From the IMG/VR virus record IMGVR_UViG_3300042543_000362, positions 1-62,814 of that record: 62,814 bases of DNA; one strand, written 5' to 3'. This document shows positions 1-62,814 of the stretch, piece after piece. The translations under genes and the position numbers were made by a program. Within the stretch, counting starts at the first letter, position 1. Each line of letters starts with the position of its first letter. Source of the DNA: a virus. Under the pieces are notes generated by a model. That model worked only from the letters and a program-made list of their open reading frames with translations. It did no database searches and was not told the DNA's origin.

Positions 1-1
1 C

Positions 2-400
2 CGGTTTGGCTCCAATGGCTACAACTCCGTCAAGACCCGTGGCGTGCTGCTGGGCAATGAGGGCCTGGTAGATCAGGAGCGCGGCGCAACAGTGTTTCTT
101 GCCGCTGATTCCAGGTTGGGCAGCGGAGCTCCTGACAACACCGCATTAAGTATCTTCAAGGTGGCAGGACTGGCAATCAATCAGACCACGCAGATCCTGC
201 CTAAGTACGTCCCTAGCTCTGCCACCTTCGGCGCACCAAACCCGGTCGGCGGCACCGGCAAGGAATACAACCCCGTGATCACCGCCGCCGCTCTGAATCA
301 GGCAAATGGCACGTTCTTCCTGAACATGGCGCTGAGGTCCTACGTGCGGGGGATCAGCCCCGAACATGGCTTCAACATCACCCCTAACGTTGTACTCTGA
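2..400 (+). CDS. C-terminal end of a tail fibre or virion surface protein (5' partial)
   Basis: The frame is open from the left edge to TGA at 398-400, giving about 132 residues with no start. The protein is rich in Gly, Asn, Ser and Thr and contains VFLAADSRLG and a late NMALRSYVRG stretch, which fits a beta-rich fibre end. The gene order (fibre, then small membrane proteins, then endolysin) matches a tail-to-lysis junction. It is probably the missing end of the open fibre frame at the right edge of the window. The two are not in one frame if the ends are simply joined, so a few bases may be missing. The fibre assignment is inference from context and composition. Confidence 0.6.
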   Translation, partial: RFGSNGYNSVKTRGVLLGNEGLVDQERGATVFLAADSRLGSGAPDNTALSIFKVAGLAINQTTQILPKYVPSSATFGAPNPVGGTGKEYNPVITAAALNQANGTFFLNMALRSYVRGISPEHGFNITPNVVL

Positions 401-579
401 TGACTCTCCCATCCGATCCTGGCTACATCCCTGCCACCACTGATGATCGGGTGCTGGCGTGTGAGTTGTATCAGTGGCTGCTTAGCATGAACACAGACCC
501 CTACGCATCGCACAGCTACGACCCTGGGCTGATCAAGGCGATAGAGGAGTGTGCGATGAGCAAGGCCTCCGCAGACTGA
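400..579 (+). CDS. small hypothetical protein (59 aa)
   Basis: The ATG overlaps the stop of the fibre frame (TGATG), which implies translational coupling. The product starts MTLPSDPGYIPATTDD and is acidic and soluble-looking with no membrane segment. A pattern VLACELYQWLLSMN suggests one amphipathic helix. I do not recognise the family. It sits just upstream of small membrane proteins and the endolysin, so it may belong to the lysis operon. Confidence 0.6.
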   Translation: MTLPSDPGYIPATTDDRVLACELYQWLLSMNTDPYASHSYDPGLIKAIEECAMSKASAD

Positions 580-791
580 GGCAGATCCGCTCCGCACCAG
601 TGGGACCCGAGCTCATTCTTACCGCTCTTGGCCTCTGCGGCGCAGGGGTCACAGCTCTCTGGAAGATCGCCAACGGCCTAGGCAGATTTGAGGCCCGCAC
701 CACCACCATCCTTGGGGGGATTCAAGAGATGCTCAGAGACCACGAAGAGCGGATTAGGGACGTGGAGCGGCGGGCGGAGGCGGGGCGATGA
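549..791 (+). CDS. small membrane protein with C-terminal coiled coil
   Basis: A hydrophobic stretch (LILTALGLCGAGVTALWKIA) is followed by a charged amphipathic helix (EMLRDHEERIRDVERRAEAG). The layout is one membrane anchor plus a coiled coil. ATG 549 overlaps the previous gene by 31 nt. GTG 600, with GAGG 12-15 nt upstream, is an equally good start and would give 63 residues. Its stop overlaps the next start (ATGA). With the next two genes it forms a set of small membrane proteins immediately before the endolysin, so a holin or accessory lysis role is plausible but unproven. Confidence 0.65.
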   Translation: MCDEQGLRRLRQIRSAPVGPELILTALGLCGAGVTALWKIANGLGRFEARTTTILGGIQEMLRDHEERIRDVERRAEAGR

Positions 792-1075
792 AACCCGACA
801 TGACCCGCCAAGCACCCGCGTGGCTAGGAGGCGTGACGGCCGGCCTGGCGATCGTCGGCGGCGTTGGTTACATCATTGATTGCCGCGTGGCGGGCGAGGA
901 ATTGGACAGCTGCTGGATGACCGGCCACAGCATGATCGCCCGCGCCTCTGACCTGGCCCTGGGCGCGGCTGCGGGCGGGGTGGTCGGGTACTGGACCAAG
1001 AACCCCGCCCTGCACCGCCGCGAAGACAACGCCCCACCCGGCGCCCGGCGCCTCCCCACTGACCCCGACGCATGA
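788..1075 (+). CDS. putative holin-like membrane protein
   Basis: The 95-residue product has two hydrophobic segments, WLGGVTAGLAIVGGVGYII near residues 12-30 and LALGAAAGGVVGYW near 56-69. They are joined by a short polar loop with two cysteines, and the tail is charged. Two helices, short length and a position directly upstream of an endolysin fit a class II holin. Start and stop both overlap neighbours by ATGA, so translation is probably coupled. The holin call rests on topology and position, not on a family I can name. Confidence 0.6.
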   Translation: MKPDMTRQAPAWLGGVTAGLAIVGGVGYIIDCRVAGEELDSCWMTGHSMIARASDLALGAAAGGVVGYWTKNPALHRREDNAPPGARRLPTDPDA

Positions 1076-1227
1076 GCAAGATCCACCCTACCGCCGATCT
1101 CTTCCTCGGCCTGTTGGCCTGGCTGTTCACCACAGGGTTCACCGAGCTGGTGGTGAAGCCCGCCTGGCGCCGGCTCTACCGCCGCGCTGATCAATCCCTT
1201 TCCGACCGCTTGCCTGATCTGAAATGA
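1072..1227 (+). CDS. small single-pass membrane protein
   Basis: The 51-residue product begins MSKIHPTADLFLGLLAWLFT. It has one likely membrane helix (residues 8-24) and a basic tail (KPAWRRLYRRADQ). ATG overlaps the upstream stop (ATGA) and its own stop overlaps the endolysin start (ATGA), so it sits in the lysis operon. It could be a second holin, an antiholin or a spanin-like helper; the sequence does not decide between these. Confidence 0.6.
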   Translation: MSKIHPTADLFLGLLAWLFTTGFTELVVKPAWRRLYRRADQSLSDRLPDLK

Positions 1228-2504
1228 CTTTCGCCACCTTTCGCGCCGCTTTTGAGCACGCCATCCGCCAAGGCCATTTGACGCCGCATCAGCTGGCCGC
1301 ATTGGAAGCGCACTGGGAACGGCAGACTGATAAGCAAAAGCAGGAGTTTACTGAAGACTGGCGGGCACAGGGGAGCCCTGCAGCGCCGGCTCCGGTGGCT
1401 GAGCTGGTGACGATGGCTCAGGCCACGGCGGTGTTCACCAGGTCGCCCAGCGCGTCGCAGCTGGCGGACCTGAACTCCTGCCTGCGGAGATTCGCGATCA
1501 ACACCCCGGCGAGGATCCGGCACTTCCTGGCCCAGGTCGGTCATGAATCCGGCGGCCTGCGGTGGATGCTGGAGCTCGCCAGCGGCGACGCCTACGAAGG
1601 CCGGCAGGACCTGGGCAACACCCGCACCGGTGACGGTCGCCGGTTCAAGGGCGCCGGGGCGATCCAGCTCACCGGCAGATACAACTACCAGCGCTTCGCC
1701 GACTACATCAAAGACCCCGACGTGATGGACGGGGCGGCCTACGTGTCGATCCGGTATCCGTTCACCTCCGCCGGATTCTGGTGGCACCTGAACGCGATCA
1801 ATGCGTTCGTGGATCAGGGCGCCAGCTGCCGGCAGGTGTCGGCGAAGGTCAACGGCCGCGACCCCGCCAACGGCTTGGCGGATCGGGAGGCCTACTTCGC
1901 CCGGGCAGTGGCGGCGATCTCGCTGGCTGGGCGGCCGGCGGTGCAGCTGCAGCAGCAGGGCGGCCACGGCAACCCGCTGCAGGTGCCCTGGTACGCGCAG
2001 ATGGACAGCGCCGACCGGGCCCAGGCGGCGCGGATGTGTTTCAGCTCCAGCTGCGCCATGCTGCTGCAGTACCTCAAGCCCGAGACCCTCGCCGGCCCGA
2101 ACGGCGACGATCAGTATCTGAAGCGGGTCCAGCAGTACGGCGACACCACCGACCCCACCGCGCAGATTCGGGCGCTGTCGAGCTTCGGGATCCGGGCGAA
2201 GTTCACCAAGGTGGCCGGGTTCGCCGACCTGGAGCAGCAGATCAACTGCGGCGTGCCCGTGCCGGTCGGGTTCCTGCATCGAGGCCCGGTGTCGGCACCC
2301 TCCGGCGGCGGCCATTGGCTAATCGTGGTGGGCTACACGAGGGATCACCTAATCGTGCATGATCCGTTCGGTGAGGCTGATCTGGTGAGCGGCGCCACCC
2401 TGGGCGGCGTGGCGCGGTTTATGAAGTACAGCCGGCGAAACTTCGGCCCACGGTGGATGGTGGAAGGCGCGAACACGGGATGGGCAGTCATCGCTGAGCG
2501 CTGA
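1224..2504 (+). CDS. two-domain endolysin: GH19-like lysozyme/chitinase plus C39-like peptidase
   Basis: This 426-residue protein should degrade peptidoglycan at lysis. Residues about 65-230 look like a glycoside hydrolase family 19 domain: FLAQVGHESGG places the likely acid at E108, and FKGAGAIQLTGRYNY is the usual substrate-cleft motif. Residues about 250-400 look like a C39-type cysteine peptidase: VPWYAQMDS, a Cys at 277 in SSSCAM, His364 in GGHWLIVVGY and Asp380 in HDPFGE give a complete triad. Residues 1-60 form a charged helical region. The gene overlaps the small membrane gene upstream and the HNH gene downstream. I see no signal peptide, so export would need the holin. The glycosidase-peptidase fusion cuts two bond types. 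Confidence 0.85.
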   Translation: MTFATFRAAFEHAIRQGHLTPHQLAALEAHWERQTDKQKQEFTEDWRAQGSPAAPAPVAELVTMAQATAVFTRSPSASQLADLNSCLRRFAINTPARIRHFLAQVGHESGGLRWMLELASGDAYEGRQDLGNTRTGDGRRFKGAGAIQLTGRYNYQRFADYIKDPDVMDGAAYVSIRYPFTSAGFWWHLNAINAFVDQGASCRQVSAKVNGRDPANGLADREAYFARAVAAISLAGRPAVQLQQQGGHGNPLQVPWYAQMDSADRAQAARMCFSSSCAMLLQYLKPETLAGPNGDDQYLKRVQQYGDTTDPTAQIRALSSFGIRAKFTKVAGFADLEQQINCGVPVPVGFLHRGPVSAPSGGGHWLIVVGYTRDHLIVHDPFGEADLVSGATLGGVARFMKYSRRNFGPRWMVEGANTGWAVIAER

Positions 2505-2848
2505 TGCCCTTCGATCACCTGATCGACGAAACCCAACTCCAGCCCAAGAAAATCACCAAGGCCCGATTCAGGCGGCGAATCTTCGCCGAGTGGAACCACG
2601 CCTGCGCGTACTGCACCGACCCGGCGGACACCCTTGACCACGTACTGGCCCGCTCCTGTGGTGGGCTGACGGTGGCTAAAAACCTGGTGCCGGCCTGCCG
2701 CCGGTGCAACGGGGCGAAATCCTCGACGGACTGGCGGGAGTGGTTCGAGGCCCAAGACTGGCACTGCCAAGAGCGGGAGGACAGAATTGATGGATGGCTA
2801 GGAGGTGGTGTGCACACTGAAGGCATAGCCCAGGCTCCCCCGTCGTGA
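2504..2848 (+). CDS. HNH endonuclease
   Basis: The 114-residue protein has the treble-clef HNH core: C34-A-Y-C37, D45-H46 in TLDHVLARSCGG, N60 in AKNLVP, then C65-R-R-C68-N69 and K72. These would bind a structural zinc and one catalytic metal for DNA nicking. ATG overlaps the endolysin stop (TGATG). It is short and lacks an extra DNA-binding domain, so it could be a packaging-associated nuclease or a homing-type nuclease. The terminase genes are 32 kb away, so a packaging link is weak unless the genome is circular. Confidence 0.8.
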   Translation: MPFDHLIDETQLQPKKITKARFRRRIFAEWNHACAYCTDPADTLDHVLARSCGGLTVAKNLVPACRRCNGAKSSTDWREWFEAQDWHCQEREDRIDGWLGGGVHTEGIAQAPPS

Positions 2849-2863
2849 TAGCTATCTGAAGCA

Positions 2864-4015
2864 ATGACGACCGAACGCACCTATCAATGTCGCCGGTCAA
2901 AGGCTTGCAAGGCGTGGATTCCTGAATCGTCGGTTGAGTGGGTTGAACAGTCGAGCCAGCGGCGCCCTTTATGCAAGCCAGGGTACTGTCCGAGCGGCAA
3001 GCGAAACGACACGGCAGAGGAGCTGCTGGAGCTGCAGCTGGAGGCGCGCCGGCTGCGGGCAGAGACGCGGGATGCCAAGGCCAGCGCAGAGAGGGCCCTG
3101 GCCAAATTGGAGGCGGTGCAGGATGCGCTGACCGTAGCGCTTGAGATCAGGGACATTTTTGATCAGGGCGTTATCACCCCGCCAGAGGATCCGCAGAAGG
3201 ATGAGGCGGTGCCGATCCTGCTGCTGTCTGATCTGCACTGCGGGCAGATCGTCAAACCGTCATCCGTCAACGGGCTCAATGAGTTCAACCCCGAGATATT
3301 CGACGACCGGCTAGATGCTGTGTTCCGCAATGCGCTGAAGGTGATCAACGGGCAGCGGAGCACAGCAACAATCCGCGAGGCGGTGGTGTGGCTAGGTGGC
3401 GACCTGATCGAAGGGGAGCTGCACGGTGATGCGGTGCAGAATCAGACGCTGACCACGACTCAGCAGATCGTCAGGTGTGAACGGGCGATCGTGCGGGGGC
3501 TGGACTACCTGCTGCAGCATTCCGACCTGGAGAGGATCCTGATCCCCTGCAACGTGGGCAACCACGGGCGAAACACCAAGAAGCAGCAGAGCAACGCAAC
3601 AGAGAACAGCTACGAACACCTGGCGTACTGCTCAATGCGCCGGCACTACCGGGATGAGTCGCGGCTGGAGTGGTTCATCGCTGATGCTGACTGCCTCTAC
3701 CTGGATGTGTACGGCAAGCGATTGCGGTTCATGCACGGTGATCGGGTGCGTTATATAGGTGGCGCTGCGGGCCCAATGTGGAACGTGGACAAATATGTAA
3801 AGGATCTTGACCAAACGCTAGCGGCACACCATACTTTCCATGGCCATTTTCATACGCTTAGCTTCGGATCAAGGGCCACAGGTAATGGCAGCCTGCCAGG
3901 ATGCGCACCCTACGGCCTGCAAAGCGGCTACCGGATCGAGCGCCCACAGCAGGGGATGCGATTCCTGCACAGCCACAAGGGATTTGCCGGATCGTTCCCG
4001 ATCTTCACCGAGTGA
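2864..4015 (+). CDS. calcineurin-like metallophosphoesterase
   Basis: The 383-residue protein has the full metallophosphoesterase motif series: SDLHCG (D123, H125), GGD (D180), GNHGR (N233, H234), MHGD (H291) and the closing HGHFH (H326, H328, H330). These bind two metals and act on phosphodiesters. An N-terminal Cys-rich patch (C9, C15, C37, C42) may bind zinc, and residues about 50-95 form a coiled coil. Phage members of this family are often called SbcD-like exonucleases, but the substrate cannot be read here. It stands alone, 15 nt after the HNH gene. Confidence 0.85.
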   Translation: MTTERTYQCRRSKACKAWIPESSVEWVEQSSQRRPLCKPGYCPSGKRNDTAEELLELQLEARRLRAETRDAKASAERALAKLEAVQDALTVALEIRDIFDQGVITPPEDPQKDEAVPILLLSDLHCGQIVKPSSVNGLNEFNPEIFDDRLDAVFRNALKVINGQRSTATIREAVVWLGGDLIEGELHGDAVQNQTLTTTQQIVRCERAIVRGLDYLLQHSDLERILIPCNVGNHGRNTKKQQSNATENSYEHLAYCSMRRHYRDESRLEWFIADADCLYLDVYGKRLRFMHGDRVRYIGGAAGPMWNVDKYVKDLDQTLAAHHTFHGHFHTLSFGSRATGNGSLPGCAPYGLQSGYRIERPQQGMRFLHSHKGFAGSFPIFTE

Positions 4016-4019
4016 CCGC

Positions 4020-4208
4020 CTAGGGCGTCGAGATCCCCCGGCTGGCGAGCATCATTCTGAGCACCGCGATAGCCCGCTCCCCTGAGTAGCACCTGACCCG
4101 CTTGCCCATCCCCACCACGACCCAACAGACGCCGCCGTTGGTATCGGTTCCTACTGTGATATGGGGCCGATCGTCGCCAGACTGGGGGATCACTGCAGCG
4201 GCTGTCAT
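4020..4208 (-). CDS. small hypothetical protein (62 aa, leftward)
   Basis: The product starts MTAAAVIPQSGDD and continues with a beta-hairpin-like VCWVVVGMGKRVRCYSG and a helix AIAVLRMMLASRG, which reads like a small alpha-beta domain. Its stop lies 4 nt beyond the metallophosphoesterase stop, so the two genes converge. The rightward frame over the same bases is low-complexity, which favours this strand. I recognise no family, and existence is only moderately supported. Confidence 0.45.
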   Translation of the reverse strand: MTAAAVIPQSGDDRPHITVGTDTNGGVCWVVVGMGKRVRCYSGERAIAVLRMMLASRGISTP

Positions 4209-4248
4209 GCTCGGCCTGAATCTTTGCCTCAGTCTGTCGCGTCAGGCC

Positions 4249-4596
4249 ATGATGGCTGATCACCGGCAGAGGGCCGCCAGGCTCAGCCGGGATGAGCTGT
4301 CGCAGTGGTGCGACGAGCTGATCCAGCGCTGCCACCAGCAAGAGCACCTGATTCTGGAGCTGCAGCGGTGCGCTGCCAACCTGATGGTGCAGAACGCCCT
4401 GGACGGCGCCCCGTCGTTCGGCGCTGTGAGCGATGAGCACCGGCAGATGGCCCGCGAGGTGCTGGGGGCAGGCCCTGAGCGCCCTGAGGGCTGGGTGCGG
4501 CGTGTGATGCGCCCTCACCTGCTGCGGGCCGCCAGGCTGGGCCGCGATGAGCTGGCGCTCAAAGGTGCGCAGCCGCTGGGGAGAGCCGACGGGTGA
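4249..4596 (+). CDS. hypothetical protein with helical coiled region
   Basis: From ATG 4249 (or 4252) the product is about 115 residues. It is strongly helical with Arg, Glu and Cys: LSRDELSQWCDELIQRC, then VLGAGPERPEGWVRRVM. The frame stays open further upstream to 4102, but that extension is low-complexity and overlaps the leftward gene, so I start it after the divergent gap. No family recognised. It is the last gene before an intergenic region carrying a promoter-like module. Confidence 0.55.
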   Translation: MMADHRQRAARLSRDELSQWCDELIQRCHQQEHLILELQRCAANLMVQNALDGAPSFGAVSDEHRQMAREVLGAGPERPEGWVRRVMRPHLLRAARLGRDELALKGAQPLGRADG

Positions 4597-4747
4597 GCAT
4601 CACCAGTGGGCGCGGGAGTTGGGGAGGCGGTTGCCGTAGCGGTGACGTGTCGGCGGGTCAGCTGTTTCGCTGACGGGTTTGGTGGACGTGTTAAGAGGGT
4701 TGGGGTGGTGAGTGGGTGACGGATTGTGAACTGACCCCGTAGGTGGT
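4597..4747. other. intergenic stretch, no gene seen
   Basis: About 150 bp of G-rich sequence leads up to the promoter-like module at 4748. It contains TTGTGAACTG near 4727, which recurs near 31523 in front of the equivalent module there. No convincing ORF or RNA gene is visible. Confidence 0.4.
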
Positions 4748-4882
4748 TGCCAGTGTGTGCCCCACGGGTTACAGTGATGGCATCGGGAGGGAAACCTCTT
4801 CCGGGGCTCCGGCCCCTGGCCCACGGGGAGCCTGCCAGATCGTCGGCATTCCCCGCACCCACTCCACCGCCACTCGCCAGCT
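4748..4882 (+). promoter_or_regulatory. promoter-hairpin-leader module 1
   Basis: TGCCAG at 4748-4753, a 16-bp spacer and TACAGT at 4770-4775 match the recurring promoter pattern of this window. Downstream lies a GGGGC/GCCCC hairpin (4803-4816). CACTCGCCA at 4871-4879 ends 3 nt before ATG 4883. The stretch from about 4757 to 4782 is nearly identical to that of the module at 6460. No Shine-Dalgarno sequence is obvious between the leader word and the ATG. Confidence 0.55.
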
Positions 4883-5053
4883 ATGACCACTATTCGCTAC
4901 ATCCGAGCCATTGGCACCGTGATCAGTCGCCGCCTTTGGGCAACGTGCAAGTTCGGCAGCCTGGAAACCCTTAAAGGCATTTGGGCCGATTACACATCCG
5001 GCAAAATTGATTCTGCTGAGTATCACCAGCTGGCCGCCGATTTACTCGCCTAA
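4883..5053 (+). CDS. small hypothetical protein (56 aa)
   Basis: The product starts MTTIRYIRAIGTVISRRLWA and ends YHQLAADLLA. A helical pattern with GKIDSAEYHQLAADLL resembles a short regulatory or adaptor domain, but I recognise no family. The start is fixed by the CACTCGCCA leader 3 nt upstream. It is the first gene of a series of tiny genes with hairpin leaders. Confidence 0.6.
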   Translation: MTTIRYIRAIGTVISRRLWATCKFGSLETLKGIWADYTSGKIDSAEYHQLAADLLA

Positions 5054-5110
5054 CCCACCCCACGGCCCGCCGGAGCCCATCCGGTAACCCATCCCACTAA
5101 ATTCAAACCA
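5054..5110 (+). promoter_or_regulatory. intergenic leader with CCGGA/TCCGG hairpin
   Basis: Between two small genes lies CCGGA (5070-5074), a 5-nt loop and TCCGG (5080-5084), preceded by CCCACGGCC. Almost the same sequence occurs at 5366-5393. It could protect or pause the transcript between genes. It lacks a T-run, so it is not a normal terminator. Confidence 0.4.
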
Positions 5111-5365
5111 ATGGACACTCCCAGAAACATGCAATCCGAAACTGACACATGCTTGTGGACATTAGAAAATAACCTAGCGACCTACAAACATTGGCACGGT
5201 AAGACTGTCCGTTACGACCGACCCAGCCTGGAAGTGGCCATCCAAAACGTAAAAAACAATCAAAACGCCTACGCAACTTATGAAGCATATCAACGCGATT
5301 TGTTTCATTTTGAGCGCGGCCTAGGCCTTTTTAAGGCCGCCGAAGCTGCGCATCAAGCCGCCTGA
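5111..5365 (+). CDS. small hypothetical protein (84 aa)
   Basis: The product starts MDTPRNMQSETDTCLWTLEN and is Asn-, Tyr- and Ala-rich and largely helical (NVKNNQNAYATYEAYQRDLF). GC is lower than in its neighbours. No family recognised. It lies between two near-identical hairpin leaders, which suggests a cassette-style insertion. Confidence 0.6.
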   Translation: MDTPRNMQSETDTCLWTLENNLATYKHWHGKTVRYDRPSLEVAIQNVKNNQNAYATYEAYQRDLFHFERGLGLFKAAEAAHQAA

Positions 5366-5417
5366 CCCCACGGCCCGCCGGAGCCTATCCGGCAGTCATT
5401 CACTCGCCACCACAACC
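5366..5417 (+). promoter_or_regulatory. hairpin plus CACTCGCCA leader
   Basis: GCCGGA (5377-5382) and TCCGGC (5388-5393) form a 6-bp stem with a 5-nt loop. CACTCGCCA follows at 5401-5409, and ATG is at 5418. The words GCAGTCATTCACTCGC also occur, with one change, in front of the leftward gene starting at 16099, so the leader is shared by genes on both strands. Confidence 0.45.
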
Positions 5418-5633
5418 ATGACCATCCCCACCCGCGCCGAGCTCCGCGCAGCGTTTGCTGATGCGATGGAGCGTGCCGGCTATGGCCTGATCCTGCCATC
5501 GCATGCCCTCGCCATCCGCGCCGCCGTGGAGGTGGTGCTGGGCGATCCGTCCCGTGACGCCACCCGCCCCACCACGGCCCGCCACCGTGCCCAGCTCCTG
5601 GCGCTGGCCGATGCGATCGAGAGTGGGGACTGA
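5418..5633 (+). CDS. small hypothetical protein (71 aa)
   Basis: The product starts MTIPTRAELRAAFADAMERA. It is helical and Ala/Arg-rich, with RAAVEVVLGDPS and HRAQLLALADAIES. No cysteines or membrane segments. No family recognised. The start is set by the leader immediately upstream. Its length and helix pattern suggest a small bundle-forming early protein. Confidence 0.6.
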   Translation: MTIPTRAELRAAFADAMERAGYGLILPSHALAIRAAVEVVLGDPSRDATRPTTARHRAQLLALADAIESGD

Positions 5634-5648
5634 GCATCACCACCCATC

Positions 5649-5665
5649 CACTCGCTATCACTACC
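5649..5665 (+). promoter_or_regulatory. CACTCGCTA leader element
   Basis: CACTCGCTA at 5649-5657 lies 8 nt before ATG 5666. No promoter-like boxes or strong hairpin precede it, so it probably acts within a longer transcript. Confidence 0.35.
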
Positions 5666-5896
5666 ATGAACGTCCAGCAACTAATTGAAGAACTGCAGAA
5701 GCATCCGCCTGAAATGCGGGTGATTGTCGATGGCTACGAAGGCGGCTACAGCGATTGCAAGCCGCCAGAATCCACCCGGATTCGGCTGAATGTGCATGAA
5801 GAAGATAGGTGGTACTACGGGCGACACGATGACGCAAGCTATCCGCTCGGAGACCAAGCCGGCGCCATCGAAACCGCATTGCGGCTGCCTCGCTAA
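5666..5896 (+). CDS. MNVQQL-family small protein, copy 1 (76 aa)
   Basis: The product starts MNVQQLIEELQKHPPEMRVI and is clearly paralogous to the protein at 31074-31304, which starts MNVQQLIKELQKYPPDMRVI. The family carries an LxxLQKxPPxMRVxxxGYE core that I recall from many phage and bacterial proteins of unknown role. The rest is an acidic beta-rich domain. Its stop overlaps the next start (TAATG), and the same gene pair is repeated near 31.3 kb. Confidence 0.75.
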   Translation: MNVQQLIEELQKHPPEMRVIVDGYEGGYSDCKPPESTRIRLNVHEEDRWYYGRHDDASYPLGDQAGAIETALRLPR

Positions 5897-6126
5897 TGCC
5901 CCTAACCCCCGCCGACAAAACCGCCCGCCATCGCCTCCGCCTGGCGGGCGACATCCCCCAGCTGCCCACCTGCCCCCAGTGCGGCCGCACCGTGATCAGC
6001 GACCGCACGGCGCCCCTGTGCTCCCGGTGCTGGAAACGATCGCCAGCTGCCAGGGAGTGGAACCGGGAGAGGGTGGTGAGGCAGCGCCAGAAATCACGCA
6101 CGCCATCATCAGGAGATCAGGGATGA
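5896..6126 (+). CDS. small zinc-ribbon protein, copy 1
   Basis: The 76-residue basic protein has CPQCG and, about 15 residues later, CSRCW, a probable zinc ribbon, flanked by Arg-rich helices. It pairs with the MNVQQL gene through TAATG overlap. The pair matches 31304-31528, where the knuckles read CTTCG and CASCW. A nucleic-acid-binding role is likely from charge and zinc motif, but the target is unknown. Confidence 0.7.
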   Translation: MPLTPADKTARHRLRLAGDIPQLPTCPQCGRTVISDRTAPLCSRCWKRSPAAREWNRERVVRQRQKSRTPSSGDQG

Positions 6127-6431
6127 GCAGCCACACCGCATTCAGAGTGATCACACCTCAGCGCCACACGCCTGGCTGGTTCCGCCGCTGGCTGCTGGCT
6201 CCACCTCCTGGCCCCACCATCGGCCGCAAGCGCCGCGCACGCAGGGCCAGGGGGCGGCGGAACGAGGCTAGGCAGGCACTGGGCCATGGCCACTGGTCCC
6301 GCGTGCCGCTCGACCCCAGCCGCCCGAGTCTGCTGGAGATGGGTGCCGCAAGGGGACACGTGATTGCTAAAACAAGCATTTTCAGCGTCAACCACTCACT
6401 GGGCGAGCCGTGGGAGGGCGCCGATTCGTGA
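6123..6431 (+). CDS. hypothetical basic protein (102 aa)
   Basis: ATG 6123 overlaps the zinc-ribbon stop (ATGA). The product is very basic, with GRKRRARRARGRR near residue 40, then a C-terminal stretch ending SLGEPWEGADS. The frame is open further upstream, but overlap coupling supports this start. No family recognised. It has no counterpart at the 31-kb copy of the cassette. Confidence 0.5.
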   Translation: MSSHTAFRVITPQRHTPGWFRRWLLAPPPGPTIGRKRRARRARGRRNEARQALGHGHWSRVPLDPSRPSLLEMGAARGHVIAKTSIFSVNHSLGEPWEGADS

Positions 6432-6459
6432 CGATCTGTAAACCGTCCGCCCTGGTGGT

Positions 6460-6529
6460 CGCCAGGGTGTGCCCCACGGGTTACAGTATGGGCATCGGAG
6501 GGGAACACCTCCACCGCCACTCGCCAGCC
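6460..6529 (+). promoter_or_regulatory. promoter-hairpin-leader module 2
   Basis: CGCCAG (6460-6465), 16 bp, TACAGT (6482-6487). A GGAGG/CCTCC hairpin follows at 6497-6512, then CACTCGCCA at 6518-6526, 3 nt before ATG 6530. Transcription from TACAGT would start around 6493 and put the hairpin at the very 5' end of the message. Confidence 0.6.
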
Positions 6530-6787
6530 ATGACCGCTCTGATCCCCGCCGCCAACTTCACCGCCCGCAAGCTGGCTGATTTCCGCGTTGATGTTCAGCC
6601 GGGCCAGTACATGCTCTGCAATGGCTGGGGTATCTGGGACGCCGCCGCCGCCGCATGGGTCGCCGGCCCGCGCGATGCTGAGGGCGTGACGGTGCTGGCG
6701 CCTTGGGCCTTCAAGACTCGCAAGGTGGCTCAGCTGGCCGCACGTGATGGCCTCATCTTCAGCCCCGGCTATCAAACCGTGGCCTGA
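6530..6787 (+). CDS. hypothetical protein (85 aa)
   Basis: The product starts MTALIPAANFTARKLADFRV and contains GWGIWDAAAAAW and ARDGLIFSPGY. It reads like a compact mixed alpha-beta domain without cysteine clusters or membrane helices. No family recognised. The start follows the complete promoter-leader module, so it is likely the first gene of its own transcript. Confidence 0.65.
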   Translation: MTALIPAANFTARKLADFRVDVQPGQYMLCNGWGIWDAAAAAWVAGPRDAEGVTVLAPWAFKTRKVAQLAARDGLIFSPGYQTVA

Positions 6788-6851
6788 TCCCACCCCACGG
6801 CCCCAGCGCCGGGCTTCCTATCACCCACCTCACCGCTTCGCCAGCGCCGCC

Positions 6852-7130
6852 ATGAACAACACCCAGCTCAAAAACCAGTTATTCCCCGAGCACCTCACTG
6901 GTGATCGCCCTGTTTTTACATGGCAAAAGACCGCCAACATTGGCGACGATCATGTGATCTGGTGGCTTTATTACGGATACGCAGATGGAGGGGGCACGCT
7001 TTGCTGCAGATTCTTTCATCCGCGCTCTGCGCCTCTTACTGGAAAAAGAAGAAAGGTCGTAGCGTTTCACTTGCGCGAACTAAAAGCGCAAGTTCGCAGG
7101 GATTGGCGCGCTCGCTTTCCCGCTTATTGA
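6852..7130 (+). CDS. hypothetical protein (92 aa), converges on the sigma gene
   Basis: The product starts MNNTQLKNQLFPEHLTGDRP, has a hydrophobic aromatic core (VIWWLYYGYADGGGTLCC), then a basic tail (LRELKAQVRRDWRARFPAY). A leader variant, CTTCGCCAGCGCCGCC, precedes the ATG. The last 95 nt overlap the 3' end of the leftward sigma gene. No family recognised. Confidence 0.6.
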   Translation: MNNTQLKNQLFPEHLTGDRPVFTWQKTANIGDDHVIWWLYYGYADGGGTLCCRFFHPRSAPLTGKRRKVVAFHLRELKAQVRRDWRARFPAY

Positions 7131-8223
7131 CTGGCTGACCCCCCCCAGCAGCAGCGACCCGCAGCCGATCGCCGAGACAGACCCAGTTCCTGGGGAATCC
7201 CCCAACCCTGCGCAGCGCCGGGGACGCGGGCTTCACCCTTTCAACCGGCACCAGCACCAGCTGATCAGGCCGCTCGCGGCGCCGCCTGCTCTTGTCCTTT
7301 GGCTCCGGTTTCTTCCGCTCCACCGCCACCAGCACCAGCTGCACCGACTGCGACGCCAGCGACGCCTGCAGCCGTGCAAGCCGCACCTCCAAGGCCCGTG
7401 TGCTCAGGCCTTCCTGCTGGGCCAGCTCGCTCCGGGGGATCTCCACCCCGTCAAGGCCCCAGGCCAGGGACAACAACCTGCGATCCGGCGGCGCCAACCT
7501 GGCGATCAGCCCCCGCAGCTGCTCCGCCTGGCGCCAGCGTTCGCGCTGTTCCTCTTCATCCTCTGGCGTGCGGTCGTAGGCGGCGCACAGGCTGCCCAGC
7601 TCTAGCCCGTCATCGGTCACGACCTGATCCAGCGAGGCCACCGGCCGGCCGTTCTCAATCACCTGCTCCAGCACCCGCAGCGACACGCCCAGCTCTGCGG
7701 CGATCTCCGCCTGCGTCGGCGTGCGGCTCAGTTCCCGTTCCAGCCGTCGGGTGATGGCGTCCAGCTTCGCTAGATGCTGGCAGTGGCTGCCGGGGATGGC
7801 GATGGCGCGGCCGTGCTGATCGACCCAGCGGTTGATGGCCTGCCGTATCCACCAATATGCGTAGGTGGAGAACCGGTAGCCCTTCGCCGGATCAAACCGC
7901 TCAGCGGCGGTGATCAGGCCCATGTTCCCGGCTTGGGTCAGATCTTCGCGGTCGAATGACCGGGTGAGCCTGTGGCAGCGCTTGGAGATGTACGCCACCA
8001 CCAGCCGCAGATTCGCCGATACGAACCGGTCCCGGGCCCGCTGGCCGCGGCGCCGGATCCCTGGTGGGCACGGGTCGGGGTGCTGCTGCCAGCGCTGGAT
8101 GGCCGTGCCCAGTTCAATCTCTTCGGCTGGGGAGAGCAGGGGAATGCGCCCGATCGAGTCGAGCCACCAGGACTGGTTGCTGCTGGCCGGCACGGATCGA
8201 ATGTGACGATTTGCCCCCATCAT
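7036..8223 (-). CDS. phage-encoded sigma-70 family RNA polymerase sigma factor
   Basis: The 395-residue protein would redirect host RNA polymerase. Region 1.2 is near residues 15-45. Region 2 is well kept: FVSANLRLVVAYISKRC (67-83), DLTQAGNMGLITAAERFDPAKG (94-115) and YRFSTYAYWWIRQAINRW (116-133), the last being the -10 reading and melting helix. Region 3 covers about 145-200. Region 4 (about 235-290) is degenerate: the helix-turn-helix reads IPRSELAQQEGLSTRALEVRLARL instead of the usual TLEEIG...RERVRQIE pattern. A 100-residue tail carries two copies of QLVLV-VERxKP. ATG 8223 or GTG at residue 11 could start it. It is the only leftward gene in this arm and abuts a promoter module. Closest in style to cyanobacterial group 2 sigma factors. 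Confidence 0.85.
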   Translation of the reverse strand: MMGANRHIRSVPASSNQSWWLDSIGRIPLLSPAEEIELGTAIQRWQQHPDPCPPGIRRRGQRARDRFVSANLRLVVAYISKRCHRLTRSFDREDLTQAGNMGLITAAERFDPAKGYRFSTYAYWWIRQAINRWVDQHGRAIAIPGSHCQHLAKLDAITRRLERELSRTPTQAEIAAELGVSLRVLEQVIENGRPVASLDQVVTDDGLELGSLCAAYDRTPEDEEEQRERWRQAEQLRGLIARLAPPDRRLLSLAWGLDGVEIPRSELAQQEGLSTRALEVRLARLQASLASQSVQLVLVAVERKKPEPKDKSRRRRERPDQLVLVPVERVKPASPALRRVGGFPRNWVCLGDRLRVAAAGGGQPVNKRESERANPCELALLVRASETLRPFFFFQ

Positions 8224-8227
8224 AGGG

Positions 8228-8283
8228 TGCGAAAGGGGAACCGATCCGGTATGGTGTGGGGGCGTTCACCACTCGCTACGACC
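8228..8283 (+). promoter_or_regulatory. promoter-leader module 3, divergent from the sigma gene
   Basis: TGCGAA (8228-8233), 16 bp, TATGGT (8250-8255), then CACTCGCTA (8270-8278) and ATG 8284. The upstream box starts 5 nt from the sigma start codon. Polymerase or sigma binding here could therefore affect expression of the sigma gene itself. Confidence 0.6.
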
Positions 8284-8781
8284 ATGGCACAGGAATGGAT
8301 CACAGACCGACCGCCGACAGGGGCGGATGGAGATCACATCGGGTCGGTGCATGTGAAGATGCACCCTCGCGGCGGCAGCTTCTGCCGTATTTACTGGAGC
8401 TACGTCGCTGCCGGCGCCCCGTGGCAGCACACCAACCACTGGCAGCCACCTGCTGAGCCCGCCCCCACCGAGCCCGACCGCATCGCCGCGCTGGAGCAGC
8501 GGGTGGCGGAGTTGGAAGGTGTCGCTGAGCTGCCGGGTGGCCTCCCCGACCTGGAGCAGCGGGTGGCGGAGTTGGAGGGCGGTGAAGATGCGGTTGGACT
8601 GCTCTATTCGCATCTCCAATCTCGGCTAGCGAAGCTAGAAGGAGCCCAAGACGATGGCTCTGCGCCCAAGTGGACGCTCAACCGCATCGCCGACCTAGAG
8701 GATCAGCTGGCGGCGCTGGAAGCCACCACGCGCCAGCTGCTGCACGGGTCCCGGTTCCGCCTTGTTGTGGAGCCTCGCTAA
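8284..8781 (+). CDS. coiled-coil protein with internal LEQRVAELEG repeat
   Basis: Residues 1-60 form a compact, aromatic N-terminal domain (FCRIYWSYVAAGAPWQH). The rest is coiled coil with LEQRVAELEG occurring twice, from an exact 26-nt direct repeat at 8491-8516 and 8551-8576 spaced by 60 nt. A third heptad block reads LEDQLAALEATTRQLL. It probably oligomerises. The start is set by the promoter-leader module. TAATG links it to the next gene. Function unknown. Confidence 0.7.
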   Translation: MAQEWITDRPPTGADGDHIGSVHVKMHPRGGSFCRIYWSYVAAGAPWQHTNHWQPPAEPAPTEPDRIAALEQRVAELEGVAELPGGLPDLEQRVAELEGGEDAVGLLYSHLQSRLAKLEGAQDDGSAPKWTLNRIADLEDQLAALEATTRQLLHGSRFRLVVEPR

Positions 8782-9938
8782 TGACCACCTTCATAACAAA
8801 AGACGGCATTTCAATTGATCCCGAAATCCCGCAGACATGGGAAAAGGGCGAAGAAATGGCCGCCGACCAGCACACTCCGCCCCCAGCCATGACCACCCTC
8901 TTCGACCTAACTGGTGAGGCCGCGTTAGCCGCCGCGCCAGACATCGCCGAGACATCCGCGCTAACCCGCTGGGACGCCCTAGCGGCCGACATCGCCTTTG
9001 CCACCGAACAGGCAGAAGGAAAGGAGTTCGACTACCGCGACAAATGGGATAACAAGCAAGCTCGCAGCTGGGTCGCTCAACTGCGAAAGCTCAAGGGCAA
9101 AATTGAGCGCGCACGCAAGGACGCCAAGGCGGTTCACCTAGAGCGCGGCCGCGCAGTGGACGAAACAGCCAAGTTGCTGGAAACATCGGTTCAAGGGCTG
9201 ATCGAGCCCCATGAGCGAGAGCTCAAGGCTCTGGAAGCCGAGGAACAGTCGCGCATCGACGCGCACAGAGCAGTGCTGGAGCGCATCGCCGCGCTGCAGG
9301 AAGGTGTCACCACCGCCGACGAAGCCCAGGTCCGGCTGACGCAGCTTGCCGCGATTGACCCCAGCGCCTTGGAGGAGTTCACCACCGCTGGCGCCAACCG
9401 CAAGCTGGAAGCAACCGAAAAACTTCAGTCCCTGTGGGATTCCCTGCGGGTTCAAGAGGCTGAGCGTGCCGAACTGGAAAAGCTCCGGACGGAAAAGGCA
9501 GCACGGGAGGAGGCTGAGCGGATTGAGCGCATCCGACGGGAAGCAGCTGAAGCCGAGCGACGGAGCGCCGCCGAAGCCGCACAACGCGCCGAAGCTGACC
9601 GCCTGCAACGGGAAGCCATTGCAGCCGCAGAGGCAGCACGCCGTCAACAGGAGGCCATCGCGGCCGCTGACGCTGCGCGCCGTGCGCAGGCCCAAGCCGA
9701 AGAGCGCGAACGCATGGCAATCGCCGCGGCGAACGCCGCACAGCAGGCCGAGGCTCAGCGTCAAGCCGAAGAGGTCAGCCGCCAACAGCAAGCCGAAGAG
9801 GCCCGCGAAAAGCGCGCCGCCGACCTAGAGCTGTCGATCTTGGCGGCACTGGGCCGCATGACCCGAGAGCAGGTGGCCGCGGCGATTGTCGCCGGCACTC
9901 TGCACCCGGCGGTATGCGTTGACTGGACGCGCGCCTAA
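8781..9938 (+). CDS. long coiled-coil protein, possibly DUF1351-like
   Basis: From ATG 8781 (TAATG overlap) the product is 385 residues. Residues about 60-190 hold a charged helical domain with WVAQLRKLKGKIERARKDAK and LIEPHERELKALEAEEQ, reminiscent of phage DUF1351 proteins found near recombination genes. Residues about 220-360 are an uninterrupted Ala/Glu/Arg helix. A second possible start at 8889 is preceded by CCCCAGCC, like the leader elements, and gives MTTLFDLTGEAAL. DNA-binding or structural roles are both possible. Confidence 0.6.
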   Translation: MTTFITKDGISIDPEIPQTWEKGEEMAADQHTPPPAMTTLFDLTGEAALAAAPDIAETSALTRWDALAADIAFATEQAEGKEFDYRDKWDNKQARSWVAQLRKLKGKIERARKDAKAVHLERGRAVDETAKLLETSVQGLIEPHERELKALEAEEQSRIDAHRAVLERIAALQEGVTTADEAQVRLTQLAAIDPSALEEFTTAGANRKLEATEKLQSLWDSLRVQEAERAELEKLRTEKAAREEAERIERIRREAAEAERRSAAEAAQRAEADRLQREAIAAAEAARRQQEAIAAADAARRAQAQAEERERMAIAAANAAQQAEAQRQAEEVSRQQQAEEAREKRAADLELSILAALGRMTREQVAAAIVAGTLHPAVCVDWTRA

Positions 9939-9943
9939 TTGCC

Positions 9944-10249
9944 ATGCCCACCCCCACCCCACCCCTCTCCTGTGACGGCGCCCTGTCGGACCTGATCCTT
10001 CAGGCCGCCCGCCAGGCGCTGCCGGCACACGTGGACTCCCTGATTGAGCTGCCCGACTGCGGCGAGCGCAACCGCCCGCTCATGCCCCTGCTGGTGGGGC
10101 TGATCGATGCGGCGAAGGTCACGGCCAGCGCAATCAACGACAACGCCTGGGACTCGGGCCCAGCGCTGCCCACGGGTCTGGCAGACAGCCTGCTCGCTGA
10201 GCTGGAGATTGTTCGCCAGCTCATCACCTCTGCCTGTGACGCTTTCTGA
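9944..10249 (+). CDS. hypothetical protein (101 aa)
   Basis: The product starts MPTPTPPLSCDGALSDLILQ and is helical: LMPLLVGLIDAAKVTASAIND and ADSLLAELEIVRQLITSACD. It lies 5 nt after the coiled-coil gene in the same direction. No membrane segment and no motif I recognise. Confidence 0.55.
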   Translation: MPTPTPPLSCDGALSDLILQAARQALPAHVDSLIELPDCGERNRPLMPLLVGLIDAAKVTASAINDNAWDSGPALPTGLADSLLAELEIVRQLITSACDAF

Positions 10250-10252
10250 GCC

Positions 10253-10372
10253 ATGTTTACTCACGATACAATGCTTATTATTTCAATGATTTTTTGTGCA
10301 TCCGTAATTGACAACAAACCATGGAAAACCGCATTGGGCTTAATTTACGGCGTTCTTGCTTTTTTGCACTGA
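10253..10372 (+). CDS. 39-residue membrane peptide
   Basis: ATG 10253 lies 3 nt after the previous stop. The product starts MFTHDTMLIISMIFCASVID and is largely hydrophobic, with a second hydrophobic stretch GLIYGVLAFLH. The DNA is clearly AT-richer than its neighbours. Too short for a family call; existence rests on position and hydrophobic pattern. Confidence 0.4.
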   Translation: MFTHDTMLIISMIFCASVIDNKPWKTALGLIYGVLAFLH

Positions 10373-10392
10373 CCAATGAATCTCCGCAACCC

Positions 10393-10581
10393 ATGCCTGT
10401 ATTCACCGGAATCACCCACAAGATCACTTATCGCCGTCCCACCGATGACACAATCCACAAACTTGAATGGAGCTGCCCCAAGGGGTGGGGTCGTACTGCC
10501 GTTCGCGAGGCCTTCTACGCTCAGTTCCCCGGCGCCGAGATCCTCAGCATGGAGGAGGCCCCATGCTCCTTCTTCATCTGA
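10393..10581 (+). CDS. hypothetical protein (62 aa)
   Basis: I start it at ATG 10393 (MPVFTGITHKITYRRPTDDT) because the longer frame from 10321 overlaps the small membrane peptide. It contains KGWGRTAVREAFYAQFPGAE, a helix-turn pattern typical of a small alpha-beta domain. No family recognised. Confidence 0.6.
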   Translation: MPVFTGITHKITYRRPTDDTIHKLEWSCPKGWGRTAVREAFYAQFPGAEILSMEEAPCSFFI

Positions 10582-10667
10582 TCACCGCCTGGCTGCTGTG
10601 CTCAGTCAGGCCCAGGCCCGCCGCGCTGCAGCTGCTGCCCAGGCCACTGCCGGTCGCCGAGCCGTGA
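10563..10667 (+). CDS. possible 34-residue peptide
   Basis: ATG 10563 lies within the end of the previous gene. The product has a short hydrophobic N-terminus (MLLLHLITAWLLCSV) and a Pro-rich tail. Its stop overlaps the next GTG start (GTGA). The ORF is weak and is included because overlaps of this kind are the rule here. Confidence 0.25.
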   Translation: MLLLHLITAWLLCSVRPRPAALQLLPRPLPVAEP

Positions 10668-10759
10668 TCTGCCTGGCGCTGTGCCTGCTGGGCATGGTGG
10701 CTGGCGCCGTGGTGCTGGTTCAGGAGGTGGGGATTCAGCAGGTGGAGGTGCGGCGATGA
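10664..10759 (+). CDS. possible 31-residue membrane peptide
   Basis: GTG 10664 overlaps the previous stop, and the TGA at 10757-10759 overlaps the next ATG. The product is mostly one hydrophobic helix (ALCLLGMVAGAVVLVQ) with a short charged tail. The double overlap is the main support. Confidence 0.3.
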   Translation: MICLALCLLGMVAGAVVLVQEVGIQQVEVRR

Positions 10760-10914
10760 GTCGGACTGAAGCCACATGCCTGATAACCGTCACCCTTCTC
10801 TTTGGCTCTGCAGCTTTTGTAGTTGCTTTGTACGGCGATGGTTTTCTTGCAGCTCTGTTTGCCTTGATCTCAGGTATTCCTTTCATTTCCTATTTAGTGA
10901 TTCATCATGGCTGA
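10756..10914 (+). CDS. small two-helix membrane protein (52 aa)
   Basis: The product starts MSRTEATCLITVTLLFGSAA and is hydrophobic throughout, probably two membrane helices separated at YGDGF. ATG overlaps the upstream stop. Its own stop runs 8 nt into the next gene. The family is unknown. Confidence 0.5.
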   Translation: MSRTEATCLITVTLLFGSAAFVVALYGDGFLAALFALISGIPFISYLVIHHG

Positions 10915-11296
10915 TCATCCTGTGAAGGTGCCGCCGGAGTTGTTCACAGAATGGCTCAACGAAGCGCTGCTGCAGCACGACGCTAAGTCTGGGATGATCG
11001 CCGCAATGGTGGCCGACCGCGCCGCCCAGTGGGGCGCAGATCAGCAGCTGTTAAAGGTCAACGACTGGATTCGTTGTTTGGGGGATGACTCGAAAACAGG
11101 CATTCGCTGGGAATTAGAAATAGTCCAGCTTGACCGCCTTGGCAGAGAGCTTTGGCAAGCTATGCGCCCCAAGCCGCCGACGCTGGCGGAGCAGGGGCTG
11201 GAAGCGCTCAATAAGGGCTGCTTCCCCTCCGACGACGAGATCGCCACCATCCGCACCGCCCTCAACCGTCTCGCCGAACTGGAGGCCCAGCAATGA
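10907..11296 (+). CDS. hypothetical protein (129 aa)
   Basis: The product starts MADHPVKVPPELFTEWLNEA. It is helical with DRAAQWGADQQLLKVNDWIRC, and ends EIATIRTALNRLAELEAQQ. The DWIR and WGAD words resemble phage early proteins of unknown role that I have seen near similar short genes. Overlaps with both neighbours (8 and 4 nt) support the frame. Confidence 0.65.
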   Translation: MADHPVKVPPELFTEWLNEALLQHDAKSGMIAAMVADRAAQWGADQQLLKVNDWIRCLGDDSKTGIRWELEIVQLDRLGRELWQAMRPKPPTLAEQGLEALNKGCFPSDDEIATIRTALNRLAELEAQQ

Positions 11297-11547
11297 AACT
11301 CAGATTCCCCCCGACCCGCTACCGCGTTGTGCGGGATGGATGGCTGGGCTATGAAGCTCAGTACAAGGTGTGGTGGTGGCCGTTCTTTAGGCCGTGCGAG
11401 CGTGGCGGCAGTGGAGTCGAATGCAACAGCAACTACACGATTGAAAGCGCCCGTCAGCTATGCGCTGATCACGCCAGGCATCGGCGGCATGACGCCGGCC
11501 AGGTTGTCGCCCAATTCTCTGCCCGCGAACTGGAGGCCAACCAATGA
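11293..11547 (+). CDS. hypothetical protein (84 aa)
   Basis: The product starts MKLRFPPTRYRVVRDGWLGY and has an aromatic patch, KVWWWPFFRPCERGG, followed by a helix (SARQLCADHARHRRHD). The WWxPF-type core suggests a small beta-sheet domain. Overlap ATGA with both neighbours. No family recognised. Confidence 0.6.
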   Translation: MKLRFPPTRYRVVRDGWLGYEAQYKVWWWPFFRPCERGGSGVECNSNYTIESARQLCADHARHRRHDAGQVVAQFSARELEANQ

Positions 11548-11777
11548 CCTTCACCCCCGGCGACGACGCCTGCCAGTCCGCTGGCGAGGGCATCACCAGG
11601 ACCAGCGAGCCCGGCGCCAGGTTCTGGCCGGTGCAGATCCACTGGCCCGGCTGCCGGCCGATGCGCTGCACCATCCGCGCCACCTGCAAACGGCAGGCGT
11701 ACCAGTTCGCCGAGCGCCGGCATCCTGATGCCAGCTCAATCACCATCCTGTCTCGGAGATCCACACCATGGCTATGA
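11544..11777 (+). CDS. hypothetical protein (77 aa)
   Basis: The product starts MTFTPGDDACQSAGEGITRT and has a beta-rich middle, RFWPVQIHWPG. Three Cys residues are not arranged as an obvious zinc site. It overlaps the previous gene by ATGA and the following gene by 10 nt. No family recognised. Confidence 0.55.
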   Translation: MTFTPGDDACQSAGEGITRTSEPGARFWPVQIHWPGCRPMRCTIRATCKRQAYQFAERRHPDASSITILSRRSTPWL

Positions 11778-11935
11778 GACTTCCGGCGTTTCTACTCATC
11801 ATCGTCCATTCGGCATTGATTGCTTTTTGTGTGCACTGGATCAACACTGGAGCAATTGATCCAGTGGCATTCATATTCCTGGCGATTGTCAACGCCGTCG
11901 GGATCGCCTTCAACGTCTTCACCATCGCCAAATAA
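11768..11935 (+). CDS. small two-helix membrane protein (55 aa)
   Basis: The product starts MAMRLPAFLLIIVHSALIAF and has a second hydrophobic segment, VAFIFLAIVNAVGIAFNVF. A short polar loop joins two membrane helices. It sits in a run of tiny overlapping genes. Role unknown. Confidence 0.55.
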   Translation: MAMRLPAFLLIIVHSALIAFCVHWINTGAIDPVAFIFLAIVNAVGIAFNVFTIAK

Positions 11936-11937
11936 CC

Positions 11938-12150
11938 ATGGCTCTAACCGCCACCCGTACCGCCAACCCCTGGCGATTCAGCCCAGGGGATCACGTCTAC
12001 ATCGCCGGTCGCCCTCAGGAACCGGCGATCATCACCTCAGCCCTTGGCCGCGGCGCCGCCGACTGGCCGCACTACTACCTAGTGGATGCCGATGGTCACG
12101 AATGGCTTGTGCCGCAGATTCATTTAAGCAGCTCACCAGTTGTGCCGTGA
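11938..12150 (+). CDS. hypothetical beta-rich protein (70 aa)
   Basis: The product starts MALTATRTANPWRFSPGDHV. The core, GDHVYIAGRP then YYLVDADGHEWLVPQ, looks like a small SH3-like or KOW-like barrel. Its stop overlaps the GTG start of the next gene (GTGA). No named family can be assigned. Confidence 0.6.
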   Translation: MALTATRTANPWRFSPGDHVYIAGRPQEPAIITSALGRGAADWPHYYLVDADGHEWLVPQIHLSSSPVVP

Positions 12151-12629
12151 AGAAAGGCCAGCAGTGCCCAGAGTGCGGCGACCCTTTGTCGTTCTGCATC
12201 ATTTACAGCCGCATGATTCGTGGGCAGCGCCGCCGGCGTAGGCACTGCAAGTCATGCGGCTTTCTCACGGTTGATCTTGACGGCGAGCCGATACAGGCAC
12301 CGGGTCGGCCTGGTTGGACACGGCGATTCACCCGGGAGCAGATTGCTCAGATCGTCATGCTGAAAGGCCATCAGACCCAGCGGCTCACGGCGCAGCAGTT
12401 CGGCTGCAGCGGTGAGATGGTGCGACAGATTTGGGCCGGGCGGGCCTACAGCGACTGGACCGGGATCAGCTACCGGCCGCCGCTGCGACCTGGTGAACCG
12501 TCGTGTGAGCAGTGCCGCGAGTGGCGGGGTCCAGACGCTGAGCATCCCTGCCGCATGGGGTTCCCCGACCCGATCAAAGAGGGCCCCGGGTTCGCTCGGG
12601 ACTGTTCGCTGTTCGAAAAGAGGGGGTAA
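12147..12629 (+). CDS. zinc-ribbon and helix-turn-helix DNA-binding protein
   Basis: GTG 12147 overlaps the upstream stop. The 160-residue protein has an NrdR-style zinc ribbon at its N-terminus (CPECG, then R-rich segment, then CKSCG). A helix-turn-helix follows (FTREQIAQIVMLKG, LTAQQFGCSGEMVRQIW), and a final Cys cluster (CEQC then C). It is a good candidate for a phage transcription regulator. A promoter-like site begins exactly at its stop codon. Confidence 0.7.
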   Translation: MKKGQQCPECGDPLSFCIIYSRMIRGQRRRRRHCKSCGFLTVDLDGEPIQAPGRPGWTRRFTREQIAQIVMLKGHQTQRLTAQQFGCSGEMVRQIWAGRAYSDWTGISYRPPLRPGEPSCEQCREWRGPDAEHPCRMGFPDPIKEGPGFARDCSLFEKRG

Positions 12630-12793
12630 TGCCAGACAGGCTGGGCTGCGGTATACTGCATTCAGTGCTCAAGTTGACTTGTTCGGCTTGGATGCTCTTG
12701 CGCCGTCTAATCACCGGCGGTTCGCGCTCCCTGGGCCCACTGCTGCAGCAGCCGGGGAGACCGAAAACCTCAGCGGCGAGATGGTGTCTGTGA
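12629..12793 (+). CDS. doubtful ORF of 54 residues
   Basis: ATG 12629 overlaps the preceding stop (TAATG), but the product is Arg/Leu/Ser-rich with no clear pattern. The promoter-like boxes at 12630-12657 sit in its first codons. Another frame over the same bases (reading DLFGLDALAPSNHRRF) looks more protein-like but has no good start. I list it with low confidence. Confidence 0.2.
   Translation: MPDRLGCGILHSVLKLTCSAWMLLRRLITGGSRSLGPLLQQPGRPKTSAARWCL
12630..12657 (+). promoter_or_regulatory. promoter-like boxes
   Basis: TGCCAG (12630-12635), 16 bp, TATACT (12652-12657), with GCGG just before TATACT as an extended -10. This is the best -10 match of the whole family. It would transcribe toward 12890. 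Confidence 0.55.
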
Positions 12794-12812
12794 CCCGCTG
12801 ATGAATCCCTGC

Positions 12813-12841
12813 AAGGCCTCCGGTTTCCGCCGGGGGCTTTG
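12813..12841 (+). terminator. terminator-like hairpin
   Basis: AAGGCCTCCGG (12813-12823) and CCGGGGGCTTT (12830-12840) pair with two mismatches and end in a short T run. It is weaker than the terminator near 32030. Confidence 0.4.
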
Positions 12842-12889
12842 TAGTGTTGCCATGTCTTCCGGCTCGCTGTTCCGGCCGTAGCCTGAACC

Positions 12890-13102
12890 ATGGGCTCCCA
12901 CCTCTTCACCACCGAACTGGTCATCCGCGATGGGATCCCCGTCTGGCTGGTGCAGGGCGGCGGGGTGGAGGCTGTGGACAGTGATCGGCGCACAGCTGAG
13001 GCGATGTTTCGCCAGACATGCCAACGCCGCGGACTGCAGCTCCCTGGTGGGAGTGAGCAGCCGCGGCGCGGGCCTTCGGAGTGTGATGAGCCGGGGGTTT
13101 AG
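12890..13102 (+). CDS. hypothetical protein (70 aa)
   Basis: The product starts MGSHLFTTELVIRDGIPVWL and has a helix, TAEAMFRQTCQRRGL, followed by a polar tail. CCGTAGCCTGA lies 3 nt before its ATG, a word also found near several late-gene starts. It is the last rightward gene of this arm; its end overlaps by 4 nt the end of the first leftward gene. Confidence 0.6.
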   Translation: MGSHLFTTELVIRDGIPVWLVQGGGVEAVDSDRRTAEAMFRQTCQRRGLQLPGGSEQPRRGPSECDEPGV

Positions 13103-13404
13103 CAAATCACTGACATGGTGCCAGCGCGCAATGAAAACAACTCGCCGCCCTCTTCCTTGATCAAAAGCTGCACATCGGACGGAAACGCCCAGTTTGCGCT
13201 TTTTACAGCTTTAACAAACTCGGGAACATCAAGCCAGTTGTAAGCTCCCGCCCAAATCTCGTGCTCTACGGCTGTTGTTCCGCCTGCAAACCCGTCAATC
13301 TGGTTCAAAGGAAGCACATCAGCACATGACAGCCACAACTGTACGTCTTTGATTCCTGGGTCTTCAATAAAGGTCAGCAGTATGACGTTGGAAACGCAGC
13401 TCAT
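13099..13404 (-). CDS. hypothetical protein (101 aa)
   Basis: The product starts MSCVSNVILLTFIEDPGIKD and is an alpha-beta domain with DVPEFVKAVKSANWAFPSDV. It is the last gene of the leftward block. GC is lower than average. No family recognised. Confidence 0.65.
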   Translation of the reverse strand: MSCVSNVILLTFIEDPGIKDVQLWLSCADVLPLNQIDGFAGGTTAVEHEIWAGAYNWLDVPEFVKAVKSANWAFPSDVQLLIKEEGGELFSLRAGTMSVIC

Positions 13405-13451
13405 GTCAGTGCGGGGTGAGTGGATAGAATGAACAGAACAGCAGCAGGATC

Positions 13452-13592
13452 ATGCCCAAAGGCGGCAAGCCCTACAACACAGGCAAGGGCGGCGGGAAGA
13501 AGAAGCGGGTGACTGGGAGATCTGAGCGTCACCACTGCAGCAACGCCACCACGTCGGCGATACTGGCGACGCTGATCGCCCGTAGCCAGTAG
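13452..13592 (+). CDS. possible 46-residue basic peptide
   Basis: The product starts MPKGGKPYNTGKGGGKKKRV. TAGAAT at about 13425 could be a -10 box. It runs rightward and overlaps the end of the leftward gene 13529-13876. The Gly/Lys-rich start resembles DNA-binding tails. Existence is uncertain. Confidence 0.35.
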   Translation: MPKGGKPYNTGKGGGKKKRVTGRSERHHCSNATTSAILATLIARSQ

Positions 13593-13876
13593 ACGTGGAG
13601 CCCGTCGATCGGCGGGCGCTCTTCCCAGCTAGTCACTAGCCAAACAATCGAGGCGTGCATGATGTGAGATCCGGGGTGCTGAATCTCTTCGCCGCTTTTG
13701 ATTTCGGCTGATAGCTCAAACCCGCCATCCTTGGCGGGTTTGCTGCTGAAATGAAACGTAGTGGAGTTGCCGCGTTCCCACAGTTCCCTGGAGATGTCCC
13801 TGAACGCTGGTGGTTGTGGTATGAAATGTGCCATGGATTGATTGGGTAATGGGCCGTTAAAGTAGTAGGTCACCAC
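13529..13876 (-). CDS. hypothetical protein, likely the 3' part of a frameshifted gene
   Basis: From GTG 13876 the product is 115 residues (starts MVTYYFNGPLPNQ and ends DVVALLQW). The same frame continues upstream with coding-like sequence (LTTGPSEIYAVTQDAGGG) but has no start there. In the -1 frame, ATG 13955 overlaps the upstream gene's stop (TGATG) and reads MPRLYTTSS before losing sense. A single -1 shift would join them into about 140 residues. This is either an assembly or real indel, or a recoding site. Confidence 0.6.
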   Translation of the reverse strand: MVTYYFNGPLPNQSMAHFIPQPPAFRDISRELWERGNSTTFHFSSKPAKDGGFELSAEIKSGEEIQHPGSHIMHASIVWLVTSWEERPPIDGLHVYWLRAISVASIADVVALLQW

Positions 13877-13955
13877 TCCCCCTCCCGCGTCCTGGGTGAC
13901 GGCGTAGATCTCGCTTGGGCCGGTGGTGAGCTAGACGTGGTGTAGAGGCGGGGCA

Positions 13956-14117
13956 TCACCGCGCCCCTAAGCGATCAGCCTCACGCCATGGGGCGCCGAT
14001 CAGGGCGGTAACCGTGAACAGCTCGCGCCAGTATCGGGGCGAAGGGCCAGTGGCGCCGATCAGCTGAGCTCGGGATAGGGCGCAGTTGGCTAGGGACTCG
14101 AATAGGGGGGTGGTCAT
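13956..14117 (-). CDS. small hypothetical protein (53 aa)
   Basis: The product starts MTTPLFESLANCALSRAQLI and contains RYWRELFTVTALIG. The first 19 nt from the C before the ATG are identical to the start region of the RNA ligase gene at 14851. Its ATG overlaps the ligase stop (ATGA). No family recognised. Confidence 0.55.
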   Translation of the reverse strand: MTTPLFESLANCALSRAQLIGATGPSPRYWRELFTVTALIGAPWREADRLGAR

Positions 14118-14851
14118 GGGGTGCCTCCGTCGCCAGCAGCCCGATTCCAGACTGCGGGCAGCCCGGTCACGGACTCCAGGTAGGCGCCGTCAACCTTACC
14201 GGGCTTGACGTATTTGGCAAGAAAGTCAACGGCACCCTTGCGTTCAACGCGCCACATCGCACCTTCGATCGGGTCCAAGGCGCCATGGCGGCCAAACTCC
14301 CCAAGGCGTTCCATTGCTTCTGGGATCGAAAGCGCCCCACCAATATGCGCGACAAATGGAGTGACGAATTTGCCCTTTGTTCTTTCGGCAACTTCGCTCC
14401 ATGGCGCTCTTTTGGCCTCGCGCATGATGTCAAACGCAACAAAAGGCTCATGCTGCAACAGGTAGCGGGTGCCGTGCGCTACTAGCAACCATTCGCCGAC
14501 AACACGCTCCCCGTCCTCAAGCAAATCAAGGAAGCGTTGGGTATTGGCTTCAACGAAAAAAGAAAAGTGATGATGTTGTTCGTATGGCGACGTGCTAGCC
14601 AAGTATCCGGCTCGGCTTAGCGCAAGGATTTGACCGTTAACGCGGGCGACTCCAACATTAGAGCCGTCAAGCTTTTCCTGAACAATGATCAGATCATGCT
14701 TGTCCCGAGCCTTTTCGGTGCAGATTTTTTCCTGGCCTTCGTGGCACTTATGGTCGCCAGGGCCAAGGCGCGAGCCGGGGAGGTGGGCGATACTGCCGTA
14801 GTTGCGTCGACCCAGAGGCTTTTTGCTTGCGGTGAATAGGGGGGTGGTCAT
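14114..14851 (-). CDS. RNA ligase family nucleotidyltransferase
   Basis: The 245-residue protein has the covalent nucleotidyltransferase motifs in order: motif I EKLDGSN with K60 as the likely adenylated lysine, GEW at 119-121, FD (140-141) in VAFDIM, EG (196-197) in IEGAMWRVE and a closing lysine motif LAKYVKPGK (K213, K216). This layout matches phage RNA ligases that seal nicks or repair cleaved tRNA. No separate C-terminal domain is evident, so it is a minimal core. It sits among small leftward genes with no tRNA or kinase gene nearby. Confidence 0.8.
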   Translation of the reverse strand: MTTPLFTASKKPLGRRNYGSIAHLPGSRLGPGDHKCHEGQEKICTEKARDKHDLIIVQEKLDGSNVGVARVNGQILALSRAGYLASTSPYEQHHHFSFFVEANTQRFLDLLEDGERVVGEWLLVAHGTRYLLQHEPFVAFDIMREAKRAPWSEVAERTKGKFVTPFVAHIGGALSIPEAMERLGEFGRHGALDPIEGAMWRVERKGAVDFLAKYVKPGKVDGAYLESVTGLPAVWNRAAGDGGTP

Positions 14852-14854
14852 GGT

Positions 14855-15028
14855 TTACCGCTGGGGGGTTGGTGGGGAGGGTGGGGCGGGATCGGGAGTC
14901 GGATCGGCGGCGTCCAGCGCAATCAGCCGGTCGAGTTTGTCTTGGTGGGGTGGGCGCTCGGCCTCCACAGCCTCAGCCTCGTAGCTGAACTGTTTGCCGC
15001 CGTGCTGGAAGCTGCCCCTGACCACCAT
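14855..15028 (-). CDS. hypothetical protein fragment, 3' part of a frameshifted gene
   Basis: The first ATG in this frame is 15028, giving 57 residues (MVVRGSFQHGGKQFSYEAEA). The frame is coding-like well upstream of it (QQARVETTYGSGDAQRIAQE) but has no start until it meets the gene at 15040-15348 in another frame. A -1 shift near 15110-15140 would fuse them. The tail is Pro-rich. Confidence 0.45.
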   Translation of the reverse strand: MVVRGSFQHGGKQFSYEAEAVEAERPPHQDKLDRLIALDAADPTPDPAPPSPPTPQR

Positions 15029-15039
15029 GGCGCGCGGCT

Positions 15040-15348
15040 TCAGCAGCTCCTGAGCGATGCGCTGCGCGTCGCCGCTGCCGTAGGTGGTCTCGACTCGGGC
15101 TTGCTGGAAATGGAGCGGGCGCCAATGGGCATCCGGGCCAGCTCCAGCGCCTCCACCCGCCGCACGATCCCCCAGCTCAGGGCGCGCACCTCGGCCTGCT
15201 CCAGCTGGGCGGCCTCTAGGGCTTCGATGCGTTCCATCAGTTCACGAAGGACTGAAGCTAGGTAGTCATCACCAAGGCCTTGAGTTCGTTTAATTACAAA
15301 CTCCCAGTGAGCGGGGTGGGCTTTGTAGGGCACGTGCTGGTCGGTCAT
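15040..15348 (-). CDS. hypothetical coiled-coil protein, 5' part of a frameshifted gene
   Basis: The product starts MTDQHVPYKAHPAHWEFVIK and has a coiled coil, LMERIEALEAAQLEQAEVRAL. After about residue 72 the frame turns Ser/Arg/Pro-rich and looks out of frame, while the -1 frame looks coding. ATG overlaps the preceding gene's stop (ATGA). Function unknown. Confidence 0.55.
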   Translation of the reverse strand: MTDQHVPYKAHPAHWEFVIKRTQGLGDDYLASVLRELMERIEALEAAQLEQAEVRALSWGIVRRVEALELARMPIGARSISSKPESRPPTAAATRSASLRSC

Positions 15349-15560
15349 GGCTGGGTTTCCGTAATGGGGTTCAGAAATGGAATGCCGGTAGTTCGGCGCT
15401 CAATGATGCGGGTTTTTCTGAGATTGGCGCCCTCTGTGTGAGTGCCGGGTGGAATTGTGATCGTTTCAGGCATTTCACCGCCTGGCGGTGCCATCATCCC
15501 CGCTCTGATCAAGGCTTGGCTGATGGTCTCGCCAGGCTGGAGGTGGATGGTGATGGTCAT
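15345..15560 (-). CDS. hypothetical protein (71 aa)
   Basis: The product starts MTITIHLQPGETISQALIRA and is a small beta-rich protein with MPETITIPPGTHTEG. Overlaps ATGA with both neighbours. The frame looks sound; no family recognised. Confidence 0.6.
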   Translation of the reverse strand: MTITIHLQPGETISQALIRAGMMAPPGGEMPETITIPPGTHTEGANLRKTRIIERRTTGIPFLNPITETQP

Positions 15561-16099
15561 GGTGCTTTAATTACTGCTTCTGGATTTGCGAATCCAAGTA
15601 GCGGCAGGAAGAAAAATGGCTGATTTCGTTTCCGCATGACAGCGGCACCTTGGATTTCATTGGAAGCCCTGGCCGCTGCCCTGGCCGCTTCCCTGGCCGC
15701 TTCCCTGGCCGCTTCCCCGGCCGCTTCCCCGGCCGCTTCCCAGGCCGCTGGTGTCATGTGATCAAGATGTCGCCAAAAAGCAAGCACTGCTTGCGCTTGA
15801 TCTCCTAAAATTTGCTCGGGGTTGCGAATAACACTAGAAGGCGCACCTTGTTGCTTGTCGTTGATAATGCGCAACAAGACCGAATGGGCGCGGCTGATGC
15901 CAAACAATTCAGCAACTCGCTTGTCAGCTGCAGTTTGATCAACATGGCGCAATTCTTCAACGGTTAGCCCACCAATAAAATGCAACGCTTGCCCTTGGGC
16001 GCACATGCAAGAGCCGTCGTCACTTACAAGACTTCCCTTGAAGGGCATGTTTCCAGGCCAGTAATCAAGGAGTTCTTCGACTGTGGTTGGTGTAGTCAT
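15557..16099 (-). CDS. conserved phage protein of unknown function with Ala/Glu repeat
   Basis: I start it at ATG 16099, just after a CACTCGCTA leader, giving 180 residues. Residues 1-115 carry a conserved core with DDGSCMCAQGQALHF and VAELFGISRAHSVLLRIIND, which I recall from other phages without a known role. Residues about 118-145 are an EAA/GEAA helix encoded by a 12-bp tandem repeat. The tail is basic and aromatic. It may act as a regulator, but no DNA-binding motif is evident. Confidence 0.7.
   Translation of the reverse strand: MTTPTTVEELLDYWPGNMPFKGSLVSDDGSCMCAQGQALHFIGGLTVEELRHVDQTAADKRVAELFGISRAHSVLLRIINDKQQGAPSSVIRNPEQILGDQAQAVLAFWRHLDHMTPAAWEAAGEAAGEAAREAAREAARAAARASNEIQGAAVMRKRNQPFFFLPLLGFANPEAVIKAP
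15666..15749. repeat. 12-bp tandem repeat, seven units
   Basis: Seven units of the form TCCCTGGCCGCT run head to tail with one or two changes each. They encode the EAAG/EAAR helix of the leftward gene 15557-16099. The unit is a multiple of 3, so copy-number change would keep the reading frame. Confidence 0.85.
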
Positions 16100-16135
16100 T
16101 AGAGAATGGGAATAGCGAGTGGATGACTGCCGGGA
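16100..16135 (-). promoter_or_regulatory. CACTCGCTA leader for the gene at 16099
   Basis: On the leftward strand CACTCGCTA (16121-16113) lies 13 nt before ATG 16099. The preceding bases, GGCAGTCATC, match those in front of 5401. No promoter-like boxes are obvious here. Confidence 0.4.
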
Positions 16136-16217
16136 TTCATACGTCTGCCCCCAACTCCCGGCGGACTGGAGGCGTTGCGGTGGTGCCGGGATGGGCTCCT
16201 GGCGGGCTGCGGTGTGC

Positions 16218-16574
16218 TCAGTCACCAGACCAGGCGCCATCGGGTCGCAGCTGAGCTAGAGCCACCAACTGGCATAGAGCTCGCTTTGCATTGCCTTCGG
16301 TAGGCGCCCAGTAATCATCGTTAACATCATCGCCAAGGCTGCTAATTGCGTCCTGTAAAACAGGAATGGAGGCGGCGCCGGTCATCCCGTAAATGGTGCG
16401 GATGCCATTCTCGCCAAAAGCCCTGTAATAGTGGCTGGAGTAATTGTAGGTAATGTTGAGCCAAAGCTCAGTTGTTCCGCCCATTGCGCAGGTGCCGCCA
16501 GTGATCTGATGCGGCTCCTGAGCATGCAGGGCTTTTTTGGTAACGGGGTCTACTAGCTGAATGTCGTAGCTCAT
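16218..16574 (-). CDS. conserved phage protein (MSYDIQLVDP family)
   Basis: I start it at ATG 16574, giving 118 residues (MSYDIQLVDPVTKKALHAQE). The core GGTTELWLNITYNYSSHYYR and GIRTIYGMTGAASIPVLQDA matches a family I recall from many phages and some prophages, without a known role. The C-terminus has DDYWAPTEGNAKRAL. It is followed by a 118-bp leader region before the 16099 gene. Confidence 0.75.
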   Translation of the reverse strand: MSYDIQLVDPVTKKALHAQEPHQITGGTCAMGGTTELWLNITYNYSSHYYRAFGENGIRTIYGMTGAASIPVLQDAISSLGDDVNDDYWAPTEGNAKRALCQLVALAQLRPDGAWSGD

Positions 16575-16603
16575 AACAGGAGTGGTGGGTAGTAGTGGGA
16601 CGA

Positions 16604-16789
16604 TCAAACCGCCAGCATCCTCCGAACCGTTGACCGGGAACACCCCAGTCGATCAGCGATGCGCTGCTGTGTCCAGCCGTCGCGCCGCCACCTGCGGGCG
16701 CGTTGCTGGCGGGACTCTGTGGCCCACAGCAGGAACAGCAGCGGAAGCAACAGCAGCACCAAAGCGGTGCAGAGAATCGTGGTTGTCAT
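16604..16789 (-). CDS. membrane-anchored helix-turn-helix peptide (61 aa)
   Basis: From ATG 16789 the product starts MTTTILCTALVLLLLPLLFL, one strong membrane helix. It ends with a helix-turn-helix (DGWTQQRIADRLGCSRSTVRRML). The combination would tether a DNA-binding motif to the membrane. The start is fixed by a CACTCGCCA leader and a promoter-like site. A protein this small with both parts is unusual. Confidence 0.65.
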   Translation of the reverse strand: MTTTILCTALVLLLLPLLFLLWATESRQQRARRWRRDGWTQQRIADRLGCSRSTVRRMLAV

Positions 16790-16857
16790 GGCGAACAATG
16801 GCGAGTGGCGGGCGTGTGCCCGTGGTCGAATCATACCGGATGGGTTCCGGTTTTGCA
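16790..16857 (-). promoter_or_regulatory. promoter-hairpin-leader module 4 (leftward)
   Basis: On the leftward strand TGCAAA (16857-16852), 16 bp, TATGAT (16835-16830), then a CGGGC/GCCCG hairpin (16822-16809) and CACTCGCCA (16807-16799), 9 nt before ATG 16789. This is the most complete example on this strand. Confidence 0.65.
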
Positions 16858-16902
16858 CCCCTTAGGGGCGGGGATGGGCAGGACGTGGGCGGAGCGGTCT
16901 GC

Positions 16903-17136
16903 TCATGCCCGCCCCTCCTGCCGCAGCTCGGCGGCGAGGGCGAGGAGTTGGCGCTTGCTGACCCATTCCTCTCCACTAAGCGTGGTTATTTTGGAAACAT
17001 TGGACACTGCAGCAACCAGCCCGGCGGCCAGCGGGTAACCCATGTCTTCCAGCGGCCCTTGAGCTTCGTAGGCGTCATTCCAGGCATCCCATACAGCCTG
17101 CGCGGCGGGGGATAGGGGTGGGGTTGGGGTGGTCAT
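16903..17136 (-). CDS. hypothetical protein (77 aa)
   Basis: I start it at ATG 17136, overlapping the upstream stop (ATGA). The product starts MTTPTPPLSPAAQAVWDAWN and is helical with a coiled C-terminus (KRQLLALAAELRQEGRA). AAQAVWDAWNDAYE resembles a repeated phage early-protein motif I cannot name. Confidence 0.6.
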   Translation of the reverse strand: MTTPTPPLSPAAQAVWDAWNDAYEAQGPLEDMGYPLAAGLVAAVSNVSKITTLSGEEWVSKRQLLALAAELRQEGRA

Positions 17137-17456
17137 GATAGCTCTCCTGTGTTTGCAAACCTTTCCAGGATTGGCAGCAGTTTCGCAACTTGCGCCTGTG
17201 TCAGGTGCATCCGAGTAGTGCACTGCACCTCATCAGGAAGCGGGTAGGGGATCCAGCCACAATCAGCATTTGTCTCGATGCCAAGCCTTTTAGCGTCACC
17301 GTGAAGGATCTTGGCGTTGGGGTCAGAGGGCCCAAGCCAAATGGCATCTTCGGTAGCAAGCGAACTTTTTTGAATACTGCATTCAACTCCATATCTATCT
17401 TTGAACTCAATCACCTCGTATCCTCTTGGCGTGGAAGTGGCATGAAGATCCATCAC
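17133..17456 (-). CDS. conserved phage protein of unknown function
   Basis: The 107-residue protein starts MMDLHATSTPRGYEVIEFKD. The core DRYGVECSIQKSSLATEDAI and IWLGPSDPNAKILHG, followed by MHLTQAQVAKLLPILERFA, matches proteins I recall in several phages. Function unknown. Overlaps with both neighbours by ATGA. Confidence 0.7.
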   Translation of the reverse strand: MMDLHATSTPRGYEVIEFKDRYGVECSIQKSSLATEDAIWLGPSDPNAKILHGDAKRLGIETNADCGWIPYPLPDEVQCTTRMHLTQAQVAKLLPILERFANTGELS

Positions 17457-18001
17457 CCCACCTCCGCGCCGGGCACCGGCAGGGCGTTGTGGGGATACCA
17501 GTGGGCCCTGCGCAGTTCGTCACTTGTGGAGTATTCACGCAATACCCAGGCGTGAGGTATCCATTCATACTCATCAAAGTATTGCTCTTTAATGCCGCCT
17601 TCTTCAACCCATACTTCTCCTTCATCGTTGCAATCCTCCCGCCCCGGCACCGGCTCACTGACCGGCACCGGCTCGGTGGTGGGGTGGGCGTAGCGGGTGA
17701 GGATGGCGCCACATAGATCGGCAACATCTTCGGCGCAGACATTGCCGATCAGTCGCGCAGTAGGTTCCCAGCCGAAAGCGCACTCTCGAACCGCCGTTGC
17801 AATGGATGCGATTCGCTCCGTCACCCCCTCCGGCTCGGGCTGGGCCAGGGCGGCGCGGGTCTGGGATAGGTGCTCGCGGCACTCCATCAGGCAGACGGGA
17901 TCGAAACAGTCACGATCAACGCAATCAATCAGATAGCGGACATTTTCAATTAGCTCGGCGCATGTCTTGCGCCAATCAGTTCGTTTAGTCATCGTTGGCA
18001 T
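17453..18001 (-). CDS. hypothetical protein sharing an N-terminal domain with the next gene
   Basis: The 182-residue protein has an N-terminal helical domain (KTCAELIENVRYLID, then SQTRAALAQPEPE) related to that of 17989-18426. The rest is acidic with DEYEWIPHAWVLREYS. A 22-nt identical stretch encodes the ALAQPEPE region in both genes. Role unknown. Confidence 0.6.
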   Translation of the reverse strand: MPTMTKRTDWRKTCAELIENVRYLIDCVDRDCFDPVCLMECREHLSQTRAALAQPEPEGVTERIASIATAVRECAFGWEPTARLIGNVCAEDVADLCGAILTRYAHPTTEPVPVSEPVPGREDCNDEGEVWVEEGGIKEQYFDEYEWIPHAWVLREYSTSDELRRAHWYPHNALPVPGAEVG

Positions 18002-18426
18002 GGGATGGGACGGGTTGATGTCCAGTAAGGGGGGCCACCAGGTGGCACAACAAAATAAACCTCATCGTCTTGTGAGGGTTCGACAAGCTCGTATGTTTGA
18101 TTGAACAGCTCGCGGCCGATCGGATATTCCTCGCCTTTCACGCCACGCATGATCAGATCATCGTTCATTGCTGGTGTGATGCCTTCGCGTGTCGAAACAA
18201 ATGCTTCTCCAGGTCGCTGCTCTCTGACGTGTACCGTGATCGGCAGTTTCCTGCAAGGTTTCCAGTCGGGGCCGATCTCGGGCTCAAGGTTGGGCTCAGG
18301 CTCGGGCTGGGCCAGGGCGGTGCGGGCGCGGGCAACCAGTTCAGATTCGTGACCTTCATACAGCGATGTGTGGCCATTAAGCGCATCAGCCAACTCAGCA
18401 CACAACGCTCTGAAATCAGTGCTCAT
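17989..18426 (-). CDS. hypothetical protein sharing an N-terminal domain with the previous gene
   Basis: The 145-residue protein starts MSTDFRALCAELADALNGHT and reaches ARARTALAQPEPE like its neighbour. It then diverges to a different C-terminal domain (VKGEEYPIGRELFNQTYELV). The shared N-terminus with different ends suggests domain shuffling between adjacent genes. Its end overlaps the next gene by 13 nt. Confidence 0.6.
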   Translation of the reverse strand: MSTDFRALCAELADALNGHTSLYEGHESELVARARTALAQPEPEPNLEPEIGPDWKPCRKLPITVHVREQRPGEAFVSTREGITPAMNDDLIMRGVKGEEYPIGRELFNQTYELVEPSQDDEVYFVVPPGGPPYWTSTRPIPCQR

Positions 18427-18701
18427 CGTTCATCTCCAGTGTGTGTGAATCCATCCAGCCAGTCCGCAACCGAACTGGACCCACCGTGCCGCTCCCGAAG
18501 GATCTGCCCCAGCTCTGCAGCCACCCTGCGGGCGACGGCGGTGCAGGTCTGGCACGGCTCAAGGCACCGGCCCGGCATGGGGCAGGCGGCCAGGGATAAC
18601 CGGGTGGAGGGTGTTGGTGTGGGGCGAGCCTGCTCACTAGTGGCGGGCGCGGTGGCAATGCGGGCCATGGCCTGCTGGGTGGGGGTGGTGTAGGTGATCA
18701 T
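18423..18701 (-). CDS. hypothetical protein (92 aa)
   Basis: I start it at ATG 18701, giving MITYTTPTQQAMARIATAPA. It has Cys residues in CPMPGRCLEPCQTC, a possible metal site, and a C-terminal helix. The upstream extension is Ser/Thr-rich and overlaps the next gene, so it is excluded. No family recognised. Confidence 0.55.
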   Translation of the reverse strand: MITYTTPTQQAMARIATAPATSEQARPTPTPSTRLSLAACPMPGRCLEPCQTCTAVARRVAAELGQILRERHGGSSSVADWLDGFTHTGDER

Positions 18702-18705
18702 TGAA

Positions 18706-18969
18706 TTAAGCGTCAGAATCAGCAGAGAACACGCACTTGAAGTTGTAGACGTGGCCATCGTTCCACCATGCTTCGCCATAAGCGTTGTGGTGGTCCGGTA
18801 GCTTATGCGGGCGATCTGCGTCGAACTGATAGATCACAGTTCGACCAACTTTCATGGCCCATGCCATGGCAGCTTGAAGGCTGGTGAAGCCACGAACCGG
18901 GGCAATGATGTGCCCGGTTTCGCGATACAGCTTTGCTTTCTTCGGGGTGGTTGCGTGATACAGAATCAT
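18706..18969 (-). CDS. conserved protein (MILYHATTPKKAK family)
   Basis: The 87-residue protein starts MILYHATTPKKAKLYRETGH and continues VRGFTSLQAAMAWAMKVGRT and HNAYGEAWWNDGHVYNFKC. I recall this family in bacteria and phages. The YHAT start is reminiscent of ADP-ribosyltransferase-like folds, but a catalytic claim is not supported. ATG overlaps the upstream stop. Confidence 0.7.
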   Translation of the reverse strand: MILYHATTPKKAKLYRETGHIIAPVRGFTSLQAAMAWAMKVGRTVIYQFDADRPHKLPDHHNAYGEAWWNDGHVYNFKCVFSADSDA

Positions 18970-19187
18970 CGGGCGCCCTCACCATGCAGCAGCTGTTTGG
19001 CCGCGGCGGCCAGCACTTCCAGCTCTTCGACGCTGACAGGGATCTCGGCCTCCCCGTAGTGCAGCTCTAGGCATTCTTCGCCACTGTCGGGCACCAGTAC
19101 CAGCCTGAGCGCTATGTCAGAAAACGGGCCATCAGGGGCGTTGGCGTCATAGACGACAACTTCAGTAGCTCGGGTTGCGTAGCTCAT
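18966..19187 (-). CDS. hypothetical acidic protein (73 aa)
   Basis: The product starts MSYATRATEVVVYDANAPDG and is acidic with a beta-rich centre (IALRLVLVPDSGEECLELHY) and a helical C-terminus. Overlaps with both neighbours by ATGA. No family recognised. Confidence 0.6.
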   Translation of the reverse strand: MSYATRATEVVVYDANAPDGPFSDIALRLVLVPDSGEECLELHYGEAEIPVSVEELEVLAAAAKQLLHGEGAR

Positions 19188-19330
19188 CGTGATGGGGTGG
19201 GGTTGTGGATCCGGTCGTTCACGATCCGCCGGAGCAGATCGTTCATCCCCTCGCCAGGCCGGAGCTGGCGGCGGAGGGACTCGACCTCGGGGAGGGTGAG
19301 GATGAGGGTTAGGCGGCGGGTTTCGGTCAT
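19184..19330 (-). CDS. ribbon-helix-helix-like protein (48 aa)
   Basis: ATG 19330 overlaps the methyltransferase stop (ATGA). The product starts MTETRRLTLILTLPEVESLR, a strand followed by a helix. A second helix follows in NDLLRRIVNDRI, the usual ribbon-helix-helix order. It may regulate its own operon. Too short for a firmer call. Confidence 0.5.
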   Translation of the reverse strand: MTETRRLTLILTLPEVESLRRQLRPGEGMNDLLRRIVNDRIHNPTPSR

Positions 19331-20757
19331 GGGGTCACCCCCTGCCGTCTGCGCTGCTTCGGCCGGCGGTGTTGTTCCGGCAGCACCAAGCCCTTGATGC
19401 GGGCCACCCTGGCATTAAGGGCGGCCCAGTCCTCCAAGTCCTTGAACCTGAAGTGGCCCGTGCCCTTCTTGAACAGCTTGCACTCAAAGAAGCCCCAGTC
19501 GTACCACTGGCCGGCGGTTAGCCTGTCCCAACCGGCGGCGGGCGTCATCACCTCCTCGTACTTCCGGCCGGTGATGTAGCAGAGGGCCTTCACCAGATCC
19601 TGAACCTTCGGCTGGTTGCCGCCCCACTTCATGCTCACCGTGCCGCCACTCCAGTCCGGTTCGGCGATGTAGGGCACAATGAACTTCTGGTTGAACAGGT
19701 AGGCGTCGTTCGTCTTCCACCCCTCCACGTTCCACCGGTTCTCAGCGGTGTGGCGGGTGAGCTCATCGAATGCGGCCTCGACCGCCCGGTCGATCCGCTG
19801 GTCAGTGGTGCCGGCGATCACCTGCAGCATCCTGAACAGGTTCCGCTCGGTGAATGGCACCTTCGTCTGCTGCTCCACGAACTTGTTGATGTCCCCTGCC
19901 AGCTGGCTGGTGGCCATCTCGCGCGGCAGCATCTCGGCGATCACCGACTCCCAGAACGACTTCTGGAGCTGCTTGCGGAACCGGTTGCGGCTGGCGGCGC
20001 AGCCTTCCATGCTGATCTGGATGCCCAGCTCGCCTTTGTAGATGCCGCCCACCTGGGCCTGCAGACGCACGCCGGCCTCCAGCTGCTGGTCATAGATTTT
20101 GCAGGCCTCCACGTAACGGTTTACCAGGTCGCGGCTGCGGCGGTACTTGATCAGGCCCTGGCCCTCGGCCTCGATGTCATCGGGCCCCAGGAAGAACCCG
20201 TCGAACTCATCAGCGCCGCTTGCACGTTGGCCGGGCTTGGTGAGCCGCACTAGGCCGATCTCGCAGCGCGTGGTGCGCTCAGCGTCCTCGAACGACGGGC
20301 CCAGGTTCTGGCCGCTGCCGTACTGCTCGATCAGGGTGCGCAGCTGCTGGCTGGCCCTGCTGCCCCATCGGCCGGTTTCGATGGTGTTGGCGTTGCAGAG
20401 CGCAACGATCTCGCAGCCTGGCGGGGCGATCTCCCAGGCGTGCAGGATGTGCCGCTCATCGGCCGAGAACGGCGGGTTCATCACGATCAGATCGACGTGG
20501 CTGATCTGCTCGGCCGTCACCGTGAGCCAGTCCGCGGCGATCAGGCGGCAGTCGGCGGGAATGCCGGCGAGGATGGCCCGCAGCTTCGGCTCAGGCTCAA
20601 CCATGAGCACTTCGGCGGCGCCGCGTTCTAGGCAGGCCTGCACCAGGTTGCCTGAGCCGGCGGAGGGCTCCACCACCACCCGGCCGCGCAAGTCGAGCGG
20701 GTCGAGCATGGTGGCCGCCACTTCGGGCGGGGTGGGATAGAAGTCGGGGTTAAACAT
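19327..20757 (-). CDS. DNA methyltransferase with C-terminal DUF4942 domain
   Basis: The 476-residue protein has an N6-adenine methyltransferase core at its N-terminus: motif I VVEPSAGSGNLV (residues 28-39) for S-adenosylmethionine and motif IV MNPPF (93-97) for catalysis. Residues about 220-455 fit DUF4942, with FWESVIAEMLPREMATSQLA and RHTAENRWNVEGWKTNDAY. Phages use such enzymes to modify their own DNA, often against host restriction. No specificity domain is seen, so the target site is unknown. A 46-residue relic with the same two motifs lies 270 bp upstream in the operon. Confidence 0.8.
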   Translation of the reverse strand: MFNPDFYPTPPEVAATMLDPLDLRGRVVVEPSAGSGNLVQACLERGAAEVLMVEPEPKLRAILAGIPADCRLIAADWLTVTAEQISHVDLIVMNPPFSADERHILHAWEIAPPGCEIVALCNANTIETGRWGSRASQQLRTLIEQYGSGQNLGPSFEDAERTTRCEIGLVRLTKPGQRASGADEFDGFFLGPDDIEAEGQGLIKYRRSRDLVNRYVEACKIYDQQLEAGVRLQAQVGGIYKGELGIQISMEGCAASRNRFRKQLQKSFWESVIAEMLPREMATSQLAGDINKFVEQQTKVPFTERNLFRMLQVIAGTTDQRIDRAVEAAFDELTRHTAENRWNVEGWKTNDAYLFNQKFIVPYIAEPDWSGGTVSMKWGGNQPKVQDLVKALCYITGRKYEEVMTPAAGWDRLTAGQWYDWGFFECKLFKKGTGHFRFKDLEDWAALNARVARIKGLVLPEQHRRPKQRRRQGVTP

Positions 20758-21028
20758 CAGGCCGCCCCTCGAAGTTCATGTGGGCGACCACTTTGTCGAT
20801 CAGCCACTGCGGCACGGCCGGCGGCTTCGGCGCCCAGCGGCTGGCCCTCCAGGCTTGCGCGTGAGGATCCCACTGGGCGATTCGATCAAGCAGCTTGCGT
20901 TGGCCGTTGCTGCGGTGGAAGCGCACCAGGTTGGGATTGCGGCTGAAGGTAGGGTCTTGGGTGATGGTCCAGCCCGCGCCCGGCGTGTTCGCGTTGCTGC
21001 GCGAGTCGTAGATAACGTGCGGCGCCAT
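20750..21028 (-). CDS. hypothetical protein (92 aa)
   Basis: The product starts MAPHVIYDSRSNANTPGAGW and has a patterned middle (NPNLVRFHRSNGQRKLLDRI) and a C-terminal helix. It lies between the methyltransferase relic and the methyltransferase, with 8-nt and ATGA overlaps. It may be part of a modification operon. No family recognised. Confidence 0.6.
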   Translation of the reverse strand: MAPHVIYDSRSNANTPGAGWTITQDPTFSRNPNLVRFHRSNGQRKLLDRIAQWDPHAQAWRASRWAPKPPAVPQWLIDKVVAHMNFEGRPDV

Positions 21029-21168
21029 CAGCTGGCCTCCACACTAAAGGGCGGATTGGCCAGCACCAGGCCAGGGGCGGGCGCCTGCAGCAGAAACCCG
21101 CCAGTGCCGGCGGAGGGCTGGTAGCCGCGCAGTGCGGCGAGGATCGCGGGTGGGGTGTACCAGGTCAT
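21028..21168 (-). CDS. 46-residue methyltransferase relic with motifs I and IV
   Basis: ATG 21168 and TGA 21030-21028 overlap both neighbours by ATGA, so the frame is real. The product contains YQPSAGTGGFLLQ, like motif I, and VLANPPFSVE, like motif IV, only about 17 residues apart. A true enzyme needs roughly 60 or more residues between them. It looks like an internal deletion product kept in frame. A regulatory or binding role is possible; catalysis is not. Confidence 0.6.
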   Translation of the reverse strand: MTWYTPPAILAALRGYQPSAGTGGFLLQAPAPGLVLANPPFSVEAS

Positions 21169-21293
21169 CACTCCCCCTCCCCCACCAACCGCTCACACAG
21201 CGCCCACCAGAGCGAGGTGGCGAGCACGGCGGTGCCGACAATGATTAGCACGGCAATGATCTCGACCATGCCGGCGAGGATGCAGAGGGTCAT
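21168..21293 (-). CDS. 41-residue membrane peptide
   Basis: The product starts MTLCILAGMVEIIAVLIIVG, one membrane helix with a short charged tail (CERLVGEGE). Overlaps ATGA with both neighbours. Role unknown. Confidence 0.55.
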   Translation of the reverse strand: MTLCILAGMVEIIAVLIIVGTAVLATSLWWALCERLVGEGE

Positions 21294-21571
21294 GGCAGGA
21301 AGTCCTCCCGAATGCGCCGTGGGGGTGGAAATTGAGGCTTGGGCGTGGTAGGCCCACCGTTGCCGTTGCCGCGCTGGATGGGGCCTTCTTTGAAGGGCGT
21401 ACGCATGGCTTCCCATTGAGCCAGCGTGATCTCACCACCTCCACAGCGACGGGCGCTGTACTCATGCAGGTACCGGTCGCGGACCCTCGGCGGCCAAACG
21501 TCCCAGATGAAAAAGAGAATGCGGCCTAACGGTATGCCAACGGCAAGGCCAAGTAAGAAACTGCGCATCAC
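21290..21571 (-). CDS. small membrane protein (93 aa)
   Basis: The product starts MMRSFLLGLAVGIPLGRILF, one N-terminal membrane helix, and continues with a soluble Pro/Gly-rich domain. The next codon (21568) is also ATG. No cleavage site is evident. Overlaps the next gene by 4 nt. Confidence 0.55.
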   Translation of the reverse strand: MMRSFLLGLAVGIPLGRILFFIWDVWPPRVRDRYLHEYSARRCGGGEITLAQWEAMRTPFKEGPIQRGNGNGGPTTPKPQFPPPRRIREDFLP

Positions 21572-21873
21572 GCCTCCACCTCCAACCGAAGCTGAGCAGG
21601 ATCAGCAGGCCCAACCCTCCAGAACAGGTAGCCAGGGTCGCCGATCGTGCCGGCCTCGTACTCGACCAGATCAGCGGCCTTGAGCTCGCGGAGCAGTTTG
21701 GAGAGATGGTTGTGGCGAAGCACATTGCACTGCTGCATCAGCTCAGCAGTGGGCACCCGGCGGGTGGGCTGGGGATTCAGCTGAGCCAGCAGCAGGCAGG
21801 TGATGATCGCCCGGCTGGGCAGCTGGTGGTGCCGGGATAGGAGATGGTGCACGAGTGGGGTGAGGTTCTGCAT
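21568..21873 (-). CDS. winged-helix DNA-binding protein
   Basis: The 101-residue protein has a helix-turn-helix (VPTAELMQQCNVLRHNHLSK) followed by a wing-like LKAADLVEYEAG. It resembles a small phage repressor or activator. It sits just downstream of ssb in the leftward operon. A role in regulating replication genes is plausible. Confidence 0.6.
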   Translation of the reverse strand: MQNLTPLVHHLLSRHHQLPSRAIITCLLLAQLNPQPTRRVPTAELMQQCNVLRHNHLSKLLRELKAADLVEYEAGTIGDPGYLFWRVGPADPAQLRLEVEA

Positions 21874-21876
21874 GGA

Positions 21877-22332
21877 TCAGAAGGGCACATCCTCATCGCT
21901 GGGGGCATCGTTGCCGAGCCAGCTCTGAGAGGGGGCGGATTGCTGGGCTGGAGCGGACTGCTGGGCTGGGGCGCCATCACTGCGCTTCTTCATCAGGAGC
22001 TCCCACTTCTCCACGCTCACGGACCAGGCGCTGCGCTCTTCGCCGGTGGTGCGATCGGTCCAGGTCTCGGACTTCACCTGGCCGGACACCTCCACCAAGT
22101 CGCCCTTCGCGCAGGCATCAGCGAAGGCCTGGGCCCGCTCGTTCCACAGCACCAGCTTGAAGCTGTCGGGCTGTTTGCCGTCGTCACGCTTGGCGCCGGG
22201 CTGGTTGACCAGCAGGCGTGCATTGCAGACCAGCAGGCCTGACTCGAAATACTTCATCTCCGGCTCAAATCCCAGGCGCCCGATGAATCGGTGCTGAGAG
22301 GCGCGGAGCAGTTGGATCAGGAGTTCGTTCAT
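21877..22332 (-). CDS. ssb: single-stranded DNA-binding protein
   Basis: The 151-residue protein has an OB-fold pattern: GRLGFEPEMKYFESG, FKLVLWNERAQAFADACAKG and LVEVSGQVKSETWTD. A Gln/Ser/Ala linker ends in an acidic tip, DEDVPF, matching the SSB tail used to recruit partners. It binds single-stranded DNA during replication and recombination. It is followed by a winged-helix gene and preceded by a RecT-like gene. Confidence 0.85.
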   Translation of the reverse strand: MNELLIQLLRASQHRFIGRLGFEPEMKYFESGLLVCNARLLVNQPGAKRDDGKQPDSFKLVLWNERAQAFADACAKGDLVEVSGQVKSETWTDRTTGEERSAWSVSVEKWELLMKKRSDGAPAQQSAPAQQSAPSQSWLGNDAPSDEDVPF

Positions 22333-22351
22333 GGATGTTCAGGGGATGGGG

Positions 22352-23260
22352 TTAGATCTTCCAGGCAGCGGGGAGATCGTCGCTGTTATCCGAAGGCGGA
22401 TCTTCACCTTCGGGCGAAGCCTCAACTTCCAAAGGATCGCCGTCGTGGTCCAAGACCGTCATGGTTGGTCGGTCTTCTTTCGCCGGCGCACCGTTGCACT
22501 TCGCCACGGTCTCGCCGCTGATGCCCTGTTGGATGATCCGGTCAAGCACCTTGGCCGGCAGGTCCGCCAGCGCGGCGATCTTCCCGCTGCTGACCATCAG
22601 GCAGAACGCCATCACGCCGTCTGAGGTCAGGCCGGCGGCATCGCAGACCTGCTGGGCATGTGGCAGGGCGGCGGCGGGATCAGGGACGCTCTCAGTCACA
22701 GTCACCGGTACCACCTCCCCGCCGATCTCGTCGGGGGTGTAGGCCGTGTGGCCGCCGAGGGCGTCGGGGCAGTGCGTGCGCATCCCGGCGGTGAGCGCCC
22801 GGCTAAACAGCATGGCCTCGGGGTAGGCCTTCCACGTGGGGTTCTTCAGGAGGCCGGCACGCTCAGCCATCTCGATGGTGAAGGTCTCCACGCCCATCTC
22901 TTCGCCGTTGGCGAGAAACCGGATCCGGCAGACCTTGGCCGATTTCTCCAGCACCCGGTAGTCGTACACCGGGTGCCGGCGCACAGCCTGGGCCAGCAGG
23001 TTGGAGCTGAACGCCGGCCGGCCGTTGATGATGTGGACGCCGGTGGCGGAGGCGAACGGGGAAAACCCGGCCTCCATGCCGGCCATCAGTCGGATGGCGC
23101 ACTCGGCGACCTGTGTTTCCTGATTGCCGGCGCGGCCGAACAGGCCAGACGCGGCAAACACCCGGGCCAAGCGGGCCAGGTCATCTACTGACTGGACCTG
23201 CAGGCTGAGGGCTGGTGTGGCGCTCGGCGCTGTGAGCGCTGAGCTGGTGTGGTCGGCCAT
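22352..23260 (-). CDS. RecT-like single-strand annealing protein
   Basis: The 302-residue protein has RecT family words: GMEAGFSPFASATGVHIING, FSSNLLAQAVRRHP, and KNPTWKAYPEAMLFSRALTA followed by YTPDEIG. It would anneal complementary strands during phage recombination, with SSB and the VRR-NUC nuclease on either side. The C-terminal 50 residues are acidic and disordered. A promoter-like site lies 25 nt upstream, inside the nuclease gene's end. Confidence 0.75.
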   Translation of the reverse strand: MADHTSSALTAPSATPALSLQVQSVDDLARLARVFAASGLFGRAGNQETQVAECAIRLMAGMEAGFSPFASATGVHIINGRPAFSSNLLAQAVRRHPVYDYRVLEKSAKVCRIRFLANGEEMGVETFTIEMAERAGLLKNPTWKAYPEAMLFSRALTAGMRTHCPDALGGHTAYTPDEIGGEVVPVTVTESVPDPAAALPHAQQVCDAAGLTSDGVMAFCLMVSSGKIAALADLPAKVLDRIIQQGISGETVAKCNGAPAKEDRPTMTVLDHDGDPLEVEASPEGEDPPSDNSDDLPAAWKI

Positions 23261-23284
23261 GGCGTCGAGCGGTTGGATGCCAGA

Positions 23285-23312
23285 ATCCTAGCGGATGGGT
23301 TCCGGTTTCGCA
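23285..23312 (-). promoter_or_regulatory. promoter-like boxes (leftward)
   Basis: On the leftward strand TGCGAA (23312-23307), 16 bp, TAGGAT (23290-23285), followed by ATG 23260 of the RecT-like gene. Its spacer shares ACCGGAACCCATCCG with the site at 16852. It overlaps the last codons of the VRR-NUC gene. No CACTCGC leader follows. Confidence 0.55.
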
Positions 23313-23707
23313 CCCGTTCGCAGTATTTCTCTCGCATCCTCCACACTGCGCACGATTCCGGCGCACCCACCAGCGGCGGTGATGTGGTCGAGAAATGCGG
23401 TCTGCTGGGGGGTGGGCCTGCCGGTGGCCGATTTCACCTCAAGCGCCACGAACTGGGCCAGGTCGCCCACGCGGCGATACCCGATCAGGTCGGAGCTGCC
23501 GACACATAGGCCCGCATGGAGCGGCCTGGCGTTGCGCACCACCACGTCGCCAGGGCGGAGGGAATGGGCCAGCGCGGAAAGGTTCCCAGCGGTGACGCGG
23601 GTGGCGGCGCCAGCCCAGCCGGTGCCGACGTTGTTCCTGAAGAGGCGGACCGGGCCTGAGCCGTGGGCCAGGAGGATTCGTTGCTGAGTTTCCTGTTCGC
23701 TGGGCAT
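23288..23707 (-). CDS. VRR-NUC domain nuclease
   Basis: I start it at ATG 23707, giving 139 residues. A PD-(D/E)XK core is visible: RNNVGTG, GSSDLIG with D73, then VALEVKSATG with E90 and K92, and PQQ at 100-102. This matches VRR-NUC, a family that cuts branched or flapped DNA. With RecT-like, SSB and helicase genes it completes a recombination set. Confidence 0.75.
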   Translation of the reverse strand: MPSEQETQQRILLAHGSGPVRLFRNNVGTGWAGAATRVTAGNLSALAHSLRPGDVVVRNARPLHAGLCVGSSDLIGYRRVGDLAQFVALEVKSATGRPTPQQTAFLDHITAAGGCAGIVRSVEDAREILRTGAKPEPIR

Positions 23708-23831
23708 GGCGGGGGCGGGTGTGGTTCCGGCAGTCAACGGACGCCAAACAGCACAAAGCCGCCAGCGGTGGGCCGGCGGCAATGGCGGGAGCGTCCGCTT
23801 AGGCCCGGGCCTAGCGAGTGCTTCACCAATT
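23708..23831 (-). other. 124-bp gap with palindrome and leader-like word
   Basis: It holds a 14-bp palindrome, TAGGCCCGGGCCTA (23800-23813), and CACTCGCTA on the leftward strand (23820-23812), 104 nt before the nuclease start. No promoter boxes are clear. The distance is too long for the leader role seen elsewhere. Confidence 0.35.
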
Positions 23832-24452
23832 CTACCCCACCTCCCGCAACGCCTCAAACGTCATCCCCAGCACCCGCACCGGGCGGGCCTGACGCATCGC
23901 CAGGGTGATGGCTGCCTGGGATACGTGCAGCTCCCGGGCGGCGCTCACCGCACTGGGCCAGACCTGGCCGGTCTCCACGCACCGCACGCGCCAGTCACCA
24001 CGGGGCCTGGGATACCGGTTGGCCACCTCTTCGGCCAGCTCGCGATCCTCCAGCAGGGCGAACAGGCGATCGGCATCGAATCCACCGAGGGCCTGCGGGC
24101 GCTGGCGGGCCAGTCGGCGCCAGTTCTGGCGGGAGACGTAGCGGAACGCGCCGCGCCACGCAGGGCGCAGGATCTCCCGGTTCCGTTTCGTGCGCAGCCA
24201 GGCCTCGACCCTGGCACAAGGGCAGCCCAGGATCTCGGCCGCGCCTCCCGATGTGACCCACTCGCCAGCACGGACTCTGGTGTGGTGGCCCATGCGGACG
24301 AGCTTCAGGTGGATGGCATTCGCTGAGCGCTCCGGCCATTTCATCTGCCCAGCCTTGCGGCGGTAGCGGTTGGCGATCTCCTTGATGGGGAACGACTCGG
24401 CCAGGGATTCGAGGAACTCGGACTCGGGGCGGGTCCAGCGTGGGGGTATCAC
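23832..24452 (-). CDS. DNA-binding protein with two helix-turn-helix-like regions
   Basis: GTG 24452 overlaps the helicase stop. The 206-residue protein starts VIPPRWTRPESEFLESLAES. A Myb/SANT-like or helix-turn-helix region covers about 8-50. A second DNA-binding region includes GEWVTSGGAAEILGCPCARV, and the C-terminus has an HTH like that beside homing nucleases (WPSAVSAARELHVSQAAITL). No nuclease motif. It may be a site-specific binding protein for replication or regulation. Confidence 0.65.
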   Translation of the reverse strand: MIPPRWTRPESEFLESLAESFPIKEIANRYRRKAGQMKWPERSANAIHLKLVRMGHHTRVRAGEWVTSGGAAEILGCPCARVEAWLRTKRNREILRPAWRGAFRYVSRQNWRRLARQRPQALGGFDADRLFALLEDRELAEEVANRYPRPRGDWRVRCVETGQVWPSAVSAARELHVSQAAITLAMRQARPVRVLGMTFEALREVG

Positions 24453-26029
24453 GCCACCCTCCCCCACTGCCCCTTCGCCTGCCGGGCGGCGATCACGTGC
24501 CGGGCCCAGCCGCGGGGGTTCTTCATGCCCCGGCGCTTGCCGATGGCGATCAGGTCTTCGACGGTCTGGGCGCGGGATTGTTCGCGTAACAGAGGCACTC
24601 GCATGCGTTTCCGATGGCATCGACAGGAGTCCTGGAAAATGTCTTCATCATCAACAGGAAAAGGATTTTTCCTACTGATATGCCAGATTGATTCATCGTC
24701 GCTAGGCGAAAGAACAAACCACCCAGGTTCCCACTTATTAGCTTCATTCAATACTTCTATTTTTTGGCCCATCTTCAACTGCACGGTTGCATTAGAGCCC
24801 ACCTCAACCAACTCACCATCCACGTGCTGCAACGATCGCCGCTCCGGCTTGAACTCGTGGCCGCAGTCGGGACAGGCCTGGCGGGCGCTGGGCATGGCGG
24901 CGAAACATGCCGGGCAGACCTTCACGCTCGGCGCCTTCTCCCGGTCTTTCTTCGGTGTGCCCTCCAACGTCCACTCCCGCTCTTCAAGGTGGTGGCCCAG
25001 CCTCACCACGTTGCCCACGTGGTCGAGGATCACCGCCTGCTTCCCCGGCTGGGGCCTCAGGCAGCGGCCGATCATCTGCAGGTGCAGGCTCACCGACTGG
25101 GTAGGCCGCAGCAGGATGCACCCGGCCACGCTGGGCACGTCCACACCCTCGCCGATCAGCGCGCAGCTGGTGAGCACCTTCAGTCGACCGGCGCCCAAGT
25201 CCGCCAGCAGCTGCTCACGGGTGGCCGCATCCATGGTGCCGTCGATCGAGGCCGCGGCCACGCCGTTGCGCTGGAACAGGTCGGCCACCGCTTCGGCGTG
25301 CGCGACGCTGCAGCAGAACGCGATGGCCGTCCGCCCGTCGAGATACCGGCGGTAGTGCGACAGGCAGTCACCCATCGCCTGGCCTGCCTGCAGGGCCTGG
25401 CCCGCCTGGCTCATGTCGAAGTCACCCATCCGCCGACGCAGGCCGCTGGTGTCGAATCCGATCGGCGGGGCCAGCACGCGGGCCGAGGCCAGGAACCCGG
25501 CCTCGGTGAGTTCGGCGGGGGTGGGGCCCATCACCATCGCTGAGTACCACTCACCCAGGCCGCGGCCATCGCAGCGGATCGGCGTGGCGGTCACCCCCAG
25601 CACCCGAGCGGTGCGGCAGTGCTGCAGCACGCGGGCCCAGGTGCCGGCATTGCTGTGGTGCGCCTCATCGATCACCAGCAGGTCGAAGAACTCCTGCGGG
25701 ATGTGGTGCAGCCGCCTCGCCAGGGTCTGCACGGAGGCGACCTGCACCGGGCGGGACAGGTCCATGCTCCGGTTGGCGGCGATCAACCCATGCGGCACGT
25801 CGAGGGCCTCTAGGCTGGCGCTGGCCTGGCGGAGCAGCTCGGCGCGGTGGACCAGGATGCACACCCGGTTGCCGCGGGCTGCGGTCTCGCGGGTGATGTG
25901 GCTGAACAGCACGGTCTTGCCCCCGCCAGTGGGCAGCACGAACAGCACCGATCGGTGGCGGGACTGGTAGGCATGGCGGATCTCGGCGACGGCTTGGAGT
26001 TGGTAGGGGCGGAGGTTCAGGGTGGTCAC
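24449..26029 (-). CDS. superfamily 2 DEAH-box DNA helicase
   Basis: The 526-residue protein has Walker A PTGGGKT (33-39), DEAH (121-124), TATP (147-150) and motif VI QMIGRCLRP. The domain order fits a DNA unwinding or branch-migrating helicase. A CPAC...CPDC zinc ribbon follows. Residues about 400-475 form a segment whose DNA (about 24600-24810) is AT-rich, between QHVDGELVEVG and a high-GC C-terminus (VEDLIAIGKRRGMKNPRGWA). This looks like an insertion into the C-terminal domain. Confidence 0.8.
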   Translation of the reverse strand: MTTLNLRPYQLQAVAEIRHAYQSRHRSVLFVLPTGGGKTVLFSHITRETAARGNRVCILVHRAELLRQASASLEALDVPHGLIAANRSMDLSRPVQVASVQTLARRLHHIPQEFFDLLVIDEAHHSNAGTWARVLQHCRTARVLGVTATPIRCDGRGLGEWYSAMVMGPTPAELTEAGFLASARVLAPPIGFDTSGLRRRMGDFDMSQAGQALQAGQAMGDCLSHYRRYLDGRTAIAFCCSVAHAEAVADLFQRNGVAAASIDGTMDAATREQLLADLGAGRLKVLTSCALIGEGVDVPSVAGCILLRPTQSVSLHLQMIGRCLRPQPGKQAVILDHVGNVVRLGHHLEEREWTLEGTPKKDREKAPSVKVCPACFAAMPSARQACPDCGHEFKPERRSLQHVDGELVEVGSNATVQLKMGQKIEVLNEANKWEPGWFVLSPSDDESIWHISRKNPFPVDDEDIFQDSCRCHRKRMRVPLLREQSRAQTVEDLIAIGKRRGMKNPRGWARHVIAARQAKGQWGRVA

Positions 26030-26379
26030 GCAGCGCCAAACCCCCTGGCGTTGGGATTATCGCAAAGGTTCAGTATTTCGCCCTTGCCAATTTCAGACTC
26101 AAGGTTTGCTTGATTGAGAAAGACGCGAGCGTTAGTTTCGCCAGCCACAACCCTAACCACCAAAACCGCAACGGCAGTTTTTACTTCACCCGTAACATCT
26201 GGGACAATCTCTAGCTCATTCAAGTCGAGATAAGGCTTGCGAATGAACATGCTGCAACGGTGTCTGCGCATTTCCCGAAGATCGCGCTTCAGAATCGCCA
26301 GAGATGGCTCTGCGATTTCCGGCTGTAGATCTCCATGGTGAACCGAGCCGTCGGGCGAGTAGATGGTGTGCTGAGTCAT
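26026..26379 (-). CDS. hypothetical protein (117 aa), first gene of the leftward block
   Basis: I start it at ATG 26379 (MTQHTIYSPDGSVHHGDLQP). It has a basic helix (LKRDLREMRRHR) and a beta-rich part (VAVLVVRVVAG). GC is lower than in the adjacent helicase. The gene follows a leftward promoter-like site by about 180 nt. No family recognised. Confidence 0.6.
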   Translation of the reverse strand: MTQHTIYSPDGSVHHGDLQPEIAEPSLAILKRDLREMRRHRCSMFIRKPYLDLNELEIVPDVTGEVKTAVAVLVVRVVAGETNARVFLNQANLESEIGKGEILNLCDNPNARGFGAA

Positions 26380-26629
26380 GGCATCAGTGATCCGAATTAA
26401 CACCACCACCCACCCCACTTGCTGCCGCCCTCAGAAACCGTTGGAGCTGGAACCAGCGACAGTCCTCGATGGGACCCGTACAGACCAGAGGCCGACTGAG
26501 ACCCACCGCCTGGCCCGGGCAGTGGTCGGCATCGTCAGGGAGTGGGGCGTGGGGGTGGTGGCTCCCAGATCATACCCTGTGGGTTCCGCATCCGCACCCC
26601 TTAGGATGGGAGAACAACAATCACCCCCG
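26380..26629. promoter_or_regulatory. divergent promoter region between early blocks
   Basis: On the leftward strand TGCGGA (26596-26591), 16 bp, TATGAT (26574-26569) fits the promoter family. On the rightward strand TGGGTT (26580-26585), 16 bp, TAGGAT (26602-26607) could drive the ribbon-helix-helix and primase genes. The two overlap, so only one may be bound at a time. The 190 bp left of these boxes hold no convincing gene. Confidence 0.5.
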
Positions 26630-26806
26630 ATGCCCCGCTACCCGTCCCCTGAAGGCCACACCACAATCAGCCTGGAGCTGAGAACCGATCTGGTGAGCCA
26701 CCTCGACACACAGGCCCAGTACCTCGGCATGAGCAGAGCCGCATACCTCCGGCAGCTGATCGTGCGCGACACCGAACGCCAAGGCCCCGCCCCCGCCCGG
26801 GCCTGA
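26630..26806 (+). CDS. ribbon-helix-helix DNA-binding protein (58 aa)
   Basis: The product starts MPRYPSPEGHTTISLELRTD. The strand TTISLEL, helix DLVSHLDTQAQYLG and helix SRAAYLRQLIVRDTE are the CopG/Arc order. ATG 26606 is an alternative start. Its place at a divergent promoter beside the primase suggests an autoregulator of the early switch. Confidence 0.7.
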   Translation: MPRYPSPEGHTTISLELRTDLVSHLDTQAQYLGMSRAAYLRQLIVRDTERQGPAPARA

Positions 26807-26810
26807 CCCC

Positions 26811-29441
26811 ATGCCCCTAGACGCAGCGGACGGCAGCTGGCCCCGGCTGCTGATGGAACTGGGCGGCCTATCGCCTGAGCAGCTCACTGACACTCACCAG
26901 CCCTGCCCGAACTGCGGCGGGGAGGACCGCTACCGGTGGGACTGCGACGACGGCCCCGGAGGCTGGTTCTGCAACCAATGCGGCGGCAAGGACCGCATGG
27001 GTGGTGGCGGCAATGGCATGGACCTGCTGATGCGGGTCAAGGGTTGGGAGTTCAAGGACGCCTGCCGCAGGGTTGAGGAACACTTGGGACCGCCGCAGCC
27101 AGTGGCCGCTAAGCCGAAACCCAAGGGCCGGCCGCATCGCATCCCCGATCAGCCGCCAGCCGATGCCGCCGCCCCCGCACTGGGCCGGGCCACCGCCCAG
27201 TGGTGCTACCGCAATGCCGCTGGTGAGCAGCTGTTCTGGGTGCAGCGCATCCCCAAGCCCGACGGCAAGCTGTTCGTGCACCGGACCTGGCTGGACGGTG
27301 GCTGGCACTACCCCAGCAAGCGCGACCCGTTCAAGTCGGAATGGCCCACACCCCGGCCGCTCTACCGCCTGCCGGATTTGACAGGCAGGCCTGATGCCCC
27401 GGCGCTGATCACCGAGGGCGAGAAGGCCGCTGACGCTGCTGCTGAGCTGTTTCCTGATCACGTCTGCTTGGCCTGGTGCGGCGGCACGGGCGGCATCAAC
27501 ACCGTGGACTGGCAGGCCCTGGCGGGCCGCGACGTGACGCTCTGGCCCGATGCCGATGAGCCCGGCCGAGCGTGCATGGCGAAGGTCGCCGCCAAGCTTC
27601 TGCCCATCGCCGCATCGATGGCCATCGTTGCCCCGCCAGGGTCGGCGCCCGAAGGCTGGGACCTGGCCGATGCCACCGACTGGACCCAACGCCAGGCCGC
27701 CAACGCCCTGCGGAAGTTCGCCAAGGCCGTGGAAGCACCGGCCGAACCTGAGCCCGCGCCCTCCCCCCCGGCACCCGCGCCCGAGCCCCCGGCAGACATC
27801 CCCACGTCCCGCCCCTTCACCTGCCTGGGCTTCGACGAGGGGATTTTCTATTACCAGCCACGCAGCACCGGCCAGGTCACCGGAATATCTCGCGGCAGCC
27901 ACACCGGCACCAACCTGGTGCAGCTCGCTGAGCTGGGGTACTGGGAGGCGCTCTACCCGTCGAAGACCGGCGTGAACTGGCTGGCCGCCGCATCCTCGCT
28001 GTTCGCTGAGCAGGCCCGGGTGGGCATCTTCAGCCCTGACCGCATCCGTGGCCGTGGCGCCTGGTGGGACGCCGGCAGGTCGGTCCTGCACCTGGGCGAC
28101 CGGCTGTTGATTGATGGCGAGCTACACCCGATCGCCAAGCCGCCCCGATCGAAGTTTCACTACCAGCGCCTCGCATCAATCGACCTGCCCGACGGCATCG
28201 AGCCACTCACCGATCACCTGGGCGCCGAGCTGATCGACATCGCCTCACGGTTCCATTGGGAGGTGCCGGCCTCAGGCCTGCTGCTGGCGGGATGGATTGC
28301 TCTGGCGCCAATCTGCGGCGCCCTCCAGTGGCGTCCGCACCTGTGGTTGACCGCATCGGCCGGCTCGGGCAAGTCTGCCATCCTTGATCGGCTCGTTGGC
28401 CCGCTGATCGAATCGCTGGCGCTGTTTCCTGAGGGCAACACTACCGAGGCCTTCATCCGCCAGCAGCTCCGCTCCGATGCGGTGCCCGTGGTGTTCGATG
28501 AGGCCGAATCCAACGAGAAGGCCGACCGCCAGCGGATCCAGAACATCCTCTCGCTGGCCCGGGTCGCCAGCAGCGCCGGCCGCGGCGTGATCGGCAAGGG
28601 CGGCGCCGATGGCACTGCGCAGAGCTTCACCATTCGATCGATGTTTCTGCTGTGCTCGATTTCCACAGCCCTGAAGCAGGGCGCCGATCAATCCCGGTTC
28701 GCTCAGCTCACCCTGCGCAATCCGTCCTACCTGCCGAAGGAGCAGCGCATCGCCCACTGGTCCGCGCTGGACGCTGAGATCACCCGCCTCTGCACGCCCG
28801 AAACCGGCCACCGCCTAATGCTCCGCATGGTGCGCCAGATCCCGATCATCCGCGATTCGGTCGCCGTTTTCCGCAGGGCAGCAGCCGAGCGGTTCGACAG
28901 CCAGCGGCAGGGCGATCAGTACGGCACCCTGCTGGCCGGCGCGTGGTCGCTGATGAGTTCTAGGGCCGCCACCATTGAAGACGCCTATTGCCTCATCGAT
29001 GCCAACGACTGGGACGCCTACAAGGAACAGTCCGAGGCCGATGAGGAGCGCTGCCTGCAGCACATCCTGCAGTATCCCATGCGGATCGAATTGGAGCGGA
29101 TGGAGGTGATCGGCGGCAAGGTGTTCAACCGGGTCAGCGCCACCACGCGGACCGTGTGGGAGCTCGTTGAGGCAATGAATGGCTCAGCCGACACTCAGGA
29201 AATCCTCCCCGAGGCGGCTGAGCCTCACTTGGGCCGATTGGGCATCAGGGTCTCCGGTGGCCGGCTGATGATCGCCAACACGGCCCTGGGTCTGCAGCGC
29301 ATCCTCGCGGACACCCCATGGGCGCACAGCTGGCCCACGGTCTTGGCCCGCCTGCCCGGCGCAGAGAAGGCCGGCAAGGTCCGGTTCAAGGGCATGAGCA
29401 ACAGCAGTCGGGCCGTGTCGCTGCCGCTGCCGAAGGACTGA
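26811..29441 (+). CDS. primase-helicase replication protein
   Basis: The 876-residue protein starts with a primase zinc ribbon (C32, C35, C54, C57), then a Toprim-like domain with E202-G-E204 and D247-x-D249. A Pro/Ala linker follows near 310-340. The C-terminal helicase domain has Walker A ASAGSGKS (515-522) and Walker B VVFDEAE (D563, E564). It would prime and unwind DNA at the origin. It is directly followed by a dense repeat field that could be that origin. Confidence 0.85.
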   Translation: MPLDAADGSWPRLLMELGGLSPEQLTDTHQPCPNCGGEDRYRWDCDDGPGGWFCNQCGGKDRMGGGGNGMDLLMRVKGWEFKDACRRVEEHLGPPQPVAAKPKPKGRPHRIPDQPPADAAAPALGRATAQWCYRNAAGEQLFWVQRIPKPDGKLFVHRTWLDGGWHYPSKRDPFKSEWPTPRPLYRLPDLTGRPDAPALITEGEKAADAAAELFPDHVCLAWCGGTGGINTVDWQALAGRDVTLWPDADEPGRACMAKVAAKLLPIAASMAIVAPPGSAPEGWDLADATDWTQRQAANALRKFAKAVEAPAEPEPAPSPPAPAPEPPADIPTSRPFTCLGFDEGIFYYQPRSTGQVTGISRGSHTGTNLVQLAELGYWEALYPSKTGVNWLAAASSLFAEQARVGIFSPDRIRGRGAWWDAGRSVLHLGDRLLIDGELHPIAKPPRSKFHYQRLASIDLPDGIEPLTDHLGAELIDIASRFHWEVPASGLLLAGWIALAPICGALQWRPHLWLTASAGSGKSAILDRLVGPLIESLALFPEGNTTEAFIRQQLRSDAVPVVFDEAESNEKADRQRIQNILSLARVASSAGRGVIGKGGADGTAQSFTIRSMFLLCSISTALKQGADQSRFAQLTLRNPSYLPKEQRIAHWSALDAEITRLCTPETGHRLMLRMVRQIPIIRDSVAVFRRAAAERFDSQRQGDQYGTLLAGAWSLMSSRAATIEDAYCLIDANDWDAYKEQSEADEERCLQHILQYPMRIELERMEVIGGKVFNRVSATTRTVWELVEAMNGSADTQEILPEAAEPHLGRLGIRVSGGRLMIANTALGLQRILADTPWAHSWPTVLARLPGAEKAGKVRFKGMSNSSRAVSLPLPKD

Positions 29442-29735
29442 ATCCCGTTCCAACCGGAACAGCGGAACAGAGGCGGAACGGCCTGAACCCAGTCGTGGAG
29501 AGGGTTTGTTCCGCTTGTTCCGCTGTTCCGCTTTTTTCCGGGGACAGCCCCATAGAGAGCAGGTGAGCTGATCACCCTGTTCCATTGGGGCAGACCCCTC
29601 TATGTATCTGTATTTCTCTTTAGAGGTGGAACAACGGAACAAAGGGGAGCCCAGGCCCGTGGTGGCCTGCTGTTTGACCCGTTCCGCTTTTTGTTCCACC
29701 CCCGGAACAGGCGGAACGGGGCGGAACGGGCATAT
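29442..29735. repeat. iteron-like GTTCC/GGAAC repeat field, candidate replication origin
   Basis: Fifteen GTTCC or GGAAC words lie between 29447 and 29727, eight of them extended to GTTCCGC or GCGGAAC (29462, 29473, 29508, 29517, 29525, 29681, 29711, 29721). They fall in two clusters that flank an AT-richer core near 29596-29626. Some pairs form hairpins. The layout (repeats, AT-rich core, next to a primase-helicase gene) matches phage and satellite origins. A repressor-binding field is the alternative. Confidence 0.6.
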
Positions 29736-29790
29736 CTGGTCGCTTGGTCGCACGCCAGTGTGCTACAGTTGCTTACCTGCAAATTTCCGC
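29736..29790 (+). promoter_or_regulatory. promoter-like region before the nuclease
   Basis: GTGTGC then TACAGT at 29764-29769, 21 nt before ATG 29791. TACAGT matches modules at 4770 and 6482. The upstream box at 16 bp is not clear. Confidence 0.35.
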
Positions 29791-30450
29791 ATGGCCACCT
29801 CTGCATCGCAGACCTACATCGCTCGACTCGGGTTCCAAGACCGCGACCGCTCAAGCGAACAACACGGCCTAGCGTGCGAATACCTGTTTGAGCGGATGAT
29901 TGAACTAGAGGTTGCGCCGTTTTTTCATAAGACCAACCGAGACGATTTTGTTTATCGCATTGAAGAGGTAAAGCGTGAAATCACTACCTACGAAAGCAAC
30001 TCGTATTACAAAAACAGGCCTGAATCGCAAAAGGCTAAAGCTAAGCTTCAAGAGCTAGAACAACACTTAGAGGATTTTGACGCAAGCAGCAAGCCTTCTG
30101 ATTACATAGCAGAAGCTCGCGACCTATACAAAGTTGGCAACTGCGTAAACGTTCCGATTGTTTCGCGTTCCTTCGTCAATGGTTTCGCTGATGTCTTAAT
30201 TGATAGATATCATCATAAATGGCTTGGTGAAGTTAAAATAACAAAAGAGCCGGCTGAAAATGTATTGCAACAAATTAACTTTTATCTGAGCTATTTAGAT
30301 AACGTTGATGCTGTCTACATTCTCACCGAATACGACCCTGGTGATCTAAAACGGCTCTGCTTTGGCACGAAGATCAAGGTTTACCGCCTTGGTCAAGTCT
30401 TTCAGCAGTGGCTCGCCAGCCGGACGATGCCTGCCACCGAGGAGCTCTGA
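29791..30450 (+). CDS. low-GC PD-(D/E)XK nuclease-like protein
   Basis: The 219-residue protein has a coiled region (55-100) and a nuclease-like core: NGFADVLID with D134, GEVKI with E147 and K149, then LQQINFYLSYL. This resembles restriction-type PD-(D/E)XK folds. The gene is much AT-richer than its neighbours, with its own promoter-like site, so it looks like acquired cargo. Target unknown. Confidence 0.55.
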   Translation: MATSASQTYIARLGFQDRDRSSEQHGLACEYLFERMIELEVAPFFHKTNRDDFVYRIEEVKREITTYESNSYYKNRPESQKAKAKLQELEQHLEDFDASSKPSDYIAEARDLYKVGNCVNVPIVSRSFVNGFADVLIDRYHHKWLGEVKITKEPAENVLQQINFYLSYLDNVDAVYILTEYDPGDLKRLCFGTKIKVYRLGQVFQQWLASRTMPATEEL

Positions 30451-30602
30451 TGCCCAGCAATCTCCCCCGCCTCAACGTCGTGATGACTCCGGCTATGCGC
30501 CAATGGCTGGAGGCCCAGCGAATGCCCTGTGAGTCGGCCGCCCATGTGGTTCGCCGGATCTTGGCTCAAGCCATGGACGCGCCTCTTAAGCCGCCCGCCT
30601 AA
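30450..30602 (+). CDS. ribbon-helix-helix-like protein (50 aa)
   Basis: ATG 30450 overlaps the nuclease stop (TGATG). The product starts MPSNLPRLNVVMTPAMRQWL, with a short strand and helix, then SAAHVVRRILAQAM. It is high GC, unlike the preceding gene. It could control the nuclease or its own promoter. Confidence 0.5.
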   Translation: MPSNLPRLNVVMTPAMRQWLEAQRMPCESAAHVVRRILAQAMDAPLKPPA

Positions 30603-30662
30603 CAGCACCGTAACGCTCCATCCTCCCCGTGTGACAATCCATCAACCGGCCACCCATGGCCA

Positions 30663-30732
30663 CCCCAGGCCGTAAGGGACGCGCTAAGGTATGGGGACAG
30701 GAGCCGAGGCGCTCCGCCACTCACTGCCAGCC
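30663..30732 (+). promoter_or_regulatory. promoter-hairpin-leader module 5
   Basis: CCCCAG (30663-30668), 16 bp, TAAGGT (30685-30690), a GGAGC/GCTCC hairpin (30700-30715), then CACTCACTGCCA, a variant leader, before ATG 30733. The stretch around CCGTAAGGGACGCGCTAAGG is repeated exactly at 31555-31573. Confidence 0.5.
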
Positions 30733-31005
30733 ATGACCCGCAATCAGATCATCAAGGCCCTCAGCAAATCTGGGTTTGACATGGAAGCTGTTGCAGAATG
30801 CAATCACAGCGAAATCTTTATCGGCTACATGACAGATGGAGTGGTAGCGCTCAAGGATTACGACCGGACAGCGCAAGCTGTTGACTCCGCCGCCAAAATT
30901 CTTGGATGGGGTGGGAGTTCTTGCGCTTGGGGAGGCTTCCGTCTCTACAAGGGCTTTCAAGCAGATCCAATGGAAGGAACGATCTACGGTCGCGAGCATT
31001 ATTGA
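30733..31005 (+). CDS. hypothetical protein (90 aa)
   Basis: The product starts MTRNQIIKALSKSGFDMEAV. A helix plus beta-rich core (IFIGYMTDGVVALKDY) ends with GFRLYKGFQADP. Lower GC than flanking genes. It is expressed from module 5. No family recognised. Confidence 0.6.
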   Translation: MTRNQIIKALSKSGFDMEAVAECNHSEIFIGYMTDGVVALKDYDRTAQAVDSAAKILGWGGSSCAWGGFRLYKGFQADPMEGTIYGREHY

Positions 31006-31073
31006 TCCACCGCCTAACCCACCCCACCCCGCCAGGGGCTTACCCTGGCGATCACTCCACTGCATTAACAGCT
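31006..31073 (+). promoter_or_regulatory. hairpin leader between genes
   Basis: CGCCAGGG (31030-31037), 5-nt loop, CCCTGGCG (31043-31050), a perfect 8-bp stem, then CACTCCACTG and ATG 31074. No T-run follows. Confidence 0.45.
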
Positions 31074-31304
31074 ATGAACGTTCAGCAACTGATTAAAGAA
31101 CTCCAGAAGTATCCGCCTGATATGCGGGTAATTCTGCAGGGGTATGAAAGCGGTTTTGATGATCTCAGCAGGCTAGAGCTTATGGAAATTGTTGTTAATT
31201 ACAATGACGACGGCCATAGTTGGTGGAATGGCAAACATGCACCCGCAAGCCAAATGCTGCCACCAACGGCGAAAGGCCATGAGCAAGCCCTGCTGATCTC
31301 CTAA
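31074..31304 (+). CDS. MNVQQL-family small protein, copy 2 (76 aa)
   Basis: The product starts MNVQQLIKELQKYPPDMRVI and continues LQGYESGFDDLSRLELMEIV. It is a paralogue of 5666-5896, with the same length and the same next gene. Its stop overlaps the zinc-ribbon start (TAATG). Two copies 25 kb apart suggest duplication or recombination of a cassette. Confidence 0.75.
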   Translation: MNVQQLIKELQKYPPDMRVILQGYESGFDDLSRLELMEIVVNYNDDGHSWWNGKHAPASQMLPPTAKGHEQALLIS

Positions 31305-31528
31305 TGCCTGACCCCCGCAACGCCGAACACCAGCGCCGCTGGCGAGAACGTCAAGCAGGCCGCCTGCCGCCTGTGGAGCGCCCCTGCTGCACTACCTGCG
31401 GCAAGGTCCACCGTGGCGCCCATGGCGCCCTGTGCGCCAGCTGCTGGGAGCGCATCACGCCAGAGGGCAAGGCGGCTCACTCCGAACGGGTCAGGCGCGC
31501 TCAGCGCCGCAAGCGTGACAGATTGTGA
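31304..31528 (+). CDS. small zinc-ribbon protein, copy 2
   Basis: The 74-residue protein has CTTCG and CASCW in a basic Arg-rich protein. It is the counterpart of 5896-6126, but the flanks have diverged. As in copy 1, a promoter-leader module lies downstream (directly here, one gene later in copy 1). Confidence 0.7.
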   Translation: MPDPRNAEHQRRWRERQAGRLPPVERPCCTTCGKVHRGAHGALCASCWERITPEGKAAHSERVRRAQRRKRDRL

Positions 31529-31546
31529 ACTGGCCGCCCTGATGGT

Positions 31547-31616
31547 CGCCACACCGTAAGGGACGCGCTAAGGTATGTGCATCGGAGGGACGCCCTCCAC
31601 CACTCGCCAGCCAGCC
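31547..31616 (+). promoter_or_regulatory. promoter-hairpin-leader module 6
   Basis: CGCCAC (31547-31552), 16 bp, TAAGGT (31569-31574), a GGAGGG/CCCTCC hairpin (31584-31598), CACTCGCCA (31601-31609) and ATG 31617. This is the tidiest example in this arm. Confidence 0.6.
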
Positions 31617-31967
31617 ATGACCGCCACCTTCAAGTTTTTCTGGAACGGCATCAAGGTCAACAACGGACCCCTGCAGAAAGCCAGTTTCAGCATCGGCAAC
31701 ACCCTGAACCACCCCCAAGGCACGATCACCATCTACGCCAAGAACTACCGCCGGTTCTCTGCTGAAGTGTGGGAAGCGTTCGACGTCCAGAACGATTCCG
31801 ACAGCATGACCGACTACTTCGAGTCGGACCGGATTCGCGTCCGCCCTGATCACCCCTTCTACGCTCAGGCGCTCAAGGCGGTGCATGCCTCTGATGCCCA
31901 CCACTCCAAGATGCGAGCCAAGCGGGAAGAGCGCTGGGCCCAGCGCCGCCAGCTAGCCGCCGCCTGA
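31617..31967 (+). CDS. hypothetical protein (116 aa)
   Basis: The product starts MTATFKFFWNGIKVNNGPLQ and has a beta-rich core (GTITIYAKNYRRF), then an acidic helix and an Arg-rich tail. No family recognised. It is the last gene before a strong terminator. Confidence 0.65.
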   Translation: MTATFKFFWNGIKVNNGPLQKASFSIGNTLNHPQGTITIYAKNYRRFSAEVWEAFDVQNDSDSMTDYFESDRIRVRPDHPFYAQALKAVHASDAHHSKMRAKREERWAQRRQLAAA

Positions 31968-32016
31968 CGGCCATCCCCTACACTGCCCTCGGTGCATGGC
32001 GCATCGAGTGGACCGC

Positions 32017-32046
32017 GACCCTCGCCCTGGCAGGCGGGGGTTTTTT
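32017..32046 (+). terminator. Rho-independent terminator
   Basis: CCCTCGCC pairs with GGCGGGGG around a short CTGGCA-type loop, followed by TTTTTT at 32041-32046. It would end early transcription before the late block. Confidence 0.75.
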
Positions 32047-32084
32047 ATGCCCGCTGGCAGACTGTGCGCAGATGCCCTGCCACC

Positions 32085-32315
32085 GTGAAGCGTGCTGCCA
32101 CCCCTTGGCATTTGCTAGACCGCTCGACCCCATGGCTGGCCTGGTGGCAGGAGCCGATCCTCAACTGGGTGTCGTCGTGGGATTCCATCGGCTGCCTGAC
32201 CGTTATCAGCGCTGCTGACCCTGACGAGTTCGCCGCCTGGGATCTGCCGACTGATCTGGACCTGCAGCGGATGGAGCTGGAGGAACTGCTGGACGTGCCG
32301 GTGGGGGAGGGGTGA
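32085..32315 (+). CDS. hypothetical protein (76 aa)
   Basis: No ATG fits, so I start it at GTG 32085 (VKRAATPWHLLDRSTPWLAW); GTG 32064 is an alternative. The Trp-rich N-terminus and acidic LQRMELEELLDVPVGEG are unusual. Its stop overlaps the next start (TGATG). It is the first gene of the late block. Confidence 0.5.
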   Translation: MKRAATPWHLLDRSTPWLAWWQEPILNWVSSWDSIGCLTVISAADPDEFAAWDLPTDLDLQRMELEELLDVPVGEG

Positions 32316-33058
32316 TGTTGGAGCTCTCGATCACGACCAACATTCCCGAGAAAATCGGCAAGCTGGCGCTGCTGACGGATCTCCAGTTCCGCTATGCCGT
32401 GGCCCAAGCGATGACCGACAGCGCCAAAGCTGGACAGAAGGCCATCACCGACAGCATGAGCCGCTACATCGACCGGCCGACGCCGTTCACTCAGCGCAGC
32501 ACCTACGTGAGCTTCGCCAACCCGAACCGCATGCGGGCTGAGGTGGGCTTTAAGCAGTTCGCCACCAAGGGCACACCAGCTGGCAAGTACCTCTCAGCCA
32601 TGGCCCGTGGTGGGGACCGCTCGCACAAGCGCTCTGAGTCGGTCCTGCGCGGCGCTGGCGCCATCGGCCGCGGCCAGTACATCGTGCCCCGTCGCGAGTG
32701 GCAGGGAGACCCGTACGGCAACGTGCCACGCGGCACCATGTCGATGGTGCTGAGTCAGCTCAAGGCGTATCAGGGCAGCCTGTCCTACATGAACGCCAGC
32801 AACAGCGCCCGGTCGCAGCGCAGGCGGGCACAGGCTGGCCAGTTCTTCATGTCGCGATCAGGCCGGGCGATCCTCTACCGCCCGCCTGGCGGGGACAGCC
32901 GCGACGTGGAGACGGCCTTCATGGTGCTCGACGATGCGCCCAACCATGAGCGGCGCTTCCCGATCGTGCGGCTGCTGAATGAGGAGATCGACCGCACCTA
33001 TCCCCGGCTGATCAGGAGCAGCCTGGAGGCGGAGCTGCGGCGGGCTGGGTTCGGGTGA
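32315..33058 (+). CDS. minor tail protein Z-like (lambda gpZ family)
   Basis: The 247-residue protein has the order expected of the gpZ family: PTPFTQRSTYVSF, then GTPAGKYLSAMARGGDRSHK and GTMSMVLSQLKAYQ. gpZ helps tail completion and joining. Its position upstream of the terminase genes is odd, since in lambda Z lies between FII and U. It may be a relocated copy. Confidence 0.6.
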   Translation: MLELSITTNIPEKIGKLALLTDLQFRYAVAQAMTDSAKAGQKAITDSMSRYIDRPTPFTQRSTYVSFANPNRMRAEVGFKQFATKGTPAGKYLSAMARGGDRSHKRSESVLRGAGAIGRGQYIVPRREWQGDPYGNVPRGTMSMVLSQLKAYQGSLSYMNASNSARSQRRRAQAGQFFMSRSGRAILYRPPGGDSRDVETAFMVLDDAPNHERRFPIVRLLNEEIDRTYPRLIRSSLEAELRRAGFG

Positions 33059-33262
33059 GGGCGGGTGATGGCTGGGCTATGCGTCTATGCGCATAAGCGG
33101 GTCCCGTCTAGGCAAAGCCGCGCCGGGTGTATGCGAAGGTTGAACTTTTTGGCGATTTCGTTTTCGCAATAAGGTTGCACAGTTGCGAAGAACACTTGCT
33201 ACAATGGTGTGGGCCAGCGAGTTCCCGCTCCTGACCCGTGACCAACCTGCGAGCACAGGCCG
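33059..33262 (+). promoter_or_regulatory. 204-bp gap with promoter-like site
   Basis: CTTGC then TACAAT (33200-33205) is a good extended -10. TTGCAC lies at a 19-bp distance and is a weak -35. A short GCGAG/CGCT hairpin follows before ATG 33263. This box does not follow the 16-bp pattern. No gene is visible. Confidence 0.4.
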
Positions 33263-34183
33263 ATGAGCGAAAGCGTAGCGCGCCACCTGCACGGCGCCGA
33301 AATTGAATCCATCCGCGAGTGGCTTTACTGCGACAATTCTTCGCCAAGTGGATTGCGCTGGCGTAAAAGTTTCGGAAAACTTCGCATTCAAGGGCAGCCC
33401 GCCGGAAGACTTACGCAGGGCTATTTCTGTTTTTCGCTTAATCAGTCTTACTATCGAGCCACTGATTTAATACTGCTACTGAATGGCATCTTCCCAGCAG
33501 ACCCCCGTCAGCGTGCCTGTTTAATTGATGCCGAAGGTCCGGTAAACGACGCACTAAACCTTCAATGGCATATACCGGTTAAAGAAAAAACCAAACAATC
33601 AAGCGTTAAACCTGATTTAGAATCAATAAAAAGGCGCAAAGAAAGGCGTTTTGTTGATAGCGCTTTAAGCGGCAGAATAGCCGTTATAACTGAAGACACA
33701 AGGCTTTTCCGCTTGTGCCCAGGCAATCATTTCTGGATGGGTCAACCCTTGACGCTGTACAAAATGGGCCATGACGGCAAATGGGAATGCCCTGAGTGCA
33801 AGCAGCATGATCAAGAGCTTTACTCTAGGTATTTGCTGGCAAGGAAAGGGTTTCACATTCGTGTTCACAGAAGCAGGCGAAACCTCAAATCCCTACCTTG
33901 GCATGAAGTGCAGCAAAGGTTTGCTCAGTTCGAGCACCGCTGCGCCTATTGCGGCTGTGATGGCAAGATGCAGATTGAGCACGTCGTGCCGATCAGCAAA
34001 GGCGGGTCTCATTCTGTGGGCAGCATCGTGCCAGCGTGCAAGCGCTGCAACGCGAGTAAGCACGCAAAGCCGGCCGAAACCTGGTACCGCTCCCAGCCGT
34101 TCTTCAGCGAGCTGCGCTGGCGGAAGATCTGCCGGGTGCCGGGCTGGCAGCGCTCCAGCGTCGGGCAGCTGGCGCTGCTGTAG
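33263..34183 (+). CDS. HNH homing-type endonuclease
   Basis: The 306-residue protein starts with a DNA-binding-like domain (WLYCDNSSPSGLRWRKSFGK, AP2-like). A basic middle follows, then the HNH core CAYCGCDGKMQIEHVVP and CKRCN. Zinc-knuckle WECPECK lies between. The first half is AT-rich. The selfish nuclease sits between gpZ-like and terminase genes with its own promoter, a typical homing site. Confidence 0.75.
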   Translation: MSESVARHLHGAEIESIREWLYCDNSSPSGLRWRKSFGKLRIQGQPAGRLTQGYFCFSLNQSYYRATDLILLLNGIFPADPRQRACLIDAEGPVNDALNLQWHIPVKEKTKQSSVKPDLESIKRRKERRFVDSALSGRIAVITEDTRLFRLCPGNHFWMGQPLTLYKMGHDGKWECPECKQHDQELYSRYLLARKGFHIRVHRSRRNLKSLPWHEVQQRFAQFEHRCAYCGCDGKMQIEHVVPISKGGSHSVGSIVPACKRCNASKHAKPAETWYRSQPFFSELRWRKICRVPGWQRSSVGQLALL

Positions 34184-34210
34184 CCCGCAACCACGGCTTA
34201 CGCTGGTTGC

Positions 34211-34819
34211 ATGACGGTTGCAACCAGCCAAGAACTCAGCGCTGAGAAGGGTGCTGAGTTGATCCACCGCGAAACCGGCCGCAGCTGCAGCAGGCAGAAC
34301 CTGGAAAAGCTGTGCCGCAAGGGCGCACTGAAGGAGAGCCCTTGCGTCCTGAGCGCCTATCCGCTGCGCGTGGATGCGGCCCTGCTGGTGGCTGAATACC
34401 TGGCCAAGGTGGCCCCGTACCAAGCCGAAGCGCAGCAGCCTGCGGCCAAGGTCAAGACCGCCACCCCCAACTCAGCGCCGCGCACTCTCAGCCACCCGCC
34501 CAATGATCCTGACGCTGGCGACCCTGGCGAGGTTCCCAACTACAACGAAGAGAGAGCGCGACACGAAAAGGAGCGCCGCCTAATCGCCGAACTCGACCGC
34601 CGCCAAAAAGCCGGCGAGCTTGTCTACAAGGCCGACGTGGAGCAGGCGCAGATGGCCATCGCCCTGACCCTGAAGAACCAGCTGGAGGCGCTGCCCAAGC
34701 AGATCAAGCAGCAGCTGCCGCACCTGTCGATCGGCGATGAGGAAATGATTGAACGGCTGGTGGCCAAGGTGCTCACCGCGGTGGCGGACTGGCGGATGGA
34801 TCAGGAGGAAGAGGAATGA
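34211..34819 (+). CDS. terminase small subunit (Nu1-like)
   Basis: The 202-residue protein has an N-terminal helix-turn-helix-like domain (SAEKGAELIHRETGRSCSRQ), a Pro-rich linker, then YNEERARHEKERRLIAELDR and GELVYKADVEQA, as in lambda Nu1-type subunits. It would bind packaging sites. It is overlapped by the large terminase (ATGA). Confidence 0.75.
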   Translation: MTVATSQELSAEKGAELIHRETGRSCSRQNLEKLCRKGALKESPCVLSAYPLRVDAALLVAEYLAKVAPYQAEAQQPAAKVKTATPNSAPRTLSHPPNDPDAGDPGEVPNYNEERARHEKERRLIAELDRRQKAGELVYKADVEQAQMAIALTLKNQLEALPKQIKQQLPHLSIGDEEMIERLVAKVLTAVADWRMDQEEEE

Positions 34820-36741
34820 TCACCCGAGACGTACCAGCCCTGGCGGCAGGGATCGCCGAGTGTTTCCGCCCCCGTCCGTTGCTCAGCGGTGTGGAGTATG
34901 CCGACACCTACGGCCACGTGACGGGCAACGCGGCCAGCAAGGGCCCATGGATCACCCGGCCCTATCAGGCCTACTGGTTCTACGCCTTCGCCTCGCGGCG
35001 GGTGCCGATCTTCGTGTGCATGAAGTCCGCCCGTGTCGGCTGGTCGGAGTCGGTGAAGATCGGCGCGGTGCAGTACTACGCCCACTGGAAACCATCGAAG
35101 GTGATGGTGGTGCAGCCGATCGAAAAGGACGCGGAGGAGTACAGCAAGGAAGACATCAGCGACCTGTTCGCTGACACGCCTTGCCTGGGTGGGTTGCTGT
35201 CGGAGTCGAAATCCCGCGGCACGGCGACCAACACCATCCTGCTGAAGAAGCTCACGAATGGCGCACTGATCGACATCGTGAACGCCAAGAGCGGCAAGTC
35301 ATTCCGGCGCAAGGAACGGCCGGTGGTGATCTTTGAGGAACCGTCTGCCTACGACCGAATCAACGAGGGCTGCCAGATCAAGCTGGGCATCCGCCGTACA
35401 GAGACCTCCTGGAATCCGAAGGTGATCATCGGCGGCACGCCGATCTTCCCAAACGACAAGACCCATCAGTGGTTCCTGCGTGGTGATCAGCAGTACCGCC
35501 ATCTGCCGTGTCCGCACTGCAACCACTACCAGCCGCTGCGGTGGGAGGCGATGGCAAAGGAGGGCCCCGACGCCGGCACCTTCGAGTGCGAGAACTGCAA
35601 GGAGCCGATCCGCTACACCTCCCTGCGGGAGATGGACGCCCACGGCGGCTGGGCCTGCCCACTGGGCCTGGACCGCTCACAGCAAGCGCTGACGGCCGAG
35701 GGTGAGCCGGCAGTTGAGAGCCAGTACATCTGGGCGGCGTACAGCTACCACGCCGGGGCGGTGTGGTCGAAGCTGATCAGTGAGTACCAGGAAGCACTGG
35801 AGGCAATGCGCCGGGGTGATACCGACCCGATGCAGACCTACCACAACACCGTGCTGGGGATCCCCTGGGAAGACAGCATCGCCGGCAAGCTCACTTGCGA
35901 CGGCCTGGCGGAGCGGCGCAAGAACATCGAGGGCGGCAACGGCTACCCGGCCGGGACCGTGCCCAATGGCGTGCTGCTGATCACCGCCGGGGTGGACGTG
36001 CAGGGCGGCGGCGGCTCAGTGGGTGAGCGGGTGGTGGTGACGGTGTGGGGCTGGGGCCGTGGCGAGGAAGGCTGGCACCTGGGCCACTGGGAGATTGACG
36101 GCGACCCGCAGCAGAAGGAAACGCTGGAGCAGCTGGAGCGGATCGCCGCGACGAAGTGGCGCAGGGAGGATGGCGCTGAGGTGCCCCTGGCGATGGGTGC
36201 CATCGACGAAGGCGGCCACTCGACACAGGAGATCAGGGACTGGTGCCGAAAGCAGGGCGGCCTGTGGGTGCCGGTGCGTGGTGATGGCGCCAAAGGCAAG
36301 CCACTGGTGGGCCGGGGCACGCCGGTGGACATCAACCGGAAGAATCAGCCGGTGCAAAAGAAGGGCCTGCTGCTGTATCGGGTGGGCTACGAAACGAGCG
36401 TCTCGCACCTACAGGGCCGGTTGCGGAACGAGATCCCTGGGCCTGGGTATCTGCACCTGGGCGAGGCCTCAACCGATCAGTTCCTAGCGGAGCTGTTCCC
36501 GTGGAAGCGCATGCCGAAGAAGGGCAGCCGTGGCCGTGAGTATCACTGGGACTGCCCGACCGGAATGCGGGATGAGGCGGGCGACTGCACCCGGTACGCC
36601 TACGCCGCGATGCAGCTGGTGAGCCGGAGATACAACCGCGCCACGATGTGGGACCAGCTGGCGGCACAGCTGGCGGCCTCCGTAGCCTTAGACCAGCAGG
36701 CCGCGCCACGAAAGGCCCGGAGTTTCACGGTGCTCAAATGA
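34816..36741 (+). CDS. terminase large subunit (lambda gpA family)
   Basis: The 641-residue protein has a Walker A-like KSARVGWS (K70-S77), Walker B VVIFEEPSAYD (E174, E175), a gpA-style zinc knuckle (CPHC, CENC) and a C-terminal nuclease region with GVDVQGGG and IDEGGHSTQEIRDWC. It pumps DNA and cuts concatemers at cos-like sites. Family match is clear by motif order. Confidence 0.88.
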   Translation: MITRDVPALAAGIAECFRPRPLLSGVEYADTYGHVTGNAASKGPWITRPYQAYWFYAFASRRVPIFVCMKSARVGWSESVKIGAVQYYAHWKPSKVMVVQPIEKDAEEYSKEDISDLFADTPCLGGLLSESKSRGTATNTILLKKLTNGALIDIVNAKSGKSFRRKERPVVIFEEPSAYDRINEGCQIKLGIRRTETSWNPKVIIGGTPIFPNDKTHQWFLRGDQQYRHLPCPHCNHYQPLRWEAMAKEGPDAGTFECENCKEPIRYTSLREMDAHGGWACPLGLDRSQQALTAEGEPAVESQYIWAAYSYHAGAVWSKLISEYQEALEAMRRGDTDPMQTYHNTVLGIPWEDSIAGKLTCDGLAERRKNIEGGNGYPAGTVPNGVLLITAGVDVQGGGGSVGERVVVTVWGWGRGEEGWHLGHWEIDGDPQQKETLEQLERIAATKWRREDGAEVPLAMGAIDEGGHSTQEIRDWCRKQGGLWVPVRGDGAKGKPLVGRGTPVDINRKNQPVQKKGLLLYRVGYETSVSHLQGRLRNEIPGPGYLHLGEASTDQFLAELFPWKRMPKKGSRGREYHWDCPTGMRDEAGDCTRYAYAAMQLVSRRYNRATMWDQLAAQLAASVALDQQAAPRKARSFTVLK

Positions 36742-37304
36742 CCCAACCGCTGGAGCTCTACCAAGGCGATCTAACCAGCTGGATCGAATCCCGCGTCCAT
36801 CCTGATGCCACGGCCGTTCGCGTGTGGTTCCGCGCTGCAGCAGCTGGCGCCGGTATCGAGGCGGTGGCCAGCGACACGGACGACGGCTGGCGAGTGACGC
36901 TCCCCGCGCAGACCACCGCCACCATGGCCTTTGGCGCCTGGGAGCTGCAGATCGTCTCCACGGTCAGCGGCGCCCCGCTCACCACCGGCCGTGGCAGCTT
37001 GACCGTCCGCAAGAGCCTGGCATTCAGCGGCACCCCCGGCGCCTTCGATGATCGCAGCCAGGCGCAGAAAGATTTGGAGGCGGTTGAAGAGGCCATCCGC
37101 GCCCTGACCACGGGTGCGCAGGAGTACCAGATCGGCAGCCTGGGCAACGGTGGCCGGAAGGTGGTCCGCGCCGACCTGGCGGAGCTGATCAAGTGGCGCG
37201 ACCGACTCAAGGCTGAAGTCGCCCGCGAGAAACGCGCCGAGATGATCGCGCAAGGCCTCGGCGATCCGCGCCGGCTCTATGTGCGCTTCACGGGGGTGAG
37301 CTGA
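36738..37304 (+). CDS. head-tail joining protein with gpW-like C-terminus
   Basis: I start it at ATG 36738 (ATGA overlap), 188 residues. Residues about 112-188 (DLEAVEEAIRALTTG, RADLAELIKWRDRLKAEV, RRLYVRF) fit lambda gpW. Residues 1-105 form a beta-rich domain not found in standard gpW, which is about 68 residues. The protein looks like a fusion of an extra domain to gpW. Confidence 0.6.
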   Translation: MTQPLELYQGDLTSWIESRVHPDATAVRVWFRAAAAGAGIEAVASDTDDGWRVTLPAQTTATMAFGAWELQIVSTVSGAPLTTGRGSLTVRKSLAFSGTPGAFDDRSQAQKDLEAVEEAIRALTTGAQEYQIGSLGNGGRKVVRADLAELIKWRDRLKAEVAREKRAEMIAQGLGDPRRLYVRFTGVS

Positions 37305-38881
37305 TGGGTGTCCGTTCCTGGCTGCAGCGGCAGATCCTGACCACCCGGCACGGCCGGCAGCAGGGCCAGCGGATGTTTGAGGGCGCCCGGCGTAACCGGC
37401 TGCTCCATGACCTGGTGGCGCCGACCACCTCCGCAGACGCCGAGCTGCGCGTCAGCCTGGCCGTACTGCGCGACCGCTGCCACCAGCTGGTCAGGGACAA
37501 CCCCTACGCCCGCCAGGCCAAGCGGACTACGCAGATCAACGTGGTGGGGCCGCGTGGAATCCAGATGCAGGGGCAGGTGATGCGCCCCAACGGCACCGAG
37601 AAGGACGTGCGCCGCAACCAGCTGCAGGAGGAAGCATGGCGCCGCTGGTGCCGGCCAGATACTTGCGACGTGGCGGGGCGGCTGAGTTTCCACGGCTTCG
37701 AGATGATGGCCGCCGGCAGCCTGCCGGAGTCGGGCGAATGCCTGATCAGGATCGTGCGGCAGCCGATGGGACAGGGCCGCACACCGCTGGCGCTGGAGCT
37801 GATTGAGGCGCACCAGCTCGATGAGGACAAGAGCGGGGTATCAGATCGCGCTGGCCACGAATGGCGGCTAGGCGTCGAGATCAACCAATGGGGCCGCCCC
37901 ACCCGGTACGCCATCCTGACCCGCCACCCTGGTGACGTGGAGCTGGGCCTGAACCGCCGTGGCGTGGAGCGGAAGCACCTCCTGGTTCCGGCGGCGGACA
38001 TGATCCATGTGTTCATGCCGGAGCGGATCGGGCAGAGCCGGGGCGTGCCGTGGTTGGCGTCGGTGATCACAACTGTCCACGGGCTTTCTGAATACGAAAA
38101 GGCTCACCTGGTACGGAAGCGCGTCCAGGCGGCATCGCTGGGGTGGATTCAGACGCCCGATGCCGGGCTGACCGGTGATGCGGTGGAGAACGGTCAGCGG
38201 CTATTCAACACTGAGCCGGGCGCCTACAACATCCTTGAGCCCGGCGAGGTTCCGGTGCCGCCAAACTTCGGGCCGGATGATGGCCAATACGATGCAGTCG
38301 TAAAAAACCTCACCAGGCGGTTTGCGGCTGGGTATGGATGCAGCTACGCCACGATCAGCAGGGACTTTTCGGACGCGAATTACAGCAGCATGCGCACAAG
38401 CGTCCAAGAGGATCGCGATCATTGGCGCGTGCTGCAGAGCATGCTGATACAGCAGCTGCATCAACGAGTCTTTGAAGAATGGCTCCGCGCTGCAATGTTG
38501 GCTGGCGAATTACCTTCGCCAGCTTTTAACGATTACTGGACTAAGCCAGAAAGATATAATGCCCCCATGTGGCAGGCCAGGAGCTGGGACGGCATAGATC
38601 CATTAAAAGACATGGTTGCCATGGAAAAAGCCAGGGCGCTGTTACTCGAGTCCCATTCGCAGCAGATAGCCAGCTACACAGGGTCCGAGTTCGGGCAAGT
38701 GATGGCACAAATCGCCCGCGAAAACGAGCTGAAAGAATCCCTGGGCCTGATGCCCACCGTGGAGCAGCCGCCTGAGCCAGCGTCGGAACCACCCATCCCT
38801 GAGCCTGAGGCGAAAGACCCCGACGACGACGAAGAGGACGCCGAGGATGAGGAAGCTCAGCCCCGGCCATCCGTAGCCTGA
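37304..38881 (+). CDS. portal protein (lambda gpB family)
   Basis: The 525-residue protein has the portal core LRDRCHQLVRDNPYARQAKR, WRRWCRPDTCDVAGRLSFHG and YGCSYATISRDFSDANYSSM. It forms the ring for DNA entry. The acidic tail is typical. TGATG couples it to the gpW-like gene. Confidence 0.85.
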   Translation: MGVRSWLQRQILTTRHGRQQGQRMFEGARRNRLLHDLVAPTTSADAELRVSLAVLRDRCHQLVRDNPYARQAKRTTQINVVGPRGIQMQGQVMRPNGTEKDVRRNQLQEEAWRRWCRPDTCDVAGRLSFHGFEMMAAGSLPESGECLIRIVRQPMGQGRTPLALELIEAHQLDEDKSGVSDRAGHEWRLGVEINQWGRPTRYAILTRHPGDVELGLNRRGVERKHLLVPAADMIHVFMPERIGQSRGVPWLASVITTVHGLSEYEKAHLVRKRVQAASLGWIQTPDAGLTGDAVENGQRLFNTEPGAYNILEPGEVPVPPNFGPDDGQYDAVVKNLTRRFAAGYGCSYATISRDFSDANYSSMRTSVQEDRDHWRVLQSMLIQQLHQRVFEEWLRAAMLAGELPSPAFNDYWTKPERYNAPMWQARSWDGIDPLKDMVAMEKARALLLESHSQQIASYTGSEFGQVMAQIARENELKESLGLMPTVEQPPEPASEPPIPEPEAKDPDDDEEDAEDEEAQPRPSVA

Positions 38882-38900
38882 GGCCAGCGACTATCCGGCT

Positions 38901-40898
38901 TTGGATCTCACGAAACTCAAAGGCCCCCAACGGCGAGAGCTGCCAGGCGGCCTCCGCGTTGAGGAAAGCACCGACGAAACCCTGACCTTCAGCTTCAGTT
39001 CTGAGGCTCCTGTGAAGCGCTGGTTCGGCCGCGAGATCCTGGTGCACGAGCCAGGCGCGATGGATCTGAGCCGAATGAATGACGGCGCCCCGTGGCTTTG
39101 GAACCATAACCCGAACGTGGTTTTGGGCGTAACCGAAAAGACTTGGCTGGGCGACGATCGCCGGCTCTACTCCACGGTGAGATGGAGCCCCAACACCCTG
39201 GAGAAGGGCAGCGAGGAGTACAAGCGCCGACAGGACATTCAGGCCGGCATCACAAGGAACGTCTCGTTTGCTTACGAGATTGAGGACTTAGACGAGCGCG
39301 ACGGCGCTTTCTATGTCACTAGCTGGCCAGTGCTGGAGGTCTCCAGCGTCAGCGTCCCCGCCGATCAGACCGTAGGCCTGGGCCGCGCCATGGATGACCC
39401 TTGGGTAGAGCCTGAGCCTGCCGCTGAGCCCACCCCTGAGCCCCCTGCGCCAGCCGAGCCGACCGTCACGATTGACCCCGAGTTGGTCGAGTCTGCCGTT
39501 AGCAAGGCCCTCCATAGCCTGACAGCACAGACCGCCGAGCGGACTGACCCCACTGATCAAATCCAAATGACCACTGAGATCAACGTGGCGGAGGTGCAGC
39601 AGGACGCTCGGCGCGCCGAGCGCGAGCGTGTTGCGACCATCCGCGGCATGTGCGACCAGTTCCAACTCCCCGAGCTGGCTGAAAAACTCATCAACGACGA
39701 CGCTTCCATCGATGCCGCCCGTGCGGTGGTGATGGAACAGGTTGGCATGCGCAAGGTTGAGTTCCAGGGCCGCGTGCACGATGCCGGCAACGCCGAGCTG
39801 GGCCTGAGCAAGCGTGAAATCAAACGCTTCAGCCTGTGCCGGCTGCTCCTTCACATGACGGAGCCAACTAACGCCAGGCTCGCTGATGCCGCTGGCTTTG
39901 AGCTGGAGGTAAGCCGAGCCGCTGCGGATCTGCAGGCCAGGACGCTCAATAAGAGCGCTCGCGGCGTGTTGATCCCTTGGGAGGTGCTGGGTGTTTCCCG
40001 CGCTGCTCAGACCCCTGGCCAGGTGGTCGGCACCTTCGGCGACGGTGGCGCACTGGTCGGCACCGACCGGCTGGATGCGCAGTTCATTGACCTAATCCGC
40101 AACCGCAGCGCCTTCCTGAACAGCGGCCTGACCATGCTCTCCGGCCTGGAGGGCAACGTCGAAATCCCCAAGAAGCTCAGCTCCAGCCAGTACTACTTCG
40201 TCGGCGAGAACGCTGACGTGCCCAACAGCAAGCTGACGTTCGGCTTGGTGAACATGGTCCCCCGCACCATCGGGGTGCGCGTGCCCATCAGCCGGCGGAT
40301 GATGCTCCAAAGCTCGCCCGATATTGACAACTTGGTGCGCCTTGACATGGCCGAGTCCGTTGCCTTGGGCATGGATTCCACCATCGGCTACGGCACCGGG
40401 TCCAACGGCCAGCCGCTGGGCATCATCAACACCACCGGCATCGGCTCGGTGACGCTAACCAACGGCAAAACCAAGCCGTTCCCCGTCAGCCTGGGTGGCG
40501 CTCCTACCAGCCTGGTTTGCGGCGAGTGGGACAACTACGTGGATCTGGAAACCGAACTGGCGATCGACAACCTCGACGACGGTTCAATGCGCTACATCAT
40601 GAATAGCGTGGTGAAGGGCGCTCTGAAGCAGACCCTCCGGGCTTCTGCTGCCGGCTCCGACTACATTATGACCGACGCCGGTCAGGTGAACGGCTATCCA
40701 GTGACGGTGAGCAACCAGATGCAGCTCAACGACGTACTCTTCGGTAATTTTGCCGACTGCGTGGTGGGCATGTGGTCTGGGCTCGATCTAATCGTGGATT
40801 CGTTCACCCAGGCGGCATCTGGCCAGACGATCCTGAATGTCCACCAGGACTTCGACGTGGCGGTGCGCCGCCCGCAGTCCTTCGCTCTGGGTACCTGA
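38901..40898 (+). CDS. prohead protease-major capsid fusion (HK97-type)
   Basis: From TTG 38901, the only start in frame, the product is 665 residues. Residues 1-160 look like the U35/S78-type prohead protease: H69 in NHNPNVVLG, S122 in RNVSFAYE, and VLEVSSVSVPAD. A Pro-rich linker leads to a scaffold-like helix (225-330) and an HK97-fold capsid protein (about 330-665). The protease would free the capsid domain by cleavage. Confidence 0.8.
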   Translation: MDLTKLKGPQRRELPGGLRVEESTDETLTFSFSSEAPVKRWFGREILVHEPGAMDLSRMNDGAPWLWNHNPNVVLGVTEKTWLGDDRRLYSTVRWSPNTLEKGSEEYKRRQDIQAGITRNVSFAYEIEDLDERDGAFYVTSWPVLEVSSVSVPADQTVGLGRAMDDPWVEPEPAAEPTPEPPAPAEPTVTIDPELVESAVSKALHSLTAQTAERTDPTDQIQMTTEINVAEVQQDARRAERERVATIRGMCDQFQLPELAEKLINDDASIDAARAVVMEQVGMRKVEFQGRVHDAGNAELGLSKREIKRFSLCRLLLHMTEPTNARLADAAGFELEVSRAAADLQARTLNKSARGVLIPWEVLGVSRAAQTPGQVVGTFGDGGALVGTDRLDAQFIDLIRNRSAFLNSGLTMLSGLEGNVEIPKKLSSSQYYFVGENADVPNSKLTFGLVNMVPRTIGVRVPISRRMMLQSSPDIDNLVRLDMAESVALGMDSTIGYGTGSNGQPLGIINTTGIGSVTLTNGKTKPFPVSLGGAPTSLVCGEWDNYVDLETELAIDNLDDGSMRYIMNSVVKGALKQTLRASAAGSDYIMTDAGQVNGYPVTVSNQMQLNDVLFGNFADCVVGMWSGLDLIVDSFTQAASGQTILNVHQDFDVAVRRPQSFALGT

Positions 40899-40900
40899 TT

Positions 40901-41194
40901 ATGAGGCTGCAGATTCTCTCGAACTGCAGAGCAGACGGTCGCCACCTCTCCATGGGTGAGGTGGCTGACCTTCCGCAAGGCGTCGCCAACGAGCTGCTGG
41001 CGCTGGGCATGGCCTCAATTGCGCCAGAGCTCGAGCCTGAGCCAGCCCCGGCCTGCCCACCCAAGCCGCGGCGCTCTGCAAAGAACCCGGCGGTTGCCAT
41101 GGAAACAGCTTCTGACGAGGAACTGGCCATGCCTGCTGGCCAAGTGCCCACAAAGTGTGGGCGTCCCGTATTCACCCCCACCCCGGAGGATTGA
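40901..41194 (+). CDS. hypothetical structural protein (97 aa)
   Basis: The product starts MRLQILSNCRADGRHLSMGE and is followed by a Pro/Ala-rich tail. It lies just after the capsid gene, where lambda FI-like or decoration accessory proteins map. It may assist packaging or connection. No family assigned. Confidence 0.5.
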   Translation: MRLQILSNCRADGRHLSMGEVADLPQGVANELLALGMASIAPELEPEPAPACPPKPRRSAKNPAVAMETASDEELAMPAGQVPTKCGRPVFTPTPED

Positions 41195-41197
41195 TCA

Positions 41198-41584
41198 ATG
41201 GCCATTGAACTCAGAGCCCTGGAGCAACTCCAGGCATTCACCATCCTGGCTCCTGCCACCCGCGACGCTGCGGGCAACACCACTGCGGTGGACGTGAGCA
41301 GCGTTGACGGCGATCTGCTGCTGCTGCTGTATGCCGCCGCCAGCGCCTCCAACACCGCGATCAAGGTGAAAGTGCAATCCGGCAATGCCTCTGACGGCAG
41401 CGATGCTGCAGACGTGGCCGGCGGCGTCTTTACCGATCTGGGCAGCACTGCTGCACTGCAGAAGCTGTCAATCCCCCGCGACCAGGTGGGCAAGTTTGTG
41501 CGGCTGGCCTTCACCGACGAAACCGGCAGCTTTTCCGCTACCGTCACCTGCGTGGCAGTCGGCGGCGCCCGTTACGCGGTCTGA
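41198..41584 (+). CDS. putative head decoration or connector protein (128 aa)
   Basis: The product starts MAIELRALEQLQAFTILAPA and is a beta-rich, Ala/Ser-rich protein (AIKVKVQSGNASDGSD). By position it may decorate the capsid or form the connector. The call is positional. Confidence 0.5.
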   Translation: MAIELRALEQLQAFTILAPATRDAAGNTTAVDVSSVDGDLLLLLYAAASASNTAIKVKVQSGNASDGSDAADVAGGVFTDLGSTAALQKLSIPRDQVGKFVRLAFTDETGSFSATVTCVAVGGARYAV

Positions 41585-41586
41585 CC

Positions 41587-41922
41587 ATGATCCAGGAAAT
41601 CCCCGATGATTTCCTGCTGGCTGACTTCGGCTCCAGCGTCACTGCTGGGGCCGTTGTTGGTTTGGGCTTCAAGGATGAGATCAGTAATTTCGTGCTCGAT
41701 GATCGGGTGATCTCGATCGACTGCACGCTGACCGTCCGCACTGACCTGTTTGGCGGGCTGCAGTATCGCGACCTAGTGGAGCACGGCGGGCAGTCCTACC
41801 GGCTATTGCATGAGCCCCTGCGGCAGGCTGACGGGCGGTTCTGCGTGATGCTGCTGGAGAAGATTGAGGCCGTCTTTACGGTGTACTTGGAAGGCGTTTT
41901 TGAGGCCGGGGTGTTCGTATGA
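41587..41922 (+). CDS. head-tail connector protein, FII-like
   Basis: The 111-residue beta-rich protein starts MIQEIPDDFLLADFGSSVTA and continues ISIDCTLTVRTDLFGG. Length and order match lambda gpFII, which attaches head to tail. Its stop overlaps the next ATG (ATGA). Confidence 0.5.
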   Translation: MIQEIPDDFLLADFGSSVTAGAVVGLGFKDEISNFVLDDRVISIDCTLTVRTDLFGGLQYRDLVEHGGQSYRLLHEPLRQADGRFCVMLLEKIEAVFTVYLEGVFEAGVFV

Positions 41923-43682
41923 CGCTGAATCTGACCCGGCGGCTGGTCAAGGGCACGCCGCTCACAGCGGCGGAGCATGATGGCAACCTGGACAAGCTGG
42001 AGGATGGGATTGAGGCGCGGGAGGCGCTGGGCGCGGTCGCCGCCCACGTAGCAGCAGCCGATCCCCATCCCGGCTACCTGACTCAGGCCGAAGGAGACTC
42101 TCGATACAGACAATCAGCCACTGCGCTGACCGATGGCGACATCCCTGCAGGGATCGCCAGGGACAGCGAGGTAGCGTCAGCGATCAGCACCCACGTTGCC
42201 GCAGCCGATCCCCACTCTCAATACTTAACCCAAGCGGAGGGCGACGGCCGATACCGGCAATCGGCCACGGCGCTGAGCGATTCGGACATCCCTGCAGGGA
42301 TCGCCAGAGACTCGGAGGTGGCAGCGGCAATCGGAGCGCATGAGGCAGCAGTAGATCCGCATCCTGGCTACCTGACCGCCGCCGAGGGTGACGCGGCCTA
42401 TGTGGGGCTGAGCGATGCCCGGCTGAGCGACTCCCGCGAATGGACCGCTGCCACAATCGAGCAGGCTGAGGCCGAGACCGGCACCGCGACGACCCGGCGA
42501 GCGTTTACGGCGCAACGGGTGCGGCAGGCCATCGCCGCCTGGTGGACCGGCGTTAGCACCGCGGCAGGCCGCGCCATGGTGGAGGCGCTCAGCTCTGCCG
42601 CACAGCGCACGCTGCTGGGCCTGGGCACGGCTGACAGCCCATCATTTGCCGGCCTGACGATCACCGGCACGGCGCCGGTTGCCATCCCCCACATCCACGG
42701 CAGCATCGCCGGCAACTTTTACGTTCACGTCAGAAACACCAGCGGCGGCCCCCTAGCGGCGGGCACGGCGGTCTATGCGACTGGCAGCGTGGGCGACACC
42801 GATCGGATCACGGTGGCGGCCTGCGACCCGACCGACCCGCTCAAAATGCCGGCGATCGGCGTGCTGGAGACCACCCTTGCCAACAACGGCGATGGCGACG
42901 CCGTGGTACTGGGCGAGCTGAGGCCTTTCAATACCAACAGTTATCAGCTGGGCGATCATCTCTATGTCGGCGCTGGCGGCGCCCTGGTGGCGACGATCCC
43001 GGCATCTGGCGAGGTGCAACAGGTCGGCAGCGTAGTGAGGGTGAACGTCAACACCGGGACCATCCTGGTGAACACTGGCGCGGCGATGGCCCGGGTGGGA
43101 TTCACTGGGGCCTATGCGGACCTGAGCGGGTTGCCCACCCTGGGCACGGCAGCAGCAGCAGCCAGCACGGACTTCGCCCCCGCAGCGCAAGGCGTCACGA
43201 ACGGCAACAGCCACGACCACAACGGCGGCGATGGGGCACAGATCGCTTATGGCAGCCTGTCTGGATTGCCGTCGATTCCTAGCACATACGCCGACCTAGG
43301 GCCTCTCGGCGACGGCCTAATACTGGTGCTCAGCAACCGTGGCGAGACCGCAACGGCTGGCACCAACTATGCCGAGGTGCCGGTGCCAGTACCGTCTGGC
43401 AACTTCACTCTGACGGCCGTGCGGTTTGGCTCTCACATCGACACCACCGGCAGCAGCAGCACGACGTTCAACGCCTACCGCCGAACGGCGGCGGGCGTGA
43501 AGACGAGCGTGCTGACGGGCAACGCCACGCTGGCATCAGGCGCCAGCCTGGTTGACGTGTCGGCCAACATCACCGGCGCAACATTCACCGCTGGTGATCG
43601 GATCGGCGTCGATCTGATCGGCGTGGGCACTGGCGCCCAAGGCCTCTTCGCTCAATTTCTGTTTACCCGTTCTGCTGTCTAA
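41919..43682 (+). CDS. fibre-like protein with 49-residue repeats
   Basis: The 587-residue protein has two full 49-residue repeats starting HVAAADPH at residues 43 and 92, and a partial one at 141. Each has YLTQAEGDxRYRQSATAL. The rest is Gly/Thr-rich beta structure with SHDHNGGDG and AGTNYAEVPVPVPSG. Such repeats are common in fibres. It lies between head-connector and tail genes, so it could be a head fibre or neck whisker. Confidence 0.65.
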   Translation: MTLNLTRRLVKGTPLTAAEHDGNLDKLEDGIEAREALGAVAAHVAAADPHPGYLTQAEGDSRYRQSATALTDGDIPAGIARDSEVASAISTHVAAADPHSQYLTQAEGDGRYRQSATALSDSDIPAGIARDSEVAAAIGAHEAAVDPHPGYLTAAEGDAAYVGLSDARLSDSREWTAATIEQAEAETGTATTRRAFTAQRVRQAIAAWWTGVSTAAGRAMVEALSSAAQRTLLGLGTADSPSFAGLTITGTAPVAIPHIHGSIAGNFYVHVRNTSGGPLAAGTAVYATGSVGDTDRITVAACDPTDPLKMPAIGVLETTLANNGDGDAVVLGELRPFNTNSYQLGDHLYVGAGGALVATIPASGEVQQVGSVVRVNVNTGTILVNTGAAMARVGFTGAYADLSGLPTLGTAAAAASTDFAPAAQGVTNGNSHDHNGGDGAQIAYGSLSGLPSIPSTYADLGPLGDGLILVLSNRGETATAGTNYAEVPVPVPSGNFTLTAVRFGSHIDTTGSSSTTFNAYRRTAAGVKTSVLTGNATLASGASLVDVSANITGATFTAGDRIGVDLIGVGTGAQGLFAQFLFTRSAV

Positions 43683-43684
43683 CC

Positions 43685-44299
43685 ATGACTGACACCATCA
43701 AGACCAATCTCGACACCGGCATTCGGTACTACGACGAGCAAGGCCCGCGCGAGGGCCAAAGCGTCGATCTGTTTGTGCCGATGAGGGGCAGCGTGCCCAC
43801 CAACCCAGGCGGCGCCAGGTGGCCCAACCTTTTCGGTCTGCCCTATGACGGCACCCAGATCAAGTTCTACCTGAGGAGCGAACCTCAGGTGCGCGAGTAC
43901 GACTCTCAGATTTTCTACGAGGTGGCCAGCTGGGGGCCTGTGGACTATCCGAACCCGAAGGTCGGCGGCCCTGCTGGGACATGGGAAGAGACGTTGGAGG
44001 TGCTGCGCCGGCCAGATGACGAGCTGCTCAATCAGGTGGAGGCCGCGAGGCTGCAGGCTAACGCCAGGCTGTATCCGAGCAACGAAGATCCAATGCTGGC
44101 CGTGCTGCTGGCTGAGGCCATCCGGCGCGATCAGGAGGGCACGGCAACGGCCACCATGATCGACCTGCTGCAGCGGCATCAGGCGCTGGTCGAGGCGGGC
44201 TACGGCAACATAGAGCGGGCGAAAGAACTGCGCCAGCAGATCGAGGCAGGCCAGCCGTTTGACCTCTCTGCTGGATGGATCAATGAGCTGCCAGCATGA
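43685..44299 (+). CDS. hypothetical protein (204 aa), fibre-associated
   Basis: The product starts MTDTIKTNLDTGIRYYDEQG. A beta-rich N-half (DYPNPKVGG) is followed by a helical C-half (LAVLLAEAIRRDQEG). It may be an assembly partner for the adjacent fibres. No family recognised. Confidence 0.55.
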   Translation: MTDTIKTNLDTGIRYYDEQGPREGQSVDLFVPMRGSVPTNPGGARWPNLFGLPYDGTQIKFYLRSEPQVREYDSQIFYEVASWGPVDYPNPKVGGPAGTWEETLEVLRRPDDELLNQVEAARLQANARLYPSNEDPMLAVLLAEAIRRDQEGTATATMIDLLQRHQALVEAGYGNIERAKELRQQIEAGQPFDLSAGWINELPA

Positions 44300-44333
44300 G
44301 TGGCGCAGGGGGCCTTATGCAGGAGGGAATCGG

Positions 44334-45113
44334 ATGCTGATTGTTCAGAGACGGAGGGTGAGTGCCTACGACCCCGACGCACAGGCCTACATCACCGCCG
44401 TGGAGACCGCCGATGGCCAGGCACTGGAAACCGCAGTGCGCGATGCAATCAATGCGTTTGTGGTGGGGTGCAAAGCTGATGGGATCTGGAGCGCTATCAA
44501 GGCCAGTTGCATCATGGCCGGTGCCCGCACACTGGCCGGTGCGCTGGTGCCGTTGGTGGGGGCGGCGCCGACAAACTTTGGCTTTGTGGCGGGGGATTAC
44601 AACCGAAAGACAGGACTAATGGGGGATGGAAATACAAAAAATTTAGATAGCAATAGGTTGTGTTCGAGTGATGAACAAAATAACGTTCATGGCGCGGTTT
44701 ATGTAAGTACTAGAGATACTGCGGCAGGCCGATATTTATCGGGCACGACATTTCCTGCAGTTCCAGCGACAGGCACTTTTGCGATAGTGGGTAACACAAC
44801 AGGTTTTCGGGCTAGAGTTCAAACTTCAGTCCTTAATTCGCACTCATCTAATACTGCTATTCCTGTTCTCTTGGGAGTCTCTAGGGCTTCATCGGCTAGT
44901 TACTCATGGCGAGATGGTAGCAATTCGGGCACTCAATCCACTGCTAGTACTGGAGTGTCTACAGGGAATTATTTTATCTTCTCCGATAACACTGGAGGCA
45001 ATGATTCCAACGCCCGCATCGCCTTCTACAGCATCGGCGGATCCCTCGATCTCGCCCTGCTCGACGCCCGCGTGACCGCTCTGATCAACGCCATCGCGGC
45101 GGCGATCCCATGA
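44334..45113 (+). CDS. probable fibre or receptor-binding protein with low-GC middle
   Basis: I start it at ATG 44334 (MLIVQRRRVSAYDPDAQAYI), 259 residues. The N-terminus and last 40 residues are high GC, while about 44600-45000 is AT-rich and codes for Ser/Thr/Asn-rich beta sequence (YSWRDGSNSGTQSTASTGVS). The pattern suggests a swapped receptor-binding region. Family unknown. Confidence 0.6.
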   Translation: MLIVQRRRVSAYDPDAQAYITAVETADGQALETAVRDAINAFVVGCKADGIWSAIKASCIMAGARTLAGALVPLVGAAPTNFGFVAGDYNRKTGLMGDGNTKNLDSNRLCSSDEQNNVHGAVYVSTRDTAAGRYLSGTTFPAVPATGTFAIVGNTTGFRARVQTSVLNSHSSNTAIPVLLGVSRASSASYSWRDGSNSGTQSTASTGVSTGNYFIFSDNTGGNDSNARIAFYSIGGSLDLALLDARVTALINAIAAAIP

Positions 45114-45565
45114 CCACCCCCAGCATCCGCGAACAGATCCTGAACCACATTCACACCGTCACCCTGCCGGGCACGGTGCAGGTCGGCATCAGAATCTACC
45201 GCAGCCGGGTGCAGGCGCTCTCTAGATCGGAGGCCCCGGCGCTGATCGTCAGCCCTGGCGAGGACAACCCGGTCAACGCACCACGCACCACGGGCGCCAG
45301 CCTGGGCCGGCTCGATCAGGCGCTGCCGGTGCTGGTCGAGATCTACGTCCGCGGCGACGTGCCCGACCAGCTGGCCGACCCTATCGGCGTAGACGTGCAC
45401 GCCCGCATGATGAGCGATCGCACCCTTGGCGGCCTGGCCCATGACGTGCAGCCCGATGGCTGGCGCCCGGAGTACGAACAGGCCGACGCCTCCGCCGGCT
45501 GGATGCAGCACCGTTTCCTGATCCGCTACCGCACCCGCGACGACGCAATCAACGCGGCTCCATAG
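45110..45565 (+). CDS. tail terminator protein, gpU-like
   Basis: The 151-residue protein has REQILNHIHTVTLPG, APALIVSPGEDN, VLVEIYVRG and a C-terminal HRFLIRYRTRD. The pattern and position just before the tail tube match lambda gpU-type terminators. ATGA overlap with the fibre gene. Confidence 0.6.
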   Translation: MTTPSIREQILNHIHTVTLPGTVQVGIRIYRSRVQALSRSEAPALIVSPGEDNPVNAPRTTGASLGRLDQALPVLVEIYVRGDVPDQLADPIGVDVHARMMSDRTLGGLAHDVQPDGWRPEYEQADASAGWMQHRFLIRYRTRDDAINAAP

Positions 45566-45594
45566 GCTGAGCTTACGGATGCTCACCCCCAACC

Positions 45595-45735
45595 ATGGCG
45601 GCCGACCAACACTATGAGCACCACGGCCTGTCTGGGGAGTTCGTGATGCTCCCCAGTGGCCAGATGGTGCCCGCTGCTGAGGCGCCCAAGCCTGAGCCCG
45701 CCAAGCCCCAACCCGCGCCGAAGGTCAAGGACTGA
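45595..45735 (+). CDS. small hypothetical protein (46 aa)
   Basis: The product starts MAADQHYEHHGLSGEFVMLP and ends in a Pro/Lys-rich tail. Its stop overlaps the tail tube start (TGATG), so it may couple translation. CCATAGGCTGA lies 24 nt upstream of ATG. Confidence 0.5.
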   Translation: MAADQHYEHHGLSGEFVMLPSGQMVPAAEAPKPEPAKPQPAPKVKD

Positions 45736-46928
45736 TGACAGCACTCCTGATTCGCAACAGCTTCGCGCTGGTGAAGGCCGAGACCAGCTACGGCACCCTG
45801 GCCAGCTCGATCGCCAACACCGACGCGGTGAAGATCGTGTCGCTGGAGATCAACCCGATCACCGGTACTCGCGTAGAGCGGGCCCTGATCAAGGGCTTCC
45901 TCGGCGCCGACCGCCAGCCGCTGACCAATGAGCACGTCGCCGTCACGGTGACATTCGAGTGGGGCGGCTCTGGTGTCGCTGCCACCGCCCCCCGGTTCAC
46001 GCCACTGCTGCAGGCAGCCGGTATGAACGTCTCGGCATTCGCCGAACTGACCGGTACGGCCACCGCAGGCGGCGCCAACACCCTCACCCTGGCGGACCTG
46101 GGCGGCAGCAATCCCGCAAGCGACGCTTACCTGGGGCTGCCAATCGAAATCACCAGCGGCGCCAACACGGGCCACAAAGGCGTGATCGTGGCGCACGACG
46201 GGGCCACCAGGCAGGTGACGGTGGTTCCCTCCACCGCATCATTCACTGGCGGCGCAGTGGGCTACAAGATCCCCGCGCTGTCCCTGCTGCAGCCGATCAG
46301 CACGTTCGGCAACGGCAGCAGCTGCACCATCGTGGCGGTGAAGGACGGCACCAATGTTCACCGGATCGAAGGATTCCGCGGCAGCCCGGCCCTCAACAGC
46401 ACCCTGAACGGTTACGGCACCTTCACGATCACGGGCCTTGGCCGCTACACGACCCCCACCGCTAGGAGCGCTGAAGGATTCATCTACAGCAACCAGGCCG
46501 AGCCGGTGCCCGTCACCCCGACCCACACCAAGGCGTTGCGGTTCCAGGGCTTCAACCCCTGCTCTGAGGGCTTCACGTTCGACTGGGGCGTGTCGGCCGT
46601 GTTCCGCTCGCTGATCGGCTGCGAACCTCACGCCCGCATCACCGACCGCCCCAACCCGAACGGCACAATCACGATCGAAAACCCGCCTGTGGCGACGAAG
46701 AACTTCTTCACCGCTGCAGCTGACAACAGCGGCGCCAGCGATGGCCCGTTCGTTGTGCAGCAGGGCACGACGGCCAACGAAAGCTCCATCTTCTTCTGCC
46801 CCAAGGCAGCGATCAGCGGCGACCTCTCCTTCCCTGATTCTGACGGGGTCAGCATGCTGCAGATCCCATTTACCGCGCTGCCCAAGGCTGCAGCCGGCAA
46901 CGACGAAACCCGCCTCGTTTTCTTCTGA
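45735..46928 (+). CDS. major tail tube protein
   Basis: The 397-residue protein lies between the terminator-like and G-like genes. It has a tube-like N-terminus (NSFALVKAETSYGTLASS), a central insertion-like beta domain (ITSGANTGHKGVIVAHDG) and a C-terminus with VSMLQIPFTALPKAA. It should polymerise into the tail tube. Longer than lambda gpV (about 246 aa). Confidence 0.7.
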   Translation: MTALLIRNSFALVKAETSYGTLASSIANTDAVKIVSLEINPITGTRVERALIKGFLGADRQPLTNEHVAVTVTFEWGGSGVAATAPRFTPLLQAAGMNVSAFAELTGTATAGGANTLTLADLGGSNPASDAYLGLPIEITSGANTGHKGVIVAHDGATRQVTVVPSTASFTGGAVGYKIPALSLLQPISTFGNGSSCTIVAVKDGTNVHRIEGFRGSPALNSTLNGYGTFTITGLGRYTTPTARSAEGFIYSNQAEPVPVTPTHTKALRFQGFNPCSEGFTFDWGVSAVFRSLIGCEPHARITDRPNPNGTITIENPPVATKNFFTAAADNSGASDGPFVVQQGTTANESSIFFCPKAAISGDLSFPDSDGVSMLQIPFTALPKAAAGNDETRLVFF

Positions 46929-46934
46929 TTCGCC

Positions 46935-47411
46935 ATGTTCCATCTGTACCAGCCGGACTACATCGAGTGGCCGGTATCGGTTGATCTGCCGGCGAAGGCG
47001 GGCCTAAAGAAGGCCTACACCTTCACCGCCCATTTCCGGGTGCTGGACCAGGAGGATTGCGACGATCTCAACGAGCAGCATAATGCGCTGATCGTGGCCA
47101 CCATCAAGCGCTACGAGGCGCTGCAGAGCTACCGGAGCAGCAATGACCTGGAGGTGCTCACTGAGCCGCTGCCGTGCACCTATGAGGATCTGGCCGCCGA
47201 GGTGCTCTGCGGCTGGGGTGAAGAGGTAGTGGACGAGGCTGGCGAGCCTGTCGAGTTCACCGAGGCGAGCAAGGCCAAGATGCTGCGGATGCAGGGTGCT
47301 GCATCGGCGATCTTCAACGCCTGGGTCGCCAGTATCGGCAAGCCCAGCGCCGCCGGCGAGCCCGCCAAGTCCGCCGCCAAGCAAGGAGGCTTCCGCGCAA
47401 AAAACTCGTAG
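46935..47411 (+). CDS. tail assembly chaperone G-like
   Basis: The 158-residue protein starts MFHLYQPDYIEWPVSVDLPA. It coats the tape measure during tail assembly in the lambda system. Its final codons read GCA AAA AAC TCG TAG, creating a perfect slippery heptamer at 47399-47405. A -1 slip yields the G-T fusion. Confidence 0.75.
   Translation: MFHLYQPDYIEWPVSVDLPAKAGLKKAYTFTAHFRVLDQEDCDDLNEQHNALIVATIKRYEALQSYRSSNDLEVLTEPLPCTYEDLAAEVLCGWGEEVVDEAGEPVEFTEASKAKMLRMQGAASAIFNAWVASIGKPSAAGEPAKSAAKQGGFRAKNS
47399..47405 (+). other. programmed -1 frameshift slippery heptamer
   Basis: A AAA AAC in the G reading frame is the classical X XXY YYZ heptamer. The zero-frame stop TAG is only 4 nt downstream. 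The following frame is coding for 112 residues. This mirrors the lambda G/GT system. Confidence 0.85.
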
Positions 47412-47743
47412 ACGCGGCGCTGTTCCTCGCTGGCGCCGCGAAAGGTGAGGCTGACGACGGCAAGGATGCCGCCGACGCTGCAGCCATGTTCGGCCTGGAG
47501 GTGCCTGAGGCAGAGCAGCGGCCCAAGACGTTCGGGATCCTGCCGGAGAACTGCGAAGCGCTGGCGTGGTTCCTGAAGATGCAGACCCAGTGGCGGGTCG
47601 GCATGGCTGGCCCCGTAGGCCTCGACTACGGGGTGTTCCTCCAATGCGCCAAGGATGAGGGCGTGAAGCGCTCCGACCGGGTGTGGCTGCTGGAGGATCT
47701 GCGGTTGATCGAGCGGGAGTATCTGGGGGCGGCGCGGGGGTGA
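47405..47743 (+). CDS. tail assembly chaperone T part, made by -1 frameshift (DUF1799-like)
   Basis: This frame has no start near its beginning; it reads LVDAALFLAGAAKG straight from the slip site. ATG 47486 is a weaker internal start. The core NCEALAWFLKMQTQWRVG and GLDYGVFLQCAKDEG matches DUF1799, the usual T-like partner. The fusion would be about 269 residues. The T part bridges chaperone and tube in lambda. Confidence 0.75.
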   Translation, partial: LVDAALFLAGAAKGEADDGKDAADAAAMFGLEVPEAEQRPKTFGILPENCEALAWFLKMQTQWRVGMAGPVGLDYGVFLQCAKDEGVKRSDRVWLLEDLRLIEREYLGAARG

Positions 47744-47747
47744 TGGG

Positions 47748-47819
47748 TGCGAAATGGGTTCCGGTGCGGTAGGGTGTGGGGCAGGTGCCCGCACGGGGCG
47801 CCGTTGCTACCCACTCGCC
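47748..47819 (+). promoter_or_regulatory. promoter-hairpin-leader module 7
   Basis: TGCGAA (47748-47753), 16 bp, TAGGGT (47770-47775), a GGTGCCC/GGGCGCC hairpin (47784-47802), CACTCGCCA (47812-47820) and ATG 47820. It lies inside the late tail operon, so the next genes have their own control. Confidence 0.6.
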
Positions 47820-48290
47820 ATGACCACTCCCCAGCTCATCACCGTGTCAGAAGCTCAGCAAATGGCCAGGGAAATGGCCAATAGCTTAATTGCTGACATG
47901 GAAGCCAAAGTTACTCTGCTGCAAGAATTTGCTGCAGCGATGCAGGCCGAATTGCAGCTAATCCGATTAGGGGAACTGCAATTCCCCGCGGCTGAGCCAT
48001 CTGTGCCGGTCACGGATCGCAAAATTCCCTATCACGCCCTAGTTGACGCGATCTACCTGGAATTCTCGGGCTTTACAAAGGGCCGCGCTTCTTACAAAAC
48101 TGAGGAGTTCTGCGATCACTGCCGCCCGTTGCTACCTCTCGGCAGCGTTGACGTTGCCCTGGACTGCGACGGCAAGCCGCTCTGGCGTCGGCGGTTTTTC
48201 AAGGCCCACGACAAGATTGCAGAGCGCCGGGGATTCAAGCGTTCTGCGCGTGGCACCTGGGCTGTGCCGTCGGAGGGAAGTGATGGCTGA
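47820..48290 (+). CDS. hypothetical protein (156 aa), cargo cassette gene 1
   Basis: The product starts MTTPQLITVSEAQQMAREMA and has an N-terminal coiled coil (ADMEAKVTLLQEFAAAMQAE). A DNA-binding-like C-terminus follows (RRRFFKAHDKIAERRGFKRS). GC is somewhat lower than in the tail genes. It begins a four-gene insertion between tail chaperones and tape measure. No family recognised. Confidence 0.6.
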   Translation: MTTPQLITVSEAQQMAREMANSLIADMEAKVTLLQEFAAAMQAELQLIRLGELQFPAAEPSVPVTDRKIPYHALVDAIYLEFSGFTKGRASYKTEEFCDHCRPLLPLGSVDVALDCDGKPLWRRRFFKAHDKIAERRGFKRSARGTWAVPSEGSDG

Positions 48291-48594
48291 AGATAAGTTT
48301 CCGCATAAAGTTGGTCTTTCTGATGAATGCAAGAAAGACTTGGAGCGGGCTGCAGCACTGGCAAACTTAGAGGGCTGGACCCATGCTCTTGAGGTAGGAA
48401 CAGAAATGGTCAAAATTGGCGCCGAAGCGTATGTGAAAGGCAAGACCGGAGTCGTGTTCTGCACCCCAGAACTCGAATCTTCCATCGAAAACAACCCAGA
48501 GTTCTTCGAGGCCCTATGCCAAAAAGGCGTAATCGAATGGCTGACACCGTTCGTGCTGGGCAAATCTACTATTCCACCCGAGGAAAACCAATGA
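48283..48594 (+). CDS. hypothetical protein (103 aa), cargo cassette gene 2
   Basis: The product starts MAEDKFPHKVGLSDECKKDL and is acidic and helical with VGTEMVKIGAEAYVKGKTG. Moderate GC. It overlaps gene 1 by 8 nt. No family recognised. Confidence 0.55.
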   Translation: MAEDKFPHKVGLSDECKKDLERAAALANLEGWTHALEVGTEMVKIGAEAYVKGKTGVVFCTPELESSIENNPEFFEALCQKGVIEWLTPFVLGKSTIPPEENQ

Positions 48595-48971
48595 AAGACA
48601 AGCTGTATGATTTTATTGATAGGCACTATCTAGTGTTTTACTGTACTTTCTTGTTTGCTTTTATTTCTAGCGTAGCTGTTATCAGGGCCACGCCGCGAGC
48701 TGGATTAATACTGTGCTCGCTAGGTGTTGCTGCTATGTGTGCGCTTTTCTTTCACAAAACAGAGGCGTTCAACAGATCCCACGCAAAGGCCCTAAAACGC
48801 TTGCAAGACCAGTGCGACAGCGCCTCTCCTGACTGGGATGGCTTGGTGCGACTGCGGCAAGACATTGAGCCTCGCCTGAGGCTGCTACAGGCTCGGATAG
48901 AACAGGACCGGCAAGAGGTAAACGACCTTTGCGAACTCAGCAGCCGGATTGCCGAATCGGAGGAAGACTAG
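48591..48971 (+). CDS. membrane protein with coiled-coil tail, cargo cassette gene 3
   Basis: The 126-residue product starts MKDKLYDFIDRHYLVFYCTF. Two hydrophobic segments (residues about 11-30 and 38-57) are followed by a long coiled coil (LRLLQARIEQDRQEVNDLCE). AT-rich start. A membrane role unrelated to tails is likely, such as exclusion of other phages, but unproven. Confidence 0.6.
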   Translation: MKDKLYDFIDRHYLVFYCTFLFAFISSVAVIRATPRAGLILCSLGVAAMCALFFHKTEAFNRSHAKALKRLQDQCDSASPDWDGLVRLRQDIEPRLRLLQARIEQDRQEVNDLCELSSRIAESEED

Positions 48972-48973
48972 CC

Positions 48974-49216
48974 ATGACATCTCAGCAAATGAAGCTGCTA
49001 GAAAAAGCTTTTTCGGCTGAAATTGAAGCAGCGGTTAGCAAATCGCAATTACCTATCATTCAGGCCAAGGCGGCCTGCGCCGATGCGTTGGTTGCAGAAG
49101 GAATGATAGAAAAAGTGTGCATCAGGCTAGGAGGCTCTTTTCCGGTGACAGTGGAAGGCTATTCTTTAACTGATTACGGTCGGCTGGTTTACTGTCAAAC
49201 TGTAGGCGACTCCTAA
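48974..49216 (+). CDS. hypothetical protein (80 aa), cargo cassette gene 4
   Basis: The product starts MTSQQMKLLEKAFSAEIEAA and reads like a small winged-helix domain (KAACADALVAEGMIEKVCIR, then YSLTDYGRLVYC). It could regulate the cassette. It is followed by a CCCCGG/CCGGGG hairpin at about 49224-49241. Confidence 0.5.
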   Translation: MTSQQMKLLEKAFSAEIEAAVSKSQLPIIQAKAACADALVAEGMIEKVCIRLGGSFPVTVEGYSLTDYGRLVYCQTVGDS

Positions 49217-49298
49217 CCCCACTCGCCCCGGCCACCACCGGGGCACTCCTCTGCCCGCCCTCCATAGCCTGACCCTAGGACTGGCGATCGGATAACAC

Positions 49299-52200
49299 AT
49301 GGCCCGGATGAGCCTGGATACCGCTATCCGGCTGTCGGCCGAGGTGAAGGGCGGCGGGAATATCGACCGGGTGAAGAAGTCCCTGCAGGATCTGGCAAAG
49401 GGCAGCCAGACCACGGCCCGCGAGATGAGCACGCTGCGTGCAGCGACGTTTCAGTTCGCCCGCGCCAATGACAGCACGATTGCCGGGATCCGCAGCAGCA
49501 TCGGCGCATTCCGTGGGCTGCAGGAGCAGGCCAAGATCGGTAGCCGGGAGTTTCAGCGGTACGGCGCCGAGATCCAGAAGCTCGAAGGGAAGCTGCGGGG
49601 GCTGGACGGGACAGCAAGCCAGACCAATACAAGGATCGCCGGCATGGCAGCCGCTGCCGGTCGCCTGATTGCGGCCTACGCAGGAATTGAGGCTGTCAGA
49701 TTCGTATTTGGCAACGCAGCCGAGCTGGAATCGCAAACCAGAAGCCTGGAGGTGCTGACAGGCAGCGCCGAGCGAGCAAAGGACATCGTTCAGCAGCTGC
49801 AGCAGCTTGGCGCGGTTACTCCGTTCACCAGCACAGAGCTGATTGACACGGCAAAGCGCCTTCAGGCTTTTGGCGTCGAAACAGAAAAGGTCGTTGACAT
49901 TACTAGGCGCCTAGCCGATGTCAGCGGCGCCACTGGTGCGGAGCTTGGCGGCCTAGCCACCGCCTATGGCCAGGTTCAAGCAAAGGGCAGACTGCAGGGC
50001 GAAGAACTGCTCCAGTTTCAAGAGCGTGGCGTTGCGCTACAGCAGGTTTTGCGTAAAGAGTATGGATTAACAGGCATTGAGTTTCAAAAAGCGCTTGAAA
50101 AGGGGCAAATCAGCGCTGAAGCTGTTGAGTACGCATTGCGCAAGCTGACCGACACTGGCGGAAAGTACGCCAATGGGGCTATTGCACAAAGCGACACCCT
50201 AAGGGGTCGAATGTCTACCCTGACCGATTCTGTGCAGGTTTTGGCGCAAACAATCGGCAAGACGCTAGAGCCTGTTTTCAAGTGGGCATTAACGCAAGCG
50301 ACCGCTGTAGTCAGCGAGATTCAGCGGTTGATTGACGAAGCGAATAATACCGGAGGAGCGAGAGACAGGGAGGCTCAGTATGCGCGAAACGCTGACACAG
50401 CAGTGCGGGCAATGGGGCTAAACCCATTAACACAGCAAGGCATGATGGCCGAGATGCGTCAGCGCAACATTGAACAGCAGCGTGCAGATTATGAACTGGC
50501 CAGGCAGAGAGCCAGAGCTGCTGCGCCTGCTACGTTGCCCGGCGCCCCATCAGCACCCACCCTGCCGCCGCTAAGCGGATCCGCCGGAACAGCGCCCAGC
50601 TCGACCGGTTCCGGTACCAACGGCCGAGCCGCAGCCGCCGAAGTCACCAAGGGCGTCAAGGAACTGCTCCGGCTGACCGATGCCGAGATCACCGCAGCAG
50701 TGAACACCGCAATCGGTGAGTACGGCGGGCTGGACCCTCGCGGTCGCACGGACGTGTTCGCCAACATCCTGGCCCGCTCCAGGTCGCCGCAGTATCCATC
50801 CAACCTGGTGGACGTGGTGACGCAGCCGGGCCAGTACGCCCCGAACTTCGGGCGCAGCCGGGCGCAGGTAACCAACCCGAACCTGTACGGCAGGGCCCGG
50901 TTTGAGCAGGTCAAGGCTGAACTGATGAATCCCCAGATGCTGGCCCAGTCCATTCAGGACGTGGACAGCCGGCTGTACTTCAAGGGGATCAGTGAGCAGC
51001 GCAACATGGTGCGCGGCGTGGACTTCCTGCGGGCGCCGGATCAGAACTTCTTCCACGGCCCCGGCCGCAGCGATCCCGGCCGCAATCCCCAGATCACATC
51101 GCAGCTGCTGTCGGAGCTTGGTGATACCGGGTCGCTGACTGGGTATCTGGATCAGCAGACGCAAGCCGCCGAACAACTCCGCGAACGCCAACAAGCCACC
51201 ACCACCGAGCTTGAAAAGTTCATCGAGGCCAGGACCCAGGCTGTCGTCAAGCTCAACCAGGAAAGCGAGCTACTGGGTGCGGCGACTGATCTTGATCGCC
51301 GCCGGCTGGAGTACGCCTTCGAGCAGCTGGAGATCAATGACAGGGCGATTCAGGCCAAGAGAGAGTTTCAGGAGCTGGAGAAACAGCTGGTCGAGCTGGG
51401 CATCGATTACAACGCTGAGCAACAGCTGGCGCGGATCGAATCGGAAAAACAGCACGCCCTGAAGAACGCCCAGGTCAAGGCCGAACAGGACATCAATGAC
51501 CTGATGGCCGAACGGGTGCGCATGATGCAGCAGCTGACCAGCCAGGCCGCCGAGGCCCCTGCGTTCCAGACCCAGGGCATGGCGATCGAGGCCCAGATCG
51601 CCACCCTGAAAGACGACCTAGCCGAAATGACCAGCATCGCCACCCTGGCGGGCAAGTCTGCCGAGACGATCGGTGGGGCGTTCGGCAATGCGTTCCGCGA
51701 CCTGATCAGCGGCGCAGCGAGCGCCCGGCAGGTGCTGGCCGGATTTTTCCAAGACGTGGCCCAAGGATTCGCGCAGATGGCCGCAGAGATCATCGCCAAG
51801 CAAATGACGTTGATCGCGCTGCAGACCATCTTCAATGTGCTGCGCGGGGTATCTGGTGCTGCTGGTGGATTCTCCCCAGGCAGTGCCGGCCCATTCGGCG
51901 CTGGCGGTGTGAGCCCCGGCCTCGGCTTTGACCCAGGCGGATTCGCAGCCGGCGATACCGGCATCCCGTTCTTCGGCCGCGCTCTCGGCGGCGGCGTCTC
52001 AGCCGGTCGCCCCTACCCAGTCGGCGAGAACGGCCCCGAGCTGTTCGTGCCCTACCAGGCCGGCAGCATCATCCCGGCTGAGGCCACCGAGGCGCTGCAG
52101 GCGATCAACAACGCCAGCCTGCGGGGCCTGTCGGTGCCGTTCCAGGCCACCGCTGCCACCGCTGCCAAGACCTCCCAGCAGGGCGGCGGCTCCAGCTCCA

Positions 52201-52475
52201 GCAGCGGCCTGAGTGTGCCGTTCCAGCGCGGCATGGAGGGCCTGAGCGTGCCATTCCAGCGCGGCGGCATGGATGGATCCGCAGCGGCCGGCATGGGTGC
52301 GGGCGGCGGTGATGGCCTTATCCGATTCGAGACTGTGCAGATTGGCGAGCTCGATTTCGTCACCAAGGATGAGGCGCAACGGATCGGCCGCGAGTCTGCC
52401 AAGCAAGGCGCCGCACTGGCCCTGAAGCGCTACAAGAACAACCCCACGGACCGGCGTGGAGCCGGCCTGCCCTAA
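49299..52475 (+). CDS. tape measure protein with SleB-like hydrolase segment
   Basis: The 1058-residue protein has a tape-measure N-domain (LTGSAERAKDIVQQL, AKGRLQGEELLQFQERGVAL), coiled coils and hydrophobic helices (near 790-870). Residues about 460-600 resemble cell-wall hydrolases of the SleB type: AIGEYGGLDPRGRTDVFANI with E474 as a candidate acid, then LVDVVTQPGQYAP. It sets tail length, and the inner domain could open the wall. The C-terminus is Gly/Ser-rich. Confidence 0.8.
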   Translation: MARMSLDTAIRLSAEVKGGGNIDRVKKSLQDLAKGSQTTAREMSTLRAATFQFARANDSTIAGIRSSIGAFRGLQEQAKIGSREFQRYGAEIQKLEGKLRGLDGTASQTNTRIAGMAAAAGRLIAAYAGIEAVRFVFGNAAELESQTRSLEVLTGSAERAKDIVQQLQQLGAVTPFTSTELIDTAKRLQAFGVETEKVVDITRRLADVSGATGAELGGLATAYGQVQAKGRLQGEELLQFQERGVALQQVLRKEYGLTGIEFQKALEKGQISAEAVEYALRKLTDTGGKYANGAIAQSDTLRGRMSTLTDSVQVLAQTIGKTLEPVFKWALTQATAVVSEIQRLIDEANNTGGARDREAQYARNADTAVRAMGLNPLTQQGMMAEMRQRNIEQQRADYELARQRARAAAPATLPGAPSAPTLPPLSGSAGTAPSSTGSGTNGRAAAAEVTKGVKELLRLTDAEITAAVNTAIGEYGGLDPRGRTDVFANILARSRSPQYPSNLVDVVTQPGQYAPNFGRSRAQVTNPNLYGRARFEQVKAELMNPQMLAQSIQDVDSRLYFKGISEQRNMVRGVDFLRAPDQNFFHGPGRSDPGRNPQITSQLLSELGDTGSLTGYLDQQTQAAEQLRERQQATTTELEKFIEARTQAVVKLNQESELLGAATDLDRRRLEYAFEQLEINDRAIQAKREFQELEKQLVELGIDYNAEQQLARIESEKQHALKNAQVKAEQDINDLMAERVRMMQQLTSQAAEAPAFQTQGMAIEAQIATLKDDLAEMTSIATLAGKSAETIGGAFGNAFRDLISGAASARQVLAGFFQDVAQGFAQMAAEIIAKQMTLIALQTIFNVLRGVSGAAGGFSPGSAGPFGAGGVSPGLGFDPGGFAAGDTGIPFFGRALGGGVSAGRPYPVGENGPELFVPYQAGSIIPAEATEALQAINNASLRGLSVPFQATAATAAKTSQQGGGSSSSSGLSVPFQRGMEGLSVPFQRGGMDGSAAAGMGAGGGDGLIRFETVQIGELDFVTKDEAQRIGRESAKQGAALALKRYKNNPTDRRGAGLP

Positions 52476-52942
52476 TGGAACTCTGCAACTTCCTGCGGTT
52501 CAAGCGCCGGGATGGCACCTATACCACCTGGCTGGCCCAGAACTACCTCATCGGCCAGACCATCGCGCACAACGGCCAGAGCTACCCCTACCTACCGGTG
52601 GCGGTGGCCACCAACTCCAGCACCCGAGGCGGTGATCGATCCGAGGCGGTGGTGGCCGCGCCGGTGTCGGCGCTGAGCGTGAACGTGTTTGCCGAGGCCA
52701 GCCGCGAACGGTGGCTGCTCGAGGTGCGATCGGTGAAGGTCAACCGGGTTGACCAGTCGCTGGGCGTGCTGCTCACGACGGAATACTGGGCCGCGCAGCA
52801 GCTGCAGGGCGACGTGAGCGAGCCGATTGTGAGACTCCAGTTGGCCAGCCCGCTCGATGCGGTGCAGGCGCCCGGTGGCAGGGTGCTGTCTCAGGTGCTG
52901 GTGGGTGCGCTGCCTACCAGTGGAAACTTGACGCTGCAATGA
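52475..52942 (+). CDS. minor tail protein, tip component
   Basis: The 155-residue protein starts MELCNFLRFKRRDGTYTTWL. A beta-rich pattern (YLPVAVATNSST, VSALSVNVFAE) and position resemble lambda L/M-type tip proteins. Overlaps with both neighbours. The exact family is uncertain. Confidence 0.55.
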   Translation: MELCNFLRFKRRDGTYTTWLAQNYLIGQTIAHNGQSYPYLPVAVATNSSTRGGDRSEAVVAAPVSALSVNVFAEASRERWLLEVRSVKVNRVDQSLGVLLTTEYWAAQQLQGDVSEPIVRLQLASPLDAVQAPGGRVLSQVLVGALPTSGNLTLQ

Positions 52943-53340
52943 CCGCAGACTGGCCCGCCTGGGTAAGCGCCCGCCTGCCGCATGTGATCGGCGCCGACCC
53001 TGACGACGGCGAGGGTATCTGCTGCCTGGTGATGGCCGCCAAGGTCCGCCGATCCGCTGGCCTGGCCATGCCCGATCTGGACCCTCAGTGGTTCGCCATG
53101 GCTGCCACCGGGCAATGGGATCAGCTGCAGCGGGAATGGAGGCGCCTGATGGTCCCCCACAGACTGGAGCAGTACGCGCTGGCGCTCCACCGCCAGCCCC
53201 TGGGTCTCAGTGTTGGCGTGGTGGTTGATGACGGCCTGCTGATCGTGCATCACCGCCGCGGGGCGCAGTGGTTGCCGCTGGAGGTCGCCGGCCAGCTCAT
53301 GCCCCTTGAATACTGGAGGCCCCGCGATGCTGCCGTCTGA
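52939..53340 (+). CDS. tail assembly protein, possibly a degenerate NlpC/P60-like K protein
   Basis: The 133-residue protein has GEGICCLVMAA (a candidate Cys), then LGLSVGVVVDDGLLIVHHRR and a closing YWRP. Lambda K-type proteins have a C, H, H set; here the usual HxG site reads LSVG. Catalysis is doubtful. The position before the hub gene supports the K-like call. Confidence 0.45.
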   Translation: MTADWPAWVSARLPHVIGADPDDGEGICCLVMAAKVRRSAGLAMPDLDPQWFAMAATGQWDQLQREWRRLMVPHRLEQYALALHRQPLGLSVGVVVDDGLLIVHHRRGAQWLPLEVAGQLMPLEYWRPRDAAV

Positions 53341-56300
53341 TCGCTATCTGGCTGAGCTGCTGGGCCTGAGCGATGAGCAGTACGAGCTCTGGCGCGATGA
53401 GGTCCGCAAGCGTGCAGCGGAGGCGCCCAAGCCTGCGGTAACGGCTGGCATCGTCGAGTTCACCGCAGCGCAGATCGTGGTGCTGGTCACTACGGCTATC
53501 AGCATCGGCGCCCAGCTGATCAGCGTCTTGCTGGCCCCCAACGCCCCCCGTAACCGGCGCACGGCGGAGCTGGGGCAGCGGCAGGTGCAGGGGCGCAACC
53601 AGACGAGCATTGAATCCCTAGCGCCCCGTGGCGGGTTTGATGCGGTCCAGGACGTGGCCGCGATCGGCGAGCCTATCCCCGTGGTCTACGCCAACCGCGA
53701 AACCATCGGCGGCGTGACCTATGGCGGCGTCAGGGTGAACGCCACCCTGCTGTGGTCGCAGATTTGGAGCCTGGGCGGCAGTCAGATGGTGCGTGCCGTT
53801 TTCATGGTTGGCGAGGGGCGGCTGGCCGGGATCGACCCCAACGGGTTTGCGATCGGCGATTCAACGATCAACACTTATGACCTGGGCAGCAGCGGCGCCA
53901 ACAGCAGCAGCGCCCGCATCACGATCTACCACCGCCCGGACGGCGGCCGGATCCGCTCGGCTGATCGCATCGCCGGCCGCGCTGCGGCGAACGACATCGG
54001 CAACGCAGAAAACGACGGCGGCGCCGATGTGTTCATGGCCCGAGGGCTGGGCAACACCTATCAGGCGGTCTTCAGCGCCACCAGCAAGCCCAGCACCTCC
54101 ACCACGTTTGGCGTCTACGGCCTGATCGGCAACAACCTGGGATTCAAGCTCAATCCGCAGCTCCGGCCGCAGTTCACCGCCCGGCTGCGGCCCATCGGCA
54201 GCAGCGGTAACGCGATCGTCGCCTGCGACATTGATCAGTCCGTGGTGGTGCAGCGGGCAAAGGAATCAGCGTTCTACTCAACCCGCTCCGGCGTGATCTC
54301 TGGGTCGTTTGGCCTGGGCGATTCGTTCACCTATCGGCTCGACCGCAGCAGCGACTATCTGACCACGTTTCAGAGCACGCAGGGCGGCGCCACCTGGACC
54401 TCTGCGGTGGTGATGCAGTCAGCCCCGAAAATCTACGAGGAAGACACCGAGGATCGGATCACCGGGTTTGATTTCGCGGCTCGCATGACGGTGAGCAGCG
54501 TGACACTCGGCACTGATCAGGTAGAGGTGACGGCCACCTTCGACGTGGACTCAGTGCGGACCCTGCTGATCAACGAGGATGCCGCCGCCGGCCAGTACCT
54601 GGTGGAGTACCTGATCGAGGTGGACAACGGCCTGACAGGACAGAGCCGCCAGACGATCCAATCCAGGTTCAACGTCACGATCACGGTCCAGAAAAAAGGC
54701 ACCGATCAATACACCTTTGAAGGCGACGTAGATGAAGACTCCGGCCCGGTGAACGCCCTCACCAGCCCGCGGCGGCTGCAGGCGCTGATCGTGTTCCCGA
54801 TCGAGGGGCTTGACGCAGCACAGGAAACCGCTGCCGACGTGGCCAGCACCGTCGCCGGCCGGCAGAAGGCCTGGGACGATGCAATCGTGGTGGGCGATCT
54901 CTACAAGATCGGCTCAGCCCTGGCGATCTGCTCCGGCCGCAGCCCCGGCGATCGGATCTTCGTCAGCGATTCTGAGGACGGCGCGGGCGGCACCGGGCAG
55001 ACGATCAATGCCACTTTCAGTGTGGTGCGGGCCGGCACTGCGGCCACGGTAAGCACCGGCACGATCACGGCAGCTGGGACCACCAGTACAACCCGACAGA
55101 CGGCCACCACGGCGCCCCACCTGCTGCGGTGTGCGCTGGGCCACGTGAGCACCACCAACGAGTGCCGGATCATTGAGGCCGGGATTCGTAGCACGCTCGG
55201 GATCCGCATCGGCGGGCTGTGCAACTGCCGCGACTCGCTGACGCTGGCCGAGATTGACGGCAGGGCCTGCCTGTTCCGCGAGAACGACAAGATCAAGCGC
55301 GGCCAACGGATCAACGTTGACCAGTACCAGAGCGGTGTGATCAGCACTTCAGAGGAGCGTTACTCGTTCTTCCGGGTGTCGTTTCGCGAGTTCGGCGATG
55401 GTGCGTTTACCCAGCTGGCGCCGTGCTTCGGGATCCGCTCCGGCAGCGATCAGCCGACCTTCAACTACCTGCGGCTGGAGATGCCATCGCTCAAGCGGTG
55501 GGAGCTGCGGTTCGAGCCCCTGACCGGCTGGGAAATCCGCAGCGGCACGGCCACCGGCGACCTGGTGATCCTCGACGCCAAGCTCTCCGGTGCAGTCAGC
55601 GGCACCAGTGGCGGCGTCACCTGGCGGAGCAGCGGCGAGGTGGTAAGCCGCGTCCGATCGCAGTTCACCATCACCACCACCCGACGAGATCCGTCGATCG
55701 GGATCCCGCGGCCGGATGAAAACAACTACCTCGACGCCTGGGGGAAGCTCGCCGAGGCCTTCGTCTACGAAGAGGCCCAGACCACGGCGGCCAACGGGCC
55801 AGAGCATGAGATCGTCTACATCAGCGAAATCAGAGAGAACGACGCCGCGCCCCAGTACACCGGCATCAGCCTGCTGGGCGTAAATGCCAGGTCAACGTTT
55901 GAGTGGCGGCAATTCAGCCAGCTGTCGCTCTATGTCATTGGCGGCACGGAGGTGCGGCGGCTGCTCAACAGCCTCACCACCGGCCCCTCGCACCTGCTGC
56001 CAGACCTGGCGCTGGACCGGCTTACCAACCCCAAATACGGCCCCGACGCTGTGCCGGATGACCTGGTGAAGCTGGCCAACTTCCAAACGGCAGCTCAGTG
56101 GTGCTACGACCGGAAATACTTCTTTGACGGCGGGGTGATCATCAGCCAGGAATCGCCGCGGCAATGGATCGCCGACACGGCCGGCGCCATGTTGCTCGAT
56201 TTCCGCGAGGTGGGCGGCCAGTACGACCTAGTGCCATTCATCTCCTTCGGCGCGGTCACCCACAAGGCGCTATTCACCGCCGGCAACATCGCCAAGGGCA

Positions 56301-56998
56301 CATTCCAGTTCGAGACCATCCCTCCCGATGAGCGCCCGGCACGGCGGATCAGCGTGAAGTGGCGCCAGGAGCGCAGCTCTACGAACCCCACCAGTCCGGG
56401 CCTGTTCCCTGAGGAGCGCGAGGTACTGGTACGTGAGGCGGCGCCCCACGGCAGCGACAGCCTGCCGATTGAGTCAATCAACCTGGCGGCGTTCTGCACC
56501 AACCGAAACCACGCCATTGACGTGGCGAAGTTCACGCTGAGGATGCGGAGATTCAGGGATCACACGATCCGCTTCAGGACCACCTACGACGGGCTGGAAG
56601 GCATCAGCACCGGCGTGGGGCCCGGCGATCTGATTCGGGTGGCAATGGACGTGACCACGTTCAACGAGTTCAACAACGGGGCAGTGCTGGGCAATGGCAC
56701 GGTGGTAAGCACCACGCCACTGGCCAACGGGACCTACGACGTGGTGAGCTGGGGCGGCAGCGGGGCAGTGAACGATGCCGGCACCCTGACAGTCACCAAC
56801 GGGCAGGGATCGCCAGCCGGGATCATGTTCACCGTGAAGCAGACCAGTACGCAGGTGCGGACCTATCAGATCAGCCGGATAACCCCGACCGAGGATGGCG
56901 TCTATGACATCGAAGCGGTGCACATGCCGATCAACAATGCGGGCGTCCTGTTGGTGGCGGCAGACTGGGATACAGCAGGCGCCTGGGTGATCCAATGA
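53327..56998 (+). CDS. central tail hub or host-specificity protein, gpJ-like
   Basis: I start it at ATG 53327, 1223 residues. A hydrophobic segment near 40-64 (QIVVLVTTAISIGAQLISVL) resembles lambda gpI and may mark a fused I-like domain. The rest fits a J-like hub with many beta domains: IGEPIPVVYANRETIGGVTY, and later NPKYGPDAVPDD and VKWRQERS. It forms the tail tip and contacts the host. Confidence 0.75.
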   Translation: MLPSDRYLAELLGLSDEQYELWRDEVRKRAAEAPKPAVTAGIVEFTAAQIVVLVTTAISIGAQLISVLLAPNAPRNRRTAELGQRQVQGRNQTSIESLAPRGGFDAVQDVAAIGEPIPVVYANRETIGGVTYGGVRVNATLLWSQIWSLGGSQMVRAVFMVGEGRLAGIDPNGFAIGDSTINTYDLGSSGANSSSARITIYHRPDGGRIRSADRIAGRAAANDIGNAENDGGADVFMARGLGNTYQAVFSATSKPSTSTTFGVYGLIGNNLGFKLNPQLRPQFTARLRPIGSSGNAIVACDIDQSVVVQRAKESAFYSTRSGVISGSFGLGDSFTYRLDRSSDYLTTFQSTQGGATWTSAVVMQSAPKIYEEDTEDRITGFDFAARMTVSSVTLGTDQVEVTATFDVDSVRTLLINEDAAAGQYLVEYLIEVDNGLTGQSRQTIQSRFNVTITVQKKGTDQYTFEGDVDEDSGPVNALTSPRRLQALIVFPIEGLDAAQETAADVASTVAGRQKAWDDAIVVGDLYKIGSALAICSGRSPGDRIFVSDSEDGAGGTGQTINATFSVVRAGTAATVSTGTITAAGTTSTTRQTATTAPHLLRCALGHVSTTNECRIIEAGIRSTLGIRIGGLCNCRDSLTLAEIDGRACLFRENDKIKRGQRINVDQYQSGVISTSEERYSFFRVSFREFGDGAFTQLAPCFGIRSGSDQPTFNYLRLEMPSLKRWELRFEPLTGWEIRSGTATGDLVILDAKLSGAVSGTSGGVTWRSSGEVVSRVRSQFTITTTRRDPSIGIPRPDENNYLDAWGKLAEAFVYEEAQTTAANGPEHEIVYISEIRENDAAPQYTGISLLGVNARSTFEWRQFSQLSLYVIGGTEVRRLLNSLTTGPSHLLPDLALDRLTNPKYGPDAVPDDLVKLANFQTAAQWCYDRKYFFDGGVIISQESPRQWIADTAGAMLLDFREVGGQYDLVPFISFGAVTHKALFTAGNIAKGTFQFETIPPDERPARRISVKWRQERSSTNPTSPGLFPEEREVLVREAAPHGSDSLPIESINLAAFCTNRNHAIDVAKFTLRMRRFRDHTIRFRTTYDGLEGISTGVGPGDLIRVAMDVTTFNEFNNGAVLGNGTVVSTTPLANGTYDVVSWGGSGAVNDAGTLTVTNGQGSPAGIMFTVKQTSTQVRTYQISRITPTEDGVYDIEAVHMPINNAGVLLVAADWDTAGAWVIQ

Positions 56999-57381
56999 CG
57001 GTTCAATTCCCCGAGATCCAACCCACCGGCCACGAGTTTGGCGAGCCGGACTTCCCTGTGACCGAGATGCGCTCACAGTCCGGCGTGCGGTCGGTGCGTC
57101 AGTGGGGCGACCGCGCCAGCGATGCGCCGATGACTCTGGAGTTCGCCAACATCACCCAGGCGGCCTATGCGCAGATCAGAGCGGCGCACACGGCAGCACG
57201 GGGCAAGGTGTTCGACGTGACGTTCCCTGCGATCGTTGGCAAGAATCTCACCGATGTGGACCTGTTCAATCCCGGTCCTGGCCTGAAGTGGTACTGGGCC
57301 AGCCCCCCTGAGGGCAGCCGTGTGCAGGGCGGCCGGCGGATCACCTGCCGGTGCACATTCAGGGCCGAGCTTAGACTGTAG
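56995..57381 (+). CDS. minor tail protein, gpM-like
   Basis: The 128-residue protein starts MTVQFPEIQPTGHEFGEPDF and has SGVRSVRQWGDRASDAPMTL, a beta-rich pattern that resembles gpM-type proteins. It follows the hub gene, unlike in lambda. ATGA overlap. Confidence 0.5.
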   Translation: MTVQFPEIQPTGHEFGEPDFPVTEMRSQSGVRSVRQWGDRASDAPMTLEFANITQAAYAQIRAAHTAARGKVFDVTFPAIVGKNLTDVDLFNPGPGLKWYWASPPEGSRVQGGRRITCRCTFRAELRL

Positions 57382-57401
57382 GCAAAGGTCGAGGCCGCCC
57401 A

Positions 57402-57797
57402 ATGACTGTCCCCAACGCAACGCACGGAGAGGTGCGATTCCAGGGCCAGAAGGTGGCCAAGGTCCGCAGCATCAGCATGGAAACCCAGCGGCAGACGCTC
57501 GAGACGACCGGCGTCGGCGACATGGATGATGAGTTTGCCTACGGCAAGCGCACCACCAGCGGATCGGCCACGCTGCTCTACAAGACCGACGATCAGGCCA
57601 CGGTGAACCTGATGAATCGGATCTTTGATGATGGCGAGACGCCTGATGATCTGGTAATGACGATCTACAAGGGCGGCAGCAAGTCCATCTCCGGGCCGGC
57701 GCTGATCAATTCGCAGGGCATCGCCACCAGTGTGGGCGACAGCACCCAAGTCAGCATCTCGTTCGTGATCAACGGCAAGCCCAGCAAGGCGTTCTAA
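57402..57797 (+). CDS. tube-like tail protein (131 aa)
   Basis: The protein starts MTVPNATHGEVRFQGQKVAK. The pattern SGSATLLYKTDDQATVNLMN and IDQ-like QGIATSVGDSTQVSISFVIN resembles small tail tube proteins. A second tube-like protein after the hub suggests a tail-tip ring. Its stop overlaps the next start (TAATG). Confidence 0.5.
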   Translation: MTVPNATHGEVRFQGQKVAKVRSISMETQRQTLETTGVGDMDDEFAYGKRTTSGSATLLYKTDDQATVNLMNRIFDDGETPDDLVMTIYKGGSKSISGPALINSQGIATSVGDSTQVSISFVINGKPSKAF

Positions 57798-58840
57798 TGG
57801 CTGTCGAAGGCCGCAAGGGAATTGTTCAACTCAGCCGCGAATGGCCAGCCCCCACGGCGTTAGCCGATCAGCGGCTGCAGCGCGGCACCTCGCCGTCACT
57901 GGACCTGACCGACCTGGCGTTTCAGTCGGGCGATGAGGTGCTGCTGGTGGGGCTGCGCGGCGTGCCACTGGGCATCGGCACGAGCGGCTTCGCGCCATGC
58001 CCCAATGGCCATGCGTTCTGGACTGGCGGGCAGACCGCCGTGGGCCCTGCGCTGGCAGCACGGACTGCCGGCGGCACATTCTGGAGCGCCAATTCATCGG
58101 CAGCGTTCTGGGAGTCAGCAGCAACGGTCGGGTTTCAGCAGACCACCACGGCCTACATCCACCGCGATGAGATGGACGACGTGCGGTTCTACTCCACCGA
58201 GCTCGACGCGATCAATGGCGGCAGCCAGGGCCTTATCCCGCTGCGCAACGTGAGCCCCGGCCCAATGCTGATCCTGCCGGCCTCCAGCCGCTCCGGCTAC
58301 GTGGCCGCAGCGCTGGCTCTGCTGCAGGCCATCGAGGACCTGGAGATCCCCGATGGTGAGCAACCGGCTCAGAACCTGGCACCGGTGCCGCAGGTCTTGA
58401 GCGACACGGCAGCGGACGCGGAAGAGCGCGGCTGGCTGATGCAGTGCGATCTGACTGGGTGGGTGTTCGAGATGGACGCGGCCCAGTTGGACCAGGAAGC
58501 AATCGGCCAGGCGTTCGGTGAGTACGCCAAGGGTGCCTTGCGCGGCGCTGGATCGTTCAACGGGGAGATGGATCACAGCCGCGTAGTAGGGGAGCAGAGC
58601 GGCCTAGGAATGCTCCGGCTAATGTTGCTCACCAGCCAGGGAAGCAAGGCCCGAGCGCGGTTCCAGCTGGTGGACCAGCGCAACAGCAACGTGGCCACCC
58701 ACGTGCGAGAGCGGATCTTCTACGAAACCGACATCCTGCTGGGCAAGACGGCAGTGAACACCAGCGCCACCGATGTGATCCTGATCTCGGCGCAGTTCGT
58801 GGCGACCGGCCAGATCAGGCTGGCAAAGGAGGCTCCATAG
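57797..58840 (+). CDS. tail protein of unknown function (347 aa)
   Basis: The product starts MAVEGRKGIVQLSREWPAPT. A beta-rich protein with many Gly and Trp residues (GWLMQCDLTGWVFEMDAAQL). The position between hub and fibre suggests a fibre-attachment role. No family recognised. Confidence 0.55.
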   Translation: MAVEGRKGIVQLSREWPAPTALADQRLQRGTSPSLDLTDLAFQSGDEVLLVGLRGVPLGIGTSGFAPCPNGHAFWTGGQTAVGPALAARTAGGTFWSANSSAAFWESAATVGFQQTTTAYIHRDEMDDVRFYSTELDAINGGSQGLIPLRNVSPGPMLILPASSRSGYVAAALALLQAIEDLEIPDGEQPAQNLAPVPQVLSDTAADAEERGWLMQCDLTGWVFEMDAAQLDQEAIGQAFGEYAKGALRGAGSFNGEMDHSRVVGEQSGLGMLRLMLLTSQGSKARARFQLVDQRNSNVATHVRERIFYETDILLGKTAVNTSATDVILISAQFVATGQIRLAKEAP

Positions 58841-58872
58841 CCTGAGGGCAGGAATCGAGCCGGCGTAACCAG

Positions 58873-61800
58873 ATGAGCCAGCTGCAGCGGGCAGGGCAAA
58901 GCGGCGCCCTTGACGTGGCTGCCAGCCAGGCGGATGCAAAGGATCAGATCGCCGTCCTGATCGACATGCTCCGCCAGCTGGGCGGTAATGCCCGGGTGGT
59001 GGCGGGTGCGCTTGCGGTTGCTGACCCCCTGAATGCACCGTTCACCCTCTACGTTGATCCGTACATCGGCTCTGACCGGTTCGTTGGCGGCGCCTACAAC
59101 AGCCACGAAGCCGGCGCAACCGACGAAGAGGTAATCGCGCAGAAGCTGAGGCGAATCGAGCTGCAGCGCCTGGAGTGCGGCTACACCTCGGCGCGGCCGT
59201 TCAAGACAATCAACCGCGCCGCAATCGAAGCGGCGATCATCACCAGCAAGAACTGGTACACCTATTCAGACCCACGCGCTCACGTGGACTGCGTGACCAT
59301 CGTGCTGAGCGGTGGCGTCCACATCGTTCTGAACGACCCCGGCAGCGGCTCCACCAGCCTGGCGAGCTGGGGCACATCAAAAGATCCGACCCCGGCCGAG
59401 CTGATCGCGTTCAACCCCTCGACTGGTGGCGTGCTGCTGCCGCGTGGATGCTCAATGCGCGGGCTGGATCTGCGCAAGACCACCATCCGCCCGAACTGGG
59501 TGCCGGCGGTGGCGGATGAGGCCGCGGACTACAGCAACCGCCGCAGCATCCTGAAGGTCTCGGGCACGGGATTCTTCTTCGACTACACCGCAATGGACAA
59601 GATCGGCCATGCCGAATCTGTCCACCTGCTGGACGTGTTCCATCCCGCCAGCAAGGCAGAGCTCGACACGTTCTACGCCAAGATCCAATCTGCCGTTGGC
59701 ACTGGCGCCGACCTGGCGAGCGCCTTGCTAACGGCCCGGCCCAGTGAGCACGAGATCGTCGGCCCGATCGATCAGAGCCAGGCGCCCAGCTCGCAGTGGG
59801 ACACCACCAGGGGCGCCAGCTCGTACATCTTCAACGTGTCGGTCCGCTCCGACCACGGCATGGGCGGGGCGTTCTGGGATGGCAACAAGCTGAGCGGACT
59901 GCGCAGCATGGTGTGCGCCAACTTCACCGGCACCAACCAGCAGGCCGACATGCGCTGCTGGCAGGTCTATGAAGGCGGCAACTGGGTAAGCCTGACCAAC
60001 ACCCCGCAGGACTACCAGAAGTACATCAACGCAGCGCCCGACAATGTGCGCCGCAATCCTGCACGCCAGACCCGGCACATCTCGGCAATTAACAACGCCT
60101 ACATCCAAAAGGTTTCAATCTTCGGGATTGGCCAGTCTGAAGTGACGATGGTGGACTCCGGCGGGGAGATCACCGACAACGGCGGCAATAGCACGTTCGG
60201 CGGATGCTCTGCCCTCGCCAAAGGTTACAAGGGCTTCGCCTTCAACAAGGACAAGAACTGGGCGATCGGCCGGGTGCGGGTGCCGCTGAACCTCAGCGAG
60301 AAAACCTCCAACATCCGCCGCGTCGAACTGGGCGTGGTAGCTGCCGTAAGCAGCTCGACAATTACCCTAACCAACGGCCTGGCAATCGACCCGAGCAGCG
60401 CCACCAACCCGGCAGCGCTGCAGGCTCTGGGTTATTCGTTCGCCTCGGGCACCAGGATCTGGATCGATAACCCTGCTGGCGCTGACTGGCGGGCCACGCT
60501 GAGCAGCAGCGCCTGGAGCAGTTCTGCGCCGGCATCGATCGGCATCACCGCCGCCCCGCTGCAGTCGGGCACCAATGAAGCGCCGGGTAATGACGTGGTG
60601 GGCCGCCGGGTCTACATCCGCCGCGTAGTGGACACCCGCACTGTGGCCGAGCGGCGCTGCAGCCTAATCCTCAACAACACGGCGAGCGCCAGACTGCCGC
60701 AGCGAAATGCAGCGCTCCAGACCGACCCGGCTCGCAGCAACGGCGCGATTGGCCGTGTACTGGCCGGCGGCGGAGAGGAAGTGCTGCTGGTGACCGCATC
60801 TGGCACCGGGCCACTGCCTGGCTCGGGTGTACTGCGAACCGGTGAAATCACCATCCGCCGTGGCGCCGCGTCGAAAACCTACGCATCAGGCACGTACTAC
60901 CGCCAGGGAACGGTGGTAAAACACGCCGGCAAACACTGGCAGGCCACGCGCACATTCACCAGCTCCGGTGCATCGCCCGATCCGGCGTTCTGGGGCGAGA
61001 CGTTCGTTCACATGCCCTCGGACTTCAACCCTGAGGATTCGATCAGCCAAGAGGCGCCCATCCTGGTGCTCGACACCGACACCAGCGACGTTGACGATTC
61101 AACCACCCTGGGTATCAACTGGACCACGATCTGGACCAGCGCTGGCCCTGTGCGAGATCAGTATCGCACCGCCACGGACTACCTGGGCGGGTACGCCTTC
61201 CTGCGGGCGCTGGGGTTCACCGACGCCGCAGCCCACGCCGCTCTAGTGCCGCAAGCTGCCGGCAGTCGTGACCGCGACCCCAGCAGCGCAACAGACTTCC
61301 CCACGGCGCCATCTGGTGGTGCTGCGACGGGGCTGGGGAATTGGGCGGTGGAGTTTCGGCGGCCTTCGACGATCAGGCTCTACAACCACCAGTGGGAGTG
61401 GGCCGGTTTTGGCAACTACTCCAGGGCCATGCCTGCGGTGCAGGGCGATATGTCGGAGTTCAACAAGTTCACCTACTACTTCACTTCCGCAGCTGGCGGC
61501 CGGGTGGTGCCCAAGGGCAGCAACGAAGACGGCTTCGAGGTGACACCCAAGGGCCTCGAAGACATCGCCACGGGGGCCACCATCAGCCCTGAATCACTCG
61601 GCGGCCAGACGCTGGACGAGGCGCAAAGGACGGACTTTCCGAACGGCATCCAGGTGGGCAGCACGGCCCAGCTGCAGGACGTGGTGATCACCGGCACCGC
61701 CGAGTTCGGCAGCCAAGCACAGGCGAAGACCACCAGGGCTGGCGCGGTGGAGCTGGCCAGCATCGCCCAGCTGACCGAACTGCCTGGCACGGTCGCCAGT

Positions 61801-62814
61801 TCTGATGCAGCGCTGGAGGGCGCCCCGGAGGTGGTGACGATCGGCGGCCTGAACCGCTGGCGGCAGGCGCAACGGCTGATCAGCGCTGCCACCGGCACGA
61901 TCACGATCTACGTGCAATCCACGGCGGCAGACCGGACGCTCGATCAGATGTTCGACAGCCCGCCAACCGCGCCGGCCAATCCGATCCCGACCCTGGCGCG
62001 GGCGGCGGAGTACGCGAATGCTGTGATCGGCTCGGGCAACCAGACCGCAGAAATCAGGATCGCGCCGGGGCTCTACGACCCGGCGTCAGTGTGGCAGTGC
62101 AGCGTGGTGTTCAGGGCCAGCGATCCGACCCAGGCCGGCTGGCCGCTGATCTTCACCGAGACCGGCGACCCAGCCACCGCTGAGACCTGGTTTGACGGCT
62201 CGGGCTACGGCAACCTCACCACGCGGGTGAACTTCCGGGCATTCACGCTGCTGCTGCGCGACAACGCAAGCGCCGGAAATCAGCTGCACGTGAACACTAT
62301 CGGCCGGCAGATGCGCTGCCAGCGTAGCGTGGACTTCCGTGGCGGGTTCCACTTCCTAGGGGTGCCCGAGCTGATCAAGCTGGTGTCCGATGGCGCGATC
62401 ACCGCCGCACAATTCATCTCCGGCAGCGTCGCGCTTCCCAGTGGTGCATTCACCACCAACACCACTACGAACGTTGACACGTTCCTGAATCAGCTGAGGA
62501 TCAGCAATGGCCGCAACCCGTCCTACGACAGCTGGACCACCACACCGGTGCTGCAGCTGGAGGGCAACAGCACGGACGTGGCGGACCTGCGCGGGATCAT
62601 GTTCGGCCCGGCGCTGCCATCGCACAAGGAATCACTGGGCGCCACCCGTGCCCCGTACATCGCCACCAACGGCCTTGTGCAGCTGCGGTGGAGCAACATC
62701 TACCTGCGCGGAAGCGCCACTGTCACCAGTGCCGGTGCTGGCGTGACCAATGCCGTGCCGCTGTCTGGTGACGCGCACTACGGCTCCGCATCTGTTGCCA
62801 CTCCTTGGACCTGG
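58873..62814 (+). CDS. large tail fibre protein (3' partial)
   Basis: The frame is open to the right edge (1314 residues). Residues about 55-220 have DPYIGSDRFVGG, then GYTSARPFKTINRAAIEAAI and DVxHPASKAELD-type words, which I recall from long fibre proteins of marine cyanophages. The rest is beta-rich with Gly/Ser/Thr. CCATAGCCTGA lies 27 nt before the ATG. It likely continues at 2-400. The cyanophage link is from memory. Confidence 0.7.
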   Translation, partial: MSQLQRAGQSGALDVAASQADAKDQIAVLIDMLRQLGGNARVVAGALAVADPLNAPFTLYVDPYIGSDRFVGGAYNSHEAGATDEEVIAQKLRRIELQRLECGYTSARPFKTINRAAIEAAIITSKNWYTYSDPRAHVDCVTIVLSGGVHIVLNDPGSGSTSLASWGTSKDPTPAELIAFNPSTGGVLLPRGCSMRGLDLRKTTIRPNWVPAVADEAADYSNRRSILKVSGTGFFFDYTAMDKIGHAESVHLLDVFHPASKAELDTFYAKIQSAVGTGADLASALLTARPSEHEIVGPIDQSQAPSSQWDTTRGASSYIFNVSVRSDHGMGGAFWDGNKLSGLRSMVCANFTGTNQQADMRCWQVYEGGNWVSLTNTPQDYQKYINAAPDNVRRNPARQTRHISAINNAYIQKVSIFGIGQSEVTMVDSGGEITDNGGNSTFGGCSALAKGYKGFAFNKDKNWAIGRVRVPLNLSEKTSNIRRVELGVVAAVSSSTITLTNGLAIDPSSATNPAALQALGYSFASGTRIWIDNPAGADWRATLSSSAWSSSAPASIGITAAPLQSGTNEAPGNDVVGRRVYIRRVVDTRTVAERRCSLILNNTASARLPQRNAALQTDPARSNGAIGRVLAGGGEEVLLVTASGTGPLPGSGVLRTGEITIRRGAASKTYASGTYYRQGTVVKHAGKHWQATRTFTSSGASPDPAFWGETFVHMPSDFNPEDSISQEAPILVLDTDTSDVDDSTTLGINWTTIWTSAGPVRDQYRTATDYLGGYAFLRALGFTDAAAHAALVPQAAGSRDRDPSSATDFPTAPSGGAATGLGNWAVEFRRPSTIRLYNHQWEWAGFGNYSRAMPAVQGDMSEFNKFTYYFTSAAGGRVVPKGSNEDGFEVTPKGLEDIATGATISPESLGGQTLDEAQRTDFPNGIQVGSTAQLQDVVITGTAEFGSQAQAKTTRAGAVELASIAQLTELPGTVASSDAALEGAPEVVTIGGLNRWRQAQRLISAATGTITIYVQSTAADRTLDQMFDSPPTAPANPIPTLARAAEYANAVIGSGNQTAEIRIAPGLYDPASVWQCSVVFRASDPTQAGWPLIFTETGDPATAETWFDGSGYGNLTTRVNFRAFTLLLRDNASAGNQLHVNTIGRQMRCQRSVDFRGGFHFLGVPELIKLVSDGAITAAQFISGSVALPSGAFTTNTTTNVDTFLNQLRISNGRNPSYDSWTTTPVLQLEGNSTDVADLRGIMFGPALPSHKESLGATRAPYIATNGLVQLRWSNIYLRGSATVTSAGAGVTNAVPLSGDAHYGSASVATPWTW

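Follow-up and report, generated by a model that had tools for sequence, protein, structure and literature searches.

The window, the whole stretch of DNA analysed here, is a 62.8 kb IMG/VR virus record (62,814 nucleotides) of a tailed phage of freshwater cyanobacteria, with terminase, portal and tail genes. This virus probably redirects the RNA polymerase of its host, because it has start signals of an unusual kind that no search recovered outside related viruses and that vary in step with an altered, phage-encoded sigma factor. We consider it likely that this protein is an alternative sigma reprogramming the host enzyme to phage-specific promoters. The phage sigma would replace the host sigma on the cyanobacterial core RNA polymerase and steer it to a promoter made of a -35-like GGTGC box, a mid-spacer GGWWCC element and a -10 TANGRT element with CGS just before it. 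Reading of the -10 element would fall to region 2 and reading of the -35 box to a re-specified region 4, with a regulon consisting chiefly of DNA replication and recombination genes.

The sequence-only reading of the window had already proposed that the sigma directs host polymerase to phage promoters. Co-occurrence of sigma and motif, absence of the motif from cellular genomes and co-variation of the two now support this proposal well, if indirectly, and from them we infer that the window sigma physically recognises the motif. Phage sigmas are usually annotated from sequence and their promoters are not known. Here a sigma can be matched with a highly specific promoter in dozens of genomes, one of them that of a cultured phage, and natural swaps of both partners occur; the evidence consists of sequence, mostly from metagenomic contigs. 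The pairing provides a clear example of joint change in a sigma and its regulon, and a candidate orthogonal sigma–promoter pair for cyanobacteria.

The phage sigma factor and its region 4

A sigma-70-family ORF occupies positions 7036-8223 of the minus strand and counts 395 residues from the ATG at 8223 that opens the longest frame. The sigma gene noticed earlier is thus real. The start codon is probably GTG 8193, giving a likely coding sequence at 7036-8193, because most orthologs become homologous only from about that codon onward (alignments with orthologs of 78-97% identity mostly start at window residues 8-11) and several of them carry a stop codon a little upstream of its equivalent. With this start, the -35 end of the promoter-like site at 8222 lies about 30 nt from the sigma start, in place of the 5 nt gap first proposed. 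A scan for the sigma-70 consensus around the sigma locus gave no match.

Pfam matches above the cut-offs cover region 1.2 (3e-8), region 2 (3.6e-18) and region 3 (2e-12). Region 2, responsible for core binding and -10 reading, spans residues 68-139 of the 395-residue ORF (7807-8022, minus strand; PF04542) and is kept, as had been claimed. None of the Pfam region 4 models reaches its cut-off against the window sigma. In a 41-sequence alignment, the canonical -35-reading residues SRERVRQ are absent from this protein and their columns are occupied by STRALEV (7384-7404, minus strand), so that region 4.2 is indeed unlike the usual -35 reader. The description of region 4 as degenerate did not withstand structure prediction, the check proposed for it: the AlphaFold2 model places a helix-turn-helix where it is expected, with pLDDT values of about 88-97 over the region 4 helices, and the whole-protein model matches SigA structures. 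Since these helices are confidently predicted, region 4 is, according to the model, a re-specified -35 reader rather than a degenerate one. SRERVRQ is not needed in an alternative sigma of another specificity. Regions 1.2, 2 and 3, together with the predicted fold of region 4, fit a group 2-like member of the sigma-70 family. The recognition helix differs between sigma clades, which carry STRALEV, KPARVDG or TARQMSA.

Cyanobacterial group 2 and primary sigmas are homologous to the window protein over regions 1.2-3 (34-41% identity), but they mostly carry the canonical SRERVRQ helix and end soon after region 4, with no added tail. The group 2 sigmas of S-CBS1, S-CBS3 and KBS-S-2A are likewise sigma-70 proteins encoded by cyanosiphoviruses, and in S-CBS1 and S-CBS3 the gene lies near a lysozyme gene, as in the window. 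They share 33-41% identity with the window sigma over the aligned parts, and their recognition helices (SRERIRQ, SREAIRQ and SRERVRQ) are near canonical, unlike STRALEV.

A three-part promoter family and its targets

Five window sites form one promoter-like family, of the common form GGTGCRRAWSSGGWWCC-N4-CGSTANGRT or close variants, in which the three parts named above are recognisable. On the plus strand, the site at 8222-8255 is divergent from sigma and leads into the operon starting at ATG 8284. Three sites lie on the minus strand: 16830-16863 ahead of small ORFs, 23285-23318 located 24 nt before the gene of a RecT-like annealing protein (22352-23260), and 26569-26602 upstream of the helicase operon (26418-24449). 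The fifth, at 47742-47775 on the plus strand, precedes the tape-measure gene and follows the gene of the tape-measure chaperone. A pattern built from the window sites matched the window four times and 100 shuffles not once, and a profile derived from 69 sites matched 107 times in 42 contigs and never in shuffled sequence.

Ten sites had originally been grouped together. As one family they were rejected: only these five pass, and the remaining repeated sites are different elements. Those at 4742+, 6454+, 30657+ and 31541+ belong to separate promoter-like repeats, such as CCGTAAGGGACGCGCTAAGGTATG, with a CATCGG/GGAGGG-like sequence after them. They appear independent of the window sigma, since the related genome G067, whose sigma differs, has two look-alikes of the 30657/31541 element. 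Other repeats of the window are a 12-base tandem repeat at 15655-15750 (CCCTGGCCGCTT) and the start of a small ORF present in two copies, 83% alike, at 5666-5745 and 31074-31153.

Numbering the last T of the -10 element as -7, the most constant positions among 63 distinct main-clade sites are -36 to -32 (GGTGC), -25 to -20 (GGWWCC) and the G at -14; within the -10 element they are -12, -11 and -7. The distance from the -10 element to the start codon is 23-24 nt at many sites. The upstream box previously called unusual is unusual, and it resolves into two elements, the -35 GGTGC and the mid-spacer GGWWCC, of which only GGTGC occupies the usual binding position of region 4. Positions -25 to -20 are not ones that a sigma ordinarily reads. 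The mid-spacer element is conserved as strongly as the -35 box; it varies between sigma clades and is common to most sites of one genome. GGTGC is nearly constant although the recognition helix differs between clades.

The conservation of the mid-spacer element and its variation with clade could also be explained by an accessory phage activator of the T4 MotA type, which would bind GGTGC and/or GGWWCC and assist a polymerase carrying either the host or the phage sigma. A candidate for this role is A35, a small acidic protein encoded at 9944-10249 in the window and by S-LBS1 (its A35). Among the motif-positive genomes examined, the fuller ones contain A35 too, and the sigma is therefore not the sole correlate of the motif. 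We regard such an activator as rather unlikely: A35 is small and acidic and, matching no known family, was rejected as a known transcription factor, the promoter variants track the sigma, and the window proteins scanned, a set that did not include every small ORF, contain no MotA or AsiA homolog. T4 middle promoters carry a MotA box near -30. They resemble the window family by a conserved spacer element upstream of the -10 element, and differ from it in that the window family also conserves the -35-like GGTGC and comes without a MotA or AsiA homolog among the same scanned proteins.

Genes that recur behind the promoter family are RecT/SSB, the helicase operon and the operon diverging from sigma (with Gp157 or its replacement, then A35), joined by a gene after the primase and by small ORFs. 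Such targets point to a middle class that serves replication and recombination, and middle expression is the most likely timing of the regulon.

It had also been thought that the sigma controls itself through the adjacent promoter. For the window phage this idea is unsupported, because the site at 8222-8255 is on the plus strand and the sigma gene on the minus strand: the two are divergent, and the promoter therefore does not transcribe sigma. Relatives are arranged otherwise. A family site stands directly before sigma and on the same strand in G035 and G037 (sigma identity 46-49%), and another stands ahead of two tandem sigma genes in G059, G060 and G061. Given these positions, auto-activation of sigma is plausible in all five genomes. 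The tandem genes behind a single family promoter extend from 23770 to about 25600 in G059, over 21981-20249 in G060 and over 27327-25595 in G061, and their products share about 34% and 60-63% identity with the window sigma.

Co-occurrence and co-variation of sigma and promoter

A motif-only scan of 2.9 million viral contigs returned 47 stretches on 42 contigs. As the scan pattern holds about 46 bits, we estimate the number of chance matches to be far below one. A relative of the window sigma is encoded in 18 of the 42 motif-positive contigs, and in eight of the nine that reach at least 30 kb. The other 24 also lack the genes that flank sigma, namely lysozyme on one side and Gp157 or its replacement plus A35 on the other. 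None of them spans the locus; one alone (G024) reaches the outer flank, A35, and ends there. With flanking genes missing and the locus not spanned, these sigma-less contigs provide no counterexample. Among 84,980 genomes of bacteria and archaea, none contained an exact match to the same pattern.

The search was also run from the protein. Loci with upstream DNA and a sigma of at least about 69% identity carry a divergent site beside sigma, two of these sites being a GGTTG variant recognised by eye only. G056, with a 64%-identical sigma, has no recognised motif, and when G056, G067, G068 and G072 were searched de novo for a motif belonging to their sigmas, no comparable family turned up beside sigma. 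G056 does carry, at 1058- and 15677-, a repeated element containing GGTCTTGACTCAGACC, an inverted repeat.

These distributions bear on a further explanation, in which the sites are ordinary promoters of a host sigma or overlap a repressor operator and the phage sigma acts elsewhere. A host sigma could read the -10 element TANGRT, and GGWWCC is palindromic, occurring both as GGAACC and as GGTTCC. This explanation appears very unlikely, given that the motif is found in none of the 84,980 cellular genomes, that it is gone where the sigma differs and that the 63 sites show no covarying dyad arms. A repressor operator drawn from the spacer dyad (ACCGG-7-CCGGT), present at some sites, was rejected on that last result.

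Natural swaps also link promoter and sigma. The terminases of G067 and G072 are about 60% identical to that of the window and 82-85% to that of S-LBS1; their sigmas have 42-47% identity and the motif was found in neither genome. In G059, G060 and G061, whose sigma has the helix KPARVDGRL, a TGCATCCGCA-type block replaces the usual mid-spacer block at most sites. An exact scan of the viral collection recovered the TGCATCCGCA variant only in these three genomes and in one contig ending short of the sigma locus. G053 carries an identical -35 change at all four of its sites.

Judged by sigma, the isolate nearest to the window phage is S-LBS1 (MG271909), a freshwater cyanosiphovirus whose SLBS1_A33 is 73% identical to the window sigma. 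As in the window, the gene lies between lysozyme and the recombination operon, region 4 is altered (STRALES) and a promoter variant of its own stands divergently beside sigma. That variant, GGTGCCRATNCGGTATG, occurs at two places in S-LBS1, at 22982+ for Gp157 and at 31836- for the second helicase; it differs from the window form by a -35 box placed one base further out, and the protein differs by a shorter tail ending in QLVLVEAP. An exact scan for the S-LBS1-type variant matched no viral contig. Promoters of this kind are not described in the passages of the S-LBS1 paper that deal with its sigma and with promoters.

The RecT promoter, located 10-20 kb from sigma, allows promoter divergence to be compared with that of the regulator and of the driven gene. 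Across 12 related genomes, a sample leaning on G059-G061 and with RecT homologs short or missing in four, RecT promoter distance and sigma distance were correlated (r=0.81, Mantel p=0.0008), also after accounting for RecT (partial r=0.70), against a partial r of 0.02 with RecT distance given sigma. Promoter divergence thus appears to follow sigma divergence and not that of the driven gene.

The C-terminal tail and a possible link to the sliding clamp

The C terminus of the window sigma is longer than that of its orthologs, which end at ...AAAGGSW or earlier. In many relatives with an altered region 4, a linker, often Arg-rich, leads to a terminal or nearly terminal QLxL peptide (EQLSLFAA, EQLRLF, TQLALFGPLE, GQLVLPLT, GQLTLLAIA or VEQLALI). 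The bacterial clamp-binding consensus is QL(S/D)LF, and T4 gp55 carries its clamp-binding motif at the C terminus (PMC9690074, PMC7892883). After clustering at 70%, the strict form QLxL[FLP] was present in 6 of 38 viral clusters with altered region 4, where shuffled tails would lead one to expect 0.25; the seven cyanobacterial sigma clusters all lacked it.

We tentatively propose that a QLxLF-type tail may tether cyanosiphovirus sigmas to the host clamp DnaN and so couple the three-part promoters to phage replication, an idea we hold possible but doubtful. Taken further, the sigma would be a host-takeover factor tied by its tail to the host sliding clamp, replication would switch on the regulon and promoter choice would play a partial role. 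This version is equally uncertain. The enrichment of the terminal peptides above shuffle expectation, their absence from cyanobacterial sigmas and the precedent of gp55 speak for it. On the other side, the peptide is missing from several clusters, and some tails end in VA or AA, which would also fit a degradation signal. In the window protein and its closest orthologs the peptide is no more than QLVLV and lies away from the end, which makes the clamp idea weak for the window phage. There, the peptide occurs twice: at 7327-7341 (minus strand), just after region 4, as a weak clamp-motif-like candidate conserved in relatives, and at 7249-7263 (minus strand), after an Arg-rich stretch, where short-tailed relatives end in QLxL.

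T4 gp55, which works with the gp45 clamp, may share with this family of sigmas a clamp-binding peptide borne on a C-terminal linker. It has a region 2 homology domain and no classical region 4, whereas the window sigma keeps all regions. A gp55-type promoter reduced to the -10 element is not matched either, as the window family conserves a -35-like box, and the clamp would be the host DnaN. A T4 review (PMC2988020) presents the biochemistry of T4 late transcription as unique to T4-related phages or markedly different from that of other systems. Literature searches for clamp-binding phage sigmas outside T4 or for cyanosiphovirus promoter motifs found nothing relevant in the collection searched. 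If the C-terminal peptide does bind the clamp, sliding-clamp-activated transcription, and with it the coupling of transcription to replication, would extend beyond T4-like phages to a sigma that keeps region 4 and uses a host clamp. The KBS-S-2A sigma (2974-3903) has a canonical region 4 yet ends in a clamp-motif-like C terminus, LQLPLIP.

Follow-up and report, generated by a model that had tools for sequence, protein, structure and literature searches.

A fifteen-iteron array behind the primase-helicase gene as the probable replication origin of a cyanobacterial tailed phage

Most tailed-phage origins are unmapped. In the cyanobacterial phage record analysed here (62,814 nucleotides, hereafter the window), a dense field of GTTCC/GGAAC words lies directly behind a primase-helicase gene, raising the question of whether this array is the origin of replication and whether the neighbouring enzyme is its initiator. 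We consider this very probable, with binding argued from covariation between iterons and enzyme across related loci, and origin function argued from layout and from analogy with known systems. The record includes terminase, portal, major head, tail, and tape-measure genes and, because these structural genes are its own, the phage is not a satellite. A sigma-70 family gene (regions 1.2, 2, and 3) is encoded on the minus strand at 7036-8223.

The iteron array and the primase-helicase gene

The first-pass annotation had claimed fifteen GTTCC/GGAAC words in about 280 bp, in two clusters around an AT-richer centre, and both points held. Exactly 15 copies occupy 29447-29727 (281 bp), starting 5 bp past the stop codon of the gene for an 876-aa primase-helicase, against a background outside the array of 0.50 per 281 bp (Poisson P ~2e-17). 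The second-densest GGAAC window in the 62.8 kb held 4 copies; CCGGC, a common GC-rich 5-mer with 521 copies in the window, also reached 15 once, compared with a GGAAC background of only 127. The full repeat is 7 bp long, 5'-CGGAACA-3', with GGAAC as its core and somewhat variable flanks. Seven iterons constitute the left cluster at 29447-29529 (GGAAC on the plus strand at 29456, 29464, and 29475, and on the minus strand at 29447, 29508, 29517, and 29525), followed by a lone GTTCC iteron between the clusters at 29579-29583. A tandem pair, GGAACaacGGAAC, at 29628-29640 and five iterons of the right cluster at 29681-29727 (minus strand at 29681 and 29693, plus strand at 29704, 29713, and 29723), whose grid positions are conserved in relatives, complete the array at 29628-29727. 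The array centre (29560-29649) is 47-50% GC and the remainder ~57-65%. By base composition, the AT-rich tract at 29599-29625 is a candidate DNA-unwinding element, and the tandem pair is a landmark directly 3' of it.

Other elements are interspersed with the iterons. A short inverted repeat, GGGGACAGCCCC, at 29540-29551 recurs in similar form in many relatives. Imperfect dyads are also present, one within each half of the array: one at 29480-29507, with counterparts amid the left iterons of relatives, and one running from the tandem pair to the right iterons at 29641-29680, again with counterparts in relatives. These dyads might mark where the primase starts or where host factors bind. Hairpin formation by the right dyad was not borne out, as covariation was weak (64.3% of cells paired compared with 62.4% in shuffles), although slid versions paired in only 32-48%, and we describe it as a conserved imperfect dyad. 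GC skew along the window, a check that the first-pass annotation had proposed, gave no clean extremum at the array and was uninformative on the origin, and an Rfam search of 25-34 kb returned no match. Directly 3' of the array, a low-GC ORF of 219 aa (29791-30450, plus strand) matched nothing in Pfam or PHROG, and none of the fetched relatives had similar DNA; we read it as a probable recent insertion or cargo gene.

Dense short intergenic repeats can be operators, and the array could accordingly be a field for a repressor or activator of the downstream genes, an alternative already raised in the first-pass annotation. However, a promoter and terminator scan of the array found neither, organisms that use other promoter types being outside its coverage, and arrays are conserved in the fetched relatives even though the next gene (29791-30450) has no counterpart there.

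The upstream gene (26811-29441, plus strand) encodes a Zn-ribbon (residues ~1-95), a Toprim domain (~125-310), an SF3-type helicase (~335-734), and a C-terminal domain (CTD; 735-876). The protein matched Pfam Zn_Ribbon_Prim (4e-11) and PHROG 35358, DNA primase (1e-128), and contains the Walker A motif SAGSGKS. Foldseek matched its AlphaFold2 model (mean pLDDT 86) to NrS-1, poxvirus D5/E5, PriRep1 (7pds, with dsDNA), and the SaPI5 primase-helicase (7ola), with E values of 1.8e-7 to 1.5e-5, and the model predicts an SF3 helicase fold as in replication initiators.

The CTD, encoded at 29013-29438 on the plus strand, tracks iteron type and is a putative iteron-binding domain. Modelled alone (pLDDT 92), it places residues 856-858 at the end of a strand in its last beta-hairpin; their codons, K856-V857-R858, lie at 29376-29384 on the plus strand. 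Foldseek with the CTD alone gave no significant match, and sequence searches of PDB chains and Pfam gave nothing credible. VIA-align returned mostly winged-helix DNA-binding proteins at Z 2-4.3, within noise, and these weak matches included TcpK on oriT, IRF and HSF domains, PriRep1, and RepE, at Z 2.5-4.3. The lack of a better structural match is no evidence for a new fold.

Arrays and cassette exchange among relatives

Loci of relatives were drawn from IMG/VR, GTDB genomes, and annotated phages, the named relatives being mainly Synechococcus, Cyanobium, and Vulcanococcus, plus the isolate phage S-H1. A significant array was found directly 3' of the gene at 163 of 219 loci with enough sequence, whereas the same automatic caller, which mislabels GA/GT/GG simple repeats and registers shifted by one base, scored 2 of 360 random stretches of those loci. 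The 5-bp core varied by lineage (GGAAC, GTAAC, GTTAC, GGGAC, GGTAC, GCAAC, GTCAC, GTGAG, GTTAG, GTAAG, GTTCC, and GTCCC; also GTAGAC). The layout was constant, with a tandem pair 8-9 bp apart after an AT-rich stretch, a median of 170 bp past the stop codon, and other iterons on a common grid of ~8-12 bp steps over ten core types. Arrays most often had 5-6 left and 6 right iterons. Across 76 arrays, picked for an AT fraction of at least 0.45 at the tract position, mean AT there was ~0.71, compared with ~0.45 around it.

Among distant homologues, Bdellovibrio phage phi1422 carries 11-12 copies of GGTAACA just 3' of the gene, the array of Acinetobacter phage Acjo_20 lies upstream of the gene, that of Serratia phage MQ-4 lies 1.7 kb downstream, and the vicinity of the gene yielded no array in the distant phages L112, L113, and L114. 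The array was degenerate or displaced in L068, L094, and L033, and in the last of these BLAST placed an array-like stretch (4665-4749) ~1.3 kb past the stop codon, as if displaced by an insertion. Many chromosomal copies in picocyanobacterial genomes (L081-L109) had fewer iterons (6-8), more degenerate and with GTTAC and GTCAC mixed, and several of them, L094 and L090 included, lacked a clear array; perhaps these are decaying prophages or relaxed-specificity elements. In Synechococcus phage S-H1 (L111), the array after the primase gene (6546-6846) interleaves CGTTAG iterons with CCGAAC words, and similarly mixed arrays occurred in L043, L065, and L080. A reverse search starting from the array sequence yielded one new contig, too short on the gene side to read residue 858.

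Comparison with the relative L019 located a natural swap. Apart from one short gap, the DNA of the two phages is ~100% identical from 24.9 kb, and within the gene identity is at least 97% up to 29070, two short dips aside (including one of 60 bp at 77-90% just before), but 13-73% beyond. Position 29070 corresponds to residue 754, where the helix leading into the remainder of the CTD ends. Past this breakpoint the CTDs are 62% identical and the iteron is GGAAC in the window compared with GTAAC in L019. The same pattern was found in L004, where 96.7% identity to the window resumes from 31951, indicating that a cassette was exchanged. The CTDs and arrays nearest to those of the window belong to L174, L039, L006, and L168, in all of which the iterons start with GG. 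In L045, a hybrid array at 7688-8170 has a GTGAG left half and a GTTAC right half joined at the AT tract; as this is a metagenome contig, mis-assembly is possible, as is recombination.

Covariation of iterons with the enzyme

Iteron identity follows the enzyme's final ~130 residues and not its other domains. In 1770 pairs, sharing the same iteron correlated with CTD identity once the remainder of the protein was controlled for (r = 0.26), and not with the remainder once the CTD was (-0.003). Part of this domain-level correlation is linkage, because the CTD and array adjoin. Taken further, the whole covariation might be hitchhiking, with CTD and array, which are adjacent and exchanged together, inherited as one block without interacting.

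Single residues bear on that alternative. In the first 109 loci, R at residue 858 occurred with C at core base 5 and Y, W, or H with G, while K was found at residue 856 where core base 2 is G. Among 136 held-out loci, unused in making the rule and scored by automatic iteron calls with simple-repeat words removed, R/K accompanied C in 50 of 51 and Y/W/H accompanied G in 39 of 41, together 89 of 92. The exceptions were L116, with an apparently six-base core, L246, with a shifted register, and L291, with an uncertain alignment. Of all 817 columns in a whole-protein scan, R858 was the best tracker of base 5, S5 (z 27.5, the next column reaching 12.0), and K856, ranked by raw information, headed the columns for bases 2 and 3, N2/N3. 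On a helicase tree built without the CTD (103 rows), the core changed 38 times, and base 5 and residue 858 changed twelve times each. Residue 858 and base 5 agreed in 9-10 of 11 independent pairs and disagreed in none (p 0.002), and K856 agreed with G at base 2 in 4 of 4 (p 0.125). For the tree test, iteron calls of L096, L105, L097, L074, and L246 had been removed or set by hand, and the test excluded the hybrid L045 and any row with another residue at position 858.

This repeated association at the residue level is our main argument for binding beyond linkage. Hitchhiking would not set column 858 so far above all others, nor would it join one class of residue to one base repeatedly on separate branches, and we regard it as very unlikely. 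In agreement with the earlier suggestion that the neighbouring primase-helicase could bind the array, the comparative data thus point to recognition by its CTD, with the iteron following this domain down to single residues in both the held-out loci and the tree. Covariation with the primase CTD would not be expected of an operator field, which makes that alternative extremely unlikely. The array might also be a packaging, partition, or recombination site for another phage protein, given terminase genes ~5 kb downstream and a RecT-like gene nearby, but such a site gives no reason to expect primase residue 858 to follow an iteron base across independent branches, and its probability is close to negligible.

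Known systems, proposed mechanism, and significance

The best explanation, by analogy, is that the system works like P4 alpha/crr and SaPI Rep/ori, here in a full-size tailed phage. The C-terminal domain of SaPI Rep recognises a short-iteron origin directly downstream of its own gene, apparently as two hexamers, and SCCmec Cch2 does likewise with AAGTG repeats (PMC7581432). The phage enzyme shares with SaPI Rep an SF3-type helicase fold and an iteron array with an AT tract directly downstream of the gene. Unlike SaPI Rep, it has a Zn-ribbon/Toprim primase fused in front, the element is a complete tailed phage and not an island, and the iteron words differ. Structural similarity of the CTD to that of PriRep1 was weak (Z 2.7), with no sequence match among PDB chains.

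With P4 alpha, the enzyme shares a Zn-ribbon primase N-terminus (profile match E 1.7e-26) and the fusion of Zn-ribbon and Toprim primase to a helicase. A CTD profile did not match P4 alpha, even in --max mode; by sequence comparison, a P4-like primase N-terminus is joined to a CTD unmatched by the P4 protein. P4 also has short repeats, the octamers GGTGAACA, in crr right after the alpha gene. However, crr consists of two 120-bp repeats with three annotated octamers each, whereas the 15 iterons of the window form a single array around an AT tract, and P4 is a satellite whereas this is a full-size phage.

The P4 comparison also brings in a different reading, in which the array, though bound by the CTD, serves autoregulation or copy control, comparable to the crr or handcuffing sites of other replicons, and the true start lies elsewhere. 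P4 crr, with its alpha-linked repeats, is separate from P4 ori, and the present array lies downstream of the gene and not at its promoter, as copy control would allow. Nevertheless, an AT tract flanked by iterons on both sides looks origin-like, and where P4 has two repeat sites (ori and crr), the window has one GGAAC cluster, the next best holding 4 copies. We therefore consider copy control unlikely.

Two further systems bear on how a replication origin of this kind would be read. In the pCW3 relaxosome, the winged-helix beta-wing of TcpK reads a tandem 9-nt repeat at oriT in the major groove (PMC6137059). The CTD matched TcpK weakly (Z 4.0-4.1, within the noise range) and TcpK serves conjugation, not replication; because it reads tandem repeats with its wing, wing recognition by residues 856-858 is plausible. 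RepE-type iteron plasmids likewise have repeats beside an AT-rich tract and winged-helix domains (CTD to RepE, weak, Z 2.6). RepE-type initiators load the host helicase, unlike the phage initiator, which carries its own helicase and primase.

In the mechanism that we propose, the CTD (residues 735-876) would bind each 7-bp iteron, with R858 reading base 5 and K856 reading bases 2-3, both from the beta-hairpin 'wing'. Two helicase hexamers would be loaded by about six iterons on either flank of the AT tract, a number that would match one iteron for each subunit. The hexamers would then melt the tract at 29599-29625, and replication would be started with the initiator's own Toprim primase. We give an even chance to the further proposition that the two wing residues, 856 and 858, specify the variable bases of a CG-NNN-SA iteron, amounting to a readable origin code, and that repeated swaps of CTD-origin cassettes change replicon identity often (38 core changes, 103 lineages), perhaps in escape from interference by related phages or satellites. 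A literature search, with most subscription journals outside its reach, found no paper on this array, and neither a readable code nor frequent cassette switching was found described in the literature searched.

Nature supplies ready comparison pairs in the window-L019 swap and in the hybrid array of L045. Should the rule hold, many picocyanobacterial and other phages could have their origins located, and their initiator specificity predicted, by sequence alone. Frequent specificity switching also raises the question of what selects for changed replicon identity.
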